From Fluviirhizobium alvei (GTDB lineage Bacteria; Pseudomonadota; Alphaproteobacteria; Rhizobiales; Rhizobiaceae), in assembly GCF_030551875.1 (NCBI RefSeq), contig NZ_JAUOZU010000008.1:62001-126000 (forward strand): DNA of 64,000 nucleotides, read 5' to 3'. The position numbers and the translations under genes are program-made. This document shows, one piece after another, positions 1 to 64,000 of this stretch (its first letter is position 1; every line of letters begins with the position of its first letter). The notes beneath the pieces were generated by a model. The model was not told the DNA's origin and ran no database searches. It saw only the letters and a program-made list of their open reading frames with translations.

Positions 1-220
1 CGATCACATAGGCACCGGAATTGCGCGATGAGACATCCAACGCTTTTGCCATAGCCAGCGAACGGGCAATATTAGCTGGATTCTGATCGCTCTCTTCAAG
101 CGATTCTTCCACTTCGCGTTCATCGATACGAGCCGGTTCGATCGAAAACTGGAGACCAGCGCCCGAAAGCACCACTTTACGTGACTGGCTGCCCGAGGCC
201 AGAATGAGGGGTTTCTGCAT
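1..220 (-). CDS. maf: Maf-family nucleotide pyrophosphatase (partial)
   Basis: Only the N-terminal 73 codons are in the window; the gene runs off the left edge. The start ATG is the complement of 218-220. The product opens with MQKPLILASGSQSRKVVL, the ILASxSxSRxxxL signature of Maf nucleotide pyrophosphatases, which hydrolyse non-canonical or excess NTPs and were first known as septum-formation inhibitors. It lies 29 bp downstream of ppsR on the same strand, so the two are likely cotranscribed away from the origin. Which Maf subfamily (dTTP/UTP or m7GTP type) cannot be decided from the fragment. Confidence 0.88.
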   Translation of the reverse strand, partial: MQKPLILASGSQSRKVVLSGAGLQFSIEPARIDEREVEESLEESDQNPANIARSLAMAKALDVSSRNSGAYVI

Positions 221-249
221 CTTTGTCTTCCGATTGGAACAAGCGAGGA

Positions 250-1068
250 CTATCTGAGCTTCGGCCTCAGGGCAACGATGGCGGCTGCCGTTTCCTCGAT
301 CGATTTACGGCTGACATCAATCATTGGCCAATTGTAGCGCGCGCAGAGCTGACGCGCATATTTGATTTCCTCGGCAATCATCGATCGGTCCGTATAGGTT
401 TCCTGATAGCCAACCGTCGAGCCGAGCACCCTGTTCTGCCGAACCTGGGAAATATGATCGACTGATGCGATCAGGCAAACGATCAGAGGTTTCTTGGCGA
501 TCAACAGTTTCTCCGGCAGCTTCATGCCGGCGACAATCGGGACATTGGCCGTCTTGATGCCGCGATTTGCCAGATAGATCGAGGTCGGCGTCTTCGATGT
601 GCGGCTGACACCCAAAAGAATGACATCCGCTTCATCGAGATTGTGTGGCAACTGGCCGTCATCATGATCCATGGTGAAATTCAGTGCCTCGATGCGGGCA
701 AAATAGCCTGCATTCAGCGCGTGCTGCGCCCCGACCCTCCGCCGGGTCGGTGCCCCGAGATAGGACTGGAAGATTTGAAGCACCGGTTCGATCACCGAAA
801 CGCAAGGGACACCCATCTGTCCACAAGCCTCATCGATCGTAGCCGCAAGATCCTGGTCGATGACTGTGTGAAGAACGATTCCGGGTGCCTTGTCGATTTC
901 GGCCAGAACGTCCGAGACCTGCTTTCGATTGCGAACCAAGGGATAAACATGCTCGACAGCGACGGAATCACCAAATTGCGATGCCGCGGCTCGCCCGGCG
1001 GCAATCAGTGTTTCACCGGTCGAATCGGAAATGAGATGGAGGTGAAAGAACTTTTTCCTGTTTTCCAC
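250..1068 (-). CDS. ppsR: Pyruvate,phosphate dikinase regulatory protein (DUF299 kinase/phosphotransferase)
   Basis: The product is 272 aa from a GTG start at 1068, beginning [20 protein letters not shown]; this start gives the family's usual length of about 273 aa. A longer in-frame start at 1110 exists but would reach into DnaA-box DNA. A P-loop-like stretch GVSRTSKT at residues 153-160 is the family's nucleotide site. In the family these enzymes reversibly phosphorylate a threonine of pyruvate phosphate dikinase or PEP synthase, switching gluconeogenic flux. The gene points away from hemE with the putative origin between them, the arrangement seen in many Alphaproteobacteria. Confidence 0.9.
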
Positions 1069-1465
1069 GTTCGAATGCCTGCCCTGTTGACGGTGGTGGA
1101 TAAAGACCACATTTCGGACCGATCGACCCGGCGTCCTGGGAAAACCCTCGATTTATCCACAGTGTTAGCATGACGGGAAAGGGAAAGCGCCGCCATGTGG
1201 AAAAAGTTCGGTGCGCTTGTCTTTTCCCGCTCTGTCCACATCCTGTTCATTTCACAGTGCGGCTGGTGGTCACATTATTTCATTGATATCATACAATAAA
1301 TTCAAACCATCCACAAAAGAGCACAAAAATCGCGATCTTTATCCCTTTCAGTTTCTTGCTGCCGAAAGATGGGGATTATTTGGGGATGGGGATTAATCCT
1401 TGAATCTCACCGACTCTTAAGAAATAGAAAAAGCTGCGCTTTGAATTTCTTTTAATAGGTGGCCT
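1069..1465. other. oriC: Putative chromosomal replication origin (oriC)
   Basis: This 397-bp gap between divergent ppsR and hemE holds a perfect DnaA box TTATCCACA at 1153-1161. One-mismatch copies lie at 1196-1204 (complement reads TTTTCCACA) and just outside at 1095-1103 (complement TTATCCACC). Weaker matches are at 1232-1240 and 1307-1315. AT-rich DNA follows at about 1271-1345, a candidate unwinding region, and an 11-bp motif GATGGGGATTA is repeated at 1368-1378 and 1385-1395. In Caulobacter and rhizobia oriC is adjacent to hemE, and parAB/parS lie within 10 kb here, which supports the call. Function is inferred, not shown. Confidence 0.8.
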
Positions 1466-2494
1466 GTGGGTAAGTCTGAACGCAAGGTGATGAAGGTCCT
1501 CGAAGGACAGACCATAACCCCTCCACCCATCTGGCTGATGCGGCAGGCTGGCCGCTATCTTCCGGAATATCGTAAGACAAGGGCAACCGCGAACGGGTTT
1601 CTCGATCTCTGCTATACGCCGGACCTGGCCGTTGAGGTGACGCTACAGCCAATCCGACGATTTGCGTTTGATGCAGCAATCCTGTTTTCAGACATTCTCG
1701 TTATTCCGGATGCGATGGATCGGAATGTTCGCTTTAAGGAGGGTGAAGGCCCTCTTCTCGATCCGATCGATTGCGACGGGATTCTGAAACTCAACATTCC
1801 AGATGTTCAGACAAAGCTGGCGCCGGTCCTTGAGACGGTGGGACGGCTTCGTCGCGAACTGCCGGAGGAGACGACGCTGCTCGGCTTTTGTGGCGCGCCC
1901 TGGACGATTGCCACCTATATGATTGCGGGGCACGGCACGCCGGATCAGGCGCCGGCCCGTCTCTTCGCCTACCGTCATCCGACGGAATTCGCACGGCTCC
2001 TCGATCTCATAGCGGATGCGTCGATCGAATATCTGGTCGCCCAGTTTGATGCTGGGGCCGATGCGGTCCAGATATTCGATTCATGGGCTGGTGTTCTTGG
2101 TGAAGCGGAATTCGAACGGTTTGCCGTGGCACCGGTGCGTCGTATCGTGGATGGCGTGCGCCGCCAGCGGCCGGGTGCGAAGATCATTGCCTTCGCCAAG
2201 GGTGCAGGCGCAAACCTTAAAAGCTACCGCGCTGGGACGGATGCCAATGCCATCGGCCTTGACTGGACGGTGCCCTTGAGTTTTGCGGCCGAATTGCAGA
2301 AGGAAGGGGCGGTCCAGGGAAATCTCGATCCGCTTCTGATGATTGCTGGTGGCAAGAGCCTTGAAGAAGGCATCGACCGGATTCTGGATCGACTCGGCAA
2401 TGGACCGTTGATATTCAATCTCGGACACGGGATCACACCGGAAGCATCTCCCGACAATGTCCGCTTCCTCGTCGATCATATTCGGGCCCGCTGA
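1466..2494 (+). CDS. hemE: Uroporphyrinogen decarboxylase
   Basis: The product is 342 aa. It carries both UROD signatures: [13 protein letters not shown] near residues 23-35 and a [13 protein letters not shown] stretch near residue 130. The enzyme removes four carboxylates from uroporphyrinogen III to give coproporphyrinogen III in cytoplasmic haem synthesis. The GTG start at 1466 is chosen on length; AGGTGG at 1457-1462 is close to it, and an ATG at 1490 is an alternative. The stop is one base before the hemJ ATG, so the two haem genes are translationally adjacent. Confidence 0.96.
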
Positions 2495-2495
2495 G

Positions 2496-3032
2496 ATGTC
2501 AGAGTCGATCGAAAAATCGTCATCGGGAGGTAAGGCCTGGAGACGGGCGGCAACAGCGATTGCGGTTTTTCTCCTTGTTGCCGGCAGCGTCTTTTTTCTG
2601 TCGGACGATGTCTATTCCTGGTTCAAAGCCTTTCATATCATGGCGGTGATCGCCTGGATGGCTGGGCTTTTCTATCTGCCGCGCCTGTTCATATACCATT
2701 TCGATGTCGCACCGGGTTCGGACGCTTCGAACCTGTTCAAGATCATGGAGCAGCGGCTCTATCGGGTGATCATGAATCCATCGATGATGATGGCATGGGC
2801 TTTCGGTCTCTATCTGGCGTGGACCGGTTTTGAAATGAAGGGAGGCTGGTTGCATGCCAAGCTTCTCTCTGTCGTCCTGCTGACGATCGTGCATGTCTAT
2901 TACGGTCGCGCCGCCAAGGCTTTTAATCGCGACGAACGCCCAAAAAGCCAACGCCACTGGCGGATCATGAACGAAGCGCCGGCTGTGTTGATGATCGTCA
3001 TCGTTTTGATGGTTGTTCTGAAGCCTTTCTGA
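2496..3032 (+). CDS. hemJ: Protoporphyrinogen oxidase HemJ (CopD/UPF0093 family)
   Basis: The product is 178 aa from the ATG at 2496, directly after the hemE stop. It has about four to five membrane segments and the family stretch FKAFHIMAVIAWMAGLFYL, whose conserved histidine is a haem ligand in characterised HemJ proteins. HemJ oxidises protoporphyrinogen IX to protoporphyrin IX at the inner membrane and replaces HemG/HemY in many Alphaproteobacteria. Its position beside hemE fits a haem operon. An upstream in-frame start at 2457 lies inside hemE and is less likely. Confidence 0.9.
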   Translation: MSESIEKSSSGGKAWRRAATAIAVFLLVAGSVFFLSDDVYSWFKAFHIMAVIAWMAGLFYLPRLFIYHFDVAPGSDASNLFKIMEQRLYRVIMNPSMMMAWAFGLYLAWTGFEMKGGWLHAKLLSVVLLTIVHVYYGRAAKAFNRDERPKSQRHWRIMNEAPAVLMIVIVLMVVLKPF

Positions 3033-3197
3033 TATATCTTGCCAAACGGCGGGAATTCTGGCAGAGCGCTTTTCAGACGGCGTTCGAACAGGTTTCTGGA
3101 TGCGTCGAGACTTGCGGCATGTCCCATCCCCTCCGACCTGCCCTTCTGTTTCCCGGTACAGGTTTCTCCTCATACAGCACGGATAGTGGTTTCCTTC

Positions 3198-4463
3198 ATG
3201 GCTGAAATGAAGCTCCAAGAACTCAAGAATAAAACGCCGACCGATCTCCTAGCCTTTGCCGAATCGCTCGGCGTTGAAAATGCAAGCGTCATGCGCAAGC
3301 AGGAGCTGATGTTCGCAATCCTGAAGATGCTTGCTTCCCAGGATATCGAGATCATTGGTGAAGGTGTTGTCGAAGTGCTTCAGGATGGTTTCGGCTTCCT
3401 GCGTTCTGCCAATGCGAATTACCTACCGGGACCTGACGATATCTACATTTCACCCTCTCAGCTTCGTCGGTTCTCGCTGAAGACCGGCGACACGGTTGAA
3501 GGACCGATCCGCAGCCCCAAGGAAGGTGAACGTTATTTCGCTCTTCTCAAGGTCAATACGATCAATTTCGATGACCCTGAAAAGATCCGCCACAAGGTGC
3601 ATTTCGACAATCTGACGCCGCTCTACCCGAATGAACGCTTCAAGATGGAACTTGATGTTCCCACCAGCAAGGACATGTCGCCGCGGGTGATCGATCTTGT
3701 TGCCCCGCTTGGCAAGGGCCAGCGTGGCCTCATCGTGGCGCCGCCGCGCACCGGTAAGACCGTTCTTCTCCAGAACATTGCTCATTCGATCACGGCCAAT
3801 CATCCGGAATGCTATCTGATTGTGCTTCTGATTGATGAGCGGCCAGAAGAAGTGACCGACATGCAGCGCTCGGTTCGCGGCGAAGTGGTTTCCTCTACCT
3901 TCGATGAGCCGGCTGTGCGCCACGTGCAGGTGGCCGAAATGGTGATCGAAAAGGCAAAGCGCCTGGTGGAACATGGCCGTGACGTTGTGATCCTGCTCGA
4001 TTCGATCACCCGTCTTGGTCGAGCCTACAACACGGTTGTGCCCTCCTCCGGCAAGGTTCTGACCGGTGGTGTCGACGCCAATGCGCTGCAACGTCCGAAG
4101 CGCTTTTTCGGCGCCGCCCGCAATATCGAGGAAGGTGGCTCGTTGACGATTATCGCAACAGCGCTGATCGATACCGGCAGCCGCATGGACGAAGTTATTT
4201 TCGAAGAGTTCAAGGGTACGGGCAACTCGGAAATCGTTCTTGATCGAAAGGTTGCCGACAAGCGCATTTTCCCAGCCATGGATATCCTCAAATCCGGCAC
4301 GCGCAAGGAAGACCTCCTGGTTCCGCGGCAGGATCTGCAGAAGGTCTTCGTTCTTCGCCGGATACTTGGGCCGATGGGCACGACCGATGCGATCGAGTTC
4401 CTCATCGACAAGCTGAAGCAGACGAAGAACAATGGCGACTTCTTCGATTCGATGAACACCTGA
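3198..4463 (+). CDS. rho: Transcription termination factor Rho
   Basis: The product is 421 aa from the ATG at 3198, the family's standard length; the open frame extends upstream to 3039 but that part does not resemble Rho. It has an N-terminal Rho domain starting [18 protein letters not shown], a cold-shock-like RNA-binding domain with GFGFLRS near residue 64, a P-loop APPRTGKT at 181-188, and a Walker B region ending in [13 protein letters not shown]. It is the hexameric RNA helicase that ends transcription of untranslated RNA. The 165-bp leader could host autoregulation, and an intrinsic-terminator hairpin overlaps the stop codon. Confidence 0.97.
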
Positions 4464-4478
4464 TAACGGGTGTTTTTT
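4455..4478 (+). terminator. Intrinsic terminator overlapping the rho stop codon
   Basis: AACACC at 4455-4460 pairs with GGTGTT at 4469-4474 around an 8-nt loop that contains the rho stop TGA (4461-4463). A run of six T follows at 4473-4478. The hairpin is short but has the classical layout of a Rho-independent terminator. Confidence 0.65.
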
Positions 4479-4493
4479 CGTAAGCCGGATTCT

Positions 4494-4526
4494 TAGCCCG
4501 ATTCGACCGCAAGGACGAACGGGCTA
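4494..4526 (+). terminator. Second hairpin between rho and mnmE
   Basis: TAGCCCG at 4494-4500 pairs with CGGGCTA at 4520-4526. The inner TTCG (4502-4505) pairs with CGAA (4516-4519), giving an 11-bp stem with one bulged A. The following TTTCATTTCC is only moderately T-rich. It may be a back-up terminator or an mnmE leader structure. Confidence 0.5.
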
Positions 4527-4563
4527 TTTCATTTCCGATCTATAGGCTTTTGGGATTTGAACC

Positions 4564-5886
4564 ATGGCTTCTCTGACCACTGATACGATCTATGCCCTTT
4601 CATCCGGACAGGTTCCGGCCGGAATTGCGGTTGTGCGGGTGAGCGGAAGTATGGTTGCGTTGATTGCAAAGGCTATTCTTGGATCGCTCCCAGCGCCAAG
4701 GAAGGCGGTTCTCACCAATTTTCGCAATTCCGGTGGCACGATCATCGATCGAGGGCTGGCACTCTATTTTCCTTCGCCGGATTCCTTTACCGGAGAAGAT
4801 TGCCTCGAATTTCATTGCCATGGGAGCCGAGCTGTCGTGAATGAACTGCAGCGGGCGCTCGCTGAGAACGGTAACGCGCGCCAAGCCTATGCTGGTGAGT
4901 TCACCCAGCGTGCGTTCCGCAATGGCAAGATCGATCTGGTCGAGGCGGAAGGGCTTGCGGATCTCCTTTCTGCCGAAACGGAAATGCAGCGCCGGTTGGC
5001 GATGCAACAGGCATCTGGTGAAGCCTCCGATACGTACAAAGATTGGGCCTTTCGTTTGACGCGCTATCGCGCACTTCTGGAGGCCGAACTCGATTTTGCG
5101 GACGAGGCCGATGTTCCAGGCTCGGTGTCTGCGCAGATTTTTCCCCAACTCGAGGACCTAGTCCAGAGCATTGGTTCTCATATCGAAGCGTCGGCCTCAG
5201 GCGCGCTTATCCGCGATGGCTATCATATCGTAATTGCCGGAAAACCGAATGCAGGGAAATCGAGCCTCCTGAATGCGCTTGCCAAACGTGATATTGCGAT
5301 CGTTTCAGAGCAGGCTGGAACAACACGCGACGTTCTGTCTGTCGATCTCGATCTCGACGGTTTTATGGTTCATATTTCTGATACAGCCGGTTTGCGGCAG
5401 ACCGACGATTCGATCGAGAAAGAAGGCGTTCGTCGTGCTATAAACAGTATTGATGAAGCTGATCTCGTGATCCTGCTTCGTGATGCTCGAGAAGCTCAGG
5501 GATATGCCGATATCCCGATCCTGAAGCCGACGATTCGGGTTGCCAACAAGCTGGATTTGCCTGATACAACGGTCGAAACTGGCGAGATCGGACTATCGGT
5601 TAGGACCGGAATGGGATTCGATTCTCTAACGAAACGAATCACTGAGAGCATTCAATTGTCGACGACGAGTGTTATCCGACCCACCGCGGTTCGGCAAAGA
5701 CAGGTCGATTTGCTTCGGAAGACAAAGGTAGCGATAGGCCTGGCCCTAACCGAAGATCGGGACAGTCTCGAAATCATAGCTGAGCATTTGCGGCAGGCTG
5801 GTAGCTTTCTTGGACGATTGACCGGCTCTGTGGATACGGAAGATCTGCTCGATGTGATTTTTTCCGAATTTTGTATCGGCAAATAA
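4564..5886 (+). CDS. mnmE: tRNA modification GTPase MnmE
   Basis: The product is 440 aa. It has the N-terminal tetrahydrofolate-binding domain ([15 protein letters not shown], then [14 protein letters not shown]), a G domain inserted in the helical domain with GKPNAGKS at 226-233, DTAGLR and NKLD motifs, and the C-terminal FCIGK that carries the conserved cysteine. With MnmG it makes the cmnm5/nm5 modification of wobble uridine 34 in certain tRNAs, using GTP, 5,10-methylene-THF, FAD and glycine or ammonium. It is immediately upstream of mnmG, its physical partner. Confidence 0.96.
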
Positions 5887-5906
5887 CACACGCGAAAAGA
5901 GTCTGG

Positions 5907-5922
5907 CGTTTCACGTGAAACA
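5907..5922. promoter_or_regulatory. parS: parS centromere site 1
   Basis: The 16 bp CGTTTCACGTGAAACA matches the bacterial parS consensus TGTTTCACGTGAAACA at 15 of 16 positions, with the 14-bp palindromic core intact. It lies between mnmE and mnmG and overlaps the GTG at 5915 that opens the longest mnmG frame. ParB encoded at 9322-10203 is the expected binder. Placement about 4.5 kb from the putative origin is typical. Confidence 0.92.
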
Positions 5923-5953
5923 TAGAGACGAAACGATTCGTCTCTGGAACAAT

Positions 5954-7828
5954 ATGAGCAAACCGATGAAGTTTGATGTGATTGTGATTGGTGGCGGACA
6001 TGCCGGTTGCGAGGCTGCAGCTGCGGCGGCACGTGTTGGTGCCCGAACTGCACTTGTGACGCACAAACGATCGACCATTGGCGTCATGTCGTGCAATCCG
6101 GCCATTGGTGGCCTGGGCAAGGGTCATTTGGTCCGCGAGGTCGATGCGTTGGACGGGCTCATGGGGCGGGTAGCGGACCGAGGTGGCATCCAGTTCCGAA
6201 TGCTCAATCGCCGCAAGGGCCCGGCGGTTCGAGGCCCAAGGACGCAAGCCGACCGAAAGCTCTATCGCGAAGCGATGCAGGAAGAAATCAGCGCCATTGG
6301 AAATCTATCGATTGTTGAGGGTGACGCAGTCGACCTCATTATCGCGAATGATCATGTTGCCGGCTTGAAACTGGCAGATGGCCGAGTTCTCGAGAGTGGC
6401 GCTGTCGTGCTTACAACGGGTACCTTTCTGCGCGGCTTGATACATATTGGCGACGTCAAGATACCAGCCGGTCGCATGGGTGAGGCTCCGAGCTTGGGTC
6501 TGTCCAACACGCTTGCCCACTACGGCTTGCGCCTGGGGCGCCTGAAAACCGGGACTCCGGCGCGTCTGGATGGAACAACGATCCATTGGGACCGCGTTGG
6601 ACGCCAGGGCCCCGATGAAGATCCAATCCCCTTTTCCTTTATGACAGATCGGATCACGACTCCGCAGATCGATTGTGGAGTGACACGGACAACAGAGGAA
6701 ACACACAGAATCATCCGTGACAATATTGGCCGGTCCGCAATGTATTCCGGCCAGATTGAAGGTGTCGGCCCACGTTATTGTCCATCGGTGGAGGACAAGA
6801 TTGTAAAGTTTGGTGAGCGCGATGGGCATCAGATCTTTCTGGAACCCGAGGGACTCGATGATTCGACGGTATATCCGAACGGGATCTCCACTTCTCTGCC
6901 GGCGGACATTCAGGATGCGTTTATTCGAACAATTCCGGGGCTTGAAGATGTTCGGATCCTGCAGCCGGGTTATGCGATCGAGTATGATCATGTGGATCCA
7001 CGCGAGCTTGATGCTGGCTTGGCGGTTCGGAAGATACCGGGTCTTTTTCTGGCTGGCCAGATCAATGGAACAACCGGCTATGAGGAAGCAGCTGCACAGG
7101 GGTTGGTTGCCGGTTTGAATGCGGCGCGCCGCGCCGGCGGCCAGGACATTCATGTTTTTAGCCGCACCGATTCCTATATTGGCGTCATGATCGACGATCT
7201 GACGAGCCGCGGTGTCGATGAGCCATATCGCATGTTTACTTCGCGCGCGGAATACCGGCTGTCCTTGCGTGCGGACAATGCGGATCAGAGGTTGACTCCC
7301 TTGGGCCTATCCCTGGGCCTCGTTGGGTCTGACCGTGGCCAACGCTTTACGAATTGGATGGATCGGCTTGAAGAGGCGCGATCCGTTCTCAATGGCAATG
7401 TTCTGACATCATCAGCAGCGAAGGACCACGGGCTGCAGGTGAACCAGGATGGCAAAAGACGGAGCGCTTACGAACTCCTTTCCTATCCGACGATCGATTT
7501 CAGCCATCTGATGCGCATCTGGCCTGATCTCGCGGCGATTTCCACTAAGGATCGGGACGTACTCGAAATCGAAGCGAAATATGCGGTCTATATGGAGCGT
7601 CAGAAGTCAGATATCGCTGACATGCAGCGGGCAGAGAGCCACGAAATTCCACCGGATTTCGATTATTCGATGCTCCCGGGACTTTCGATCGAGCTGCAGC
7701 AAAAACTCGTGCAGAAGCGTCCTAAAAACATTGCCCAGGCGGAACGAATCGATGGGATGACACCTGCGGCCATCGCATTGTTGCTGGTGCATCTGCGCAA
7801 ACAGGATCGTCCCAGGACGGGAACTTGA
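5954..7828 (+). CDS. mnmG: tRNA uridine-5-carboxymethylaminomethyl synthesis enzyme MnmG
   Basis: The product is 624 aa from the ATG at 5954, matching the usual length. The longer GTG start at 5915 lies inside a parS site and adds 13 residues not typical of the family. The FAD-binding Rossmann motif [19 protein letters not shown] is at the N-terminus, followed by the family stretch [19 protein letters not shown]. The C-terminal part contains the helical MnmE-binding region. MnmG supplies FAD chemistry to the MnmEG complex that modifies tRNA U34. The stop is three bases before the rsmG start, so the genes are coupled. Confidence 0.95.
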
Positions 7829-7831
7829 GCT

Positions 7832-8491
7832 ATGACTGATTCGCGTTTGAAGAGTCCCGTTCGCAACCTGAACGGCAAGGATGTTTCACGTGAAACGATG
7901 GAGCGATTGGAATCCTTTGAGGAAACTTTCGTTCAATGGTCACGCCGAATCAATCTGGTTGCGAACTCCACCAAGGGCGATTTCTGGGAACGGCATATTG
8001 CTGACAGTGCCCAGATCTATCAACTGGGGGCCAAGCCCGGTGTCTGGATCGATATGGGTAGTGGCGCCGGTTTTCCTGGCCTCGTCACGGCGATTTTTCT
8101 TGCTGAGCAGGGTACTGGCTGGGTCCATCTGATCGAAAGCAACAACAAGAAGGCCTCGTTCCTGCGGGCTGCCATCCTTGCAACCGGCGCTCGCGCCAGC
8201 GTTCATTGCGAACGGATCGAAATTATGCCCAGCAAGATCGATCACGCCGATTATGTCTCGGCGCGCGCTCTGGCGGATCTCTCGAAACTCTTGGAATTTA
8301 TCCATCCCTGGTCCCTTCGCAACCCGGAACTCAAGGCCTTCCTGCATAAAGGCCGGGATTACCAGAGCGAGTTGGCGAATAGCCATAGGCGTTGGCAATT
8401 CGATCTGGTAGAACATCCAAGCTCCATTGAGCCAGATTCCGTTATCCTGGAAATCTGTGGGCTTCAGGCGAAGACAACTCTCCCCGGGTAA
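7832..8491 (+). CDS. rsmG: 16S rRNA (guanine527-N7)-methyltransferase RsmG
   Basis: The product is 219 aa. It shows the SAM-binding motif [13 protein letters not shown] and the downstream [15 protein letters not shown] stretch of RsmG/GidB. It methylates N7 of G527 in 16S rRNA of the small subunit; loss gives low-level streptomycin resistance in studied bacteria. Residues DVSRET near 18-23 are encoded by a parS site, a known double use of gidB sequence. It sits between mnmG and parA with almost no spacing, in the widely conserved gidA-gidB-parA-parB order. Confidence 0.95.
7882..7897. promoter_or_regulatory. parS: parS centromere site 2, inside rsmG
   Basis: The 16 bp TGTTTCACGTGAAACG matches the parS consensus at 15 of 16 positions. 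It is embedded in the rsmG coding region, where it encodes the residues VSRET. It lies about 0.6 kb before parA and 2 kb from site 1, so both fall in the same ParB loading zone. Confidence 0.92.
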
Positions 8492-8495
8492 AGGC

Positions 8496-9290
8496 ATGAA
8501 CAAGCCAAAACACCGTATTATCACCATTGCCAATCAGAAGGGCGGCGTCGGTAAGACGACCACTGCCATCAATCTTGCAACCGCTTTGGCTGCCATTGGC
8601 GAACGCGTTCTGATCGTCGACCTTGACCCCCAGGGGAATGCTTCGACAGGCCTCGGTATCGAGCGCCGCGAACGCAAGATGTCGACCTACGATTTGCTGG
8701 TCGGAACCCATGGCGTTGCGGATGTGGCCATGCAAACCGTTGTTCCGAACTTGTTTATCGCACCATCAACCATGGACCTTCTGGGCGTCGAGATGGAAAT
8801 CGGGCGCGAAAGCGACCGTGTCTATCGGCTGCGCAAGGCATTGGAAGGCAGCGATGCATCCAGCTACAACTATATCCTGATTGATTGCCCGCCCTCTTTC
8901 AATCTTCTGACCATGAATGCATTGGCAGCTGCGCAATCCGTGTTGGTGCCCCTGCAATGCGAGTTCTTCGCACTTGAAGGCTTGAGCCAGTTGTTGGAAA
9001 CGGTTGATCAGGTGCGCAGAACGATCAATCCGTCGCTCGATATTCAGGGTATCGTGCTCACCATGTTCGACTCTCGCAACAATCTCGCGCAACAGGTCGT
9101 GTCCGATGTTCGTGAGCATCTGGGCGAAAAGGTCTATTCAACACTGATTCCCCGCAACGTGCGGGTGTCCGAAGCGCCTTCTTATGGCAAGCCGGCGATC
9201 CTGTATGATCTGAAATGCGCCGGAAGCCAGGCCTATTTGCAACTCGCCTCTGAAGTGATACAGCGCGAGCGACAGGCTTGTGCTGCATAA
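8496..9290 (+). CDS. parA: Chromosome partitioning ATPase ParA
   Basis: The product is 264 aa from the ATG at 8496, four bases after the rsmG stop. The deviant Walker A motif KGGVGKTT is at residues 15-22, followed by LIVDLDPQGNASTGLG and DCPPSFNLLTMNA. It is the chromosomal (Soj-type) ParA that moves ParB-parS complexes along nucleoid-bound ATPase gradients. The absence of an N-terminal HTH and of repA/repC homology separates it from rhizobial plasmid RepA proteins. An upstream in-frame start at 8427 lies inside rsmG and is rejected. Confidence 0.97.
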   Translation: MNKPKHRIITIANQKGGVGKTTTAINLATALAAIGERVLIVDLDPQGNASTGLGIERRERKMSTYDLLVGTHGVADVAMQTVVPNLFIAPSTMDLLGVEMEIGRESDRVYRLRKALEGSDASSYNYILIDCPPSFNLLTMNALAAAQSVLVPLQCEFFALEGLSQLLETVDQVRRTINPSLDIQGIVLTMFDSRNNLAQQVVSDVREHLGEKVYSTLIPRNVRVSEAPSYGKPAILYDLKCAGSQAYLQLASEVIQRERQACAA

Positions 9291-9321
9291 TATTTCGAAG
9301 GCGTAACAATTGGACGATGCG

Positions 9322-10203
9322 ATGAACGATGATCCCTCAAAGCGACGTCTCGGACGCGGCTTAGCTGCGTTGATCGGAGAAATGGACCAGCCCATCAATG
9401 CGATGGCCGCCCGCCCGGCCGTTTCGGCCGATCGCCGGGTTCCGATCGAAATGGTTCTCCGCAATCCGCGCAATCCGCGCAAGCATTTCGCCGAAGCGGA
9501 ATTGCAGGATTTGGCTTCATCGATTCGGCAACATGGAATCGTGCAGCCAGTTGTGGTTCGCCCCGTGGTTGATGGCAAGTTCGAGATCATTGCCGGCGAA
9601 CGACGCTGGCGCGCAGCGCAGCTGGCGGGCCTTGTCGATATTCCGGTGCTGGTTCGTGAGGTCGACGATCGTGTTGCTCTCGAACTCGCCATCGTCGAAA
9701 ACGTGCAGCGGGCGGATCTTAATCCGCTTGAAGAGGCGCTGGGTTACGATCAGCTGATTGCCGAACATGGTTACACACAGAACGATCTCGGAGAAATCAT
9801 TGGCAAGAGCCGGTCGCATGTTGCGAACTCATTGCGTTTGCTGAAACTTCCGGAACCTGTCCGCGAAATGATTTCCTCCGGCACGCTCTCGGCTGGCCAT
9901 GCCCGCGCGCTTATTCCGACATCGGATCCTGTCGCCTTGGCGCGAACCATCGTCGCCAAGGGAATGTCTGTGCGCGATGCCGAGCGAATCGCCCAGAATG
10001 ACATCAGGGCACGCGACAATCCGCAGCCCGGTTCATTGCGCCCAGAAAAGGATGCGGACACGCTGGCGCTCGAGCGTAGCCTTACCGATAGTCTTGGCCT
10101 GGAAGTAAAGGTGGCGCACAAGGGTGAAGGCGGCAAACTGACGATTTCCTACCGGTCGATCGAGCAGCTGGAAGAGATTTGCCGTCTCCTGGAGCGCCGT
10201 TAA
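9322..10203 (+). CDS. parB: Chromosome partitioning protein ParB (CTP-dependent clamp)
   Basis: The product is 293 aa from the ATG at 9322, beginning MNDDPSKRRLGRGLAALIG, the arginine-rich motif that stimulates ParA. The GERRWRA CTP-binding motif is at 92-98, the HTH region contains KSRSHVANSLRLLKLP, and the C-terminal dimerisation domain ends EEICRLLERR. ParB loads at parS and spreads as a CTP-gated clamp. Two parS sites lie upstream at 5907-5922 and 7882-7897. A TTG at 9310 would give a four-residue longer form. Confidence 0.96.
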   Translation: MNDDPSKRRLGRGLAALIGEMDQPINAMAARPAVSADRRVPIEMVLRNPRNPRKHFAEAELQDLASSIRQHGIVQPVVVRPVVDGKFEIIAGERRWRAAQLAGLVDIPVLVREVDDRVALELAIVENVQRADLNPLEEALGYDQLIAEHGYTQNDLGEIIGKSRSHVANSLRLLKLPEPVREMISSGTLSAGHARALIPTSDPVALARTIVAKGMSVRDAERIAQNDIRARDNPQPGSLRPEKDADTLALERSLTDSLGLEVKVAHKGEGGKLTISYRSIEQLEEICRLLERR

Positions 10204-10214
10204 GGCGAAGCCAC

Positions 10215-11258
10215 TCAGGCCTTCCGAAGCCTAGCCGCCTGGAGCGTGATCGAAAGCAACGTCTGCATCGAAATCGAGTCCTCCAAGGCAGCCCGACGGC
10301 GACTCTGGAGAATTGCCGATTGCAATCTGTTCATCTCGCGACTGATGGCCTGGGCGTTCCAGGATCGCAAAGCCGCCTCGATGATCGGCTTGCGTCGAAA
10401 ATGAATATGGCGGCCCATAGAACCCATCACATCGGTGACAGAACTGTTCTTTTCCTCGATCTCGGCGCGCATCTGATCGATGAGTTGAAACTGCCGCAGG
10501 CATCCCTGCAGGATGAGGAAGATCGGTGTCTTTGATGCCGTTACCTTCTGTACAGCGTGTAGAAGCTGGGCGCGGTTGCCGGTCAGCACGGCATCCACGG
10601 CGTCATCGGTCGAAATGGCGCTCGCATCGCCGATGATTTCGGTGACGTGATGATCTTCGATGATGTCAAGGCCACGAGCGTAAAGCGCCAGTTTCTGTAT
10701 TTCGTTGCGGGAGGCAATACGATCGCCACCGAGGCTCGACAGCAGCAATGCGCGCGCTGATGGGGTGATACGGAGGCCTGCCGCCTGCATTTCACTGTCG
10801 ATCAAGCCATTGAGGGCACGCGCGTCATCGGCATAGCAAGGGACCGCAATGGCCGCGCGTTCGGTTTCAAAGACCTTTCGGAGATTGGCTCCCTTCTTGA
10901 GATCACCAGCCTCGACGATGACATAGCTTTCCTCAACCGGCTTTTCGAACAGGGCAGAGAACGCATCCGCCAGACCTTTGTCTGCCCCCGCTCCCTTGAG
11001 CCAGATCAGCTTGCCGCCGCCAAAGAGACCTGGAGAATTGACCTCATCAAACAACCGGCCGGGATCCCCGGCAAGATCGCTCGCGTCGAGCCTGAGAAAG
11101 GAAAAAGGGTCATCCTGGGCGATACCGGTCATGGCTGCGATTGCCGATGCCCGTTCCGATACAAGGCCACGGTCTGGCCCATAGATGAGAAAACAGCGGT
11201 AGGTTTGCGCCCGCTGTTTCAGGAAGGCGTCGAATTCATGCGCCTTGATCTCGGCCAT
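10215..11258 (-). CDS. holA: DNA polymerase III subunit delta
   Basis: The product is 347 aa starting MAEIKAHEFDAFLKQRAQTYRCFLIYGPDRGLVSERA. It is organised like the clamp-loader delta subunit, with an N-terminal AAA-like fold lacking a catalytic P-loop and a C-terminal collar domain. Delta opens the beta sliding clamp during loading. It is the last gene of the leftward leuS-lptE-holA set, one base after the lptE stop, and converges on parB with only 11 bp between. The leuS-lptE-holA order is common in Alphaproteobacteria. Confidence 0.9.
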   Translation of the reverse strand: MAEIKAHEFDAFLKQRAQTYRCFLIYGPDRGLVSERASAIAAMTGIAQDDPFSFLRLDASDLAGDPGRLFDEVNSPGLFGGGKLIWLKGAGADKGLADAFSALFEKPVEESYVIVEAGDLKKGANLRKVFETERAAIAVPCYADDARALNGLIDSEMQAAGLRITPSARALLLSSLGGDRIASRNEIQKLALYARGLDIIEDHHVTEIIGDASAISTDDAVDAVLTGNRAQLLHAVQKVTASKTPIFLILQGCLRQFQLIDQMRAEIEEKNSSVTDVMGSMGRHIHFRRKPIIEAALRSWNAQAISREMNRLQSAILQSRRRAALEDSISMQTLLSITLQAARLRKA

Positions 11259-11259
11259 G

Positions 11260-11781
11260 TCAGCGTCCGAGCCAGCTCGCCAGATCGGCGCGGATCAACT
11301 CTGCAAGTTCCCGGGCCGCCCGGTTTTCGGCATCACGCGTCGCCCGGATTTTTGCAAATTCCTGGGTCGGAAAATCGACCAATGCGACAGACATCCGTCT
11401 GCCTGTCCTGAGAACCTCGCCGGTTGCGACCTTCTTGAGCGTGTATTGTGCCTTCACCTCGATCCGGCCGGCGCGCGGCGTATCGGAGGAAAGCTCGAGC
11501 AACACACCGATATTGCGGGTGGTTACGTCCAGATCGACATAATAATCCGGCTTAGCGGGCTCACCTGCGCCACCGGATGTCATGAAAATCAACTGGTTAC
11601 GGACTTCCTGCTCGACCCTGTCATCCGCATCGGAAAACTCGATCGATGACAGTGCTGCACGCGCATTGGAATCGGTAGCATAAAGCGGTCTCACCTGACA
11701 GCCGCCAAGGCCGAGCAGCAAAAGGCTGCCGGCCAGAGCAGTTGCGAGACGGAACGGCGTGCTGGGCCTAAACCACGACAT
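11260..11781 (-). CDS. lptE: LPS assembly lipoprotein LptE
   Basis: The product is 173 aa. It has a lipoprotein signal peptide with lipobox LGLGGC, acylated cysteine near residue 28, followed by [10 protein letters not shown], the usual alphaproteobacterial LptE opening. LptE plugs the LptD barrel that delivers LPS to the outer leaflet. I chose the ATG at 11781 because the open frame beyond it (to 11892) is inside leuS and lacks a signal sequence. The start overlaps the leuS end by 14 bp, which indicates translational coupling. Confidence 0.85.
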
Positions 11782-14398
11782 TGACGATCCTTTGCGGCAC
11801 GACGATGATCTTGCGCGGCGCCTTGCCATCGAGCGCAGCCTTGACACTGTCGAGGGCCAGAACGGCCTCTTCGATCTGAGATTGACCCGCATCGCGCGCG
11901 ATTGTCAAATCCGCCCGCTTCTTGCCATTGATCTGTACCGGAAGCGTGATCTCGTTTTCCGCAACCAGGCTCTCATCATAGCTGGGCCAAGTCGCCTGCG
12001 CGATGAGGCCGCTATTGCCCAGCACGCGCCAGCATTCCTCCGCCAGATGCGGTGTCATCGGGGCAATGATGTGCAGCAGGATTTCGACGGCGTTCTTTCC
12101 TGCCTCGACCATAGCTTGGTCGGCCTTGCCGGCTGCTATGGTGGTCAGGGGCTGTGCCAGCGCATTCACCAGTTCATAGATGCGCGCGACAGCCTTGTTG
12201 AAGGCCAGGCGCTCATAGTCACCCTGGACCTGCATCAGTGTGCGGTGCGCTGCACGCGAAAGCGCAAGCGCCTCACCTTCCTTAGCTGGATTCGAAACGA
12301 CCGACATCATTTGTTCGGCGGATTCCGAGACGAGACGCCATACGCGCTGGACAAAACGATGGGCACCTTCAACACCTGCTTCGGTCCAGATCACATCACG
12401 GTCGGGCGGAGAATCCGAAAGAACGAAAAAGCGTGCCGTATCGGCGCCATACGACGCAATAATGTCGTCCGGATCGACGACATTCTTCTTCGATTTCGAC
12501 ATTTTCTCGATGGCGCCGATCGCGACCTCATCGCCGCCGTCGAGCAAAAGCGCGCGCCGCTTGCCGTCGATTTCCTCGATCCGGATCTGCGCCGGCTCGA
12601 TCCATTCGCGCTGGGCACCTTCGCCGCGGCTATAGGTTTCGTGCACCACCATGCCCTGGGTGAAGAGACCCTTGAAAGGTTCTGCCAGCCCGACATGCCC
12701 GGTTTCACGCATGGCGCGGGTGAAGAAGCGCGAATAGAGCAGATGTAGGATCGCATGTTCGATACCGCCGATATACTGATCGACCGGCAACCAGGCGTTC
12801 GCCGCCGCCACATCGGTCGGCTGCGTCTCCCACGGCGCTGTGAAGCGGGTGTAATACCAGGAGGAATCGACGAATGTGTCCATCGTGTCGGTTTCGCGCC
12901 GCGCAGGCTTGCCGCATTGCGGGCAGCCGACATGGCGCCAGGTAGGATGGCGATCGAGCGGATTGCCCGGCACATCGAAAGTCACATCATCCGGCAGCTT
13001 GACCGGCAGGTCCTTCTTCGGCACCGGCACGACACCGCAGACTTCGCAATGGATGACCGGAATCGGGCAGCCCCAATAGCGCTGGCGCGAAATGCCCCAG
13101 TCACGCAGGCGGAAATTGACCTTGCGCTCGGCCTGCGGCGCGCCGTTCAACAGGGTGGATGACAGCTTGTCCGCCACCGTCTGGAAGGCGGTTTCGGTGT
13201 CCAAACCATTGAGGAAGCGCGAGTTGATCATGGTTCCGTCGCCGGCATAGGCTTCGGTCGTCACGGTGAACGCATCTTCTGACATGCCCGTCGGCAGCAC
13301 GACGGGCACGATCGGCAGTTCGTATTTGTTGGCGAAATCGAGGTCGCGCTGGTCGCCCGAAGGGCAGCCGAAAATGGCGCCGGTGCCATAGTCCATGAGC
13401 ACGAAGTTGGCGATATAGACCGGGACCTGCCAGTTGTCATCGAAGGGATGCGTCACGCGGATACCGGTGTCCATGCCCTTTTTCTCGGCTGTTTCGAGAG
13501 CCGCGAGCGAGGTGCCGGCGTGCTGGCATTCTTCGCAGAAGGCAGCAATTGCCGGATCTTTCTCTGCGGCAGCCTTTGCTGCCGGATGATCGGCGGAAAT
13601 GGCCAGGAACGATGCGCCGAACAACGTGTCCGGCCGGGTCGTATAGACGCTGATTTCGTCAATGCCGGTGGGCGCGGTTTCAGCAACCACAGCCCAACGC
13701 AGGGTGAGACCTTCCGAACGGCCGATCCAGTTGCGCTGCATCAGCCGCACTTTTTCCGGCCATTGATCGAGATGGTCGAGCTGGTCGAGAAGATCCTGGG
13801 CAAAATCGGTGATCTTGAAGAACCATTGCGTCAGTTCACGCTGTTCTACCAAGGCACCGGAGCGCCAGCCGCGACCATCGATGACCTGTTCGTTGGCCAG
13901 AACCGTCATGTCGACGGGATCCCAATTGACCTTGGAATTCTTGCGATAGACGAGCCCCTTCTCCATCATGTCGATGAAGAGCGCCTGCTGATGCTGGTAG
14001 TATTCGACGTCGCAGGTTGCGAATTCGCGCGACCAGTCCAGCGACAGGCCCATGCTTTTCAGCTGGCCGCGCATGGTGGCGATGTTTTCGTAGGTCCAGT
14101 TCTTGGGATGGATCTTGTTCTTCATTGCCGCATTTTCAGCCGGCATGCCGAACGCGTCCCAACCCATCGGATGCAGGACATTATAGCCGCGCGCGCGCTT
14201 GAAGCGGGCAACCACGTCACCCATGGCATAGTTGCGCACATGGCCCATGTGAATGCGTCCCGACGGATAGGGGAACATTTCGAGGACATAATATTTTTCG
14301 CGCGGGTCGTCATTCTGGGTTTCGAAGATCTTGTCTTCAGTCCATTGTTTTTGCCAGCGCGGTTCGACTTCGCGCGGGTTGTAGCGTTCTGTTGCCAT
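11768..14398 (-). CDS. leuS: Leucyl-tRNA synthetase
   Basis: The product is 876 aa, the full family length. The class I HIGH-type motif appears as [19 protein letters not shown] near residue 43, the CP1 editing domain follows, and the KMSKS motif appears in [17 protein letters not shown] zinc-type CxxC pair lies in the HCEVCGVVP and GCPQCGKPA segments. It charges tRNA-Leu in the cytoplasm. It heads the leftward operon with lptE and holA. Its start is 149 bp from yggS, which is transcribed the other way. Confidence 0.97.
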
Positions 14399-14547
14399 CT
14401 GACTAACCGTTCCCGGAGCTTGAATTCCCGATCAAAATGTGGCCAGACCTTCACCACGAAAGCGCCCTTGCGTCAAGGTTATCGGCCCTGCCCGGCGCTC
14501 AATGGCTGGCTCCCGCCGAGCCGCGAATCTGAGAAATGGAGTGTGTC

Positions 14548-15207
14548 ATGTCGGTCGTCGAACAATACCGCGAAATACGGGCAAAAATGGACAAGGCAGC
14601 TCGCTCTGCGAAGCGGAAGCCGGAGGATGTGCATCTGGTTGCGGTCACCAAGACCTTTGACGTCGATCATATCCGGCCGGTTATCGAAGCCGGGCACCGC
14701 CTATTCGGCGAGAATCGCGTCCAGGAAGCGCAACAGAAATGGCCGGCGCTCCGGAGCGAGTTCAATGATATCGAATTGCATCTCATCGGTCCTCTGCAAT
14801 CGAACAAGGCCGAGGATGCGGTTGCCCTCTTCGATGTGATCGAAACCGTCGATCGCGAGAAGATCGCGCGCGCGCTCAAGGCTGCGATGGAGAAGGCGGA
14901 TCGCACTTTGCGTTGCTACATTCAGGTCAATACCGGCCTCGAGCCGCAAAAGGCAGGAATTGCCCCGAATGACACGCTCGCCTTCGTCGATTTCTGCCGA
15001 AACGAGCTTGGCCTTGTGATCGAGGGATTGATGTGCATTCCGCCGGCGGACGAGAATCCGGGACCCCATTTTGCGCTTTTGGCCAAGCTTGCGAAGGAAG
15101 CCGGGCTGACGAAACTTTCAATGGGCATGTCTGGCGATTACGAAACGGCAATCGAATTTGGGGCCACCAGCGTGCGCGTCGGGTCAGCAATTTTCGGATC
15201 CCGCTGA
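14548..15207 (+). CDS. YggS/PROSC family pyridoxal-phosphate homeostasis protein
   Basis: The product is 219 aa from the ATG at 14548, preceded by GGAG at 14538-14541; an ATG at 14536 is less well placed. The PLP-binding lysine lies in HLVAVTKTFDVDHI near residue 37, and GENRVQEAQQKW follows, as in the single-domain alanine-racemase-fold family. Family members buffer free PLP rather than catalyse a known reaction, and loss perturbs amino-acid pools in E. coli. It is divergent from leuS and is the only gene between leuS and the propionate-CoA ligase. Confidence 0.92.
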   Translation: MSVVEQYREIRAKMDKAARSAKRKPEDVHLVAVTKTFDVDHIRPVIEAGHRLFGENRVQEAQQKWPALRSEFNDIELHLIGPLQSNKAEDAVALFDVIETVDREKIARALKAAMEKADRTLRCYIQVNTGLEPQKAGIAPNDTLAFVDFCRNELGLVIEGLMCIPPADENPGPHFALLAKLAKEAGLTKLSMGMSGDYETAIEFGATSVRVGSAIFGSR

Positions 15208-15331
15208 AGATATTGACGAATTCCAATTTCAACCGATTGTATTGCGCTGCACCTAACGCTTTGGTCTGATTGAACCTTTTCGCCCAACAATGATAGTGGG
15301 CTGCAGTTCATCATGCGGGAGGAGCAGGAAC

Positions 15332-17236
15332 ATGGCATCGCGGTATCCTGAAGTTTATGCCGAATGGCAAGCGAATCCTGAAGCCTTCTGGATGAAGGCT
15401 GCGGAGAAGATCGACTGGACACAGGCGCCGACAAAGGCATTCGATGCCGAGGCCGGTGTCTATGGTCGATGGTTCCCCGATGCCGAAACGAATACCTGCT
15501 ACAATTGTCTTGATCGCCATGTCGAAGCCGGGCGCGGCAGTCAGACGGCCGTGATCTACGATAGTCCGATGACCGGCGAGAAGCGCGATTACAGCTTCGA
15601 TGCGGTCCTTAGCGAGGTCAAGGCAATCGCCGGTGCTCTGAGCGATCTTGGCGTCGGCAAGGGCGATCGGGTCATCATCTATATGCCGATGATCCCAGAG
15701 GCTGTTTTCACGATGCTGGCTTGCGCCCGTCTTGGCGCAGTCCATTCCGTCGTGTTCGGCGGCTTTGCCGCCCACGAACTGGCGACCCGCATCGACGATT
15801 GCTCCGCCAAGGTGCTCGTGACCGCAAGCTGTGGCCTCGAGCCCGGCCGCACCGTTGCTTATAAGCCGCTGATCGATCATGCGATCGAGATGGCGCATCA
15901 CAAGATCGAGAAATGCCTCGTCTTGCAGCGTCCGGAGTTGCAGGCAGACATGCATGCCGATCGCGATGTGGATTTTAGAACGGCGCTCGAGCAGGCCCGC
16001 GCCACAGGCAGCGCAGAGAATGGTTGCGTGACGGTCAAAGCCACCGATCCGCTCTATATTCTTTATACATCCGGCACCACCGGCCAGCCCAAGGGCGTCA
16101 TGCGCGACAATGGTGGCCATATGGTTGCCCTGCAATGGTCGATGGAAAATCTCTATGGCATGAAGCCTGGCGAGGTGTTCTGGGCCGCCTCCGATATCGG
16201 CTGGGTCGTTGGCCATTCCTACATCGTCTATGGCCCGCTCCTGAATGGCAATGCCACTGTCATCTTTGAAGGCAAACCGGTCGGTACGCCCGATGCCGGG
16301 ACCTTCTGGCGGGTCATCGCAGAACATAACGTCTCGGTTCTGTTTACTGCGCCGACGGCATTCCGGGCTATTCGCCGCGACGATTCCGATGGCGAGTTCG
16401 TGAAGAAATATCCGATGCCATCGCTCCGCACTCTGTTTCTCGCCGGGGAACGGGCGGATCCTGAAACAATCAAGTGGGCCGAACATCATCTCGCCGTTCC
16501 GGTTGTCGATCACTGGTGGCAGACGGAAACCGGCTGGGCGATAGCCGGCAATCCCGCGGGTCTCGGACTTTTGCCTGTGAAATATGGCTCACCGACGCAC
16601 GCCATGCCCGGTTACAAGATCGAGATCCTCGATGATGCCGGCCACGAAGTGCCGGCCGGTACGCTCGGCAATATCGTCGTCAAGCTTCCCCTGCCCCCGG
16701 GTTGCCTGACCAGCTTCTGGAATGCCGACGAACGGTTCCGCAAATCCTGCCTCGAAGAATTCCCGGGCTACTACAAGACGGCGGACGCCGGCATTCTCGA
16801 TGAGGAAGGCTATGTCTTCGTCATGGCGCGCACCGATGACATCATCAATTGCGCCGGCCACCGCCTGTCGACCGGTGCGATGGAGGAAGTCTGCGCCATG
16901 CATCCGGATGTCGCCGAAAGTGCCGTGATTGGCGTCTTCGACGAACTCAAGGGCCAGATTCCCTGCGGCTTCCTTGTTCTCAAGGCCAATGTTTCACGTG
17001 AAGCCAAGGAGATCGAGAAGGAAGTGGTCAGGCTGGTGCGCGAGGAAATCGGGCCGGTTGCCGCCTTCAAGATGGTCATGTGCGTCAAGCGGCTACCGAA
17101 GACCCGCTCCGGCAAGATCCTGCGCGGAACGATGCAGAAGATCGCCGATCGCCAGGAATGGAAGATGCCGGCCACCATCGACGATCCTGCCATTCTCGAC
17201 GAAATCACCGAAGCACTGCGTGCTCATGGCCACTAA
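15332..17236 (+). CDS. prpE: Propionate--CoA ligase-like acyl-CoA synthetase
   Basis: The product is 634 aa from the ATG at 15332, which has GGAGGA just upstream. The AMP-binding core YILYTSGTTGQPKGV, the WWQTETGW motif and the C-terminal [18 protein letters not shown] with the acetylatable catalytic lysine identify an ACS-superfamily enzyme. The length and the N-terminal YPEVYAEWQANPEAFW region fit propionyl-CoA synthetase more than acetyl-CoA synthetase, which occurs separately at 19426. The enzyme activates propionate with ATP and CoA. A degenerate parS-like sequence lies in its coding region at 16990-17005. Confidence 0.85.
   Translation: MASRYPEVYAEWQANPEAFWMKAAEKIDWTQAPTKAFDAEAGVYGRWFPDAETNTCYNCLDRHVEAGRGSQTAVIYDSPMTGEKRDYSFDAVLSEVKAIAGALSDLGVGKGDRVIIYMPMIPEAVFTMLACARLGAVHSVVFGGFAAHELATRIDDCSAKVLVTASCGLEPGRTVAYKPLIDHAIEMAHHKIEKCLVLQRPELQADMHADRDVDFRTALEQARATGSAENGCVTVKATDPLYILYTSGTTGQPKGVMRDNGGHMVALQWSMENLYGMKPGEVFWAASDIGWVVGHSYIVYGPLLNGNATVIFEGKPVGTPDAGTFWRVIAEHNVSVLFTAPTAFRAIRRDDSDGEFVKKYPMPSLRTLFLAGERADPETIKWAEHHLAVPVVDHWWQTETGWAIAGNPAGLGLLPVKYGSPTHAMPGYKIEILDDAGHEVPAGTLGNIVVKLPLPPGCLTSFWNADERFRKSCLEEFPGYYKTADAGILDEEGYVFVMARTDDIINCAGHRLSTGAMEEVCAMHPDVAESAVIGVFDELKGQIPCGFLVLKANVSREAKEIEKEVVRLVREEIGPVAAFKMVMCVKRLPKTRSGKILRGTMQKIADRQEWKMPATIDDPAILDEITEALRAHGH
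16990..17005. promoter_or_regulatory. Degenerate parS-like site within prpE
   Basis: TGTTTCACGTGAAGCC matches parS at 14 of 16 positions, with the left half-site and central CACGTG intact but the right arm altered. It encodes residues NVSREA. It is about 9 kb from the main parS sites. Binding by ParB is uncertain because the symmetry is broken. Confidence 0.45.
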
Positions 17237-17539
17237 CCAGTGCCTGTGACAGAGAGCTGATCGCAGAACCAATCCGCGAACTGCCGGATCAGGCCGGAAG
17301 GCCGGTCCGGCAGTTACATCGGGTAAGCCCGTGCTCAAGCGTTACGCCCTCGGGCCGCGACCGTGGCCCTTCAGCGATTTTCGCATCAAACACTTGGCCG
17401 CCTGTTTGTGAGCCGACCGGTGTCGGACCTTGCTGGAGAAGGCAAAATAGTGGTCGCAGTAAAGCGGGATACGGTTTGTCATACCCCGGCATCTCACATC
17501 GAAATCGGCGATCCGTTAAGTTGACAATGCCCTGCTACT
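17237..17539. other. Gene-free stretch with a hairpin and a repeat end
   Basis: No gene is supported in these 303 bp. A strong hairpin downstream of prpE pairs AACTGCCGGA (17279-17288) with TCCGGCAGTT (17306-17315), with further self-complementarity inside the loop but no T-run, so it is at best a terminator-like element. The right part contains the left inverted repeat of the methyltransferase cassette (17490-17530). The rest gives no recognisable coding signal. Confidence 0.6.
17490..17530 (+). repeat. Left 41-bp inverted repeat flanking the methyltransferase gene
   Basis: The 41 bp start CATCTCACATCGAAATC and end TTGACAATGC. The reverse complement of 18395-18435 matches it at 35 of 41 positions, with the outer 17 bp identical. 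Its inner end is 9 bp past the methyltransferase stop codon. Confidence 0.8.
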
Positions 17540-18307
17540 CTATGATTTGACGACGTAGCCGCCGGGCGCATTTGCCCATGGGAAGCGCTTGATTTGCGCT
17601 GAAATACCGCTCCTCTTTGCGAATTCGTCCCATGCACGGGTTTCGCCTGGCCACTTGCTCGTCCCATACTCGTCAAGCACAAGTACCCCGCCGGGAACCA
17701 GCCGCTCCCAACAATGCTCCAAGATGGCTGTGGTCGGATCATAAATATCGACATCGATGTTGATGAGGCAAAATCTCGCTTCAGGATTGACATTTAACCA
17801 ATCCGGCAGCGTCTGCGTAACATCGCCGACAATAATGGCTCCGCGATTGGCGGGGATTACCGAATCCTGATTGTGGAGATCCAGCAGGAGCCGGAATTCA
17901 TCAAGAAAGCTAGCCGAGTTCAGTCCGCCCGCTTTCTTTTGAACGGCTTCATCCTCGGCACCATCCTCTGCCGCGAGTTCCGGAAATCCGGCAAAGGTGT
18001 CGAAACCGAACACTTTCTTATGAGTGGCGGTTGGAGTGAGAACTTCCAAGAATTTATGCCAGCTGAAATATGATTTTCCAAAATATACGCCGAAGTCCAG
18101 ATAGTGACCGGGCAAATCGATTGTCAGCTTAAAGAGTTCGTAATGCGCCAGCTGGCGTATGAAACTGCGGCGACTGGCATAAACGGTGAACAGATCAAGA
18201 TAATGCCGGATGTCGTGAGGATGTTTCTGGATAATCTCGTTGAGACGGTCAAAATAGCGTTCCTCACCGCCGGACGGATAGAAGAATGTTCCGTTTGTCG
18301 TGTTCAT
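17540..18307 (-). CDS. TylF/macrocin O-methyltransferase-like SAM-dependent methyltransferase
   Basis: The product is 255 aa from the ATG at 18307, preceded by AGGAGA (complement of 18313-18318) at good spacing. The SAM-binding region is YLDFGVYFGKSYFSW near residue 90, and the metal or acidic motif region NIDVDIYDPTTAIL and VLDEYG follow, as in the TylF family of sugar, macrolide or peptide O-methyltransferases. The substrate is unknown. The gene stands alone between housekeeping genes and is bounded by inverted repeats, so recent acquisition is plausible. Such genes often sit in polysaccharide clusters, but none is nearby. Confidence 0.75.
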   Translation of the reverse strand: MNTTNGTFFYPSGGEERYFDRLNEIIQKHPHDIRHYLDLFTVYASRRSFIRQLAHYELFKLTIDLPGHYLDFGVYFGKSYFSWHKFLEVLTPTATHKKVFGFDTFAGFPELAAEDGAEDEAVQKKAGGLNSASFLDEFRLLLDLHNQDSVIPANRGAIIVGDVTQTLPDWLNVNPEARFCLINIDVDIYDPTTAILEHCWERLVPGGVLVLDEYGTSKWPGETRAWDEFAKRSGISAQIKRFPWANAPGGYVVKS

Positions 18308-18394
18308 CATGCTCTCCTGACATCGAATCACTGTGCCAATGACTATTGCGACCGTAACCTGTCGAGGAACTTACCACAGCCAAAACGTGAATTT

Positions 18395-18435
18395 GCATTG
18401 ACAACCTACCCGATCGTGGATTTCGATGTGAGATG
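18395..18435 (-). repeat. Right 41-bp inverted repeat flanking the methyltransferase gene
   Basis: Reads GCATTGACAACC inward and ends GATTTCGATGTGAGATG on the outside; it is the mirror of 17490-17530 with six mismatches. It lies 88 bp upstream of the methyltransferase start, so it could also contain or carry the promoter. Confidence 0.8.
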
Positions 18436-18451
18436 ACGCGGCATCTTGTTC

Positions 18452-18487
18452 CAAATAAAAAGGCCTGGAGCTTTCGTTCCAGGCCTT
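18452..18487 (-). terminator. Rho-independent terminator of the TrcR gene
   Basis: AAGGCCTGGA (18460-18469) pairs perfectly with TCCAGGCCTT (18478-18487) around an 8-nt loop. On the minus strand the stem is followed by TTTTTATTTGG. It lies 22 bp after the stop of the leftward trcR gene. Confidence 0.88.
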
Positions 18488-18509
18488 CGTCGTAGAGCTG
18501 TTCTTTGGC

Positions 18510-19205
18510 TCAGTAGCGGTCGTCTTCGTCCTCGTCCACCGGCTTGGCGCTCATGGACTTCAGCTTTGCGAAGACGGCGTCGGCATCGATTTCCTTGAAT
18601 TCTTCCGGCTCGTTGTGCAGGCGCTCGGTTTCGGTCGCAGCCTGCAGGGTGGCGCCGGCCTCTTCTGCGGTCTGGAACGGACGGCTCTTGGCTGCCTTCT
18701 CCACTTCCATGTCGAGATCGATCTGCGAGCAGAGGCCGAGCGTTACCGGATCCATCGGAGCCAGATTGGCCGAATTCCAGTGCGAACGCTCGCGGATCTG
18801 CTGGATGGTCGATTTTGTGGTGCCGACGAGGCGCGAAATCTGCGCGTCCTTGAGTTCCGGATGATTGCGGACCAGCCAGAGAATGGCGTTCGGACGATCC
18901 TGGCGCTTCGAAACCGGAGTATAGCGCGGACCCTTGCGCTTGGATTCGGGAACCCGAACCTTGGGCTCGGAAATCTTCAGCTTGTGCATCGGGTTGGATT
19001 CGGCCCGCGCGATTTCCTCACGCGACAGTTGGCCTGTAGCGATCGGATCGAGACCTTTGATCCCCTGGGCAGCTTCGCCGTCAGCAATGGCCTTGATCTC
19101 GAGCGGATGCAGCTTGCAGAATTGGGCAATCTGGTCGAACGACAGCGCCGTGTTGTCGACGAGCCAGACGGCGGTTGCTTTCGGCATGAGAAGCTGCTGG
19201 GCCAT
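18510..19205 (-). CDS. trcR: DUF1013 cell-cycle transcriptional regulator TrcR
   Basis: The product is 231 aa, beginning MAQQLLMPKATAVWLVDNTALSFDQIAQFCKLH, the DUF1013 opening. An HTH-like segment DAQISRLVGTTKSTIQQIRE lies near residue 125. DUF1013 is confined to Alphaproteobacteria, and the Caulobacter member is named TrcR, a cell-cycle transcription regulator. It is divergent from acsA, with 220 bp of shared upstream DNA, and has a clear terminator downstream. Confidence 0.85.
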   Translation of the reverse strand: MAQQLLMPKATAVWLVDNTALSFDQIAQFCKLHPLEIKAIADGEAAQGIKGLDPIATGQLSREEIARAESNPMHKLKISEPKVRVPESKRKGPRYTPVSKRQDRPNAILWLVRNHPELKDAQISRLVGTTKSTIQQIRERSHWNSANLAPMDPVTLGLCSQIDLDMEVEKAAKSRPFQTAEEAGATLQAATETERLHNEPEEFKEIDADAVFAKLKSMSAKPVDEDEDDRY

Positions 19206-19425
19206 AGATACGAGTCCTTCTTTACCGCCTGCACCGGTGCCGCAGGCCGTGGTTTAGATCCACAATGTCCGGGAATTCGGCGCCCTTATAACGGATCTGT
19301 CGCGTAATTGCAATTCTTCACGAATCAATTGACCAAAGTCTCATTGCCGGTGCAATGCAAGCTGCTATGTTCGCACCATGAGTGCGTGAGGAGCGCTTAT
19401 TTCTGCGTGGCATGGGAGGAAAATC

Positions 19426-21381
19426 ATGTCTTCAAAAGTGTACCCTGTCTCGAAATCCGCCAAGACCCGTGCGTTGATTGACAGCGATAAATATCAGAAG
19501 TGGTACGAGGAAAGCATCGAGACCCCTGACAAGTTTTGGGGCAAGCATGGCAAGCGAATCGATTGGTTCAAGCCCTATACCAAGGTCAAGAACACCTCCT
19601 TCAAGGGTCGCATCCCGATCAAGTGGTTCGAGGATGGTCTGACCAACGTTTCCTACAATTGCATCGACCGCCATCTGAAGACGCACGGCGAACGGGTTGC
19701 GATCATCTGGGAAGGTGACAATCCCTATATCGACAAGAAGATTACCTATAACGAGCTTTACGATCATGTCTGCCGGCTCGCCAATGTGCTCAAGAAGCAT
19801 GGCGTCAAGAAGGGCGATCGCGTCACCATCTATATGCCCATGATCCCGGAAGCGGCCTATGCGATGCTCGCCTGCGCCCGCATCGGCGCCATCCACTCGG
19901 TCGTTTTCGGTGGGTTCTCGCCGGAAGCTCTGGCGGGCCGCATCGTCGACTGTGAATCAACCTTCGTCATCACCTGCGATGAAGGCGTGCGCGGCGGCAA
20001 GCCGGTTCCGCTCAAGGAAAACACCGATATCGCTATCGATATCGCCGCCAAGAATTATGTGATCGTCCACAATGTGCTGGTGGTTCGCCGCACCGGTGGC
20101 AAGATCGGCTGGGCGCCGGGCCGCGACCATTGGTACCATCAGGAAATGGCCAGCGTGAAGCCGGATTGCCCGCCGGTGAAGATGAAGGCCGAAGATCCGC
20201 TCTTCATTCTCTATACGTCGGGTTCGACCGGCAAGCCGAAGGGCGTCATGCATACGACGGGCGGCTATCTCGTCTATGCCTCGATGACACATGAATATGT
20301 CTTCGATTATCACGATGGCGAGATTTACTGGTGCACCGCCGATGTCGGCTGGGTCACCGGCCATTCCTACATCGTCTACGGGCCGCTCGCCAATTGTGCG
20401 ACGACCCTGATGTTCGAAGGCATTCCGACCTTCCCGGACCAGGGTCGGTTCTGGGAAGTCATCGACAAACACAAAGTCAATATCTTCTATACGGCGCCGA
20501 CGGCGATCCGTTCGCTGATGGGTGCCGGTGACGAATTCGTCAAGCGCTCGGAACGGACCAGCCTGAGGCTGCTCGGTTCGGTCGGCGAACCGATCAATCC
20601 GGAAGCCTGGGAATGGTATTACCACACGGTCGGCGAGGCTCGCTGCCAGATCGTCGACACCTGGTGGCAAACCGAAACCGGCGGTATCATGATCACGCCG
20701 CTGCCGGGCGCGACCGATCTCAAGCCCGGTTCTGCAACCCGGCCCTTCTTCGGCATCAAACCGGAACTGGTCGATGCCGAGGGCAAGACGCTCGAAGGTG
20801 CGACGGACGGCAATCTCTGCATCACCGACAGTTGGCCTGGCCAGGCGCGCTCGGTCTATGGCGATCATGACCGCTATATCCAGACCTACTTCGCCACTTA
20901 CAAGGGCAAGTATTTCACCGGTGACGGCTGCCGTCGCGACGAGGACGGCTATTACTGGATCACGGGTCGCGTCGATGACGTTCTCAACGTTTCTGGCCAC
21001 CGTCTCGGGACGGCGGAAGTCGAATCGGCGCTGGTCTCGCACCATCTCGTTTCCGAGGCCGCCGTTGTCGGCTATCCGCATGACATCAAGGGCCAGGGCA
21101 TCTATTGCTACGTGACCCTGATGGCGGATGTCGAAGGAACCGACCAGTTGCGCAAGGAGCTGGTTGCGCATGTGCGCACCGAAATCGGCCCGATCGCGAC
21201 GCCGGACAAGATCCAGTTTGCTGCCGGCCTGCCGAAAACGCGTTCGGGCAAGATCATGCGCCGCATTCTCCGCAAGATCGCCGAAGATGATTTCGGGGCG
21301 CTCGGCGATACATCGACACTCGCCGATCCGGCCGTGGTCGATGAGCTGATCGAGAACCGTCAGAACAAGAAAAAGGCCTGA
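19426..21381 (+). CDS. acsA: Acetyl-CoA synthetase
   Basis: The product is 651 aa. It has the ACS N-terminal domain, the AMP-binding motif [28 protein letters not shown], and the C-terminal [18 protein letters not shown], whose GK lysine is the site of regulatory acetylation in the family. It converts acetate, ATP and CoA to acetyl-CoA for growth on acetate and scavenging. GGGAGGA precedes the ATG. A paralogous propionate-type ligase lies 2.2 kb upstream on the same strand, separated by the methyltransferase cassette and trcR. Confidence 0.96.
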
Positions 21382-21394
21382 CGCCACATACAAC

Positions 21395-21417
21395 ATGGCC
21401 CGGCAAAGCCGGGCCAT
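21395..21417. terminator. Hairpin between convergent acsA and the excalibur gene
   Basis: ATGGCCCGGC (21395-21404) pairs perfectly with GCCGGGCCAT (21408-21417) around a 3-nt loop. It sits between the acsA stop and the stop of the convergent gene at 21426 and may serve both. There is no T-run, so this is a terminator-like hairpin rather than a textbook intrinsic terminator. Confidence 0.6.
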
Positions 21418-21425
21418 CTGCGGTC

Positions 21426-21665
21426 TCAGCACCCGATCCGGGACCGAATGGCATCGACTTCGGCGACGCTGTCGCACACATTCTCGCAAGGAATGCCGTC
21501 CTGATCGCCATCAGCGCGTTTGTATCCGTCACACCAGAGTTCAACAGCCTCCTCGCAACTGGAAACCTGCTTGCAGGTGCGTGCGACAATCGGCAAAAAT
21601 CCCTGCCTCGGTGGCACTAGCGATAGCTGACCAGCCATCATTGCCGCCAAAATGAACTCCAACAT
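21426..21665 (-). CDS. Small secreted excalibur-domain (calcium-binding-like) protein
   Basis: The product is 79 aa from the ATG at 21665, preceded by GGAG (complement of 21671-21674) at 5-bp spacing; the open frame continues to 21740 without a better start. An N-terminal hydrophobic stretch MLEFILAAMMAGQLSLV looks like a short signal peptide. The C-terminal CDGYKRADGDQDGIPCENVC is an excalibur-type motif with a DxDxDG calcium-loop-like core and paired cysteines. Function is unknown; excalibur domains occur in extracellular and nuclease-associated proteins. A secreted nuclease gene lies just upstream in the same direction. Confidence 0.75.
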   Translation of the reverse strand: MLEFILAAMMAGQLSLVPPRQGFLPIVARTCKQVSSCEEAVELWCDGYKRADGDQDGIPCENVCDSVAEVDAIRSRIGC

Positions 21666-21777
21666 CACCACTCCAATCATCGCTTTTGCGATGTTGGACG
21701 ATATTCCGGTCGAACCGGTCAACGAACCGGCTGCATCCAAAGGATGTATAATTACCGGTGCACACGGTTTTGCTGGT

Positions 21778-22266
21778 TCAATCCGTGCAGACGGGTCTCG
21801 ATTTTTTTCCGCCCTGGTAGGTCACAGCGAGGCCGGCGCTCAAAAGCATCGATGCGGCATCGCTTCCATCGGATCTCGATACATCCGCCACAACGCGCCC
21901 GAAATATTTGTCGCCCGATATCTGGCTGAGTGCCAAGCCCCGCCCTTCGCCCTCGGCAAGGAAATCGGTGAGCCGTTTGCGCGCCAGTTCGGCAAGCGCG
22001 CGTTCGCCATTGCATTTCGATTTCAGTTCCGGCGTATCAATGCCGCGAATTCGGACAAGCACCGCAATACGATGTTGCGGCCAGGGCCGCGCCGTTACGA
22101 GAAGCGTATCGCCGTCGACAACCGAAACCAGCTCAGCCGGAATCGGACCGGCAATCTCCTCGCGGGCCAGACTTGCGGCCTCCGCTGGCATGGGACGCCA
22201 GAAGACCAGCAGAGCAAAGATCGTCGTACCTATCTGAATCGGTTTCATGAAAGGAATATATTCCAT
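21778..22266 (-). CDS. Thermonuclease (SNase-like) family protein
   Basis: The product is up to 162 aa. A signal-type segment IQIGTTIFALLVFWRPMPAEAAS is followed by the SNase fold: VSVVDGDTLLV, RIRGIDTPELKSKC and the active-site-like GDKYFGRVVADV. Secreted staphylococcal-nuclease homologues cleave DNA and RNA with calcium. The start is uncertain: an ATG at 22266 or at 22248 (MKPIQIG), neither with a good ribosome site. Both ATGs fall inside a palindrome at 22241-22272. It is transcribed with the excalibur gene downstream and the SDHAF4 gene upstream. Confidence 0.82.
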   Translation of the reverse strand: MEYIPFMKPIQIGTTIFALLVFWRPMPAEAASLAREEIAGPIPAELVSVVDGDTLLVTARPWPQHRIAVLVRIRGIDTPELKSKCNGERALAELARKRLTDFLAEGEGRGLALSQISGDKYFGRVVADVSRSDGSDAASMLLSAGLAVTYQGGKKSRPVCTD

Positions 22267-22272
22267 GAAACC
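22241..22272. repeat. Inverted repeat spanning the nuclease start region
   Basis: GGTTTCATG (22241-22249) and CATGAAACC (22264-22272) are perfect inverted arms, and an inner palindrome GGAATATATTCC fills 22253-22264. Both candidate start codons of the nuclease gene lie in the arms, so the structure could act as an operator or an mRNA hairpin over the ribosome site. Confidence 0.5.
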
Positions 22273-22299
22273 GCAGAATAAAATAGGAATTATTTCCGA

Positions 22300-22506
22300 T
22301 CAAAAATCGATGGCGCGGCCATTGATTTCCCAGTCGCCGAATCGGGCCGGGTCTGCTCCGCCACGGCCACCGATTTCGGTCGGCATCGACGCCGCCTGGT
22401 TGGCCTTGCGTCTTTCCTCAGCTTCCCGAAGTGCACGAAGTGCTGCAGGCGACAGTTCTTTCTTGGGCTCAGGGGATGTTTCTTGGTTCTGCTCGGTCGG
22501 ATCCAT
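22300..22506 (-). CDS. DUF1674 protein, SDHAF4-like succinate dehydrogenase assembly factor
   Basis: The product is 68 aa, low in complexity at the N-terminus and ending in EIGGRGGADPARFGDWE followed by NGRAIDF, the conserved DUF1674 C-terminal block. The mitochondrial homologue Sdh8/SDHAF4 binds flavinated succinate dehydrogenase subunit A and shields it before assembly; a bacterial equivalent role is inferred. No sdh genes are in the window. In this order the gene commonly lies next to htpX and rsmB-like genes, as here, where htpX diverges from it 95 bp away. Confidence 0.85.
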   Translation of the reverse strand: MDPTEQNQETSPEPKKELSPAALRALREAEERRKANQAASMPTEIGGRGGADPARFGDWEINGRAIDF

Positions 22507-22601
22507 ATCCGGAAACTCCGGGAAATATTGAACTTATTGCCGCTTATATCCATTTTAGGAGATATTTGAACAGACCAAAGCCTCGGTAACGGGAGAAATT
22601 G

Positions 22602-23636
22602 ATGAACGTGATGCGTACAGCGATGCTGCTGGCGTTCCTGACAGCCCTCTTCATGGTGGTCGGGTACCTGATCGGCGGACGCGGCGGCATGATGATTGCC
22701 CTGGTTGTTGCCGCGGGTATGAACCTGTTTTCCTGGTGGAATTCCGGCAATATGGTTCTGGCCTCCTATGATGCCCAGGAGCTGGACGAGGCCAATGCGC
22801 CAGAGTTTTACCGCATGATCCGCGATCTCACAACGCGGGCCGGGCTGCCGATGCCGCGCGTCTATCTCATCAATTCGGATCAGCCGAACGCCTTTGCCAC
22901 CGGTCGCAATCCGCAGAACGCTGCCGTTGCGGCCTCCACCGGCCTGTTGCAGCGCCTGACGCCCGAAGAAGTTGCGGGCGTGATGGCGCATGAACTCGCC
23001 CATATTGAGAATCGCGACACGCTGACCATGACCATCACCGCCACGCTGGCCGGTGCGATCTCCATGCTCGGCAACTTTGCCTTCCTGTTCGGCGGTTCCC
23101 GCGATGGAGAACGGTCCAACCCGCTGGGCTTCATCGGCGTTCTGGTTGCGATGATCGTCGCGCCCTTCGCCGCGATGCTCGTTCAGATGGCCATCAGCCG
23201 CACGCGTGAATATGCAGCCGATCGTCGGGGCGCAGAAATTTGCGGCAATCCGCTTTGGCTTGCGTCAGCGCTTGAAAAGATTGCCGTTGCAGCCCATCGC
23301 ATTCCGATGGAACGGGCTGAGGCCAATCCTGCGACCGCGCACATGTTCATCATCAATCCGCTTTCGGGTGAACGGATGGACAATCTCTTCTCGACCCATC
23401 CGAACACAGAAAACCGGATCCAGGCGCTGCAGGATCTGGCACATCAATGGCAGTCCAATCCCGCGCAGCCGCAGCAGGGGCGTCAACATTCTCCCTCGCC
23501 CGAACGGAGAGAAACGCCGGTTATGCCCTCGACCCCGCCGTCGGAGCCTGATAGAGCGACGCGCAAAGGCCGCAGCGTACCGGATGTCCGATGGGGCCGT
23601 GGCGACCGCAAACCGCCTGAAGGACCCTGGTCTTGA
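22602..23636 (+). CDS. htpX: Zinc metalloprotease HtpX
   Basis: The product is 344 aa from the ATG at 22602, six bases after GGAG at 22592-22595. Two N-terminal membrane segments are followed by the HELAH zinc motif at residues 130-134 ([12 protein letters not shown]), two more hydrophobic segments, and the third zinc ligand region [11 protein letters not shown]. HtpX is an inner-membrane protease that cuts misfolded membrane proteins alongside FtsH. The C-terminal tail after residue 290 is proline- and charge-rich and likely disordered. The stop overlaps the TTG start of the rsmB gene. Confidence 0.94.
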
Positions 23637-24997
23637 CTCCATCCGAAAAACGCCCGGCCAAACAAAACAAGAAACCGCGCCCGATTATCGACCGCCACTC
23701 CGACAAGCCGGGCCTTTCGGCGCGTATGGCAGCGACAAAGCTTCTCGCGGCGGTTCTGGAGCAGAAGGCATCGCTCGACGGGCTTCTGGATGAGGATCAC
23801 GGCAATCCGGCCTTTGTCGCGCTCAATCCTACCGATCGGGCGATGGTCAAGGCCATCCTCCATTCCTGCCTTCGGCACCTGACCTGGATCGAGTCGATTT
23901 TCGCACGCTTTCTCGACAAGCCCCTGCCGGATGGCGCCCGCAATCTTCGCCATATCCTCGCCATCGCCGCCGCACAGATTCTGTTTCTCGATATCCCGGA
24001 TCATTCTGCCGTCGATCTTGCCGTCGAGCAGGCACGCCGCGATCCACGCTCGGCCCGGTTTGCCAATCTCGTCAATGCGCTTCTGCGCCGGCTTGGGCGC
24101 GAAAAGGATTCCGTTCTCGCTGCCGTTTCGCAGGAGGTGGATCTTCTGCCCGGCTGGTTCATGCAACGGTTGGTTTCTGCTTACGGAATCGAGGCTGCCA
24201 AAGCGATTTCGATAGCTTGCGCAACGCCGGCCCCTATCGATCTGACCGTGAAATCGGATCCGCAGGGCTGGGCGGAACGTCTGGGCGGGACGGTGCTGGC
24301 GACCGGTACGGTCCGGCTTGGAACGTTCGAAGGCTCTGTGACCGCTCTTCCGGGTTTTACAGAAGGCGAATGGTGGGTTCAGGATGCCGCGGCCGCGATT
24401 CCGGCCCGCCTGATGGGCGATATCCGCGGAAAAAAGGTTGCCGATCTCTGCGCGGCACCGGGTGGCAAAACCGCGCAGCTCGTGCTGCAGGGTGCGCAGG
24501 TAACCGCCGTCGAACAGTCGGCAAGCCGGCTCAAGCGACTGCAATCAAATCTCGGCCGCCTCGGTCTCTCCTGTGCGACGCATCTTTCGAAGCTCGAGGA
24601 TTTCGAGCCGGACCAGCCGCTCGACGCCATTCTTCTCGATGCGCCCTGTTCATCGACGGGTACAATCCGCCGCCATCCGGATGTGCTGTGGAGCAAGGGA
24701 CCAGAGGATATCGAAAAGCTGGCCGGCGTTCAGCGCCGTCTGCTCGAACAGGCTTTCCGGCGTTTGCCAACAGGCGGGAAACTCGTTTTCTCCAACTGCT
24801 CGCTCGATCCGATCGAAGGCGAGAATCTCATTTCAGTCTTTCTTTCCGAGCATGCTGAGGCCGAACTGGTCGCGATTGATCCTGCAGACTGGCCGGGTCT
24901 TGAGACTGCGGTAACAGGCCGCGGAGAGATGCGCACGACGCCAGCGATGCTCGGTGGCATGGACGGTTTTTACGCCGCAGTCATTCGACGCAAATAA
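23633..24997 (+). CDS. rsmB: RsmB/NOP2-family RNA (cytosine-5)-methyltransferase
   Basis: The product is 454 aa. An N-terminal NusB-like domain (about residues 30-170) precedes a Rossmann methyltransferase with [12 protein letters not shown] at 269-280 and two catalytic cysteines, in DAPCSSTG at 336-343 and FSNCS at 386-390. This domain order is RsmB, which makes m5C967 in 16S rRNA. The usual YSTCS motif reads FSNCS here, which keeps the cysteine. The TTG start at 23633 overlaps the htpX stop by 4 bp, implying coupling; an ATG at 23726 would cut the N-terminus. Confidence 0.9.
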
Positions 24998-25106
24998 CAA
25001 GGCGGGGCAATCTACCGGGGATGAGCGCCTTTTGAGTGCCGCCATCAATTGACCCTGACTTTGAATTGTAGCTAACTCCTATTCAATAGTTGACTATATT
25101 AGCGGC

Positions 25107-26801
25107 GTGAATGTGACCCGACGGCCAAGGACCTCATCCAGCTATCTCGGAGATGCCCGTCGACAGATGTCGCGCCGGCTTGCCGGTTTGCGGCTGATAG
25201 TGCTCCAGCCCTTTTCGCCGGTTCCCGACCGGCTGATCGTTGCTCCGACCGATCTTCGTTCCGCGGATCCCTTTGTTGCCGAACAGATTCTCGAAGGTCG
25301 GTATCATCTCGCCGGACGGTTGCTGGAGGCGGGCGATCGGTCACCCTTTTCGCTCGAAATGCCGTCTCGCGATTTCGCTTCTCGTCTTCATGCCTTCACC
25401 TGGCTCAGGGATGTACGCGCCAGCAAATCCGACCTGATTTTTGATGCGGCCCGCCTTTTGACAGAAGACTGGATTGTCAGCCACGGTCGCAGACCGGGCG
25501 GTATTGCATGGGATCCCGACATCGTTGCCCAGCGGATCATTGCCTGGATTTCGCATTCCACGATCCTGCTCAAGAATGCCGAAATCGGCTTCTACAAGCG
25601 CTTTCTCCGCAGCCTTTCGGCCCAGATTCGATTTCTCGAGAGCACGGTGACGCACATTCGCGATGACGAACGTCGCCTGAGGGGCCGGATAGCGCTCGCG
25701 ATGGCAACGCTTGCGCTGCCGGCTTCCGCCCGAAAAATAAGCAAGGCCGCAGGGCTTCTCGATCGTGAACTCGAGGCGCAGATCCTGCCTGATGGGGGGC
25801 ATGTTTCCCGCAATCCGCGGGCAGGTCTCGAATTGCTGTTCGACCTGCTTCCGTTACGCCAGACTTACGTCAATCTTGGCCAGGACCTGCCTTCGCGCCT
25901 CGTCCAGACGATCGATCGCATGTATCCCGCCCTGCGCTTCTTCCGGCATCAGGGCGGTGAACTTGCATTGTTCAATGGCGCCACGTCCACCCATGCCAAC
26001 GAGCTTCTGTCTATCCTTCGATATGACGAAACCTCCGGCAAACCTTTCAAGGCCCTGCCTCACACCCAATATCAACGCCTGGCCATCGGCGATACGGTCA
26101 TCCTGGTCGACACAGGATTGCCGCTGACGCGGGAACTGTCCCGCACGGCTCATGCCGGCTGTCTTTCGCTTGAAATGTCATCCGGAAAGCACCGGTTCAT
26201 CGTCAATTCCGGCTCACCCCGCTTTGCCGGCGACCATTATCGGCAGCTGGCGCGTGCAACGGCTGCCCATTCGACGGTGACGGTCAATGACACGTCCTCC
26301 AGCAGGGTCCTGTCGAACAATGGCAGCCTGATGTTTGGCGAGGGGGTGGAGCAGGTTTCAGTGGATCGGAAGGAAAGCCATGACGGCGCCGATACGCTGA
26401 TTGCCAGCCATGATGGCTACCTGAAACCGTTCGGCCTCATCCATGAGCGCAGTCTCTATGTGAATGCGGCGGGCAGTCTTGTTCGCGGTCGTGACCGGCT
26501 GATGACGAAAGATCGCAAGGATCCGCCTGCCGGCACGGGCGCTATCGCTGTCATTCGCTTTCACATCCATCCGCAGATCGCCATCCATGAAATCGAGGAC
26601 AATGAAGTCGATCTCGTGGCTCCCGATGGCGAGACATGGACATTATCGACGCTGGATGGCCGGATTTCGATCGAGGATGATGTCTTTTTCGCCGACCCAA
26701 GCGGAATTCGCGGATCCAGCCAGCTCGAAATGGTGATCGATATCGATGATCTGCCCGAGTTGCAGTGGGTGCTAACGCGCAAGCCATCCGGCCCACAATA
26801 A
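25107..26801 (+). CDS. Heparinase II/III family protein
   Basis: The product is 564 aa from a GTG at 25107. An N-terminal alpha-helical toroid-like region (about residues 50-300) contains [18 protein letters not shown], and the C-terminal beta-sandwich region contains [20 protein letters not shown] and [13 protein letters not shown], both typical of the heparinase II/III family of polysaccharide lyases. No signal peptide is visible, unlike characterised secreted heparinases. In Rhizobiales a homologue is commonly found between an rsmB-like gene and purH, as here; its substrate in this order is not known to me. Confidence 0.85.
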
Positions 26802-26964
26802 TCAAGGCTCCATCGCGGCCCGAAAACGGGCCCGCCGCGTTGCCCCGGATGCATCCATCAGCAGAAGGTTGAATTGCTCCGTCAAACGGCCTGTTTTCGG
26901 TTTCGGACCGCGAAGGCTTGTGCTAACGGCTGCAGCAAATTCCGATCCCCGAAAGGAGCCTGCG

Positions 26965-28578
26965 ATGGCCGTTCATTCCAAGAGAATTCCCGTTCCGGAT
27001 CAGGTCGCCGTCAAGACCGCACTTCTGTCGGTCTCCGACAAAACCGGTATTGTGGAACTGGCAAGAGAACTCAATCGTCTGGGTGTGCGGCTTCTATCGA
27101 CCGGTGGCACCCACAAGGCAATCGCCGATGCAGGCATTGCGGTGACGGACGTGTCCGACGTCACCGGCTTTCCGGAAATCATGGATGGCCGCGTGAAGAC
27201 GCTGCATCCGTCCGTTCATGGTGGTATTCTTGCCATCCGCGATGACGCCGATCACGTCAAAGCGATGGAGAAACATGCCATCGGTGCGATCGATCTCGTG
27301 GTGATCAATCTTTATCCGTTCGAAGCCGTTCGCGCACGTGGCGAGGATTATCCCGAAAGCGTCGAGAATATCGATATCGGCGGACCGGCGATGATCCGGG
27401 CTTCGGCGAAGAACCATGCCTATGTCACCATCGTTACCGATCCTTCCGATTATGCCGCCCTCACAGAACGGCTCGGCAAGGATGGTCAGACCGATTATCC
27501 GTTCCGCCAGCAGATGGCCCAGAAGGCATTTGCACGGACCGCCGCCTATGACACGGCCATCTCCAACTGGATGGCGGATGAGCTCAAGATCGAGACGCCG
27601 GCCTACCGCACCATCGGCGGCAGTCTGCGCCAGGCGCTGCGCTATGGCGAGAACCCGCACCAGTCGGCCGCGTTTTATGTGACCGGCGAACAGCGGCCCG
27701 GTGTGGCCAATGCCCGGCTTCTGCAGGGCAAGCAGCTCTCCTACAACAACATCAACGATACGGATGCCGCCTTCGAGCTGGTGGCAGAATTTTCGCCCGC
27801 CACGGGGCCTGCCTGTGCCATCATCAAGCATGCCAACCCTTGTGGGGTTGCCACCGGCACGAGCCTTCGGGAAGCCTATCTCAAGGCGCTGGCCTGTGAT
27901 TCCACCTCGGCCTTCGGCGGCATCATCGCGCTCAATTCCGAACTCGATGCCGAGACGGCGCGAGAGATCGTAAAACTCTTCACCGAGGTCATCATTGCGC
28001 CAGGCGCAACCGAAGAAGCGCAAGCGATCATCGGCGCCAAGCAGAACCTTCGCCTGCTGGTGACCGAAGGTCTTCCCGATCCCGCCCAGCCTGGGCTGAT
28101 GGCCAAGACCGTTTCTGGTGGTCTTCTGGTTCAAGCGCGCGACAATGGCAGGATCGCCGATCTTGAGCTTAAGGTGGTGACAAAGCGGGCGCCCACCGAT
28201 CGCGAGCTTGAAGACCTGAAATTCGCCTATACCGTCGCCAAGCATGTCAAATCGAATGCGATCGTCTATGCGCGGGATGGACAGACGGCCGGCATCGGTG
28301 CCGGGCAGATGAGCCGGGTCGATTCGGCCCGCATTGCTGCCATCAAGGCTGAGGATGCTGCGCGTGCTGCCGGATGGCCGCAGCCGCTCACTAAGGGCTC
28401 AGCCGCGGCGTCGGAAGCGTTTTTGCCCTTTGCGGACGGGCTTCTCTCGATTGTTGCTGCCGGAGCGACGGCGGTGGTGCAGCCTGGTGGTTCCATGCGC
28501 GACCAGGAAGTGATCGACGCAGCCAACGAACATGGCATTGCCATGGTCTTTACCGGCATGCGTCATTTCCGGCACTAA
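26965..28578 (+). CDS. purH: Bifunctional AICAR transformylase/IMP cyclohydrolase
   Basis: The product is 537 aa from the ATG at 26965, preceded by AGGAG. The N-terminal MGS-like cyclohydrolase domain contains [15 protein letters not shown] and [16 protein letters not shown]; the C-terminal transformylase domain contains the catalytic KHANPCG and SDAFPFP-equivalent region [11 protein letters not shown]. It performs the last two steps of de novo purine synthesis, AICAR to FAICAR to IMP. The first 32 codons of the longer frame from 26869 are rejected as leader. A GC-rich hairpin follows the gene. Confidence 0.96.
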
Positions 28579-28588
28579 TCACGCAAGA

Positions 28589-28615
28589 CAGGCTGCGGGC
28601 AATGCGCGCAGCCTG
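28589..28615 (+). terminator. Terminator-like hairpin after purH
   Basis: CAGGCTGCG (28589-28597) pairs perfectly with CGCAGCCTG (28607-28615) around a 9-nt loop. It lies 10 bp after the purH stop. Only a weak GTTCC follows, so termination efficiency is uncertain. Confidence 0.5.
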
Positions 28616-28711
28616 GTTCCAACGATCCTTCGGTCTTGCCGTTGAAATGCGCTTTCCGGCCACCGGACTGCCGCTGACAGTCAGGCTCCTATCGCTGCGT
28701 GCTTCTCGCAA

Positions 28712-30100
28712 TCACTCATCTGTTGCCGGGTAGGGCGTTACCAGGAGCAACATCAGACCGAGGATAAAGAACAGGATCAGCGATCCCATGCCGATCCGTG
28801 CCGATGCCGTCCACCAGATCAGGATGGAATTCAAGCCGGTGGCTACGAATGCCGTTGCACGGCCTGAAAGTGCATAGATGCCGAAAAAGCGACCTGCCTC
28901 GGCATCGGTGACGCTACGCGCGAGATAGGAGCGTGAAGAAGCTTGAACCGGGCCGAAGGCAAGGCCAATCAGAAGTCCGTAGAGAACATAGACCTTCTCG
29001 GCCATGGTGCCGAACAGGCCGCCGCTGTCTTCGGTCGCGAGCGGGACCAGACCAAAGAGTGTCGAGCCGGGCGCGGTCGAAATATCGCCGATCGTGGCGG
29101 CCGTCAGCATGATCAGGCATATGATGACCACCCGCTTTGACCCCAGCAGCGAATCGAGAAAGCTCGCGACGAGGCAGCCGAAAATCGCCACGACAATTAG
29201 GATGATGCCGTAAATGCCGATCTCGGTTGTCTGCCAGCCGAACATGCCGGCCGCAAAGGCGCCACCGAGGATCAGAAGTCCGTTGACGCCATCCTGATAG
29301 ATCATGCGGGCAATCAGGAACCGGCGAATGGCTTTGCGGTGACGCAGCTGTCCGATCGTATGTCCGAGTTCGCGGAGGCCTGAGCGAACTGCCTTGCCGA
29401 TCGGCATTCCGGTCGGCGTGTCGGGGGTGAAAAAGAACATTGGCAGGATGAAGACGAGGTACCAGATCGCCGAAAGCGGTCCTGTTGCACGGGCATCCTC
29501 GCCGAGTGCCGGATCGAGTCCGAACAGCGGCGCGTTGCCCAGAAGTGTCTTGCCGCTTGTTACGTCGGCAGCCAGGTAAAGCAGCACGAAAAACAGCGCG
29601 ATCAGACCGCCGACATAGCCAAGTCCCCAGGCAATGTTGGAAATGGTGCCGACATTGCGTTTGTCCACCAGCCTGGTCATCATCGAGTCATTGAAGACGA
29701 TCGAGAATTCGGCTGCGATCGAGGCCAGAATGATCAGGCCGCCGATATAGGCCGCCGAACTGCCTGGTGCCGCCTGCCAGAGGCCGAGGAGTGCGAGGAT
29801 CTTGATGATCGCGAAAAACCCGATCCAGCGTTTGCGGTTGCCGGTCGCATCCGCGATCGATCCCAGCACGGGCGAAAGGATGGCGATGACGAAGGAGGAG
29901 ATGGTGTTGGCATTGCTCCAGGCGGCCTGGCCTGCCACCGGATCTGCGATCATCCGCGCGGCAAAATAGGGGCCGAAGACGAAAGTAATGACGACGGTGA
30001 AAAAAGGCTGCGCGGCCCAATCGAACATCATCCAGCCAAAGATGGCGCGTCGGGCTACGGTCGGTCTCGGAACCATTGCAATTTCAGCCACTTGCCCCAC
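28712..30100 (-). CDS. MFS transporter, UMF1 (Atg22-like) family
   Basis: The product is 462 aa with about twelve membrane segments. The N-terminal FGWMMFDWAAQPFFTVVITF and the loop SPVLGSIADATGNRKRW are characteristic of the UMF1 family, whose yeast relative Atg22 exports amino acids from the vacuole. The substrate here is unknown. The GTG at 30100 gives the longest form; GTG at 30091 or ATG at 30076 are possible starts. It converges with purH and diverges from pdxY, whose promoter it shares across 139 bp. Confidence 0.85.
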   Translation of the reverse strand: MGQVAEIAMVPRPTVARRAIFGWMMFDWAAQPFFTVVITFVFGPYFAARMIADPVAGQAAWSNANTISSFVIAILSPVLGSIADATGNRKRWIGFFAIIKILALLGLWQAAPGSSAAYIGGLIILASIAAEFSIVFNDSMMTRLVDKRNVGTISNIAWGLGYVGGLIALFFVLLYLAADVTSGKTLLGNAPLFGLDPALGEDARATGPLSAIWYLVFILPMFFFTPDTPTGMPIGKAVRSGLRELGHTIGQLRHRKAIRRFLIARMIYQDGVNGLLILGGAFAAGMFGWQTTEIGIYGIILIVVAIFGCLVASFLDSLLGSKRVVIICLIMLTAATIGDISTAPGSTLFGLVPLATEDSGGLFGTMAEKVYVLYGLLIGLAFGPVQASSRSYLARSVTDAEAGRFFGIYALSGRATAFVATGLNSILIWWTASARIGMGSLILFFILGLMLLLVTPYPATDE

Positions 30101-30239
30101 CCCTTATGCTGTTTGCAGCACTGTTGCACTTTGACTTGACAGTTTCAAGACGGGATTGGCCGGTGCATTCGGCGGGATTTTGATTGACTTTCTTCCGCAC
30201 TGCGTCAAACAAGGGGCGGGTTTTGCCAGGGACGGCACG

Positions 30240-31115
30240 ATGAAGATTGAAGGTCCGGGGGCGATTATCGCCATTTCCAGCCATGTCGCGCGCGGATCGG
30301 TGGGCAATCGTGCCGTGGTTTTCAGTCTGGAAACGATGGGGCATCCGGTCTGGTCGGTTCCGACGGTGATCCTTCCATGGCATCCGGGACATGGCCCATC
30401 GACGCGCATCTCGTTGCCGGAAGAGGCCTTTGCCTCGGCTCTCATGGATCTGGCCGGTTCGCGCTGGAAATCCACCGTCAAGGCCGCGATTACCGGCTAT
30501 TTCGGCAGCGTCGCCCAGGTCAAGGCGGTTGCCGAAATGATTGCCCGCTTCAAGGCAACCAACCCGGACTTCCTCTATCTGTGCGATCCTGTGATCGGAG
30601 ACAGCGGCGGGCTTTATGTGCGCGAGGAGATTGCGATAGCGATCCGCGACTGTCTGCTGCCGCTTGCCGATATTGCGACGCCGAACCGGTTCGAACTCGG
30701 CTGGTTGAGCGGTGCGCCACTGGAGAGTAACCAGCAGATCATCGATGCGGCTCTGGCCCTTGGTCCACGCCGCATGCTCGTAACTTCCGCCATTCCCATG
30801 ATGGCGGGTGGAACCGGTAACCTGTTGCTGACCGAACGATTGGCCCTTCTGGCCGAACATCGGCTGGTTGAAGATGCGCCGAACGGTCTTGGTGATCTGA
30901 CGGCTTCTCTCTTCCTGTCACGTCTGGTCAAGGGCGAAAGCGAGGAGCGGGCGCTGCAGATGGCGACCGCGGCCGTGTTCGAGATCCTCGCCCGCTCGGT
31001 CAAGCGCGGTTCCGATGAATTGATGCTGCATGAAGATCACGCAAGTTTCATGACGCCGATGGCGATGGTGCAGATGCGGCAATTGCTGCATCCGTCACGC
31101 AGAACCAAGAAGTAG
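30240..31115 (+). CDS. pdxY: Pyridoxal kinase
   Basis: The product is 291 aa from the ATG at 30240 with AGGGA upstream. The ribokinase-like fold shows ISSHVARGSVGNRAV at the substrate end, CDPVIGDSGGLYV, TPNRFELGWL, and the anion-hole/GxGD-type motif NGLGDLTASLFL near residue 220. It phosphorylates pyridoxal (or the related vitamers) to PLP. The serine-histidine start of the motif fits PdxY/PdxK rather than ThiD. It lies 13 bp before the carbonic anhydrase and is probably cotranscribed with it. Confidence 0.9.
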   Translation: MKIEGPGAIIAISSHVARGSVGNRAVVFSLETMGHPVWSVPTVILPWHPGHGPSTRISLPEEAFASALMDLAGSRWKSTVKAAITGYFGSVAQVKAVAEMIARFKATNPDFLYLCDPVIGDSGGLYVREEIAIAIRDCLLPLADIATPNRFELGWLSGAPLESNQQIIDAALALGPRRMLVTSAIPMMAGGTGNLLLTERLALLAEHRLVEDAPNGLGDLTASLFLSRLVKGESEERALQMATAAVFEILARSVKRGSDELMLHEDHASFMTPMAMVQMRQLLHPSRRTKK

Positions 31116-31128
31116 AGTAGGAGAAAAG

Positions 31129-31797
31129 ATGGATATGTTTCCCGCCCACCTTCTGGACGGTTACCGCAATTTCATGCGCAACCGCTACTCGCACGAATCC
31201 GACCGCTATCGCACGCTGGCCGAAAAAGGCCAGACGCCGCAGACGATGGTGATTGCCTGCTGTGACAGCCGCTCGGCACCTGAAACCATTTTCGACTGCG
31301 GCCCGGGCGAACTGTTTGTCGTGCGCAACGTTGCCAATCTGGTGCCGCCCTATGCGCCGGACGAAAACTATCATGGAACGTCTGCGGCGCTCGAATTTGC
31401 CGTCCAGGGGCTGAAAATCCGGGAAATCGTCGTCATGGGCCATGGTCGCTGCGGCGGCATCCATGCCGCGCTCAACAATGACGGCAATCCGCTGTCGCCG
31501 GGCGACTTCATCGGCAAATGGATGAGCATGGTGCGCCCTGCAGCCGAGGAAGTGACGCAGTACAAGTCGATGACGCCGGCCGAACGTCAGCGCGCACTGG
31601 AGCGCATCTCGATCCGCCACTCGATCAACAATTTGCTGACGTTCCCTTGTGTCAAAATCCTGCATGAAGCCAAGAAGCTGACCCTGTCCGGTGCCTGGTT
31701 CGACATTTCGACCGGCGAGCTCTGGGTCATGGATTCCAAGACCGGCGATTTCATCCGACCGAACATGGCTGTTGAGGCGCCCGAAGAGCAGGGCTGA
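31129..31797 (+). CDS. Beta-class carbonic anhydrase
   Basis: The product is 222 aa. It has the beta-CA zinc site: the CxDxR motif CCDSR at residues 44-48 and HGRC at 105-108, giving Cys44, His105 and Cys108 as ligands and Asp46/Arg48 as the gate dyad. It interconverts CO2 and bicarbonate in the cytoplasm, supplying bicarbonate for carboxylases and purine synthesis. It is downstream of pdxY with short spacing and is followed by a strong terminator. Confidence 0.94.
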   Translation: MDMFPAHLLDGYRNFMRNRYSHESDRYRTLAEKGQTPQTMVIACCDSRSAPETIFDCGPGELFVVRNVANLVPPYAPDENYHGTSAALEFAVQGLKIREIVVMGHGRCGGIHAALNNDGNPLSPGDFIGKWMSMVRPAAEEVTQYKSMTPAERQRALERISIRHSINNLLTFPCVKILHEAKKLTLSGAWFDISTGELWVMDSKTGDFIRPNMAVEAPEEQG

Positions 31798-31862
31798 GCG
31801 CTACCGGTAAACATCGGCTCGGGTCGACTGTTGTCTCGCCCTTGATTGGCAATGCCAATAAA

Positions 31863-31896
31863 AAACCGCCGAACGATCCGTTCGGCGGTTTATGTT
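31863..31896. terminator. Strong bidirectional terminator
   Basis: AACCGCCGAACG (31863-31874) pairs perfectly with CGTTCGGCGGTT (31878-31889) around a 3-nt loop. It is flanked by TTTATGTTTTT on the plus side and by a T-rich TTTTTTATTGG on the minus side. It separates the carbonic anhydrase gene from the convergent transglycosylase gene and can serve both. Confidence 0.92.
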
Positions 31897-31912
31897 TTTA
31901 AAGTGGTGACGG

Positions 31913-32740
31913 TTAGTTGGAAATGCCGTCGATCTGGGCGCCCATGAGGGCAATTGCCTGCTGATAGACCGAAGCGGCATTCCAGCCCTGAATGGCGGAA
32001 TAATTCGGTTCGCCGACCTGGTAGCCGGCGCCAGCACGCCAACCGTGCCCCTTGAGGAAGTTGGCGGTCGACATCAAAGCATCAGCGCGGGAGCGAACCA
32101 TATCGACATGGCCGCTATTGTCGCCGTCGACGCCATAGAGCAGCACGTTCTTGGGCAGAAATTGCGTCTGGCCGATTTCGCCATGCGCCGCGCCATGGGC
32201 ATTGATACCCAGATCGCCCCGTTCGACGAGCTTGAGAGCAGCATAGAGCTGATCGGTGAAATAGTCGCTGCGCCGGCAGTCGTAAGCAAGGGTGGCGACC
32301 GCCGAAAGGGTGTGTTCCTTGCCCATGAACGAACCGAAACCGGTCTCCATGCCCCAGATGGCGATCAACGGTCCGGCCGGAACGCCGTACCGGCTTTCGA
32401 TCTGCGCAAAAAGGGCGGCATTGGCGGATTTCATCTTGCGTCCGCGCGAAACGATGGTGGTTGCGCCGCGCTTGTTGAGGAATTCGTTCAGGCTGAGTTT
32501 GAAGCTTTTCTGGCCACGGTCAGCGCGAATGGTTGCCTTGTTGTAGGAGACCGATGCGAAGACATTGTCGAGAACCTTCGGCGCGATGCCTTTGGTCGCC
32601 GCCTCAGCCTTGAATTCATCGATCCAGGCCTCGAAGCCGGCCGATGTCTTGCCGCAAGAGGCGGCGTTGGCCTGAACAGTCATCGCAAGCGACGACAATC
32701 CGACGGCTAGAACTGCAAGGAATGGACGCACAGCCTTCAT
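31913..32740 (-). CDS. MltB-type lytic murein transglycosylase
   Basis: The product is 275 aa with a signal peptide cut near TVQANAASC. The SLT_2/MltB fold shows IWGMETGFGSFMGKEHTL, whose glutamate in METGFG is the catalytic residue of the family, and GEIGQTQFLPKNVLLYGVDG. It cleaves peptidoglycan glycan strands with formation of 1,6-anhydro-MurNAc in the periplasm. There is no lipobox, so it is soluble rather than lipid-anchored. It is transcribed in the same direction as asd but separated from it by a hairpin. Confidence 0.88.
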   Translation of the reverse strand: MKAVRPFLAVLAVGLSSLAMTVQANAASCGKTSAGFEAWIDEFKAEAATKGIAPKVLDNVFASVSYNKATIRADRGQKSFKLSLNEFLNKRGATTIVSRGRKMKSANAALFAQIESRYGVPAGPLIAIWGMETGFGSFMGKEHTLSAVATLAYDCRRSDYFTDQLYAALKLVERGDLGINAHGAAHGEIGQTQFLPKNVLLYGVDGDNSGHVDMVRSRADALMSTANFLKGHGWRAGAGYQVGEPNYSAIQGWNAASVYQQAIALMGAQIDGISN

Positions 32741-32870
32741 TTTTCCCTCTCGGCCTTATCGCTTCGATATGGTTTCCGCTCGCTCCGGCGGGCCGCCGAC
32801 GTTGGCGCAACCGAACCGGAATCAACTTCTTTCTGGCCTATACCAGTATTTTTTCAGGATGCTCAATATT

Positions 32871-32907
32871 AGACCCCGCTTTCACGAACGTTTGAAGCGG
32901 GGTCTTT
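32871..32907 (-). terminator. Hairpin downstream of asd
   Basis: AGACCCCGCTT (32871-32881) pairs with AAGCGGGGTCT (32895-32905) around a 13-nt loop, 30 bp after the asd stop. The T-rich side lies on the plus strand (TTTATT), so on the asd strand it is only a terminator-like hairpin. Confidence 0.55.
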
Positions 32908-32934
32908 ATTCAATTTACGAGAGCTGATGGCTTG

Positions 32935-33963
32935 TCAGTTCTTTTTTGCTTTGATCAGGCCGCGATTGATCAAAAGTTCGGCAATCTGCACTGCGTTCAG
33001 CGCTGCACCCTTGCGCAGGTTGTCGGAGACGACCCACATGTTGAGACCGTTTTCGACCGTCGCATCCTCGCGAATGCGGGAAATATAGGTCGCGTCCTCG
33101 CCAGCGCATTCGTACGGCGTGACATAGCCGCCGTTTTCATGCTTGTCGACAACGAGGCAGCCCGGTGCTTCGCGCAGGATCTCGCGCGCTTCATCAGCAG
33201 TGATCTCGTTTTCGAACTCGATGTTCACCGATTCCGAGTGGCCGATGAAGACCGGCACACGAACGGCGGTGCAGGTGACCTTGATGGCTGGATCGAGCAT
33301 CTTCTTCGTTTCAGCCAGAACCTTCCATTCTTCCTTTGTATAGCCATCTTCCATGAAGACATCGATATGGGGAATGACGTTGAAGGCGATCCGCTTGGTG
33401 AACTTCTTGGCTTCGATCGGATCGGCAACGAAGACGGCGCGGGTTTGGTTGAACAGTTCGTCCATCCCTTCCTTGCCGGCACCGGAGACCGACTGATAGG
33501 TCGAAACGACGACGCGCTTGATCTTTGCCTTGTCGTGCAGCGGCTTCAGCGCCACAACGAGCTGGGCTGTCGAGCAATTCGGATTGGCAATGATGTTCTT
33601 GCGGGTAAACTGCGCAATCGCATCAGGATTGACCTCCGGAACGATCAGCGGCACGTCCTGATCGTAGCGCCAGGCGGAAGAATTGTCGATGACGACGCAA
33701 CCCTGCGCACCGATCTTCGGCGACCACTTCTTCGAAACATCGCCGCCGGCAGACATCAAGCAGATATCGGTATCGGAGAAGTCGTAGGTCTCGAGATTCT
33801 TGACGCTCAGCACCTTGTCGCCGAACGAGACTTCGGTGCCTGTCGAACGGCTGGACGCCAGCGCCACGACTTCGTCGGCGGGGAATCCGCGTTCGGAGAG
33901 AATGTTGAGCATTTCACGACCGACATTGCCGGTAGCGCCTGCGATTGCGACTTTGAAACCCAT
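32935..33963 (-). CDS. asd: Aspartate-semialdehyde dehydrogenase
   Basis: The product is 342 aa from the ATG at 33963. It has the NADP-binding AGATGNVGREML at residues 9-20, the catalytic cysteine in NIIANPNCSTAQLV near residue 133, and the C-terminal NLRKGAALNAVQIAELL. It reduces aspartyl phosphate to the semialdehyde, the branch point to lysine/diaminopimelate, threonine and methionine. The open frame extends to 34158 but the extra 65 residues are arginine- and proline-rich and not part of the family. Confidence 0.95.
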   Translation of the reverse strand: MGFKVAIAGATGNVGREMLNILSERGFPADEVVALASSRSTGTEVSFGDKVLSVKNLETYDFSDTDICLMSAGGDVSKKWSPKIGAQGCVVIDNSSAWRYDQDVPLIVPEVNPDAIAQFTRKNIIANPNCSTAQLVVALKPLHDKAKIKRVVVSTYQSVSGAGKEGMDELFNQTRAVFVADPIEAKKFTKRIAFNVIPHIDVFMEDGYTKEEWKVLAETKKMLDPAIKVTCTAVRVPVFIGHSESVNIEFENEITADEAREILREAPGCLVVDKHENGGYVTPYECAGEDATYISRIREDATVENGLNMWVVSDNLRKGAALNAVQIAELLINRGLIKAKKN

Positions 33964-34429
33964 TGTGATCTCGTCTCTTTCTTCTCTCCGCGGATTGCTT
34001 GGAGGAGAACCCTTTGCGGCTAACCGCGCGGGTTTCGTTCCCGGCCTCAAGCCGGGGAGAGAGCGGCGGGCCGAGAACTCAGACGGTTTTCGTCTTCGTT
34101 TTGGTGGCCCTGGTTTTGATTTCAGGAGACAAGGAGAGGCCCGCGCCGGATGAAACATCCGGACGGTTCATGACGGATCGGGCTGGAAGGCAAGCGCGCA
34201 TCACGAATTTCCCTTGACGGCCCCTGCTCTAGCCAAAATTGCCGCCGAGTCAAGACTTTCCATCGCCTGGGCCGCATTTGTTTCTGCTGCGACGCACCTA
34301 ATACCTTAGTCATAAATCCAAAGAAGCTCTGTGGCGCACAGATGAATTCTGTCATTTTCATGCTCAAGCCTGCGGTGAGGGCCCTTGAGGAGGGGTGCCG
34401 CAGTGGCTGTCAAAATGTGGAGGACTTCA
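33964..34429. other. Gene-free divergent region between asd and the MHS transporter
   Basis: These 466 bp separate two divergent start codons and must hold both promoters. A short GC-rich hairpin, CCCGGC (34040-34045) with GCCGGG (34051-34056), lies about 80 bp upstream of asd. A GTG-started open frame reads into the transporter from 34385 but a well-spaced GGAGG favours 34430. I see no RNA gene or riboswitch signature here. Confidence 0.5.
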
Positions 34430-36310
34430 ATGGCTGACGTCGCAGCGTCTTCAAGCTCGTCGCGTCCGATGACCGGGGAAGAGCGCAAGGTTATTTTTGC
34501 ATCTTCGCTCGGCACCGTGTTCGAGTGGTACGATTTCTATCTTTACGGCTCCCTCGGGGTCTATATCGGTCACGCATTCTTCAATTCCTATCCGGAAGCA
34601 ACGCGTAACATTTTCGTGTTGCTCGCATTCGCGGCCGGCTTCCTGGTTCGCCCGTTCGGCGCGCTTGTGTTCGGTCGACTGGGTGACCTTGTAGGTCGCA
34701 AGTACACCTTCCTCGTGACCATTCTCATCATGGGTCTTTCGACCTTCCTCGTCGGTATCCTTCCCGGATCGGCGCAGATCGGCATTGCCGCTCCGATCAT
34801 CCTGATCGGCCTTCGCCTCCTGCAGGGTCTGGCGCTCGGCGGTGAATATGGTGGTGCAGCGACCTACGTCGCAGAACATGCACCGCAGGGTCGTCGTGGT
34901 TTCTACACATCGTGGATCCAGACCACCGCAACGCTCGGTCTCTTCCTGTCGCTTCTCATCATTCTTGGCGTTCAGCTCATGCTGGGCAAGGACGCATTCG
35001 CAGAATGGGGATGGCGCATTCCGTTCCTCATCTCTGTTGGTCTTCTCGGCGTTTCCGTCTGGATCCGTATGCAGATGAACGAATCGCCGGCCTTCAAGAA
35101 GATGAAGGAAGAAGGCAAGACCTCCAAGGCACCGATCTCGGAAGCCTTCGGTCAATGGAAGAACGCCAAGATCGCGCTTCTTGCACTCTTCGGTGCCGTC
35201 GCTGGTCAGGCCGTCGTCTGGTACTCCGGTCAGTTCTATGCGCTCTTCTTCCTGCAGAACGTTCTGAAGATCGACCTTCAGGATGCCAATATCATGGTTG
35301 CGATCTCGCTCGCCATCGGCACCCTGTTCTTCGTTGTCTTCGGCTGGCTGTCCGACAAGATCGGCCGCAAGCCGGTGATCATGGCCGGCCTGCTTCTGGC
35401 AGCGCTGACCTACTTCCCGCTGTTCAAGGCGCTCACCTGGGCCGGTAACCCAGCACTTGCCAAGGCACAGGAAACCATCTCGGCGACCGTTACCGCCGAC
35501 CCGGCCGATTGTAACTTCCAGTTCAACCTGACCGGCACATCGAAGTTCACCACTTCGTGCGACGTGGCGACCGCCTTCCTGACCAAGAACTCCATCCCCT
35601 ACACCTTCGTCGCTGGCGCTCCGGGCTCCACTGCGCAGGTGAAGGTTGGCGACAAGGTCATCGAAAGCGTCGATACTGTTAAGGCAGGCGATCAGGGCAA
35701 GGCACTCGAAGCCGCCTTCCAGAAGAGCACCTTCTTCGCGCTGAAGGATGCCGGCTATCCGCTCGCTCGTGGCGCTGCCTTCGTGCCGGAAGTCAAGGTT
35801 GCGGCCTTTATCGCTGGTAATCCTGAACTCGGCCTCGATGAAGCGGCGGTTCGTGCCAACGCTCCGGAAGCGATGTCTGCCGCCAAGATCATCCGCGAAA
35901 AGTATGCGACCGCCAAGGATCTCGGCGACGCAACCGAAATGCCGGTCTACAAGGTTGCCGGCGGCGGTGACTTCAAGATCGTGGCCGATCCGGCCCAGGT
36001 CAACTGGTTCCAGGTCATCGCCATCCTGACGGTGCTGGTTATCTATGTGACCATGGTTTACGGCCCGATCGCCGCCATGCTGGTCGAAATGTTCCCGACC
36101 CGCATCCGCTACACAGGCATGTCGCTGCCCTATCACATCGGCAACGGCTGGTTCGGTGGCATGCTCCCGGCGCTGGTCTTCGCTCTCAGCGCAGCCAAGG
36201 GCGACATCTACTACGGTCTCTGGTACCCGATCATCATTGCCGCGATCACTTTCATCATCGGCATGATCTTCCTGCGGGAAACCAAGAACAACAGCATCCA
36301 CGACGCCTGA
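34430..36310 (+). CDS. MHS-type MFS transporter with a large periplasmic insert
   Basis: The product is 626 aa from the ATG at 34430, with GGAGG about 8 bp upstream; typical MHS transporters have 420-450 aa. MFS motifs are clear: FEWYDFYLYGSLGVYIG in helix 1, FGRLGDLVGRKYT in loop 2-3, GLALGGEYGGAATY, and WLSDKIGRKPVI in loop 8-9. An insert of about 175 residues (roughly 347-523, nt 35470-36000) separates helix 9 from helix 10 and should face the periplasm; it holds two cysteines near residues 361 and 376. Relatives import osmolytes or carboxylates. The substrate is unknown. A strong terminator follows. Confidence 0.85.
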   Translation: MADVAASSSSSRPMTGEERKVIFASSLGTVFEWYDFYLYGSLGVYIGHAFFNSYPEATRNIFVLLAFAAGFLVRPFGALVFGRLGDLVGRKYTFLVTILIMGLSTFLVGILPGSAQIGIAAPIILIGLRLLQGLALGGEYGGAATYVAEHAPQGRRGFYTSWIQTTATLGLFLSLLIILGVQLMLGKDAFAEWGWRIPFLISVGLLGVSVWIRMQMNESPAFKKMKEEGKTSKAPISEAFGQWKNAKIALLALFGAVAGQAVVWYSGQFYALFFLQNVLKIDLQDANIMVAISLAIGTLFFVVFGWLSDKIGRKPVIMAGLLLAALTYFPLFKALTWAGNPALAKAQETISATVTADPADCNFQFNLTGTSKFTTSCDVATAFLTKNSIPYTFVAGAPGSTAQVKVGDKVIESVDTVKAGDQGKALEAAFQKSTFFALKDAGYPLARGAAFVPEVKVAAFIAGNPELGLDEAAVRANAPEAMSAAKIIREKYATAKDLGDATEMPVYKVAGGGDFKIVADPAQVNWFQVIAILTVLVIYVTMVYGPIAAMLVEMFPTRIRYTGMSLPYHIGNGWFGGMLPALVFALSAAKGDIYYGLWYPIIIAAITFIIGMIFLRETKNNSIHDA

Positions 36311-36330
36311 TCGGCCTCGTTCGGAAACAG

Positions 36331-36359
36331 AACCCGGCGCCTCAAGCGCCGGGTTTTTT
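36331..36359 (+). terminator. Rho-independent terminator of the MHS transporter gene
   Basis: AACCCGGCGC (36331-36340) pairs perfectly with GCGCCGGGTT (36346-36355) around a 5-nt loop and is followed by a run of T to 36359. It begins 20 bp after the stop codon. Confidence 0.94.
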
Positions 36360-36381
36360 GCGTCTGACGCTGAGATCCGGA

Positions 36382-36408
36382 CACGAAAAAGCCCGCTCAA
36401 GGCGGGCT
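36382..36408 (-). terminator. Rho-independent terminator of leuB
   Basis: AGCCCGC (36390-36396) pairs with GCGGGCT (36402-36408) around a 5-nt loop. On the minus strand the stem runs into TTTTTCGTG. It lies 28 bp after the leuB stop, back to back with the transporter's terminator. Confidence 0.85.
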
Positions 36409-36435
36409 CGATCTTGGCTTTACCGGGTTTTCGGT

Positions 36436-37548
36436 TCAGGCCGCGAGTGCCAGGAACTCGGCGAGGATGGCGTCGCCCATGGCTTCCGTACCGACCTTGG
36501 TGCAGCCTTCGGCCATGATGTCGCCGGTGCGGATACCGCGTTCCAGCACATTGGCGATTGCCGTTTCGAGATCGTCGGCTTCCTTGATCATGTTGAACGA
36601 ATAGCGCAGGCACATGGCGAAGGAGGCGATCATGGCGATCGGGTTTGCAATGCCCTGGCCGGCAATGTCGGGCGCCGAACCATGGACGGGCTCGTACATG
36701 GCCTTGCGCTTGCCGGTCACTTCATCCGGTGCACCGAGTGACGCGGATGGCAGCATGCCGAGCGAACCGGTCAGCATGGCGGCGATATCCGAAAGCATGT
36801 CGCCGAACAGGTTGTCGGTCACGATGACGTCGAACTGTTTCGGCCAGCGGACGAGCTGCATGCCGCCGGCATCGGCAAGCATGTGGTCGAGCTGAACGTC
36901 AGAGTACTTTGCCTTGTGCGTGGCGGTGACGACCTCGTTCCAGAGAACGCCGGACTTCATGACGTTGCGCTTTTCCATCGAGCAGACCTTGTTCTTGCGC
37001 GTGCGTGCAAGTTCGAAGGCGACCGAAGCGATGCGCTCGATTTCGTAGGTGTCATAGACCTGGGTATCGATACCGCGCTTCTGGCCATTGCCGAGATCAA
37101 TGATTTCCTTCGGGGCGCCGAAATAGACGCCACCGGTCAGTTCGCGGACGATAAGAATATCGAGACCCTCGACAATCTCCGGCTTCAGCGACGACGCATT
37201 GGCGAGCGCCGGATAGCAGATGGCGGGGCGCAGGTTGGCAAACAGGGCAAGATCCTTGCGCAGGCGCAGGAGGCCGGCTTCCGGCCGGTGCTCGTAAGGA
37301 ACGCTATCCCACTTCGGGCCACCAACGGCGCCGAAGAGCACAGCATCGGCAGCAAGCGCCTTTTCCATATCCGCTTCGGAAATGGCAACGCCATGGGCGT
37401 CATAGGCCGAGCCACCAACAAGGCCTTCTTCGGTCTCGAAGCCCGAGCCGAACTTTTCGTTCATCGCCGTGATGAACTTGCGGACTTCCGCCATGGTTTC
37501 CTTGCCGATGCCATCCCCGGGCAACAGAAAGAGCTTGCGTACCGACAT
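36436..37548 (-). CDS. leuB: 3-isopropylmalate dehydrogenase
   Basis: The product is 370 aa from the ATG at 37548, beginning [19 protein letters not shown]; an in-frame TTG five codons upstream is less likely. It has the isocitrate/isopropylmalate dehydrogenase signature [25 protein letters not shown] reduced here to its key [12 protein letters not shown] core, and [15 protein letters not shown] in the cofactor region. It oxidatively decarboxylates 3-isopropylmalate in leucine synthesis using NAD. No other leu genes are adjacent. A terminator follows. Confidence 0.95.
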
Positions 37549-37797
37549 AGCCAAACTTTCCAATCAAGAGGGTTGAAGTTGCAGATCCCATAAAGCCCGA
37601 ATGCCTGCATTTCAAGCCATTCCGCCGCAATCCGGTACGGCAAGTTGGTGGGTAGGTGGTCGAGTCGGCAAACTGGCGGGCGTGGTTGCCGGCGCCTGCC
37701 AGGGGTCAGGACGGGATTATGCTCGGCCTAACGGATCCACAGTCATGTGCCGTTTGATGATACCGACAATCAGGGCTTTTCTTCCCTCCGTTTTGGC

Positions 37798-37822
37798 ATA
37801 TAGTTGCAATATGCAACCATAT
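37798..37822. promoter_or_regulatory. Dyad operator upstream of the MarR-GNAT gene
   Basis: The inverted repeat ATAT-a-GTTGCA / TGCAAC-c-ATAT spans 37798-37822 with a 3-bp centre (37809-37811). It ends 13 bp before the ATG at 37836, so it must overlap the promoter or the 5' leader. Its size and symmetry fit a MarR-dimer site, which suggests autoregulation by the gene just downstream. Confidence 0.75.
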
Positions 37823-37835
37823 AGAGGGGCATTTC

Positions 37836-38813
37836 ATGTCAGCGTCGCTCAAGCATTCCGATATTCATTCGGTACGCGATGCGTCGCGTCGCATGGTCCG
37901 TCACCTCGGCTTCATGCAGCAAACGCTGGCCGGGACCGAGCTTTCGCCGTCGGCGGTACATGCGATCATCGAGATCGGCGCCTCCGGATCGCTGACCGCC
38001 AACCGCCTCGCGCAGATCCTCCTGCTGGAAAAATCGACGGTAAGCCGGCTGCTGGCCCGTCTTCTGGAACGCGGCCTGATCGCCGAAAGCGTCCATGACG
38101 GCGACGGTCGCTCGAAGTTGATTTCCCTGACAGAGGCCGGTCTTGCACTGCTCGCCGATATCGACCGGTTCGCCAATCTGCAGGTCGGAAGAGCGTTGCA
38201 TTCCCTGAATGCCGACAAGCGCCAGGTCGTCGTCGAGGGGCTTGATGCCTATGCCTGCGCGCTCGCGCAAATGCGAGGCGGCGCGCAATTGTATCATCCG
38301 GGGAACGGGCCGACAAATAATGTGGCCGATTCGGAGATTCTCGAGGGCTTTCTGCCGGGTGCGATCGGGCGGATCGCCGAGATGCACGGCCGGTATTATG
38401 CGCGCGCATGGGGCTTTCCGCCGATCTTCGAGGCGAAGGTCGCAGCAGGCCTCGCCGATTTCGTGCCGCGGCTCAAGCGGCCGGCCAACCGGCTGTGGCT
38501 CGCGCTGCAGAACGGCGAGATCAAGGGCTCGGCGGCCATCGACGGCGAGGATCTCGGCGGCGGAAGAGCGCATCTGAGATGGGTGATCGTCGAGCACGAC
38601 CTGCGTGGGACGGGCACGGGGCGACGGCTGGTGGCGGAAGCGGTGAAATTCTGCGACGACCACGGTTTTGCGGAAATCCATCTCTGGACGTTCAGGGGGC
38701 TGGACGCGGCCCGAAAACTCTACGAATCCTTCGGTTTCGAACTGGCCGAGGAATGGGTCGGGGCGCAATGGGGTTTCGAACTGCCGGAACAGCGGTTCGT
38801 AAGGAGAGTGTGA
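37836..38813 (+). CDS. MarR-family regulator fused to a GNAT acetyltransferase
   Basis: The product is 325 aa. Residues about 1-150 form a MarR winged helix (LTANRLAQILLLEKSTVSRLLARLLERGLI, with DGRSKLISLTEAG as the wing), and about 165-325 a GNAT domain with the acetyl-CoA loop VEHDLRGTGTGRRLV. This bifunctional architecture is a recognised family in Proteobacteria; its small-molecule or protein substrate is unknown. A MarR-type dyad lies 13 bp upstream. The stop overlaps the start of the rraB-like gene by one base (TGATG), so they form a two-gene unit. Confidence 0.88.
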   Translation: MSASLKHSDIHSVRDASRRMVRHLGFMQQTLAGTELSPSAVHAIIEIGASGSLTANRLAQILLLEKSTVSRLLARLLERGLIAESVHDGDGRSKLISLTEAGLALLADIDRFANLQVGRALHSLNADKRQVVVEGLDAYACALAQMRGGAQLYHPGNGPTNNVADSEILEGFLPGAIGRIAEMHGRYYARAWGFPPIFEAKVAAGLADFVPRLKRPANRLWLALQNGEIKGSAAIDGEDLGGGRAHLRWVIVEHDLRGTGTGRRLVAEAVKFCDDHGFAEIHLWTFRGLDAARKLYESFGFELAEEWVGAQWGFELPEQRFVRRV

Positions 38814-39169
38814 TGACCGACGGTGAAGATATTCCAGGCGACGCAACCGGCGCTGCGCTGCGCAGGATGCTGGCGAGCGGCGACCGTCTGACGTCGCCGC
38901 GCAACATCGATTTTTCCGTCATTTTTCCTGAAGAGAGCGCAGCGATCTCCTTTTGCGAGCAGGTCGATCGGGAAGGCTTCGTGCCTCGCTATCGAAAATC
39001 CGACGTCGATGAGCGTCTTCCCTGGGATGTCACGGCAACCCGGCACATGGTGCCCCGATATGGAGATATCGTTGCCGTCGAGGATCACCTTCAATCTCTT
39101 GCCGAGCCGCTTGGCGGCGAGATCGATGGTTGGGGTTGTTTTCGTATCGACGAAGGCCAGCCCGAGTAG
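38813..39169 (+). CDS. RraB-family ribonuclease E inhibitor-like protein
   Basis: The product is 118 aa, starting MTDGEDIPGDATGAALRRML. The C-terminal part VEDHLQSLAEPLGGEIDGWG lines up with E. coli RraB (QLMTLAEKF followed by DGWG), and the central DFSVIFPEESAAISFCEQV matches the family's first strand-helix unit. RraB binds RNase E and remodels the degradosome in gammaproteobacteria; the role in this order is inferred. It is translationally coupled to the MarR-GNAT gene, which hints at a shared trigger. Confidence 0.78.
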   Translation: MTDGEDIPGDATGAALRRMLASGDRLTSPRNIDFSVIFPEESAAISFCEQVDREGFVPRYRKSDVDERLPWDVTATRHMVPRYGDIVAVEDHLQSLAEPLGGEIDGWGCFRIDEGQPE

Positions 39170-39266
39170 CGTCCGCAAACAGACCGCGCCTCCCGCTCGT
39201 CGTCGTTTTCGGAAGCGCATTCTTTACCGCTTGTCATTTTCATGACAGGAGGCTAAATATCGCCTT

Positions 39267-39367
39267 GCTCTAACGGGGTGCCCTGTGCCGGAAACGGTGC
39301 TTGGCTGAGAGGTTTTAAACCGACCCGCAGAACCTGATCCGGCTCGTACCGGCGGAGGGATTAGACG
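39267..39367 (+). ncRNA. TPP riboswitch (THI element)
   Basis: The sequence has the conserved blocks GGGGTGC (39275-39281), GGCTGAGA (39303-39310), and ACCTGATCCGG (39332-39342) followed by the GTACCGGCGGAGGGA block (39346-39360). P1 is closed by TCTAA (39269-39273) with TTAGA (39361-39365). It lies 55 bp upstream of thiB. Thiamine pyrophosphate binding normally turns off such transcripts, in this class usually by hiding the ribosome site; here an AAGGAGG follows at 39410-39416. Confidence 0.95.
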
Positions 39368-39421
39368 GCAAATGAAGTCATTCAGCGCCCTATTCCCGTT
39401 TTTTGAAACAAGGAGGCGCTG

Positions 39422-40429
39422 ATGCGCAAGATATCTTTCTATTCCACCCTGCTCGTCGCTCTTGGAACCGTTTCGCCAGCCCTATCGGCTGACAAGGTTC
39501 TGACGGTCTATACTTACGAAAGCTTCACCTCGGAATGGGGCCCGGGTCCCAAGGTTGAGGCTGCGTTTGAAAAGGAATGCGGCTGCGATCTCAAGTTCGT
39601 CAGCCTCGCCGATGGCGTCGCACTTCTGACCCGGCTGAAGATGGAGGGCGAAAAGTCGCCGGCCGATATCGTGCTTGGGCTCGATAACAACCTGATCGCC
39701 GAAGCCAAGGAAACCGGTCTGTTTGCCGAGCATGGACTGACGACCGAAGGCCTCACGATCCCCGGTGGTTTCGCCGATCCGGTCTTCATCCCATACGACT
39801 ATGGCCACTTCGCCGTGATCTACAATTCATCGGCGCTACAAAACCCGCCGAAGAGCCTTGCCGAACTGGTCGAAGGTGATCCGGAGCAAAAGATCGTGAT
39901 TGAAGATCCGCGGACCTCGACCCCCGGTCTCGGTCTGCTCGTCTGGATGAAGGCGGTCTATGGTGACAAGGCGGGCGAGGCCTGGACGAAACTCTCCAGG
40001 CGCATTCTTACCGTCACGCCCGGCTGGTCGGAAGCCTATGGGCTTTTCACCCGTGGAGAGGCGTCCATGGTGCTCTCCTATACGACATCGCCGGCTTACC
40101 ATGTGATTGCCGAGAAGGTGGAAACCTACAAGGCGGCCGAATTTGCCGAGGGGCATCCGATCCAGATCGAGGTGGCCGGTATCGTCAAGTCAAGCCACGA
40201 TCCGGATCTTGCGAAGGACTTTCTCAGCTTCATGATGAGCCCGGCCTTTCAGGATATCATTCCGGAAAACAACTGGATGATGCCGGCGGGCAAAACAAGC
40301 GCGCCGCTCAACGCTGCCTTTGATGCGCTCGTCCACCCGGCCAAGACACTGACCATCGATCCCGAAACCATTGCGGCCAACCGCAAGGCCTGGATCGATG
40401 AATGGCTGGCCGCACTGGCCAAGAAGTAA
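39422..40429 (+). CDS. thiB: Thiamine ABC transporter, substrate-binding protein
   Basis: The product is 335 aa with a signal peptide ending near SPALSADK. The mature start [18 protein letters not shown] and the motif [24 protein letters not shown] are characteristic of ThiB/TbpA, the periplasmic binder of thiamine and its phosphates. The AAGGAGG ribosome site lies 6 bp upstream of the ATG. It is the first gene after a TPP riboswitch and is followed by its permease and ATPase, so uptake is shut off when thiamine pyrophosphate is abundant. Confidence 0.93.
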
Positions 40430-40438
40430 GAGGAAGCT

Positions 40439-42028
40439 ATGCTTCGGCGGCCAGTACAGATTCTTGGTCTTCTGGCCGTCGGTTTCATGATCGGCTTTGC
40501 GGGCCTCGCCTTTGCCGCCTTGCTGGCGCGCACCGGCGGTGGCGATGCCTTGCCTCCCCTCTCCTATCTCGGTGGTATCCTCGGCTTCACGCTCAAACAG
40601 GCTGGTCTTTCCGTGCTGCTGTCAGTGGCCGGGGCTCTGCCTGTGGCGCTCGCGATGGCCCGGTTCCGGCACTTTCCTGGTCGGGGTCTGGTGATCGCAC
40701 TGATGCTCGTGCCACTCGGCTTGCCTGTTTTGCCCGGCATCTTCGGGATTCTGGAAATCTGGGGCCGGCAGGGTAGCCTCAACCAGCTCCTTCAGGCGTT
40801 CGGCCTGCCCCCCTTCTCTCCCTACGGGCTTTCCGGAATTCTGCTGGCGCATGTCTTCTTCAACCTGCCGCTGGCGGCGCGATTGCTTCTTGTGGCGCTC
40901 GATGCGATCCCGGCGCAGCAATGGCGGTTGGCCGCCAGCCTTGATCTCCAGCGCCTGAGCCTGTTCCGTTTCGTGGAGTGGCCAGCCATGCTGCGGGTGT
41001 TGCCGGGTATTGCCGGGCTTATCTTCATGCTCTGCATGACAAGTTTCACCATTGTCCTGACGCTCGGTGGCGGACCCTCGACCTCGACCCTCGAAGTGGC
41101 GCTTTATCAGGCGCTGAAATTCGAGTTTGATCCGGCGCGTGCCGCAATCCTCATTCTGTTGCAACTGGTCCTGACAATCGCCGTCTTCCGGCTGCTGGCG
41201 CTGTTTTCGAGACCGGAGACAGAAAAGGTGGCGCAGGCCGGCGCTTCTTTCATTGGCCTTCCTGCAGGGTGGGTCGAACGCACAGGCTTCACAACCGTGC
41301 TCGTTGCATTTGTGGGTCTGGTAGCGGCACCCCTGCTCGCGATTTTCTTTTTCGGCCTTCGATCGGGCCTGCAATCGTTGTTCACGCAGCCGGTCTTCTG
41401 GCAGGCGCTTGGCACCAGCTTGACGATTGCGCTCGGTGCCGGACTTTTATCGGCATCCCTGACCGTGGCGATCGCCTATGCGGCGCAGGATGCGCGCATG
41501 CGATGGGCAAAATCCCTCGTTCTCCTCTATCGTTTACCGGATCTGATGCTGGTGCTGCCGCCCTTGGCGCTCGGCTCCGGTTGGTTCCTCATCCTGCTGG
41601 CGGTCGATCTCGCAGATCATCTGGCGCCGCTGGTCGTGCTGGTGATCAACGCGCTGATGGCGATGCCCTTTGCCATGCGGCTTGTGGGCCCGGCAATCGC
41701 CACCCATCTCGAACGCACGGATCGCCTGGCGCAGAGCCTCGACATTCGTGGTGTTAGCCGGCTTAAGATTATCGACTGGCCCGTGCTGCGCCAACCAGTT
41801 CTGGCAGGTCTCGGCTTTGCGATGGCGCTGTCGCTCGGTGATCTTGGCGCGATCGCGCTCTTTTCCAGCGATGGCTTCATCACGCTTCCTTCTCTCCTCT
41901 ATGCGCGACTCGGAAGCTACCGTTCCGGTGATGCTGCAGGTCTGTCGCTGATCCTCGCCGGCCTCAGCCTGCTCCTGATGGTGCCGGCCCTGATGCGCGA
42001 ACGTACAAAACCCGGAGAATTCCGATGA
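40439..42028 (+). CDS. thiP: Thiamine ABC transporter, permease
   Basis: The product is 529 aa with about twelve membrane segments, two fused permease halves of the FbpB/ThiP type. Each half carries an EAA-like loop: DLQRLSLFRFVEWPAMLR near residue 180 and DIRGVSRLKIIDWPVLR near residue 440. It forms the inner-membrane channel for thiamine uptake. The start is 9 bp after the thiB stop, and the 3' end overlaps thiQ by 4 bp (ATGA), so the three genes are one operon. Confidence 0.92.
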   Translation: MLRRPVQILGLLAVGFMIGFAGLAFAALLARTGGGDALPPLSYLGGILGFTLKQAGLSVLLSVAGALPVALAMARFRHFPGRGLVIALMLVPLGLPVLPGIFGILEIWGRQGSLNQLLQAFGLPPFSPYGLSGILLAHVFFNLPLAARLLLVALDAIPAQQWRLAASLDLQRLSLFRFVEWPAMLRVLPGIAGLIFMLCMTSFTIVLTLGGGPSTSTLEVALYQALKFEFDPARAAILILLQLVLTIAVFRLLALFSRPETEKVAQAGASFIGLPAGWVERTGFTTVLVAFVGLVAAPLLAIFFFGLRSGLQSLFTQPVFWQALGTSLTIALGAGLLSASLTVAIAYAAQDARMRWAKSLVLLYRLPDLMLVLPPLALGSGWFLILLAVDLADHLAPLVVLVINALMAMPFAMRLVGPAIATHLERTDRLAQSLDIRGVSRLKIIDWPVLRQPVLAGLGFAMALSLGDLGAIALFSSDGFITLPSLLYARLGSYRSGDAAGLSLILAGLSLLLMVPALMRERTKPGEFR

Positions 42029-42720
42029 GCCCTGCCCTCAAAGCCGACGATCTGACCATTCATTATGAAGGTCGTGCTTTCCGTTACAGCTTTTCGGTTT
42101 CGTCTCCCGGGCTGGTGGCGGTCACCGGTCCGTCCGGTGCGGGAAAATCGACCCTCTTCCAGATCCTGAGCGGATTTGCGACGCCGGAAACCGGAACCCT
42201 CCGCTTTGGCGAGCAGGACCTGACAGATTTGCCGCCCGGGAAACGGCCGGTCACGCTCGTCTTCCAGGATCATAACCTGTTTGCCCATCTTGATGTCTTT
42301 ACCAATGTCGCGCTTGGCCTGGCACCTGATCTCAGGCTCGGAGCCGGACAGAAAGAGGCGGTCGAGGCAGCGCTTGACCGTGTCGGATTAGGCGGATTCT
42401 CCAAACGTATGCCGGAAGCGCTATCCGGCGGTGAAAAGCAGCGTGTGGCCTTTGCCCGCGCGCTAGTCCGCAAACGCCCCCTTCTTCTGCTCGACGAGCC
42501 CTTCGCCAGTCTCGATCCGGACCTCAGGCTTTCGATGGGATCGTTGCTTCTCGATATGGTCCGCGATGGAAACATGCTGGCACTGATGATCTCGCATGAT
42601 CGAACCGAAGTGCGCCGGTTTGCCGACCATGTGATCGCGATCGAGGACGGAAAAGTGACCTATTGCGGACCGACAGCGGCCTGGTATTTGCCAGGCGAAC
42701 CGCCGGAACCGGAAAGTTGA
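42025..42720 (+). CDS. thiQ: Thiamine ABC transporter, ATP-binding protein
   Basis: The product is 231 aa. Walker A GPSGAGKST is at residues 35-43, followed by the Q-loop FQDHNLF, the signature LSGGEKQRVAFARAL, and Walker B LLLLDEPFASLDP. It energises ThiBP-mediated thiamine uptake. The operon order thiB-thiP-thiQ behind a TPP riboswitch confirms the substrate. The ATG overlaps the thiP stop. Confidence 0.93.
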   Translation: MSPALKADDLTIHYEGRAFRYSFSVSSPGLVAVTGPSGAGKSTLFQILSGFATPETGTLRFGEQDLTDLPPGKRPVTLVFQDHNLFAHLDVFTNVALGLAPDLRLGAGQKEAVEAALDRVGLGGFSKRMPEALSGGEKQRVAFARALVRKRPLLLLDEPFASLDPDLRLSMGSLLLDMVRDGNMLALMISHDRTEVRRFADHVIAIEDGKVTYCGPTAAWYLPGEPPEPES

Positions 42721-42826
42721 TCTTGAAATAGACTGATTTCAGAACGATCTTTGCCTCATTCCGGCGCCAATTTGTGCTATGCAAAATCCGACGAAATCGG
42801 ATAAGGGTGAGCCGCGCTAGAGTATC

Positions 42827-44401
42827 ATGGCGAGACGGATGAAGGACGCAATCTCAGGCAACCACTGCGCCACCGTTTCCGCTGCCGGCCTCGCTCCACT
42901 GGGGCCAGCCCGGCGGCGCGTTCATCCGTGGTTGAAATTTCCCGCCCGAGTCGCCTCTGTAGGCTTGGCATTTATATTTCTCGCCGGCTGCCAGTCGCTG
43001 CTTGATCAGAGCTATGAAGCCGAGATCGCGCCATCAAAATCGCCACAGATCGTTGATGAGGTGCAGAAGAATGATCCGCGCGCCGAAATGGGTGCACGCG
43101 AACATCCGCGCATCGTTGCGAGCTACGGCGGCGAATATCGCGATCTCAAGACGGAACAACTCGTTGCGCGCATCACCGGCGCGCTGACGCTTGTTTCGGA
43201 AAATCCCGCACAATCCTATCGCATCACCATTCTCAACTCGCCGGCAATCAATGCGTTTGCGCTGCCGGGGGGCTATGTCTACGTCACCCGCGGTCTTTTG
43301 GCGCTCGCGACGGATGCCAGCGAAGTGGCTGCCGTGCTTAGCCATGAAATGGCGCATGTGACGGCCAATCACGGTATCGAGCGCCAGCAGCGCGAGGAAG
43401 CCGAAGTGATTGCCAGCCGCGTCGTCACCGAAGTTCTGTCTTCGGAGCTCGCCGGTAAGCAGGCACTTGCACGTTCGAAACTGCGGCTCGCTGCCTTCTC
43501 TCGCAACCAGGAGCTCCAGGCCGACGTCATTGGCGTGCGGATGCTGGGCGAAGCGGGCTATGATCCCTATGCAGCGGCGCGCTTCCTCGATTCGATGGGC
43601 GCTTATGGCCGCTTCATGGCGGCCGACCTGGATGCGGATCCGACAATGGACTTCCTGTCCAGCCATCCGTCCACGCCACAGCGTGTCGATCTTGCGCGCC
43701 GCCATGCGCGCCAGTTCGGCATGGAAGGTCAAGCCGGCGACCGGGGTCGCGACTATTATCTCGACGGTATCGACGGATTGCTGTTCGGCGACAGCCCGCA
43801 GGAAGGCTATGTCCGCGGACGCACGTTCCTGCACGGCAATCTCGGCATCCGGTTCGAGGTTCCGCAGGGCTTCAGCATCGACAACAAGGCCGAAGCCGTC
43901 ATGGCAACTGGTCCGAACGATATCGCGGTGCGGTTCGACCTCGTCGATGACAAGGCGGGCGGCAGCCTGACCGACTACATCGCCAGCGGCTGGGTTACCG
44001 GGTTGCGACCCGAAACGATCCGCTCGACTTTCGTGAACGGCATGCCGGCGGCGGTGGCCAACGCTTCCGCCGACAAGTGGGATTTCGACGTGACGGTCAT
44101 CCGCAGCGGACCGCAGATCTACCGGTTCCTGACAGCAGTGCCGAAAGGCAATATTGCGGCGCTTGAGGCGACCGCCAATCAGCTTCGCGGCTCTTTCCGG
44201 CGCATGAGCCCGACGGAAGCCGCCAATCTGAAGCCGTTGCGCATCCGTGTCGTCGTGGTCAAGCCCGGTGATACGTTGCAGACGCTGGCGGACAAGATGC
44301 TGGGGACCGATCGCAAGGTCGAACTGTTCCGTCTGCTCAACGGCCTGCCGATTGCAGCGAGCCTGAAACCCGGCGACCGGGTGAAGATCGTCGCCGAGTA
44401 A
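42827..44401 (+). CDS. M48-family metalloprotease lipoprotein with LysM-like C-terminus
   Basis: The product is 524 aa. A signal region with lipobox FLAGC places the acylated cysteine near residue 55; the N-terminal part before it is unusually long, so an internal start is possible. The zinc motif HEMAH is at 173-177, with the third ligand region NQELQADVIGVRML. The C-terminal VVKPGDTLQTLADKMLGTD resembles a LysM-type module. Family members such as BepA and LoiP act in outer-membrane quality control. It ends 3 bp from the convergent AlkC-like gene. Confidence 0.83.
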   Translation: MARRMKDAISGNHCATVSAAGLAPLGPARRRVHPWLKFPARVASVGLAFIFLAGCQSLLDQSYEAEIAPSKSPQIVDEVQKNDPRAEMGAREHPRIVASYGGEYRDLKTEQLVARITGALTLVSENPAQSYRITILNSPAINAFALPGGYVYVTRGLLALATDASEVAAVLSHEMAHVTANHGIERQQREEAEVIASRVVTEVLSSELAGKQALARSKLRLAAFSRNQELQADVIGVRMLGEAGYDPYAAARFLDSMGAYGRFMAADLDADPTMDFLSSHPSTPQRVDLARRHARQFGMEGQAGDRGRDYYLDGIDGLLFGDSPQEGYVRGRTFLHGNLGIRFEVPQGFSIDNKAEAVMATGPNDIAVRFDLVDDKAGGSLTDYIASGWVTGLRPETIRSTFVNGMPAAVANASADKWDFDVTVIRSGPQIYRFLTAVPKGNIAALEATANQLRGSFRRMSPTEAANLKPLRIRVVVVKPGDTLQTLADKMLGTDRKVELFRLLNGLPIAASLKPGDRVKIVAE

Positions 44402-44404
44402 CGT

Positions 44405-45526
44405 CTAGATTTCGAGTTCGAACACCACGGCTGGCGTATCGATGCCGTTGATCCTTATCTGCAATTGGTGTTCTCCGGGATAGTATCGACGGGTTGTGAT
44501 CGGCCGGAACGCATGGCTGCGGCGAAAGCACCGTTTCTCTAAGGGTGCGAGGGTCCATTCTCCGCCCTTGAAAACCTTTGTCGAGAGGCTCCCATTCGCC
44601 CTACGGAGATGGATGACGTAATCGACACTCACGCTGGCCGGGCGGTCGGCGATGGATTGCAGCTCGATCGCAAAATCCAGATTGCCGGGAAACCGGACAA
44701 GGGTGCCCTTGAGTTCCAGCGGGCCGTACCGCACCTGTCCGGGCTCTTTGCCGAACAGGGCGAGTGCCTGCGGATCGCCCTTCTTGATCAAGGTTCGCAG
44801 GCCGTGCCGCAGGAGGGATCGCCGTTCGTCGGTCGCTCCCGCCATCCAGGCCTCTGCCCTTTCGACGACCAGATCTGGATGATCTTTCGAGATATCATTG
44901 AGATGATTGGCGACGGATCGGCGAACATATTGGTCCGGGTCGTCTTTCAACCGTTCGAGCAGATCGAGACCGGGGCTAGGATCGGCAATCAGGCTCGGCA
45001 ATTGCATCGCCCAAGGCAATCGCGGTCGCGCTCCTTCAGACACTAACCGACGGACATGCCGGTTCGGGTCGCCTGTCCAACCGGCCATGATGGAAATGGC
45101 CCGTTCCGGATCCTGACGGAGGCAGTAGCGTATGCCGAATTCCGAGCTGAAACGCTGTGTCATCACCTTGAGCGAATGCATCGCCGCATCGAAGTTCGTC
45201 AGGCAGCGCTGACCAACCAGAAGGGTCAGCGGCATCACGGCCCAGCCGCAGAGACCCTTTTCGTCGGACCCCTCGTCATGATGGTCAAGCCCGTCCGGAT
45301 GAAGCATCGCCTCAAGAATTGCCAGACGCTCGCCTGCATCGTTCGGCAAGACCTCGTGAAGCCGGTCGGCGATCCATTGCGCACGTGCCTTCAGTTCGAG
45401 TGCTGGAAATGCATCGATGATCGAATGGAACAGACGGTGTGAATCGGTTGCGGGTAGCTGCCGCGCCAGGTGGTACACCATCCAGCGAACCAGTTCTTCC
45501 GAAAAGAGGTTTTTGAGCGGCTCCAT
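44405..45526 (-). CDS. AlkC-like DNA alkylation repair protein
   Basis: The product is 373 aa from the ATG at 45526, beginning MEPLKNLFSEELVRWMVYHL, the AlkC opening; the frame continues to 45586 without a ribosome site. HEAT-type helical repeats are visible (DPNRHVRRLVSEGARPRLPW and DPDQYVRRSVANHLNDISKD). A C-terminal beta domain of about 110 residues follows, as in the AlkC subclass. AlkC/AlkD glycosylases remove N3- and N7-alkylpurines by an unusual non-base-flipping mode. It is transcribed one base from, and in the same direction as, the ABM-like gene upstream. Confidence 0.82.
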   Translation of the reverse strand: MEPLKNLFSEELVRWMVYHLARQLPATDSHRLFHSIIDAFPALELKARAQWIADRLHEVLPNDAGERLAILEAMLHPDGLDHHDEGSDEKGLCGWAVMPLTLLVGQRCLTNFDAAMHSLKVMTQRFSSEFGIRYCLRQDPERAISIMAGWTGDPNRHVRRLVSEGARPRLPWAMQLPSLIADPSPGLDLLERLKDDPDQYVRRSVANHLNDISKDHPDLVVERAEAWMAGATDERRSLLRHGLRTLIKKGDPQALALFGKEPGQVRYGPLELKGTLVRFPGNLDFAIELQSIADRPASVSVDYVIHLRRANGSLSTKVFKGGEWTLAPLEKRCFRRSHAFRPITTRRYYPGEHQLQIRINGIDTPAVVFELEI

Positions 45527-45527
45527 C

Positions 45528-45854
45528 TCAGTGCGCCGGATAGTCTGCGAGCAGCTGGAACAGGCGCACGCCGGAATGCGGATCATCGTCCGACATGTCC
45601 ATGAGGCCGAAGTAATCTCTACATTCCACTGATTCCGAAGCCTGTTTCATCGCGGCATCCGCATGGATGCTGCTCTGCCAGTGAACGAGGTCCATATAGC
45701 TTCCGTCATCCGCCTTCATCAGTTCGCGACCGAGAAAGCCCGGGACCCTATCGAGGAACGCGCGCTGAAATCGCTCCGATGTTTCGACCAATCTGGCCTC
45801 GTCAATGCCGTCCTTGAGCTTGATCCGCGCCAGTTCAATGATTGTGTCTTGCAT
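45528..45854 (-). CDS. Small dimeric alpha-beta-barrel (ABM-like) protein
   Basis: The product is 108 aa from the ATG at 45854, preceded by GGAG at 6-bp spacing. The pattern IIELARIKLKDGIDEARLVETSERFQ, then GFLGRELMKADDGSYMDLVHWQS, fits the ferredoxin-like antibiotic biosynthesis monooxygenase/stress-response fold, but no catalytic residues are diagnostic. Function unknown. It ends one base before the AlkC-like start and is divergent from a WYL-domain regulator 65 bp away, which may control it. This would pair it with DNA-damage repair. Confidence 0.6.
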   Translation of the reverse strand: MQDTIIELARIKLKDGIDEARLVETSERFQRAFLDRVPGFLGRELMKADDGSYMDLVHWQSSIHADAAMKQASESVECRDYFGLMDMSDDDPHSGVRLFQLLADYPAH

Positions 45855-45919
45855 GTGTGGCTCCTTTTCACGTGACAAGACCTATCGGAAAATAAGCCAT
45901 TTCGTGTCATATTTGTCAG

Positions 45920-46654
45920 ATGAAACAGTCCGATAGCACCCGCCTTGCGCGGCTTGATATCATAACGGCCCGGTTGAAGGGCGACGATCCGTTGACGATC
46001 GAGGATCTGGCGCGCGAGATGCGCGTGAGCATCCGCACGATCGCGCGCGATATCGCATTGTTGCGGGAGCGGGGCCTGCCGATTGAAGCCGATCGTGGGC
46101 GCGGCGGCGGCATTCGTCTGCCGCGTCACTGGGGTGTCGGTCGTCTGAGCCTTACCCATCGGGAGGCGGTGGAACTGCTGATCAGCCTCGCAATCGCCGA
46201 GCAATTGCCGTTCCCCTGGCTGATCACCAGTCTTTCCTCGATCCGCAGCAAGATTGCGGCTTCCTTTTCGCCCTCCTTCAAGGACAGGATTTCCAGCCTC
46301 CGTAGCCGGATTCTGATCGGCAATGCGGCATCGACTTCGGTGCTGCAGACTTTCTCCGGGCTGAATGACACTGTCAGCGATGCCGTGCTGTCCGGATTTC
46401 TCGAGCAGCGGATCGTCGAGTTCAGCTATCGCGACGTCGAAGGCCGCCTGTCGCATCGCAGGATCGAACCGCAATTGCTGCTGCTCAATGTGCCGGTCTG
46501 GTATGTCATCGCCTGGGATCATGGCCGACAGGCGGTCCGTAGTTTTCGCTGTGATCGGATTCAGAAAGCTTCGGTGGCCGACGAAAATTTCTTCCTGCGT
46601 CCGGCCGCTGTGTTCGCCGATGCGATCGCCGATATCGATGCCATCCGCCCCTGA
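45920..46654 (+). CDS. YafY-type HTH/WYL-domain transcriptional regulator
   Basis: The product is 244 aa. The N-terminal HTH_11 domain reads TIEDLAREMRVSIRTIARDIALLRE, and residues GRGGGIRLPRHWG are the family wing. The C-terminal WYL domain contains FSYRDVEGRLSHRRIEPQLL and VPVWYVIAWDHGRQAVRSFRCDRI, where the usual WYL triad reads WYV. WYL domains sense nucleic-acid or nucleotide ligands. No ribosome site precedes the ATG, so it may be leaderless or weakly translated. It is divergent from the ABM-like/AlkC-like pair, its likely target. Confidence 0.85.
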   Translation: MKQSDSTRLARLDIITARLKGDDPLTIEDLAREMRVSIRTIARDIALLRERGLPIEADRGRGGGIRLPRHWGVGRLSLTHREAVELLISLAIAEQLPFPWLITSLSSIRSKIAASFSPSFKDRISSLRSRILIGNAASTSVLQTFSGLNDTVSDAVLSGFLEQRIVEFSYRDVEGRLSHRRIEPQLLLLNVPVWYVIAWDHGRQAVRSFRCDRIQKASVADENFFLRPAAVFADAIADIDAIRP

Positions 46655-46751
46655 TGGCCAGATATCAGTTCCCGTGATCGGCTCTTCAACAAATGTCACT
46701 TTTCGTTTTGTTTTTCCTGTCTATCTTGCAACTTGAAAAGGCGAGGCCAGC

Positions 46752-47390
46752 ATGTCCGACAGCTCCTATCTCTCTTATCTAGTCGTCGCCTGGATGGCCT
46801 ATTTCATTGCCGTGGCCAGCCCCGGCCCTGCTGTGGTGGCACTAATCAACACATCAATGACAAGAGGCCGCAAGGCGGGGGTGGCTTTTGCGACCGGGAT
46901 CATGGCCGGTTCGCTGGTCTGGGCCACCCTGTCGGCCATCGGACTTGCGGCGGTGATTGCCACCTATGCGGAACTGCTGATCATTATCAGGATCGCGGGT
47001 GGGCTCTATCTACTGTACCTCGCCTACAAGGCTTTCAGGGCCGCATCTTCGGCGAACGACGCGACAATGGCTCAGGTCTCAACGACCACCGAAAGCCTGG
47101 GACGCCTTTATTTCAAGGGCTTCCTGCTGCATGTCACCAATCCAAAGGCCATCTTTGTCTGGATCTCCATGGTCTCGCTGGCCCTGCCCGTCGGCGCACC
47201 GACAAGCGTCATGGTGATCTTCATTCTCGGCTGCCAGCTGATCGGCCTGATCACGCTCAATCTTATGGCGCTGATGTTCTCGGCTTCGGCGGTGGTCAGG
47301 GGCTATGGCAAGGCGCGGCGCTATATCGAGGGCGCCATGGGCGCTTTCTTCGCTTTTGCCGGCTTGAAGCTCTTGTTGTTGCGGGCGTGA
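46752..47390 (+). CDS. LysE/RhtB-family amino-acid exporter
   Basis: The product is 212 aa with about six membrane segments. The LysE signature region ASPGPAVVALINTSMTRGRKAGVAFATGI is present in helix 1 and loop 1-2, followed by GLYLLYLAYKAFR and FLLHVTNPKAIFVW. Such proteins export amino acids or their derivatives by proton exchange. The substrate cannot be told. It follows the WYL regulator by 97 bp on the same strand and converges with ispG. Confidence 0.88.
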   Translation: MSDSSYLSYLVVAWMAYFIAVASPGPAVVALINTSMTRGRKAGVAFATGIMAGSLVWATLSAIGLAAVIATYAELLIIIRIAGGLYLLYLAYKAFRAASSANDATMAQVSTTTESLGRLYFKGFLLHVTNPKAIFVWISMVSLALPVGAPTSVMVIFILGCQLIGLITLNLMALMFSASAVVRGYGKARRYIEGAMGAFFAFAGLKLLLLRA

Positions 47391-47399
47391 TCCAGGTCT

Positions 47400-47422
47400 C
47401 TTTCTCCCCTTGCGGGGGAAAG
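47400..47422. terminator. Hairpin between convergent lysE-type gene and ispG
   Basis: CTTTC-t-CCCC (47400-47409) pairs with GGGGGAAAG (47414-47422) around a TTGC loop, with one bulged T. It lies 9 bp after the exporter stop and 8 bp before the ispG stop. It has no clear T-run, so it is only a candidate shared terminator. Confidence 0.4.
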
Positions 47423-47430
47423 GCAAAGCC

Positions 47431-48684
47431 TCACTCTGCCGCAGCGGCACCCTTACCGAACCGTTTTTCGATATAGTCGATCACGAGGCTTTCGAATTCC
47501 TCGGCGATCTTCGGACCACGTAGCGTCAATGCCTTCTGGCCATCGATGAAAACGGGGGCGGCTGGTGTTTCGCCGGTGCCGGGCAGAGAGATGCCGATAT
47601 CGGCATGCTTGCTTTCACCGGGCCCATTGACGATGCAGCCCATGACGGCGACATTGAGCGCTTCGACGCCGGGATATCTCTCGCGCCAGACCGGCATGTT
47701 CTTGCGCAGATCCTGCTCGATCTTCTGGGCCAGTTCCTGAAAGACGGTGGAGGTGGTCCGGCCACAGCCCGGGCAGGCGGCGACAACGGGCAGGAACTGG
47801 CGGAAGCCCATAACCTGCAGCAATTCCTGCGCCACGATCACTTCGCGGGTGCGGTCGCCATTCGGCTCCGGTGTCAATGAGACGCGGATCGTGTCGCCGA
47901 TCCCCTGCTGCAACACATAGCCCATGGCCGCGGACGAAGCGACGATGCCCTTCGAGCCCATGCCGGCCTCAGTCAGGCCGAGATGGAGGGCATGATCAGA
48001 CCTTTCCGATAGCATCGAATAGATCGCAATCAGGTCCTGCACCTGCGAGACCTTGGCCGACAGGATGATGCGGTTGCGCGGCAGCCCGATCTCCTCGGCC
48101 AGTTCTGCCGAAAGAAGTGCCGATTGCACGACCGTTTCACGTGTAACATCACGGGCGGAGAGCGGCGAGCCTGCCTTCTGGTTTTCATCCATCAGGCGCG
48201 TCAAAAGTTCCTGATCGAGCGACCCCCAGTTGACGCCGATGCGAACCGGCTTGTTGTAGCGGATCGCCATTTCGATGATATCGGCGAACTGCTTGTCCTT
48301 CTTGTCCTTGAAACCGACATTGCCGGGATTGATGCGATACTTGGCCAGAGCCTCGGCACAGGCCGGATGATCGGCCAGGAGCTTGTGACCGATATAGTGG
48401 AAATCGCCGATCAGCGGCACATCCATGCCAAGGCGGAGCAGTCGCTCGCGAATCTTCGGCACGGCAGCGGCACTTTCGTCGCGATCGACCGTGATGCGGA
48501 CAAGTTCGGAGCCGGATCGAAACAGATCGGCAACCTGCTTGACCGTCGCATCGACATCGGCCGTATCGGTATTGGTCATCGACTGAACCACCACAGGCGC
48601 ACCGCCGCCGACAATGACACCGCCGACTTCGACGGCGACAGAGGCGCGGCGCGGCTTGGGATCATAGGAGCGAGGGGAAGTCAT
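47431..48684 (-). CDS. ispG: 4-hydroxy-3-methylbut-2-en-1-yl diphosphate synthase
   Basis: The product is 417 aa from the ATG at 48684, preceded by AGAGG at 5-bp spacing; a start at 48705 adds seven residues. The N-terminal TIM-barrel part has [21 protein letters not shown], and the C-terminal 4Fe-4S domain has ligands in ACPGCGRTT and GCIVNGPGE. It makes HMBPP from MEcPP in the MEP isoprenoid pathway. A degenerate parS-like sequence at 48133-48148 encodes VTRET. It converges with the LysE-type exporter. Confidence 0.95.
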
Positions 48685-48768
48685 GGAAGCCTCTTGGTCG
48701 AACATGGCAATGAGATGGAGGTGACGCAGCCTCAGTGCAATGTCAATCCTTAGGCTTTTTGATGACGC

Positions 48769-49356
48769 TCAATTGATGAGCGGTCGCGTCATGAGAAAGA
48801 CCAGGCGCCGGATATCGGCTTCGGCACTATCGCAATCCGTCATGCGCAGCTTGATGCCTTCGATTGCTGAGACAAGCAAACGTGCAAAGGTTGTCGGATC
48901 CATCTTTGAGGATGCCAGTGTGATTTCCCCTTTCGCTTCCGCATCGACCAGCGCGCGGGCGATATCGTCTTCCATGCGGTCGAACCACAAACGGCCAAGA
49001 TCCTCGGCGATCTCCTGTTTGACATCGAACAGTTCGGCGCCGTGCGGTGTATCGACGATATTCCGCAGCGCATCGATGGTACCAGCCAGGGCAGCGCGCG
49101 TCAGGCGGCTCGAAAAATCACCCTCGCCCATCAGCGCATCTCGCGTCGCCTGGTTCGCTCGGTCCAGCAGATGTACGAACTCGGCGCGGTAGATATCTGT
49201 CTTTGATTTGAATTCGAGATAGAGCGCTGGCCGCGAAATCCCGGCTGCCGCGGCGATATCGGCCATGGTGGTGCGCTTGAAACCGTAAGCAACGAAGGTT
49301 CGAAAGGCGGCATCGAGAATGGTACTGCGACGGTTGGAATTTTCTGCTTCGCTCAT
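48769..49356 (-). CDS. TetR-family transcriptional regulator
   Basis: The product is 195 aa from the ATG at 49356; an ATG at 49365 adds three residues and neither has a good ribosome site. The N-terminal HTH reads RTFVAYGFKRTTMADIAAAAGISRPALYLEFKSKTDIY, a clear TetR recognition unit. The ligand domain is not diagnostic. It is divergent from the molybdenum hydroxylase pair, and a TGACA/TGTCA dyad at 49368-49390 lies between, so it probably represses both its own gene and the oxidase operon until an aldehyde or N-heterocycle binds. Confidence 0.87.
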   Translation of the reverse strand: MSEAENSNRRSTILDAAFRTFVAYGFKRTTMADIAAAAGISRPALYLEFKSKTDIYRAEFVHLLDRANQATRDALMGEGDFSSRLTRAALAGTIDALRNIVDTPHGAELFDVKQEIAEDLGRLWFDRMEDDIARALVDAEAKGEITLASSKMDPTTFARLLVSAIEGIKLRMTDCDSAEADIRRLVFLMTRPLIN

Positions 49357-49367
49357 ATTTGACATTC

Positions 49368-49390
49368 TGACATTATTCGTTATTTTGTCA
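49368..49390. promoter_or_regulatory. Candidate TetR operator
   Basis: TGACA (49368-49372) and TGTCA (49386-49390) form a 23-bp dyad centred near 49379, with further partial symmetry inside (TTATTcgTTAT). A second TGACA-like half occurs at 49360-49364, giving a direct repeat of TGACATT. It starts 12 bp upstream of the tetR ATG and ends 25 bp before the iron-sulphur subunit ATG, as expected for a shared operator. Confidence 0.6.
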
Positions 49391-49414
49391 AGGATCATAC
49401 AATAGGAGAGTCGG

Positions 49415-49873
49415 ATGCAACTCACCGTCAATGGCAAAGCCTACACGCTCGAAGTCGAGGAGGAAATGCCCCTCCTCTGGGCGCTGCGCGACGAACTCGA
49501 CATCAAGGGGCCGAAATTCGGCTGCGGTCAGGCCCTATGCGGCGCCTGCACCGTGTGGATCGACGGTGAGCCGGTGCGTTCCTGCGCCACGCCGGTCGGC
49601 ACTGTTGCCGGCGCGATCACGACGATCGACGGACTTGCGACCGGCGAAAGCCTGCATGCGGTGCAGAAGGCCTGGATCGAAGAGCAGGTTGCGCAATGCG
49701 GTTACTGCCAGGCCGGCCAGATCATGAGCGCTGCGGCCCTGTTGGCAAAGAACCCGAACCCGGATGATGCCGCCATTGATGAGGCGATGAGCGGTAATCT
49801 CTGTCGCTGCGGAACCTATCCCCGCATTCGGGCCGCCATCAAGCGTGCCGCCGCCGACATTGCAGGAGCCTGA
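49415..49873 (+). CDS. (2Fe-2S) subunit of a molybdenum hydroxylase (IorA/aldehyde-oxidase type)
   Basis: The product is 152 aa with two 2Fe-2S modules: a plant-ferredoxin-like set in [23 protein letters not shown]-type order (cysteines near residues 40-63) and the helical set CGYCQAGQ plus [11 protein letters not shown] near residues 100-140. It carries electrons from the molybdopterin subunit. Good ribosome site AGGAGAG upstream. It is 2 bp before the large subunit and the two form an isoquinoline-1-oxidoreductase-like enzyme without an FAD subunit. Confidence 0.9.
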
Positions 49874-49875
49874 TC

Positions 49876-52152
49876 ATGGGAACGATTGCCAAGATTACCC
49901 GTCGCACCTTGCTTCTCGGCGCCGTGGCCGTGGCCGGTGGCGTTGCTTTCGGTTATTACAAGTACAGGCAGCCATTTGAAAATCCGCTCGAGGACGATCT
50001 GGCCGAGGGTGAATCGACCTTCAATCCCTATCTGAAGATCGGATCGGACAACAGGATCACGGTCATCGCGCCGCGCGCCGAAATGGGCCAAGGGATTTTT
50101 ACCACGCTCGGCGCGTTGCTGGCCGAGGAACTCGACGTCACGCTGGATCAGATCGCCATCGAACATGGTCCGCCGGGAGCCGCCTACTACAACACCGCTT
50201 CGCTCAAGGAAGGTGCGCCTTTCCCGCTGTTCGATGACAGTATGATGGCGGAATCGACAAGGGCCGCAATCGGTGTGGTCGCGAAGTTCGTCGCGATCCA
50301 GCTCACCGGTGGTTCGCAATCCACAGTCGACCATTTCGAAAAGATGCGGTTGGCCGGTGCAGCGGCGCGCGAGATGTTGAAAAGTGCCGCCGCCAAGCGC
50401 TGGACTGTCGATGCGGCATCGCTCACCACGGCGGACGGCAAGGTCACCGATCCCAAAAGCGGCAAGAGCTTCACCTATGGAGAATTGTCAGCGGAAGCGG
50501 CAGTCCTGACTCCGCCCGACGAGGTGAAGCTCAAGGATGCCAGGGACTGGAAGATTCTCGGCAAGAGCCAGCCGCGCAAGGATATGCTGGCCAAAGTTAC
50601 CGGCGCACCGATCTTCGGGATGGATGTCGCAGGCGCCGATATGGTTCACGCAACGGTGCGCATGAACCCACATTTGGGTGGTAAGCTGAACGGGCTGGAT
50701 TCCTCTGCTGCAAAATCGATGCGCGGTGTGTTGAAAATCATCGAAATCCGAAGCCCGCTCGGCGAGGGCTATGGGGTGATTGCCGACAATACATGGCGCG
50801 CCTTCCAGGCTGCGGATGCTGTCGTCGCCGATTGGGGCAAAGCCACCTACCCGGAAACCAGCGAAGCCATCGAGAAGCAGCTCGACGTGGCACTGGCTGG
50901 CGAGACCGGTTTCGTGCTGCGCACCCTGGGCGATCCGGAAAAGGCTTTCGCCGAAGCATCCAAGGACCAGATCATCGAGGCGGACTATTATGCGCCGTTC
51001 CTGTCGCATGCGGCGATGGAGCCGATGAATGCGACGGCACGGATCAAGGATGGTTGGCTGGATCTCTGGATCCCCCACCAGGCACCGACATTGGCCCGAA
51101 CCCTGGCCGCCTCGATTGCCGGTCTCGAAGAGGATCGGGTCCGCGTTCATGTGACTTTCCTTGGCGGCGGTTTCGGTCGCCGGGCGGAACTCGATTTTGT
51201 CGATTATGCAGTGCGGCTGGCGCTTGCGATGCCGGGCAAGGTGGTCAAGACCATCTGGACCCGTGAAGAAGACATGACCCACAGCCCCTTCCGCCCGGTG
51301 GCAAAGGCGAAATATCGCGCTGTGCTCGACAAGGATGGCAGTCCGAAGGCAGTTCTGGGATCCGTCGCCTCGCCTTCCCTCACCCAGAATGTTCTCGGTC
51401 GTTTCTTTCCGTCCCTGCCTGCTGGCGGCCCCGACAATACGATGATCGACGGCGCTTATAACCAGCCCTATGCGATTGAAAACCACAGGATCGACGGTCG
51501 TGCCGTTGCACTGCCAATTCCAATGACCTTCTGGCGTTCGGTTGGCTATTCCTACAACGCCTTCATGCATGAAAGCTTCATCGACGAGATTGCGGCTGCG
51601 GGTAAGGTTGATCCTTTGGCCTTGCGTCGCAAGCTGATGGCGCCCTACCCCGTGGCAACCGCGCTGCTCGACAAGGTGGCGGACATGTCCGGCTGGTCGA
51701 CGCCGCTACCGCAAGGCAAGGCGCGCGGCATTGCCTTCACGGTGGCTTTCGGAACCTGGGTTGCCCAGGTCGTGCAGGTGGCGCAGGAAGAAGCCGGCAT
51801 CCGCATCGAGAAAGTGTTCTGTGCAGCCGATGCCGGCCTTGTGCTTGACGAGCGGAATTTCAGTGCCCAGCTGATGTCAGGCATCGTGTTTGGCCTTTCC
51901 GCCGCCGTCGGGCAGAAAATCACCTTTGCCGATGGAATGGTGGAGCAGATGAATTTCTCCGATCACGACGGACTGCGCATGTACCAGACTCCGGCGATCG
52001 AGATCGCCTTTCTCGCGAATTCCGAACATATGGGTGGGGCGGGTGAACCGGGTACGCCGCCAGTCATGCCGGCGCTTGCCAATGCGGTCTTCGCCTTGAC
52101 CGGGAAACGGGTAAGGCGGATGCCGCTGGCGGATGAAGTGACCTTCGTCTGA
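49876..52152 (+). CDS. Molybdopterin subunit of a molybdenum hydroxylase (IorB/aldehyde-oxidase type), Tat signal
   Basis: The product is 758 aa. The N-terminus MGTIAKITRRTLLLGAVAVAGG is a twin-arginine signal, so the enzyme is probably exported folded to the periplasm with its small partner. Xanthine-dehydrogenase-family motifs include HAAMEPMNATARI, HVTFLGGGFGRRAELDFV and the C-terminal GGAGEPGTPPVMPALANAVF that contains the catalytic glutamate. Relatives oxidise aldehydes, isoquinoline or nicotinate; the substrate is unknown. Electron acceptors such as a cytochrome c are not encoded next to it. Confidence 0.88.
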   Translation: MGTIAKITRRTLLLGAVAVAGGVAFGYYKYRQPFENPLEDDLAEGESTFNPYLKIGSDNRITVIAPRAEMGQGIFTTLGALLAEELDVTLDQIAIEHGPPGAAYYNTASLKEGAPFPLFDDSMMAESTRAAIGVVAKFVAIQLTGGSQSTVDHFEKMRLAGAAAREMLKSAAAKRWTVDAASLTTADGKVTDPKSGKSFTYGELSAEAAVLTPPDEVKLKDARDWKILGKSQPRKDMLAKVTGAPIFGMDVAGADMVHATVRMNPHLGGKLNGLDSSAAKSMRGVLKIIEIRSPLGEGYGVIADNTWRAFQAADAVVADWGKATYPETSEAIEKQLDVALAGETGFVLRTLGDPEKAFAEASKDQIIEADYYAPFLSHAAMEPMNATARIKDGWLDLWIPHQAPTLARTLAASIAGLEEDRVRVHVTFLGGGFGRRAELDFVDYAVRLALAMPGKVVKTIWTREEDMTHSPFRPVAKAKYRAVLDKDGSPKAVLGSVASPSLTQNVLGRFFPSLPAGGPDNTMIDGAYNQPYAIENHRIDGRAVALPIPMTFWRSVGYSYNAFMHESFIDEIAAAGKVDPLALRRKLMAPYPVATALLDKVADMSGWSTPLPQGKARGIAFTVAFGTWVAQVVQVAQEEAGIRIEKVFCAADAGLVLDERNFSAQLMSGIVFGLSAAVGQKITFADGMVEQMNFSDHDGLRMYQTPAIEIAFLANSEHMGGAGEPGTPPVMPALANAVFALTGKRVRRMPLADEVTFV

Positions 52153-52213
52153 TTGCTTCGGTCGTTCCGAATCCCTAAAGTCGGCACATAAACACGGCAT
52201 TGGGAGGCAGGAC

Positions 52214-53209
52214 ATGACATTCAGGGCATTGCTGGTCGAGAAATCGGCCGAGGGCGCGATTTCGCAAAGCATTCAGGAGCTGGATGATTCGCGCCTGCCC
52301 GATGGCGACGTCACGGTCCGCGTCGACTATTCGACGCTCAATTACAAGGACGGCCTTTGCCTCACCGGCCAGGGTGGTCTGGTCCGCACCTATCCGCATG
52401 TGCCGGGGATCGATTTCTCCGGCACGGTCGAAAGCTCTGCCGACAGTCGCTACAAGCCCGGCGACCGGGTGGTCCTGACGGGCTGGCGCGTCGGTGAGGC
52501 CTGGTGGGGCGGCTATGCGACCCGCGCCCGCGTCAAGGCCGAATGGCTTGTGCCCCTGCCCGATGCCATGACGGCACGGCAGGCCATGGCCGTGGGCACT
52601 GCCGGCCTCACCGCCATGCTGGCCGTGATTGCGCTTGAGAAGGCGGGGCTGACGCCCGACAAGGGTGAGGTGCTGGTCACTGGTGCTGCTGGTGGTGTGG
52701 GCTCGGTTGCGGTCGCCATTCTGGCAAGGCTCGGCTACCGGGTGGCCGCCGTCACCGGTCGGCCGGAAACCGCTGACTATCTCCGCTCGCTCGGTGCCTC
52801 CGACATCATTCCCCGCGCCGACATTGCCGATCCGAGCCCCAAGCCGCTCGAAAGCGAGCGCTGGGCTGGTGCCGTTGATTCCGTTGGCGGCGAAATGCTG
52901 GGCCGGGTGCTCAAGCAGATGAAATATGATGGCGCGGTTGCCTCGATCGGGTTGGCAGCGAGCGCGGCGGTTCCATCCTTTACGGTCATCCCGTTTCTCC
53001 TGCGCGGCGTCAGCCTTCTCGGGATCGATTCGGTGATGCGGCCTTATTCGGAGCGCGTGGCAGCCTGGAACCGGATCACCACCGACCTGCCACTTGGCAT
53101 GCTCGAAGCGATGGTCACCGAACATGGCCTGTCGGAGCTGCCCGAACTCGGCCGCGCCATTCTGGCTGGCCAGGTCAAAGGCCGGGTGGTGATCGATCCC
53201 TCGAGATGA
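52214..53209 (+). CDS. YhdH/AcuI-type NADPH-dependent acryloyl-CoA reductase-like oxidoreductase
   Basis: The product is 331 aa of the zinc-independent medium-chain dehydrogenase family. The catalytic-domain start NYKDGLCLTGQGGLVRTYPHVPGIDFSGTV and the cofactor motif VLVTGAAGGVGSVAVAILARLGY are those of YhdH/AcuI. AcuI reduces acryloyl-CoA to propionyl-CoA and can protect against acrylate. That use would link to the propionate-CoA ligase in this window, but this is inference. Its stop abuts the stop of the convergent RTX gene with no space between. Confidence 0.88.
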   Translation: MTFRALLVEKSAEGAISQSIQELDDSRLPDGDVTVRVDYSTLNYKDGLCLTGQGGLVRTYPHVPGIDFSGTVESSADSRYKPGDRVVLTGWRVGEAWWGGYATRARVKAEWLVPLPDAMTARQAMAVGTAGLTAMLAVIALEKAGLTPDKGEVLVTGAAGGVGSVAVAILARLGYRVAAVTGRPETADYLRSLGASDIIPRADIADPSPKPLESERWAGAVDSVGGEMLGRVLKQMKYDGAVASIGLAASAAVPSFTVIPFLLRGVSLLGIDSVMRPYSERVAAWNRITTDLPLGMLEAMVTEHGLSELPELGRAILAGQVKGRVVIDPSR

Positions 53210-54181
53210 TCACAGAATGAAATCCGATTGCTGCAGGTCGGAGACACCAAAGACCCTGAATGCCATTTCGGAATCAGCGTCGCCACTGATATCGACCAGC
53301 AGCATGCCCTTGGTAAAGCGCACTTCGCCGCCGTTGCCAGAGAAGAAATCAGAGCCGATGAACTCGAACGCCTGATTGCCCACGAGGTTCGGGTTGGCAT
53401 CGATGGCAGAGAGGTCGATCCTGTCGCCTTCGGTCTGCGAGAAGTCTTTGATTTCGTCAGGGCGGTTCAACTGGCTGTGCGAGAGGCTGGAGAACACGAA
53501 CCGATCCGCACCGGCCCCGCCAAACAGAAAGTCGATACCGGCGCCGCCATCGAGGACATCGTTTCCACCGAAGCCAAAAACATCGTCATCACCAGCCAGG
53601 CCCGACAGTTTGTTGGCTCCATTGGATCCGCCGATGATATCGCTATTGAGAGAGCCGATGGCATTCTCGATCGAGATCAACTCTTCAAGTGAGTTGGATC
53701 CGGTCTGAGCCGCGTTTTCCCCAAGGCTGATCGTCACGCCTTCGTCGCCGACAACGCTGCTCTCATGGCGGAACTTGTAGGAGATGGTGTCGATGCCCGT
53801 GCCGCCGATGAAATCGTTCTTGTGGCCTTCGGAGTGGAAAATGTCGTTGCCCTTTCCACCCACATAAGTGCTGATATTGGTGGTCAGAAAGAATTGATCA
53901 TTCCCATCGCCGCCTTCGACACGGTCGGCGAAATTGAAATCGAAACCCAGGCCGACATATTTGTCATCGCCCGCGCCGAGAAGGATGCGGTTGCCGCCTT
54001 CGAATGCATTTGCCACCAGATCCCTGCCTCTGCCGGCATCGACGAAATTGTTGCCGCCAAGATCGTCGTCGCGATCCAGTCCGATCTTGTCATTGCCGTC
54101 GAGCCCGAAAATGCGGACCTCAGGCCGGCCGTTCTGCTGGAGCGTGTCGTTGCGGTTCGTGCCTCTGATCGTCGTTGCCAT
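53210..54181 (-). CDS. RTX (hemolysin-type) calcium-binding repeat protein
   Basis: The product is 323 aa with no signal peptide. It is built of degenerate glycine- and aspartate-rich nonapeptide repeats across most of its length, clearest in GFGGNDVLDGGAGIDFLFGG and GAGADRFVFSS, and ends in a beta-rich tail with SDFIL at the C-terminus. This is the architecture of type I secreted, calcium-folded surface proteins. There is no catalytic domain and no type I exporter genes in the window. The role could be structural or biofilm-related; this is inference. Confidence 0.83.
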   Translation of the reverse strand: MATTIRGTNRNDTLQQNGRPEVRIFGLDGNDKIGLDRDDDLGGNNFVDAGRGRDLVANAFEGGNRILLGAGDDKYVGLGFDFNFADRVEGGDGNDQFFLTTNISTYVGGKGNDIFHSEGHKNDFIGGTGIDTISYKFRHESSVVGDEGVTISLGENAAQTGSNSLEELISIENAIGSLNSDIIGGSNGANKLSGLAGDDDVFGFGGNDVLDGGAGIDFLFGGAGADRFVFSSLSHSQLNRPDEIKDFSQTEGDRIDLSAIDANPNLVGNQAFEFIGSDFFSGNGGEVRFTKGMLLVDISGDADSEMAFRVFGVSDLQQSDFIL

Positions 54182-54338
54182 GTCGGCCTCCGTCGGAATG
54201 TGTTTCGATGGATTTCTTCTATGGCACCGCGCGCAGCATTGCCGTTCCCCAGGTTACAGCCCATAGAAACGGCCTACGAAGTCAAAACGCTTCAGCTCGG
54301 CAGATTATTCGAAGCGATCGCATTTTTTTCAAATGGGA

Positions 54339-54794
54339 TCAGACGCCGAGTGATGAAACTTCCTTCGCGGAGGACAATACGATCAGCGTTTCCGTCCGCA
54401 TCAACCCATCGATGCTCTTGAGTTCCTGTGCGAGGAATTTCTCGAGATCGCGTGTGTTGGCCAGACGCACCTTGATCAGGTAGTTCCAGGCGCCCGTGAC
54501 ATGGTGGCATTCCAGAACCGCGTCGCTTTCTGCAACCTTTCGGAGAAAGGCCGTTTCCACCTGAGGTTCGTTCCAGCCGACGAAGACGAAGGCAAGCAGA
54601 TCGAGGCCAACCTTCTCGGGGTTCACCTTCGCGTGAAAGCCTGAAATGATTTCGTTGCGAACGAGCCGCTTGATACGGTCATTCACGGTCGAAGGTGCAA
54701 GCTTCAGTTCCTGACCGATTTCTGCAAGCGAAAGCCTGTCATTTTTCTGAAGCAGGGCGAGGAGCCCGCGATCCGTTTCGTCCAAAATGCTCAT
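54339..54794 (-). CDS. Lrp/AsnC-family transcriptional regulator
   Basis: The product is 151 aa from the ATG at 54794; the frame continues upstream to 54878 without family similarity. The HTH reads LSLAEIGQELKLAPSTVNDRIKRL, then the RAM ligand domain contains GWNEPQVETAFLRKVAESDAVLECHHVTGAWNYLIKV. Such regulators sense amino acids and form octamers. It diverges from the DUF1223 gene across a 325-bp gap, which may hold its targets. A neighbouring amino-acid gene is not evident. Confidence 0.88.
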   Translation of the reverse strand: MSILDETDRGLLALLQKNDRLSLAEIGQELKLAPSTVNDRIKRLVRNEIISGFHAKVNPEKVGLDLLAFVFVGWNEPQVETAFLRKVAESDAVLECHHVTGAWNYLIKVRLANTRDLEKFLAQELKSIDGLMRTETLIVLSSAKEVSSLGV

Positions 54795-55119
54795 TCTTCC
54801 CCGCTTCTCTGTGTCATGCATCTGCATAGGTCTAATGATAAAAATCATACATCGATAGTGCGAATATTGACAATTCAAGGCATCTTTTCAAACTTATTCA
54901 GAGAAAAATGCACCTTAAGATAAAATAAAGATTCACTCATGAAACCATAGGGATGGGCGTGGAGTTTTCAGCCTCGGTACACGACGCCATCGCTGAGTGA
55001 TCCGGATGGGTGTTATCGTACCGCTCAACGGATTTTGATTTATATGTGAAGGGTCCTTCGACTATAAGCATCATGAAGGGGTGCTGTTCCGCGCCCTTGC
55101 AAGCCATGCAGGATGGATC
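54795..55119. other. Gene-free AT-rich divergent region
   Basis: These 325 bp separate the lrp-type and DUF1223 starts. The part at about 54835-54945 is strongly AT-rich for this genome, as in a promoter or nucleoid-protein site. GAAGG-gt-CCTTC forms a small inverted repeat near 55048-55059. I see no RNA gene or riboswitch signature. Confidence 0.5.
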
Positions 55120-55866
55120 ATGAGATCAATCAGACCCTGGATCATTGGAGCGGCTTTTATCGCAGCGGCCTTTGCAATGAAAAGCTCTTCCTGGGCGGAA
55201 GAGCTGCGCAGGTCCGTGCCCGTCGGCGTGATCGAATTGTTCACATCCCAAGGCTGCTCGAATTGCCCGAAGGTTGATGCCGCTTTCGAAAAGCTGTCCG
55301 AGGAACCCAACTTGGTCACCATTGCCTACCATGTGGATTACTGGAACTATCTCGGCTGGCAAGACACGTTGAGCGCGAAAGAAAACACCGATCGCCAGTA
55401 TAATTACGCGCGTTCGCTGGGTAACAGCAATGTCTATACGCCCCAGATTGTTCTCAATGGCATTCGCGACATCAAGTTCTCCAATCAGGAATCGCTGGTT
55501 TCCAGGCTGGAGACCATGCGCAACCAGGGAGAGGGCGTTACCGTCCCCGTCGACGCCACGCTTTCGAGTGACGACCTGACGATCAAGATCGGTGCCGGGC
55601 AGGGCAAGGCCGATGTGGTGATTGCCTATTTCCGACGCGAAACGATCGTCGATATCGACCGCGGTGAAAACAAGGGGCGGACGGTCACCTACCGCAATGC
55701 AGTCACGAGTCTCGAGACTGTGGGCATGTGGGATGGAAAATCGCTGACGGTGAAACTGCCATCGGCCATGCTCGCCAAACGCGGTTATGATGGCTGCGCT
55801 ATCCTTCTCCAGACCCATGACAAGGCCGGAAATCCTGGTCGTATTCTCGGCGCTGCAGCCCTCTGA
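55120..55866 (+). CDS. DUF1223 thioredoxin-like secreted protein
   Basis: The product is 248 aa from the ATG at 55120. A signal peptide ends near SSSWAEELRRS. DUF1223 features follow: VGVIELFTSQGCSNCPKVDAAF with a CxxC pair at residues 46 and 49, and TIAYHVDYWNYLGWQDTLS. The fold is thioredoxin-like and the CSNC pair suggests a periplasmic redox or metal role, but the family has no settled function. It stands alone after a long AT-rich gap. Confidence 0.82.
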   Translation: MRSIRPWIIGAAFIAAAFAMKSSSWAEELRRSVPVGVIELFTSQGCSNCPKVDAAFEKLSEEPNLVTIAYHVDYWNYLGWQDTLSAKENTDRQYNYARSLGNSNVYTPQIVLNGIRDIKFSNQESLVSRLETMRNQGEGVTVPVDATLSSDDLTIKIGAGQGKADVVIAYFRRETIVDIDRGENKGRTVTYRNAVTSLETVGMWDGKSLTVKLPSAMLAKRGYDGCAILLQTHDKAGNPGRILGAAAL

Positions 55867-55917
55867 GCGCTAGAGGCGAGACGAAGCCATCTTGCAATTC
55901 CTTGATGATCGGGCACA

Positions 55918-55935
55918 CTGTCATCGAACCGTCAT
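55918..55935 (+). promoter_or_regulatory. PHO-box-like site upstream of DUF2794 gene
   Basis: CTGTCAT (55918-55924), a 4-bp spacer, and CCGTCAT (55929-55935) match the PhoB box CTGTCAT-N4-CTGTCAT at 13 of 14 fixed positions. It lies 39 bp before the ATG of the DUF2794 gene. A hairpin, ATGCTTCG/CGAAGCAT at 55934-55952, overlaps its right end. Confidence 0.55.
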
Positions 55936-55974
55936 GCTTCGCGACGAAGCATCGCAGTGGGCGAATGGGGTCAC

Positions 55975-56361
55975 ATGTCGGATCAGATCGAACAGAACGA
56001 GACGGCTACGAAATCGAACCGAATCGTCGTGGACATCAAGGATTATCGCGAACCGCGCGATGCCATGCCGATTACCTTTCACCGGCTTGAACTCAACCAG
56101 ATCCTGAGAGTTTATGGGCGCATGGTCGGCGAGGGCGAATGGCGCGATTATGCGATCGGCCATTTCAAGGACAAGGCGATCTTCTCCGTCTTCAAGCGTT
56201 CGGGCGATCTTCCCCTCTACCAGATCGAAAAGAACCCCAAGTTGGCCGCCAAACAGGGTGCCTTTTCGATCGTCAACACGCAGGGACGCATCCTCAAACG
56301 CGGCCATGAACTCGCACAGGTCCTCAAGTTCTTCGACAAGATCCAGAAACTCTACGACTGA
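55975..56361 (+). CDS. DUF2794 protein
   Basis: The product is 128 aa from the ATG at 55975. It is a small cytoplasmic protein with the DUF2794 core ITFHRLELNQILRVYGRMVGEGEWRDYAIGHF and FSVFKRSGDLPLYQIEKNPKL, found widely in Alphaproteobacteria with no known function. No membrane or signal segments. A PHO-box-like sequence lies just upstream, which raises the possibility of phosphate control. Confidence 0.8.
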   Translation: MSDQIEQNETATKSNRIVVDIKDYREPRDAMPITFHRLELNQILRVYGRMVGEGEWRDYAIGHFKDKAIFSVFKRSGDLPLYQIEKNPKLAAKQGAFSIVNTQGRILKRGHELAQVLKFFDKIQKLYD

Positions 56362-56379
56362 CCATGAGGGCGCTTTCGA

Positions 56380-56435
56380 GCAAAGTGCTTTTCCGCATTG
56401 CGGAAAAATGCTATTGCGGCGCGAAAGTTTCGAGG
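56380..56435. repeat. Palindromic intergenic element before the acyl-CoA synthetase
   Basis: TTTTCCGCA-TTGCGGAAAA at 56389-56407 is a near-perfect 19-bp palindrome inside the block between DUF2794 and the acyl-CoA synthetase gene. Its style resembles rhizobial palindromic intergenic repeats, though I see no second copy in this window. Confidence 0.35.
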
Positions 56436-56442
56436 TTCATCG

Positions 56443-58128
56443 ATGTTTCTGCCCATCCGCGACAACTATGAAGCCCTGATCGGTGATTTCGAATGGGCGA
56501 TCCCGGATCGTTTCAACATGGGCCGTGCGGTTGCCGATGACTGGGCCGACCGAGAGCCGGATCGAATTGCACTTCAAGCCTATTCGCCCGATGGACATCA
56601 CGCAAAGCTCTGTTACGGCGAATTGCGTGACCGTTCCAATCGTTTTGCCAATGGACTGATATCGCTCGGCATTCATGCCGGAGACCGCGTGGCGTTGCTG
56701 CTGCCGCAATCTTTCGAAACCGTCATTGCCCATATTGCGATCTACAAGATCGGCGCCATTGCCTTGCCACTCGCACTCCTGTTCGGCGAGGACGCGCTGG
56801 AATACCGGCTCAGGGATTCGGGCTCCAGGCTCGTCGTAACCAACAGGTTCGGTCTGGCGAAGCTGGCTCCGTTACGATCTGCTCTTCCCGACCTTCTCAA
56901 TGTCATCGTGGTGGATGGCAACGATACGTCGACGCCTTCCGGAACTGACGATGCGCTTGTCTTCGATGCGCTCGTGGAAGCCTCGTCGCCTGTTCTTGTC
57001 GCAGCCGACACTTCCAAGGACGATCCGGCCTTGATGATCTATACGTCGGGAACCACGGGTCCGCCCAAGGGCGCGCTTCATGCGCACCGCGTTCTCGCCG
57101 GCCATGTTCCGGGCGTGCAAATGGCGCAGGAATTCATGCCGCAACCGGGTGACAAGTTCTGGACGCCCTCAGATTGGGCCTGGGCCGGCGGTCTCCTGAA
57201 CTGTCTTCTGCCCGGCTTGATGATGGGTGTTCCGGTCGTTTGTTCGCCGGCTCAGAAATTTGATCCCCTGCTCGCTTTCCGGATCATGGCGGAAACCGGG
57301 GTGACAAATGCTTTCATTCCGCCGACGGCGTTGCGTTTGATGCTGGCCGTGGCTCGACCGCGGGACAGGTTTGCCCTCAAGTTGCGAGCGATCGGCTCTG
57401 CGGGTGAAACGCTCGGCCGCGAGGCCTACGACTGGGCGCGCCGGGAACTGGGCATCACGGTCAATGAGTTTTACGGCCAGACCGAATGCAACATCGTGCT
57501 GGGGTCGATTGCCGGTCTTGGTGTCACCAGGGCCGGTGCGATCGGCAAGGTCACGGCGGGCCACCGGGTCGCGATCATCGATGAGGACGGTCGCGAACTA
57601 CCGCGCGGGCGCGCAGGACAGATCGCCGTTCGCCGTCCGGATCCCGTGATGTTTCTCGGTTACTGGAACAATCCGGAAGCGACCGCGAAGAAGTTCATCG
57701 GCGACTGGATGCTGACGGGTGACCAGGGTGTGATGGACCAGGAGGGCTTTGTCGAGTTTTTCGGCCGCGACGACGATATCATCACCTCATCCGGCTATCG
57801 GATCGGTCCGGCAGAGATTGAGGATTGCCTTATCTCCCATCCGGCCGTGCGGCTTGCAGCCGCCATCGGCAAGCCCGATCCGGTACGAACCGAGATCGTC
57901 AAGGCCTATTGTGTACTGGCCGATGGCTTCAGCCCTTCGGACGCACTGGCTGCGGAAATCCGCGACTGGGTCAAGGAACGGCTGTCGATGCACGAATATC
58001 CCCGCGAGGTGGCTTTCGTCGACGATCTGCCGATGACAACGACCGGAAAGGTGATCCGTCGGCAGTTGCGCGACGCGGCGCGCCAGGAAATCCTGCCGGA
58101 TCAACCGAGATCGCAACTGGTCGGTTAG
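56443..58128 (+). CDS. AMP-dependent acyl-CoA synthetase
   Basis: The product is 561 aa from the ATG at 56443. Core motifs are LMIYTSGTTGPPKGALHAHR, FYGQTECN, DWMLTGDQGVMDQEGFVEFFGRDDDII and the C-terminal PMTTTGKVIRRQLRD with the catalytic lysine. It belongs with medium-chain or benzoate-like acyl-CoA ligases rather than acetate or propionate enzymes; the substrate is unknown. It is the third acyl-CoA synthetase in the window. It converges with the DUF2125 gene. Confidence 0.88.
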   Translation: MFLPIRDNYEALIGDFEWAIPDRFNMGRAVADDWADREPDRIALQAYSPDGHHAKLCYGELRDRSNRFANGLISLGIHAGDRVALLLPQSFETVIAHIAIYKIGAIALPLALLFGEDALEYRLRDSGSRLVVTNRFGLAKLAPLRSALPDLLNVIVVDGNDTSTPSGTDDALVFDALVEASSPVLVAADTSKDDPALMIYTSGTTGPPKGALHAHRVLAGHVPGVQMAQEFMPQPGDKFWTPSDWAWAGGLLNCLLPGLMMGVPVVCSPAQKFDPLLAFRIMAETGVTNAFIPPTALRLMLAVARPRDRFALKLRAIGSAGETLGREAYDWARRELGITVNEFYGQTECNIVLGSIAGLGVTRAGAIGKVTAGHRVAIIDEDGRELPRGRAGQIAVRRPDPVMFLGYWNNPEATAKKFIGDWMLTGDQGVMDQEGFVEFFGRDDDIITSSGYRIGPAEIEDCLISHPAVRLAAAIGKPDPVRTEIVKAYCVLADGFSPSDALAAEIRDWVKERLSMHEYPREVAFVDDLPMTTTGKVIRRQLRDAARQEILPDQPRSQLVG

Positions 58129-58145
58129 GCGAGAGATTTGACCCG

Positions 58146-59150
58146 TCAGATCGGTGGAATATGGCCGAGCGGCATCATCGAAAGCGTAATCAGCCCATCG
58201 GTGACCTGAAGCTGGACATCGACCGCATCGCCTCCCGAAGCCAAGCCCTGCAGCATCGCCTTCATGCCTGAAATGGTCGACTGCGCCTCGGGAAAGGCCT
58301 TGTTGAGAACTTCTTCCCAGAGTCCAAGCTTCTCCAGCCTCGTCTTGAACGTACCGGTCATGTATCCGGCATCATTAATGCTGAAGGGTCCGGACAATTC
58401 GCCAAAGAGGCCGCCCGGCATTTCGAACTTCAGGCTGGTGATGATCCCGGTCATCGCCTTTCCGACTGGCGGCCGTCCTTTCAGCAGTCCCGCCCGCTCG
58501 TTCAGAACCGCTTCAACACTGGCAGAAAGCGGCGGGAGAAGTGGCTCACCGCCCGTCTCCTGCCACTGGAATTCGCGAAGAAGCAGGGCGCTATCGAGTG
58601 CGTCGCCATCCGTGCGGAAATGAGCTTCGGCGGCCTTCGCCTGCAGTGAAAATGACTGGAACAGTGCCGCGACGACAGCTTCCGCCTTCACCTCGTTGCC
58701 GGAAAGGGAAAGGCTGTTGAGGCCCGAAAAGCCTGCGTCGATTTTCGCGCGTAACAGTTTCCAGCTGGCTTCAATCGTCGAGCCGTCTTCGAGCTGGAGC
58801 CGGCTCGGCCCTTCGAGTTCGATGAGGGCGGTGCCGGGATTGTAAACCCGGGCAGCGACATTGAGGGCGCCGGCTTCCAGCGTCTGGCCCATCGCCGGCT
58901 CCTCGACCGCAGTCTTGTCGCAGGTGAAGCCGATCAGGAATGGAAAGCCCCCGGTCTTGAGGTTGCTGCAAGCGATATCGAGCGAGCCGAAGCCGCCTCT
59001 GCCGAGCATGTCGTGCAACGTTGATTCGATCCTGTTTGCGGCGTAATACCAACCGGCAGAGTAGAGCGCGGTGACGAGGATCACACCGATTCCCAGCCGT
59101 CTGATCTTGCGCGACGCGGTGGATGTGGCTCCACTTGCGGGGGCTGCCAT
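58146..59150 (-). CDS. DUF2125 membrane-anchored protein
   Basis: The product is 334 aa. One N-terminal membrane segment (IRRLGIGVILVTALYSAGWYYAANRI) anchors a large periplasmic domain of alternating strands, beginning LHDMLGRGGFGSLDIACSNL and GGFPFLIGFTCDKT, the DUF2125 pattern with conserved cysteines. The family is widespread in Alphaproteobacteria and has no known function. Its start lies 31 bp from the divergent ChaC gene. Confidence 0.82.
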   Translation of the reverse strand: MAAPASGATSTASRKIRRLGIGVILVTALYSAGWYYAANRIESTLHDMLGRGGFGSLDIACSNLKTGGFPFLIGFTCDKTAVEEPAMGQTLEAGALNVAARVYNPGTALIELEGPSRLQLEDGSTIEASWKLLRAKIDAGFSGLNSLSLSGNEVKAEAVVAALFQSFSLQAKAAEAHFRTDGDALDSALLLREFQWQETGGEPLLPPLSASVEAVLNERAGLLKGRPPVGKAMTGIITSLKFEMPGGLFGELSGPFSINDAGYMTGTFKTRLEKLGLWEEVLNKAFPEAQSTISGMKAMLQGLASGGDAVDVQLQVTDGLITLSMMPLGHIPPI

Positions 59151-59181
59151 TCAGGAATCCTTTTCGAGAATCAAACCGAAC

Positions 59182-59739
59182 ATGAACATGCCAGTGCCTG
59201 CGGATATGGACGAATTTTGGGTGTTTGGCTACGGATCGCTGATGTGGAATCCGGGCTTCGATTATCTCGAACGACAGATCGTGACCGCCCATGGCTTCCA
59301 TCGCGCGCTATGCATCCGCTCCTGGGTGCATCGGGGAACACAGGAAAGACCGGGTCTCGTTCTCGGTCTGGATCGTGGCGGCGCCTGTCGCGGTGTTGCG
59401 TTTCGCATTGCGCCGGAGAAGTGGGAGTGGGTGGTTGCCTATCTCCGCGAACGCGAGCTTGTCACCAATGTCTATGTCGAACGTCTCATTCCCGTGAGAT
59501 TTTCTGACGGTTCCCGCAAAACGGCACTGACCTATACCGCTGATCGGCACCATCATCAGTATGTGTCGGGCCTGACGGTCGATCATGCGGCTGAAACGGT
59601 GGTGGGCGCTCAGGGAAAATCCGGACCCAATACGGACTATCTGCGCAACACCGTTGCCCATCTTCGCGAACTCGGCATCCGCGACAGCTGGATGGAAGCT
59701 GTCGCCGAGCGGATCGATCTGCTTCAGGCCGCCGACTGA
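59182..59739 (+). CDS. ChaC-like gamma-glutamylcyclotransferase
   Basis: The product is 185 aa from the ATG at 59182. It opens with the family motif FWVFGYGSLMWNPGFDY and contains GVAFRIAPEKWEWVVAYLRERE near residue 90, with the catalytic glutamate in that segment. ChaC enzymes cleave glutathione to 5-oxoproline and Cys-Gly in the cytoplasm. The frame extends upstream to 59071 inside the DUF2125 gene, which is rejected. Its 3' end overlaps the convergent plsC gene by 16 bp. Confidence 0.9.
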   Translation: MNMPVPADMDEFWVFGYGSLMWNPGFDYLERQIVTAHGFHRALCIRSWVHRGTQERPGLVLGLDRGGACRGVAFRIAPEKWEWVVAYLRERELVTNVYVERLIPVRFSDGSRKTALTYTADRHHHQYVSGLTVDHAAETVVGAQGKSGPNTDYLRNTVAHLRELGIRDSWMEAVAERIDLLQAAD

Positions 59740-60530
59740 GCGTGTCGTTCGGCCAGTTCGAGCTCGGCTACCTTTTGGGCGGTGACGCGCGACAGAGGTA
59801 CATGCGGGTTGGCACGCACCGTCTCAAGCAGAAGACGGTCGCTTTCCCGCTCTGTCGTTTCCACCAGCTGGCGAAAGAAGGCATCCGTCGACAGTCCGGG
59901 TTCGATCGGATCGAGGAAACGGACCTTGAAGTGGCCGCCGAAGCGAAGAAAGCCATGCCGTGGCCAGAACAGGCCGGGATGCATCACCACCGGAACGACC
60001 GGAACCTTGAGATCGCTATATAGCCGCGCGATGCCGATCTTGTAGTCCGGCGGTGCACCGGGCGCCTTGCGTGTGCCCTCCGGGTAGATGATCAGCTGAC
60101 GACCGGCATCCATTTCCTCGCGCGCGCGGGCAAGCATTTCCGGAATGGCCCGGCTCTTCGCAGCGCGGTTGATCGGGATCATCCTCTGCTTGGCGGCGTA
60201 CCAGCCAAAGAGCGGAATCCAAAGAAGCTCCCGTTTGAGAATGTAGACCGGATCATCCAGCGATGGAATGAGCGCAAACGTATCCCAGAAGGACTGATGC
60301 TTCGGTGACAGGATGAAACCGCTTTTCGGCAGCTTCTCAAGCCCTTCGATTTCGAAGGTCAGTCCCAGAAATGTCTTGGCGATCCAGAGATTGGACCGCG
60401 CCCAGTTTTTCGGGACGAAATAGGCTGTCTTGCGTGGCAGGAAAAAGTAGATCGGCGTGAAGACCAGCATCTGAACGATGAAGCTGGTGTAAAAGGCAAT
60501 ATGGAAAAGACCGGAACGAAGATAGGCCAT
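59724..60530 (-). CDS. plsC: 1-acyl-sn-glycerol-3-phosphate acyltransferase
   Basis: The product is 268 aa. An N-terminal membrane segment is followed by the acyltransferase motif I SPKHQSFWDTFAL (HX4D), motif III IIYPEGTRKAPG, and motif IV VPVVPVVMHPG. It acylates lysophosphatidic acid to phosphatidic acid in phospholipid synthesis. Other PlsC-like acyltransferases cannot be excluded. It lies downstream of the YdcF gene on the same strand and overlaps the ChaC gene at its 3' end. Confidence 0.87.
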   Translation of the reverse strand: MAYLRSGLFHIAFYTSFIVQMLVFTPIYFFLPRKTAYFVPKNWARSNLWIAKTFLGLTFEIEGLEKLPKSGFILSPKHQSFWDTFALIPSLDDPVYILKRELLWIPLFGWYAAKQRMIPINRAAKSRAIPEMLARAREEMDAGRQLIIYPEGTRKAPGAPPDYKIGIARLYSDLKVPVVPVVMHPGLFWPRHGFLRFGGHFKVRFLDPIEPGLSTDAFFRQLVETTERESDRLLLETVRANPHVPLSRVTAQKVAELELAERHAQSAA

Positions 60531-60597
60531 CAGAAAGTCCGCAAGGATGTGAGCGCTTCTCTGTAGAGCAAAGACCGGCTGGAGGAAAGCCGGCGAA

Positions 60598-61260
60598 TCA
60601 GGCCGGATGGTCCCACCAGTTGCGAATATGAACGGCCAGGAATTTCACATATTCGGAGGCGAGCGTTCGCAACACCAGCGGATTGGCCGCAATTGCGGAA
60701 AGATCCAGCGGCGTCATCACCGGATAGGGAATGAAGGTGGTGGATGGCGAAGCGTGTTCGAGTTCCACCAGACTGCGTGGCATATGGTAATTGTTGGTAA
60801 CGAGAATGACGCTCGCGAAACCCTGCTGGTCGATCCAGCGCGCGGTTTCAACCGCGTTGCCGGTCGTGTCCACTGCGTCGTGACCGATATCGACGCAGCA
60901 GGTGAAGAGATTGGTGGTGCTGCGCGTCAGAAGGCGGATGTGGTTGCCTGTGGTCGCCGGGTTGACGCCGGAAATCAACAGCCGCTTTCCTGCACCCTTG
61001 CCGAGAAGAAGCACAGCCTGGTCGATGCGCTGGTAACCACCCGTAAGCGCGACAATGCCATCCGCCTGCGGCGCGTCAGGTACCGGCATTGTGGCGACAT
61101 GCTGGTAGAAGACGAGGAAGCCACCGCCAAAGGCCAAAAGACCTGCGGCGATGATGATGAAGAGCAACCGGGCGACGTAGCTCGCAAGGCGGCGCAGACG
61201 ACCGCGTGCCGGCTTTTCGTCGTCAAGCTCCTCGCTCATCCTCGTTTCACTCATCATCAT
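60598..61260 (-). CDS. YdcF-family (DUF218) membrane protein
   Basis: The product is 220 aa with one N-terminal membrane segment (YVARLLFIIIAAGLLAFGGGFLVFY) and a DUF218 domain: ADGIVALTGGYQRIDQAVLLL, RLLISGVNP, DTTGNAVETARWI and VILVTNNYHMPRSLVELEHA. E. coli relatives ElyC/SanA affect envelope and vancomycin sensitivity. Its place between ftsEX and plsC suggests an envelope role. The start could be one of several closely spaced ATGs (61260, 61257, 61254). Confidence 0.85.
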   Translation of the reverse strand: MMMSETRMSEELDDEKPARGRLRRLASYVARLLFIIIAAGLLAFGGGFLVFYQHVATMPVPDAPQADGIVALTGGYQRIDQAVLLLGKGAGKRLLISGVNPATTGNHIRLLTRSTTNLFTCCVDIGHDAVDTTGNAVETARWIDQQGFASVILVTNNYHMPRSLVELEHASPSTTFIPYPVMTPLDLSAIAANPLVLRTLASEYVKFLAVHIRNWWDHPA

Positions 61261-61314
61261 TCCGGTATCATAGCCGCGCTTTTTGGCCGAAGGGCGGCCA
61301 GGATCGCAGATTTT

Positions 61315-62316
61315 TCATGCCTGAAACTGGTCCATGCGACCGGGATCCGAACGGATATGGTCGATTTCGTTGATGGTGCGCATCACCGTGAAGCGCGCTG
61401 TCAACGTCGTCAGCGCCGCAATCACCAGCATGGTCAGAAAGATGCCGAGATAGCCGGTCCAGTCGATCGAGAAGGTGCCGAAGAGGGCTGCTGCCTGATC
61501 GGCCTCGGGTGTGGCAAGCGTCCGCGATTGCCACCAGGCAGCACCTGCGAAGCAGAAGGCGGCCATGGCCGCGCCGGCGAGCGATCCCTTGAGGCTGATC
61601 ATCAGGAAATGCTTCTGGAATTCCTGTGCGACGAAGGCCGATTCGGCGCCAACGAAATGCAGCACCTCCACGATGTGACGGTTACCCGCAAGGGCACCGC
61701 GGGTGGCGAAAATCACCGTCAGCACCATGGCGAAGAAGACGAGGCCCAGAACGGCCGAACCGATGACGACGGTGGTGCGCGCCATTGAAACCAACCGATC
61801 GACCCAGGTGCGATGATCGTCGAGATAGGCCTGAGGAATTCGCTTCGACAATTCCGCGCGCATAGCGGCAAAATCGGGCGGATTCTGTTCGTCGATGGTG
61901 ATGATCACCAGTCGCGGCACCGGCAGCTCATCGATATCGAGGCCCGGCCCCAGCCACGGTTCGAGCAGGCGTGCCGTCGCATCCTTGTCCATAATCTTGC
62001 CGCTGCGGGTGCCGACAAAATTGAGGGCCAGCTGGCGGGCTTCCAGCAGTGATTTCTCGATGTCGATGGCTTCGTCGGGTTTGATCTGGATGGTGATCTC
62101 GCGGGAGATCTGGCTGGCCCAAGCCGAGGCGGTCGAGCGGATCATCGAGACGGCGCCGATGGTCAGGCAGGCGAGGAAAGACATGATGACGATGACGGCA
62201 AGCAGCGCCCTGCCCTGCACGCTTTGCTGCGGAACGATGGATGCGGTCTTGCGCAGCGTCAGGCCGCGGCGGAGCGGCGAAGCCTGCTTTCTTGCTCCTT
62301 TGCGCCCCTCAGTCAT
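61315..62316 (-). CDS. ftsX: Cell division protein FtsX
   Basis: The product is 333 aa with four membrane segments and a large periplasmic loop between the first (LLAVIVIMSFLACLTIGAVSMI) and the second. The C-terminal part has the ABC3-permease-like region GALAGNRHIVEVLHFVGAESAFVAQEFQKHF. With FtsE it controls peptidoglycan hydrolases at the division septum. Its start overlaps the ftsE end by 8 bp. The N-terminal tail is basic and typical for the order. Confidence 0.92.
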   Translation of the reverse strand: MTEGRKGARKQASPLRRGLTLRKTASIVPQQSVQGRALLAVIVIMSFLACLTIGAVSMIRSTASAWASQISREITIQIKPDEAIDIEKSLLEARQLALNFVGTRSGKIMDKDATARLLEPWLGPGLDIDELPVPRLVIITIDEQNPPDFAAMRAELSKRIPQAYLDDHRTWVDRLVSMARTTVVIGSAVLGLVFFAMVLTVIFATRGALAGNRHIVEVLHFVGAESAFVAQEFQKHFLMISLKGSLAGAAMAAFCFAGAAWWQSRTLATPEADQAAALFGTFSIDWTGYLGIFLTMLVIAALTTLTARFTVMRTINEIDHIRSDPGRMDQFQA

Positions 62317-62968
62317 AGAGATCGAGCCGCCCGGAAGTAAGGATCATGCGACGCGCTTCGACCTGATCCATCAGGGTCAGGTCATGGGTGGCAATGACGA
62401 CAGCCGTGCCGAAGCGGTTGAGTTCCATGAAGAGTTTGAGAATGCGGCGCGCCATGGGTGGATCGACATTGCCGGTCGGCTCGTCAGCGAGCAACAGTTC
62501 CGGCTGGTCAATGAGCGCGCGCGCAATCGCCACGCGCTGCTTTTCGCCGCCCGAGAGGACTGGTGGCAGGACATTGATACGATCACCGAGCCCGACCCAT
62601 TTGAGCAGTTCCATCACGTCATTGCGATAACTGATTTCCTCCTTGCCGCGCACGCGTAAGGGCAGGGCGACATTTTCATAGGTCGTCAGATGGTCAAGGA
62701 GGCGGAAATCCTGAAAGACAATACCGATTCTCCGGCGCAGCATCGGCAATTCCGCCTGCGGAATATCGCCCATCTCACGGCCGAACACGCGGATGAGGCC
62801 GCGCGTGGGACGCAGCGACATGAACAACATCTTGAGCAGGCTGGTCTTGCCCGCTCCAGACGGGCCGGTCAGGAACTGGAACGACTTCTTGGGAATGTCG
62901 AAGGTCAAATCGCGCAGGATCTCCGGACCCATTCCGTATCGGAGTCCAACATTTTCAAAATGAATCAA
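62309..62968 (-). CDS. ftsE: Cell division ATP-binding protein FtsE
   Basis: The product is 219 aa from a TTG at 62968, giving MIHFENVGLRYGMG as is usual in Rhizobiales, with AGGA about 8 bp upstream. The open frame runs to 63349 but the extra part is not ABC-like. Walker A GPSGAGKT is at 35-42, then VFQDFRLL, the signature LSGGEKQRVAIARAL, Walker B ELLLADEPTGNVDP and the H-loop ATHD. It powers FtsX during septation. Confidence 0.92.
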   Translation of the reverse strand: MIHFENVGLRYGMGPEILRDLTFDIPKKSFQFLTGPSGAGKTSLLKMLFMSLRPTRGLIRVFGREMGDIPQAELPMLRRRIGIVFQDFRLLDHLTTYENVALPLRVRGKEEISYRNDVMELLKWVGLGDRINVLPPVLSGGEKQRVAIARALIDQPELLLADEPTGNVDPPMARRILKLFMELNRFGTAVVIATHDLTLMDQVEARRMILTSGRLDLYD

Positions 62969-63108
62969 GGGCTTGTCCTGGTTCGCGCGATCTTCTGACG
63001 AAAAGCGGTTCCTGACTGATTTGCAAAGCATTAACCATATCAGTTTACTTCTGCTCCGATGCAAGTTCAATGGCCGCGAGATGCGGCCCGCATTCGAGAG
63101 GCGGACCG

Positions 63109-63744
63109 ATGCAGGGTAAGGCCGGAAACGTACATCGTATCTATGACGCCGAGGACTTGCTCCTGCCTGAACGCGGCGCCCGTAGAGGGTCTGCCTTCGA
63201 TCGCGCGCCCCGTTCCTCCGACATAGAGGATGCCGTTTTCGAAGAGATTCCAGCAACCCGATTGCGGCGCGACAATGACAACAACAGTTTTGGCACCCGG
63301 CCCAACCGCAAGGCGCCGGCGTCGAAATCGCCGGGCCCGGTACTGGCATGGATCGCTGCGCTGTCGCCCCAGGCTCTGATGACGCTTGTCGGTGCTCTGT
63401 TCTTTCTCAATCTCTGGATGTTCGGCGGCCTGTCCGGCCTGTTTGCCAAAGGTCCCGTCCAGGAACCGGCCACACCTTTCCGGATCGAGAACGTGTCGGC
63501 GAGCCGGATGGAAAGCAACGGTCTGTCCGTTCTCGAGGTGCGCGGGCGCCTTGAGAATGCCACCCGAAACAGCTTGCCTGCGCCCGATCTCGTTGTCCTC
63601 TCACGCGAAGGCGGCGCGCCAATCGGAACGGTTCGACTGGCCGGTATCGAGGTTCCAGCCGGCGGCGCCATGCGCTTTGCCGGACGCTTGCGGTTTGAAG
63701 GCGGGAAAACCCCTAAAATCACCGTTCTGGCGCAAAGCGACTGA
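63109..63744 (+). CDS. Conserved membrane protein of unknown function
   Basis: The product is 211 aa from the ATG at 63109. The first 85 residues are charged and low in structure, then one membrane segment (LMTLVGALFFLNLWMFGGLSGLF) anchors a C-terminal beta-rich domain (FRIENVSASRMESNGLSVLEVRGRLENATRN, then GTVRLAGIEVPAGGAMRFAGRL). That domain resembles DUF3426/FxLYD-type extracytoplasmic folds; I do not recognise the family with certainty. It is divergent from ftsE and lies 61 bp before hpt, so a link to division or envelope is possible but unproven. Confidence 0.7.
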   Translation: MQGKAGNVHRIYDAEDLLLPERGARRGSAFDRAPRSSDIEDAVFEEIPATRLRRDNDNNSFGTRPNRKAPASKSPGPVLAWIAALSPQALMTLVGALFFLNLWMFGGLSGLFAKGPVQEPATPFRIENVSASRMESNGLSVLEVRGRLENATRNSLPAPDLVVLSREGGAPIGTVRLAGIEVPAGGAMRFAGRLRFEGGKTPKITVLAQSD

Positions 63745-63805
63745 TGCAAGGCCAAAAACCATGTGCTAGGGCTCTCGCTCAACCCACTGAAAGCGGAGTC
63801 CGGAC

Positions 63806-64000
63806 ATGCATGTCATTCGCGGAAAAACCATCGAGCCCCTGTTTACGGCGGACATGATTGCCAAGCGCAATGACGAACTGGCAAAGGAAATTGCTGCCGG
63901 TCCGGTCAAGGACCTGCTGGTGATCGCGGTCCTCAAGGGATCGTTCATCTTCGCCGCGGACCTCATCCGGTCTCTGCATCATGTCGGGCTTGCGCCGGAA
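63806..64000 (+). CDS. hpt: Hypoxanthine phosphoribosyltransferase (partial)
   Basis: The first 65 codons are present; the gene runs off the right edge. It begins MHVIRGKTIEPLFTADMIAK and contains LLVIAVLKGSFIFAADLIR, the conserved Hpt substrate-binding region. The enzyme salvages hypoxanthine and guanine with PRPP to IMP and GMP. Confidence 0.88.
   Translation, partial: MHVIRGKTIEPLFTADMIAKRNDELAKEIAAGPVKDLLVIAVLKGSFIFAADLIRSLHHVGLAPE

Follow-up and report, generated by a model that had tools for sequence, protein, structure and literature searches.

Why does a single methyltransferase gene lie between two long inverted repeats at the prpE-trcR junction of Fluviirhizobium alvei, and are these repeats the ends of a mobile element? 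The original prediction, made from the window (the whole stretch of 64,000 nucleotides considered here), took them for the termini of an undescribed mini-transposable cassette that had captured the gene as cargo. Our analysis leads to a different answer. We consider it very likely that an acquired TylF-type methyltransferase gene sits at prpE-trcR between two decayed, inverted copies of IS6-family elements, whose IRL ends face the gene.

We confirmed the inverted repeat at 17490-17530 / 18395-18435 and found, as predicted, that the outer 17 bp of both arms are identical. The repeat is longer than the 41 bp first described, extending over 50 bp (17481-17530 / 18395-18444) with 82% complementarity. 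Within the 3-kb region, the top 50-bp inverted match reached 41/50, versus 28-32/50 in 25 dinucleotide-preserving shuffles of the same region, none of which exceeded 32/50.

The gene between the arms (17540-18310, minus strand) is intact and encodes a TylF-type (Macrocin-O-methyltransferase-like) SAM-dependent methyltransferase of 256 amino acids from the ATG at 18310, or of 263 from an upstream GTG. Its product belongs to Pfam TylF (E 2.9e-13, 50.1 bits vs a gathering cut-off of 23), and its G+C content is 51% vs mostly 56-61% in the surrounding intervals; the original prediction was right on both the enzyme type and the AT-richness of the gene. Compared with the nearest homologue, dN is 0.15 and dS is saturated, a pattern consistent with an intact gene under purifying selection, although the estimate spans all of the divergence between the two homologues and is not confined to the period after insertion. 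The enzyme is predicted to be, probably, a sugar- or surface-polysaccharide-modifying one.

The gap between prpE and trcR measures 1273 bp in the window vs 83-111 bp in five relatives of the family, two of them from the same genus; almost every relative searched has a conserved trcR. The junction comparison proposed with the original prediction thus revealed an insert that five relatives lack, and not a gene with its repeats common to all relatives at this locus; the gene itself is rare, being present in 6/395 family genomes at E<=1e-60. On the left, the interval from the prpE stop to the IS relic described below (17237-17346) has no IS6 match and holds a strong G+C-rich hairpin at about 17280-17315 (the fold of 17260-17330 gives -37 kcal/mol), which may be the prpE terminator. 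On the right, the insertion is bounded by the trcR terminator placed by the terminator scan at 18459-18488 (minus strand), a native sequence with comparable hairpin-forming counterparts in the empty-site relatives. Based on sequence comparison, we regard the insertion as confirmed to be lineage-specific and linked with mobile DNA. In genome G005, the prpE-trcR junction (L026 1-1500) holds other genes, ectoine-synthase-like and LysR-like; the junction therefore seems tolerant of accessory genes.

Each arm of the repeat matches ~807-bp rhizobial IS6-family elements at the end where the transposase gene starts, over the terminal inverted repeat and the 5' leader. The left arm (17481-17531, minus strand, tip GGCATTG at 17531) corresponds to the IRL and 5' leader of a left IS6 copy, and the right arm (18394-18444, plus strand, tip at 18394/18395) to those of a second copy from the IS6 family, which is truncated at the start codon of its transposase and has lost the remainder. 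When 151 genomes were searched at the DNA level, the left arm, running outwards to about 17460, turned up in four other genomes of the family. At most of these matches an ORF starts there, with a product that begins like M T x R D P L (Y/C) R R H R F; in L018, the contig of G089 breaks off before this could be seen. Two of the ORFs were tested, and both fall into Pfam DDE_Tnp_IS240, an IS6-type transposase. Against rhizobial plasmids, the left arm gave matches of 76-80%, 3/6 of which (in Neorhizobium, Mesorhizobium and Aminobacter records) are annotated as IS6 family transposase at the matching place. The right arm alone matched the IS6 leader of Neorhizobium galegae pNgVX at 78% over 50 bp, with a weak E of 0.5.

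We delimited five intact IS6 elements of 807-811 bp, both termini of which read GGCAT(C/T)GT(C/A)AACTTAA and whose two ends diverge past about 17 bp. Over 50 bp, the arms scored 16-30 against the IRL of these elements vs -5 to 10 against the IRR; IRL and IRR scored 5-11 against each other, with little in common beyond the tips. Since IRL and IRR are alike only near the tips, the 50-bp match between the arms is that of two IRL ends from two copies, not of the two ends of one element. The assignment of both arms to IRL ends of IS6-family elements appears strong for the left arm and weaker for the right one alone, whose identification depends mainly on its likeness to the left. The IS6 elements of the N. 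galegae pNgVX, Mesorhizobium sp. L-2-11 and Aminobacter sp. SS-2016 plasmids have the IRL and 5' leader in common with both arms and transposase pieces in common with the left relic, and the termini of intact relatives read GGCAT(C/T)GT. The window copies differ from them in being relics, without intact transposase, IRR or target duplication: no IRR ends or 8-bp target duplications are left at either copy, the outer ends being deleted, and no transposase remnant adjoins the right arm.

As to polarity, an intact element has its tip at the very outside, followed inwards by leader and transposase. Both tips in the window adjoin the methyltransferase gene, and the leaders and IS bodies point away from it, towards prpE and trcR. 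With the tips facing the gene and the leaders outside, the 17 bp formerly regarded as outer are in fact IS-internal leader; CATCTCACATCGAAATC is the arm side that would abut target duplications if the ends faced outwards around a cargo. Because both IRL ends face inward, the two IS copies are inverted relative to each other. Read in this way, the methyltransferase gene is placed outside both IS copies and is not boxed by outward-facing element ends.

Beyond the left leader lies an IS6-family transposase relic (17347-17482, minus strand). It begins at the start codon 17480-17482 with the N-terminus MTNRIPLY and, after a large internal deletion, continues with RSAHKQAAKCLMRKSLKGHGRGPR up to a stop; the minus strand past the leader reads MTNRIPLYCDHYFAFSSKVRHRSAHKQAAKCLMRKSLKGHGRGPRA-stop, in the correct frame and direction as a continuation of the left arm. 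Its DNA matches the intact copy L015 at 17347-17403 and 17451-17531, and in blastp the two ends of the remnant aligned with residues 1-8 and 113-134 of the N. galegae IS6 transposase, with E values of 0.002 and 6e-9, with 1/200 shuffled remnants giving a match below 0.01. Judged by these matches, the left relic is an IS6 copy that has lost a large internal stretch. On the right, the copy breaks off at its start codon (18442-18444), just before the trcR terminator. The segment comprising the methyltransferase gene and the repeats thus holds no intact transposase ORF, as had been noticed from the start, but the degraded IS6 remnant at 17347-17482 had been missed.

In the whole genome, the 17-bp end occurs without mismatches at the two known sites and at 11 more sites with 3 mismatches; no other copy was found within 2 mismatches, and none of the repeat ends in eight congeners. 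Nor did we find any relative of the repeats and methyltransferase cassette as a unit; the search for further ends, suggested by the original prediction, instead led to intact IS6 elements with their tips outermost. No close relative of this IS6 subgroup was found elsewhere in the genome, where the IS6 transposase matches are only distant (27-39% identity), or in the eight congeners, so that the inverted pair looks like an old import.

Homologues of the methyltransferase, 58-80% identical, are found in 12 genomes of scattered Hyphomicrobiales, including Microvirga. They sit at other loci, several in polysaccharide-type clusters, and several of the homologous loci have conserved neighbours in common. 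In Ciceribacter, the neighbours are a nucleotidyltransferase, an NDP-sugar epimerase/dehydratase, a C-methyltransferase, FkbM and RMNT_CmcI methyltransferases and a glycosyltransferase, a set that seems to resemble a surface-polysaccharide cluster. Comparable flanking inverted repeats were absent from the six homologous loci inspected. Within the genus, three genomes carry the methyltransferase at three sites (L082 5925-6671, L083 5640-6396 and window 17540-18310). In G007 it lies between kbl and a FAD-oxidoreductase-like gene, and in G006 it adjoins dnaG, on the other side of the FAD-oxidoreductase-like gene; no IS6 ends were found at either locus. The kbl-dnaG region of the window genome has other small ORFs in the interval and no methyltransferase copy, and a move of the gene from this region of the congeners would be neither proved nor excluded by such an arrangement.

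How do other readings fare against these data? A non-autonomous transposable cassette (MITE-like or a mobile insertion cassette), ending in 41-bp inverted repeats and carrying the methyltransferase as cargo, would account for the long inverted repeats at both gene borders, the lineage-specific insertion and the low G+C of the gene; MITEs and mobile insertion cassettes likewise show a gene between inverted repeats without a transposase. However, such cassettes have their termini at the outer boundaries and the cargo inside, whereas in the window the ends point the wrong way, the left arm running outwards into transposase coding remnants. In addition, the unit is single-copy in the genome, with empty sites but no further copies found, and the homologous methyltransferases elsewhere lack such ends. 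We consider this reading very unlikely indeed. What stands of the original prediction is a lineage-specific insertion tied to mobile-element ends; what falls is the idea that the arms are the outward-facing ends of a mini-element. Its alternative, that the repeats act as a pair of regulatory sites (operator or promoter) controlling the methyltransferase, could draw on the position of one arm about 85 bp upstream of the start codon, but the second arm is on the downstream side of the gene, both arms match IS6 leaders, no promoter-like site was found in the region and the arms are not conserved at the homologous genes. We give it hardly any credence. A search for a hybrid promoter reading outwards from the right IS tip was also negative.

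A doubtful but possible alternative is that the gene came in otherwise, for instance by homologous recombination of flanking DNA, and is flanked by two IS6 insertions that occurred independently and had no part in its acquisition. Anatomically, this is a sub-case of our best explanation, from which it differs in mechanism. It would agree with the divergence of the arms, which differ by 18%, not much less than from the IS6 copies of other genera, and with the two congeners (G006 and G007) that hold the gene at two sites without IS6 ends. On the other hand, given that no close IS6 relative was detected elsewhere in the genome or in the eight congeners, two chance insertions at one short site would be less economical. 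It is very unlikely, in our opinion, that the methyltransferase is a repeatedly relocating orphan gene of the genus, moved by an undescribed route and accompanied by IS6 relics only incidentally.

The locus is most likely a now-inactive remnant of IS6-associated acquisition. The methyltransferase, related to surface-polysaccharide-cluster genes, would have been acquired horizontally, and IS6 activity would have placed the segment at prpE-trcR, either by intramolecular replicative transposition, which leaves the segment inverted between two IS copies of opposite orientation, or through one IS insertion after another around the gene. Deletions would then have taken away the greater part of both ISs and spared the gene, and the repeats and gene would now be immobile by their own means. 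With neither outer IS ends nor target duplications left, the event is not assignable to one route, and proof of a transfer step mediated by IS6 is out of reach; the same picture results when ISs insert separately on the two sides of an already resident gene.

Like an IS6-family pseudo-compound transposon, the window has a passenger gene between two IS6-family copies. However, functional pseudo-compound transposons always carry direct IS copies, and inverted pairs stall at the cointegrate and are not functional transposons (IS6 review, PMC7986276), whereas the window copies are inverted and decayed. As functional units need direct copies, the pair in the window is not itself transposable and fits either an inversion product or two insertions. 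The product of an IS6 intramolecular inversion also has inverted copies, the original IS and a new one, which both turn the same IS end inward; its diagnostic feature is an inverted target duplication, but the outer IS ends of the window are deleted.

The window locus is a new instance of a well-known kind; it has the look of a gene acquired in the ordinary IS-associated way, not of a mobile element of a new kind. Its general importance is limited. It offers a rhizobial case of a probable polysaccharide-modifying gene that was acquired in association with IS6 and kept after IS decay, and a lesson in polarity: when a gene lies between long inverted repeats, these are not necessarily the ends of an element with the gene as its cargo. 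In another genome, G065 (L016 / L020), we observed two IS6-family copies with the same transposase sequence, inverted and about 6-7 kb apart, with an integrase-like ORF adjoining one of them, which is possibly a recent inverted IS6 pair.
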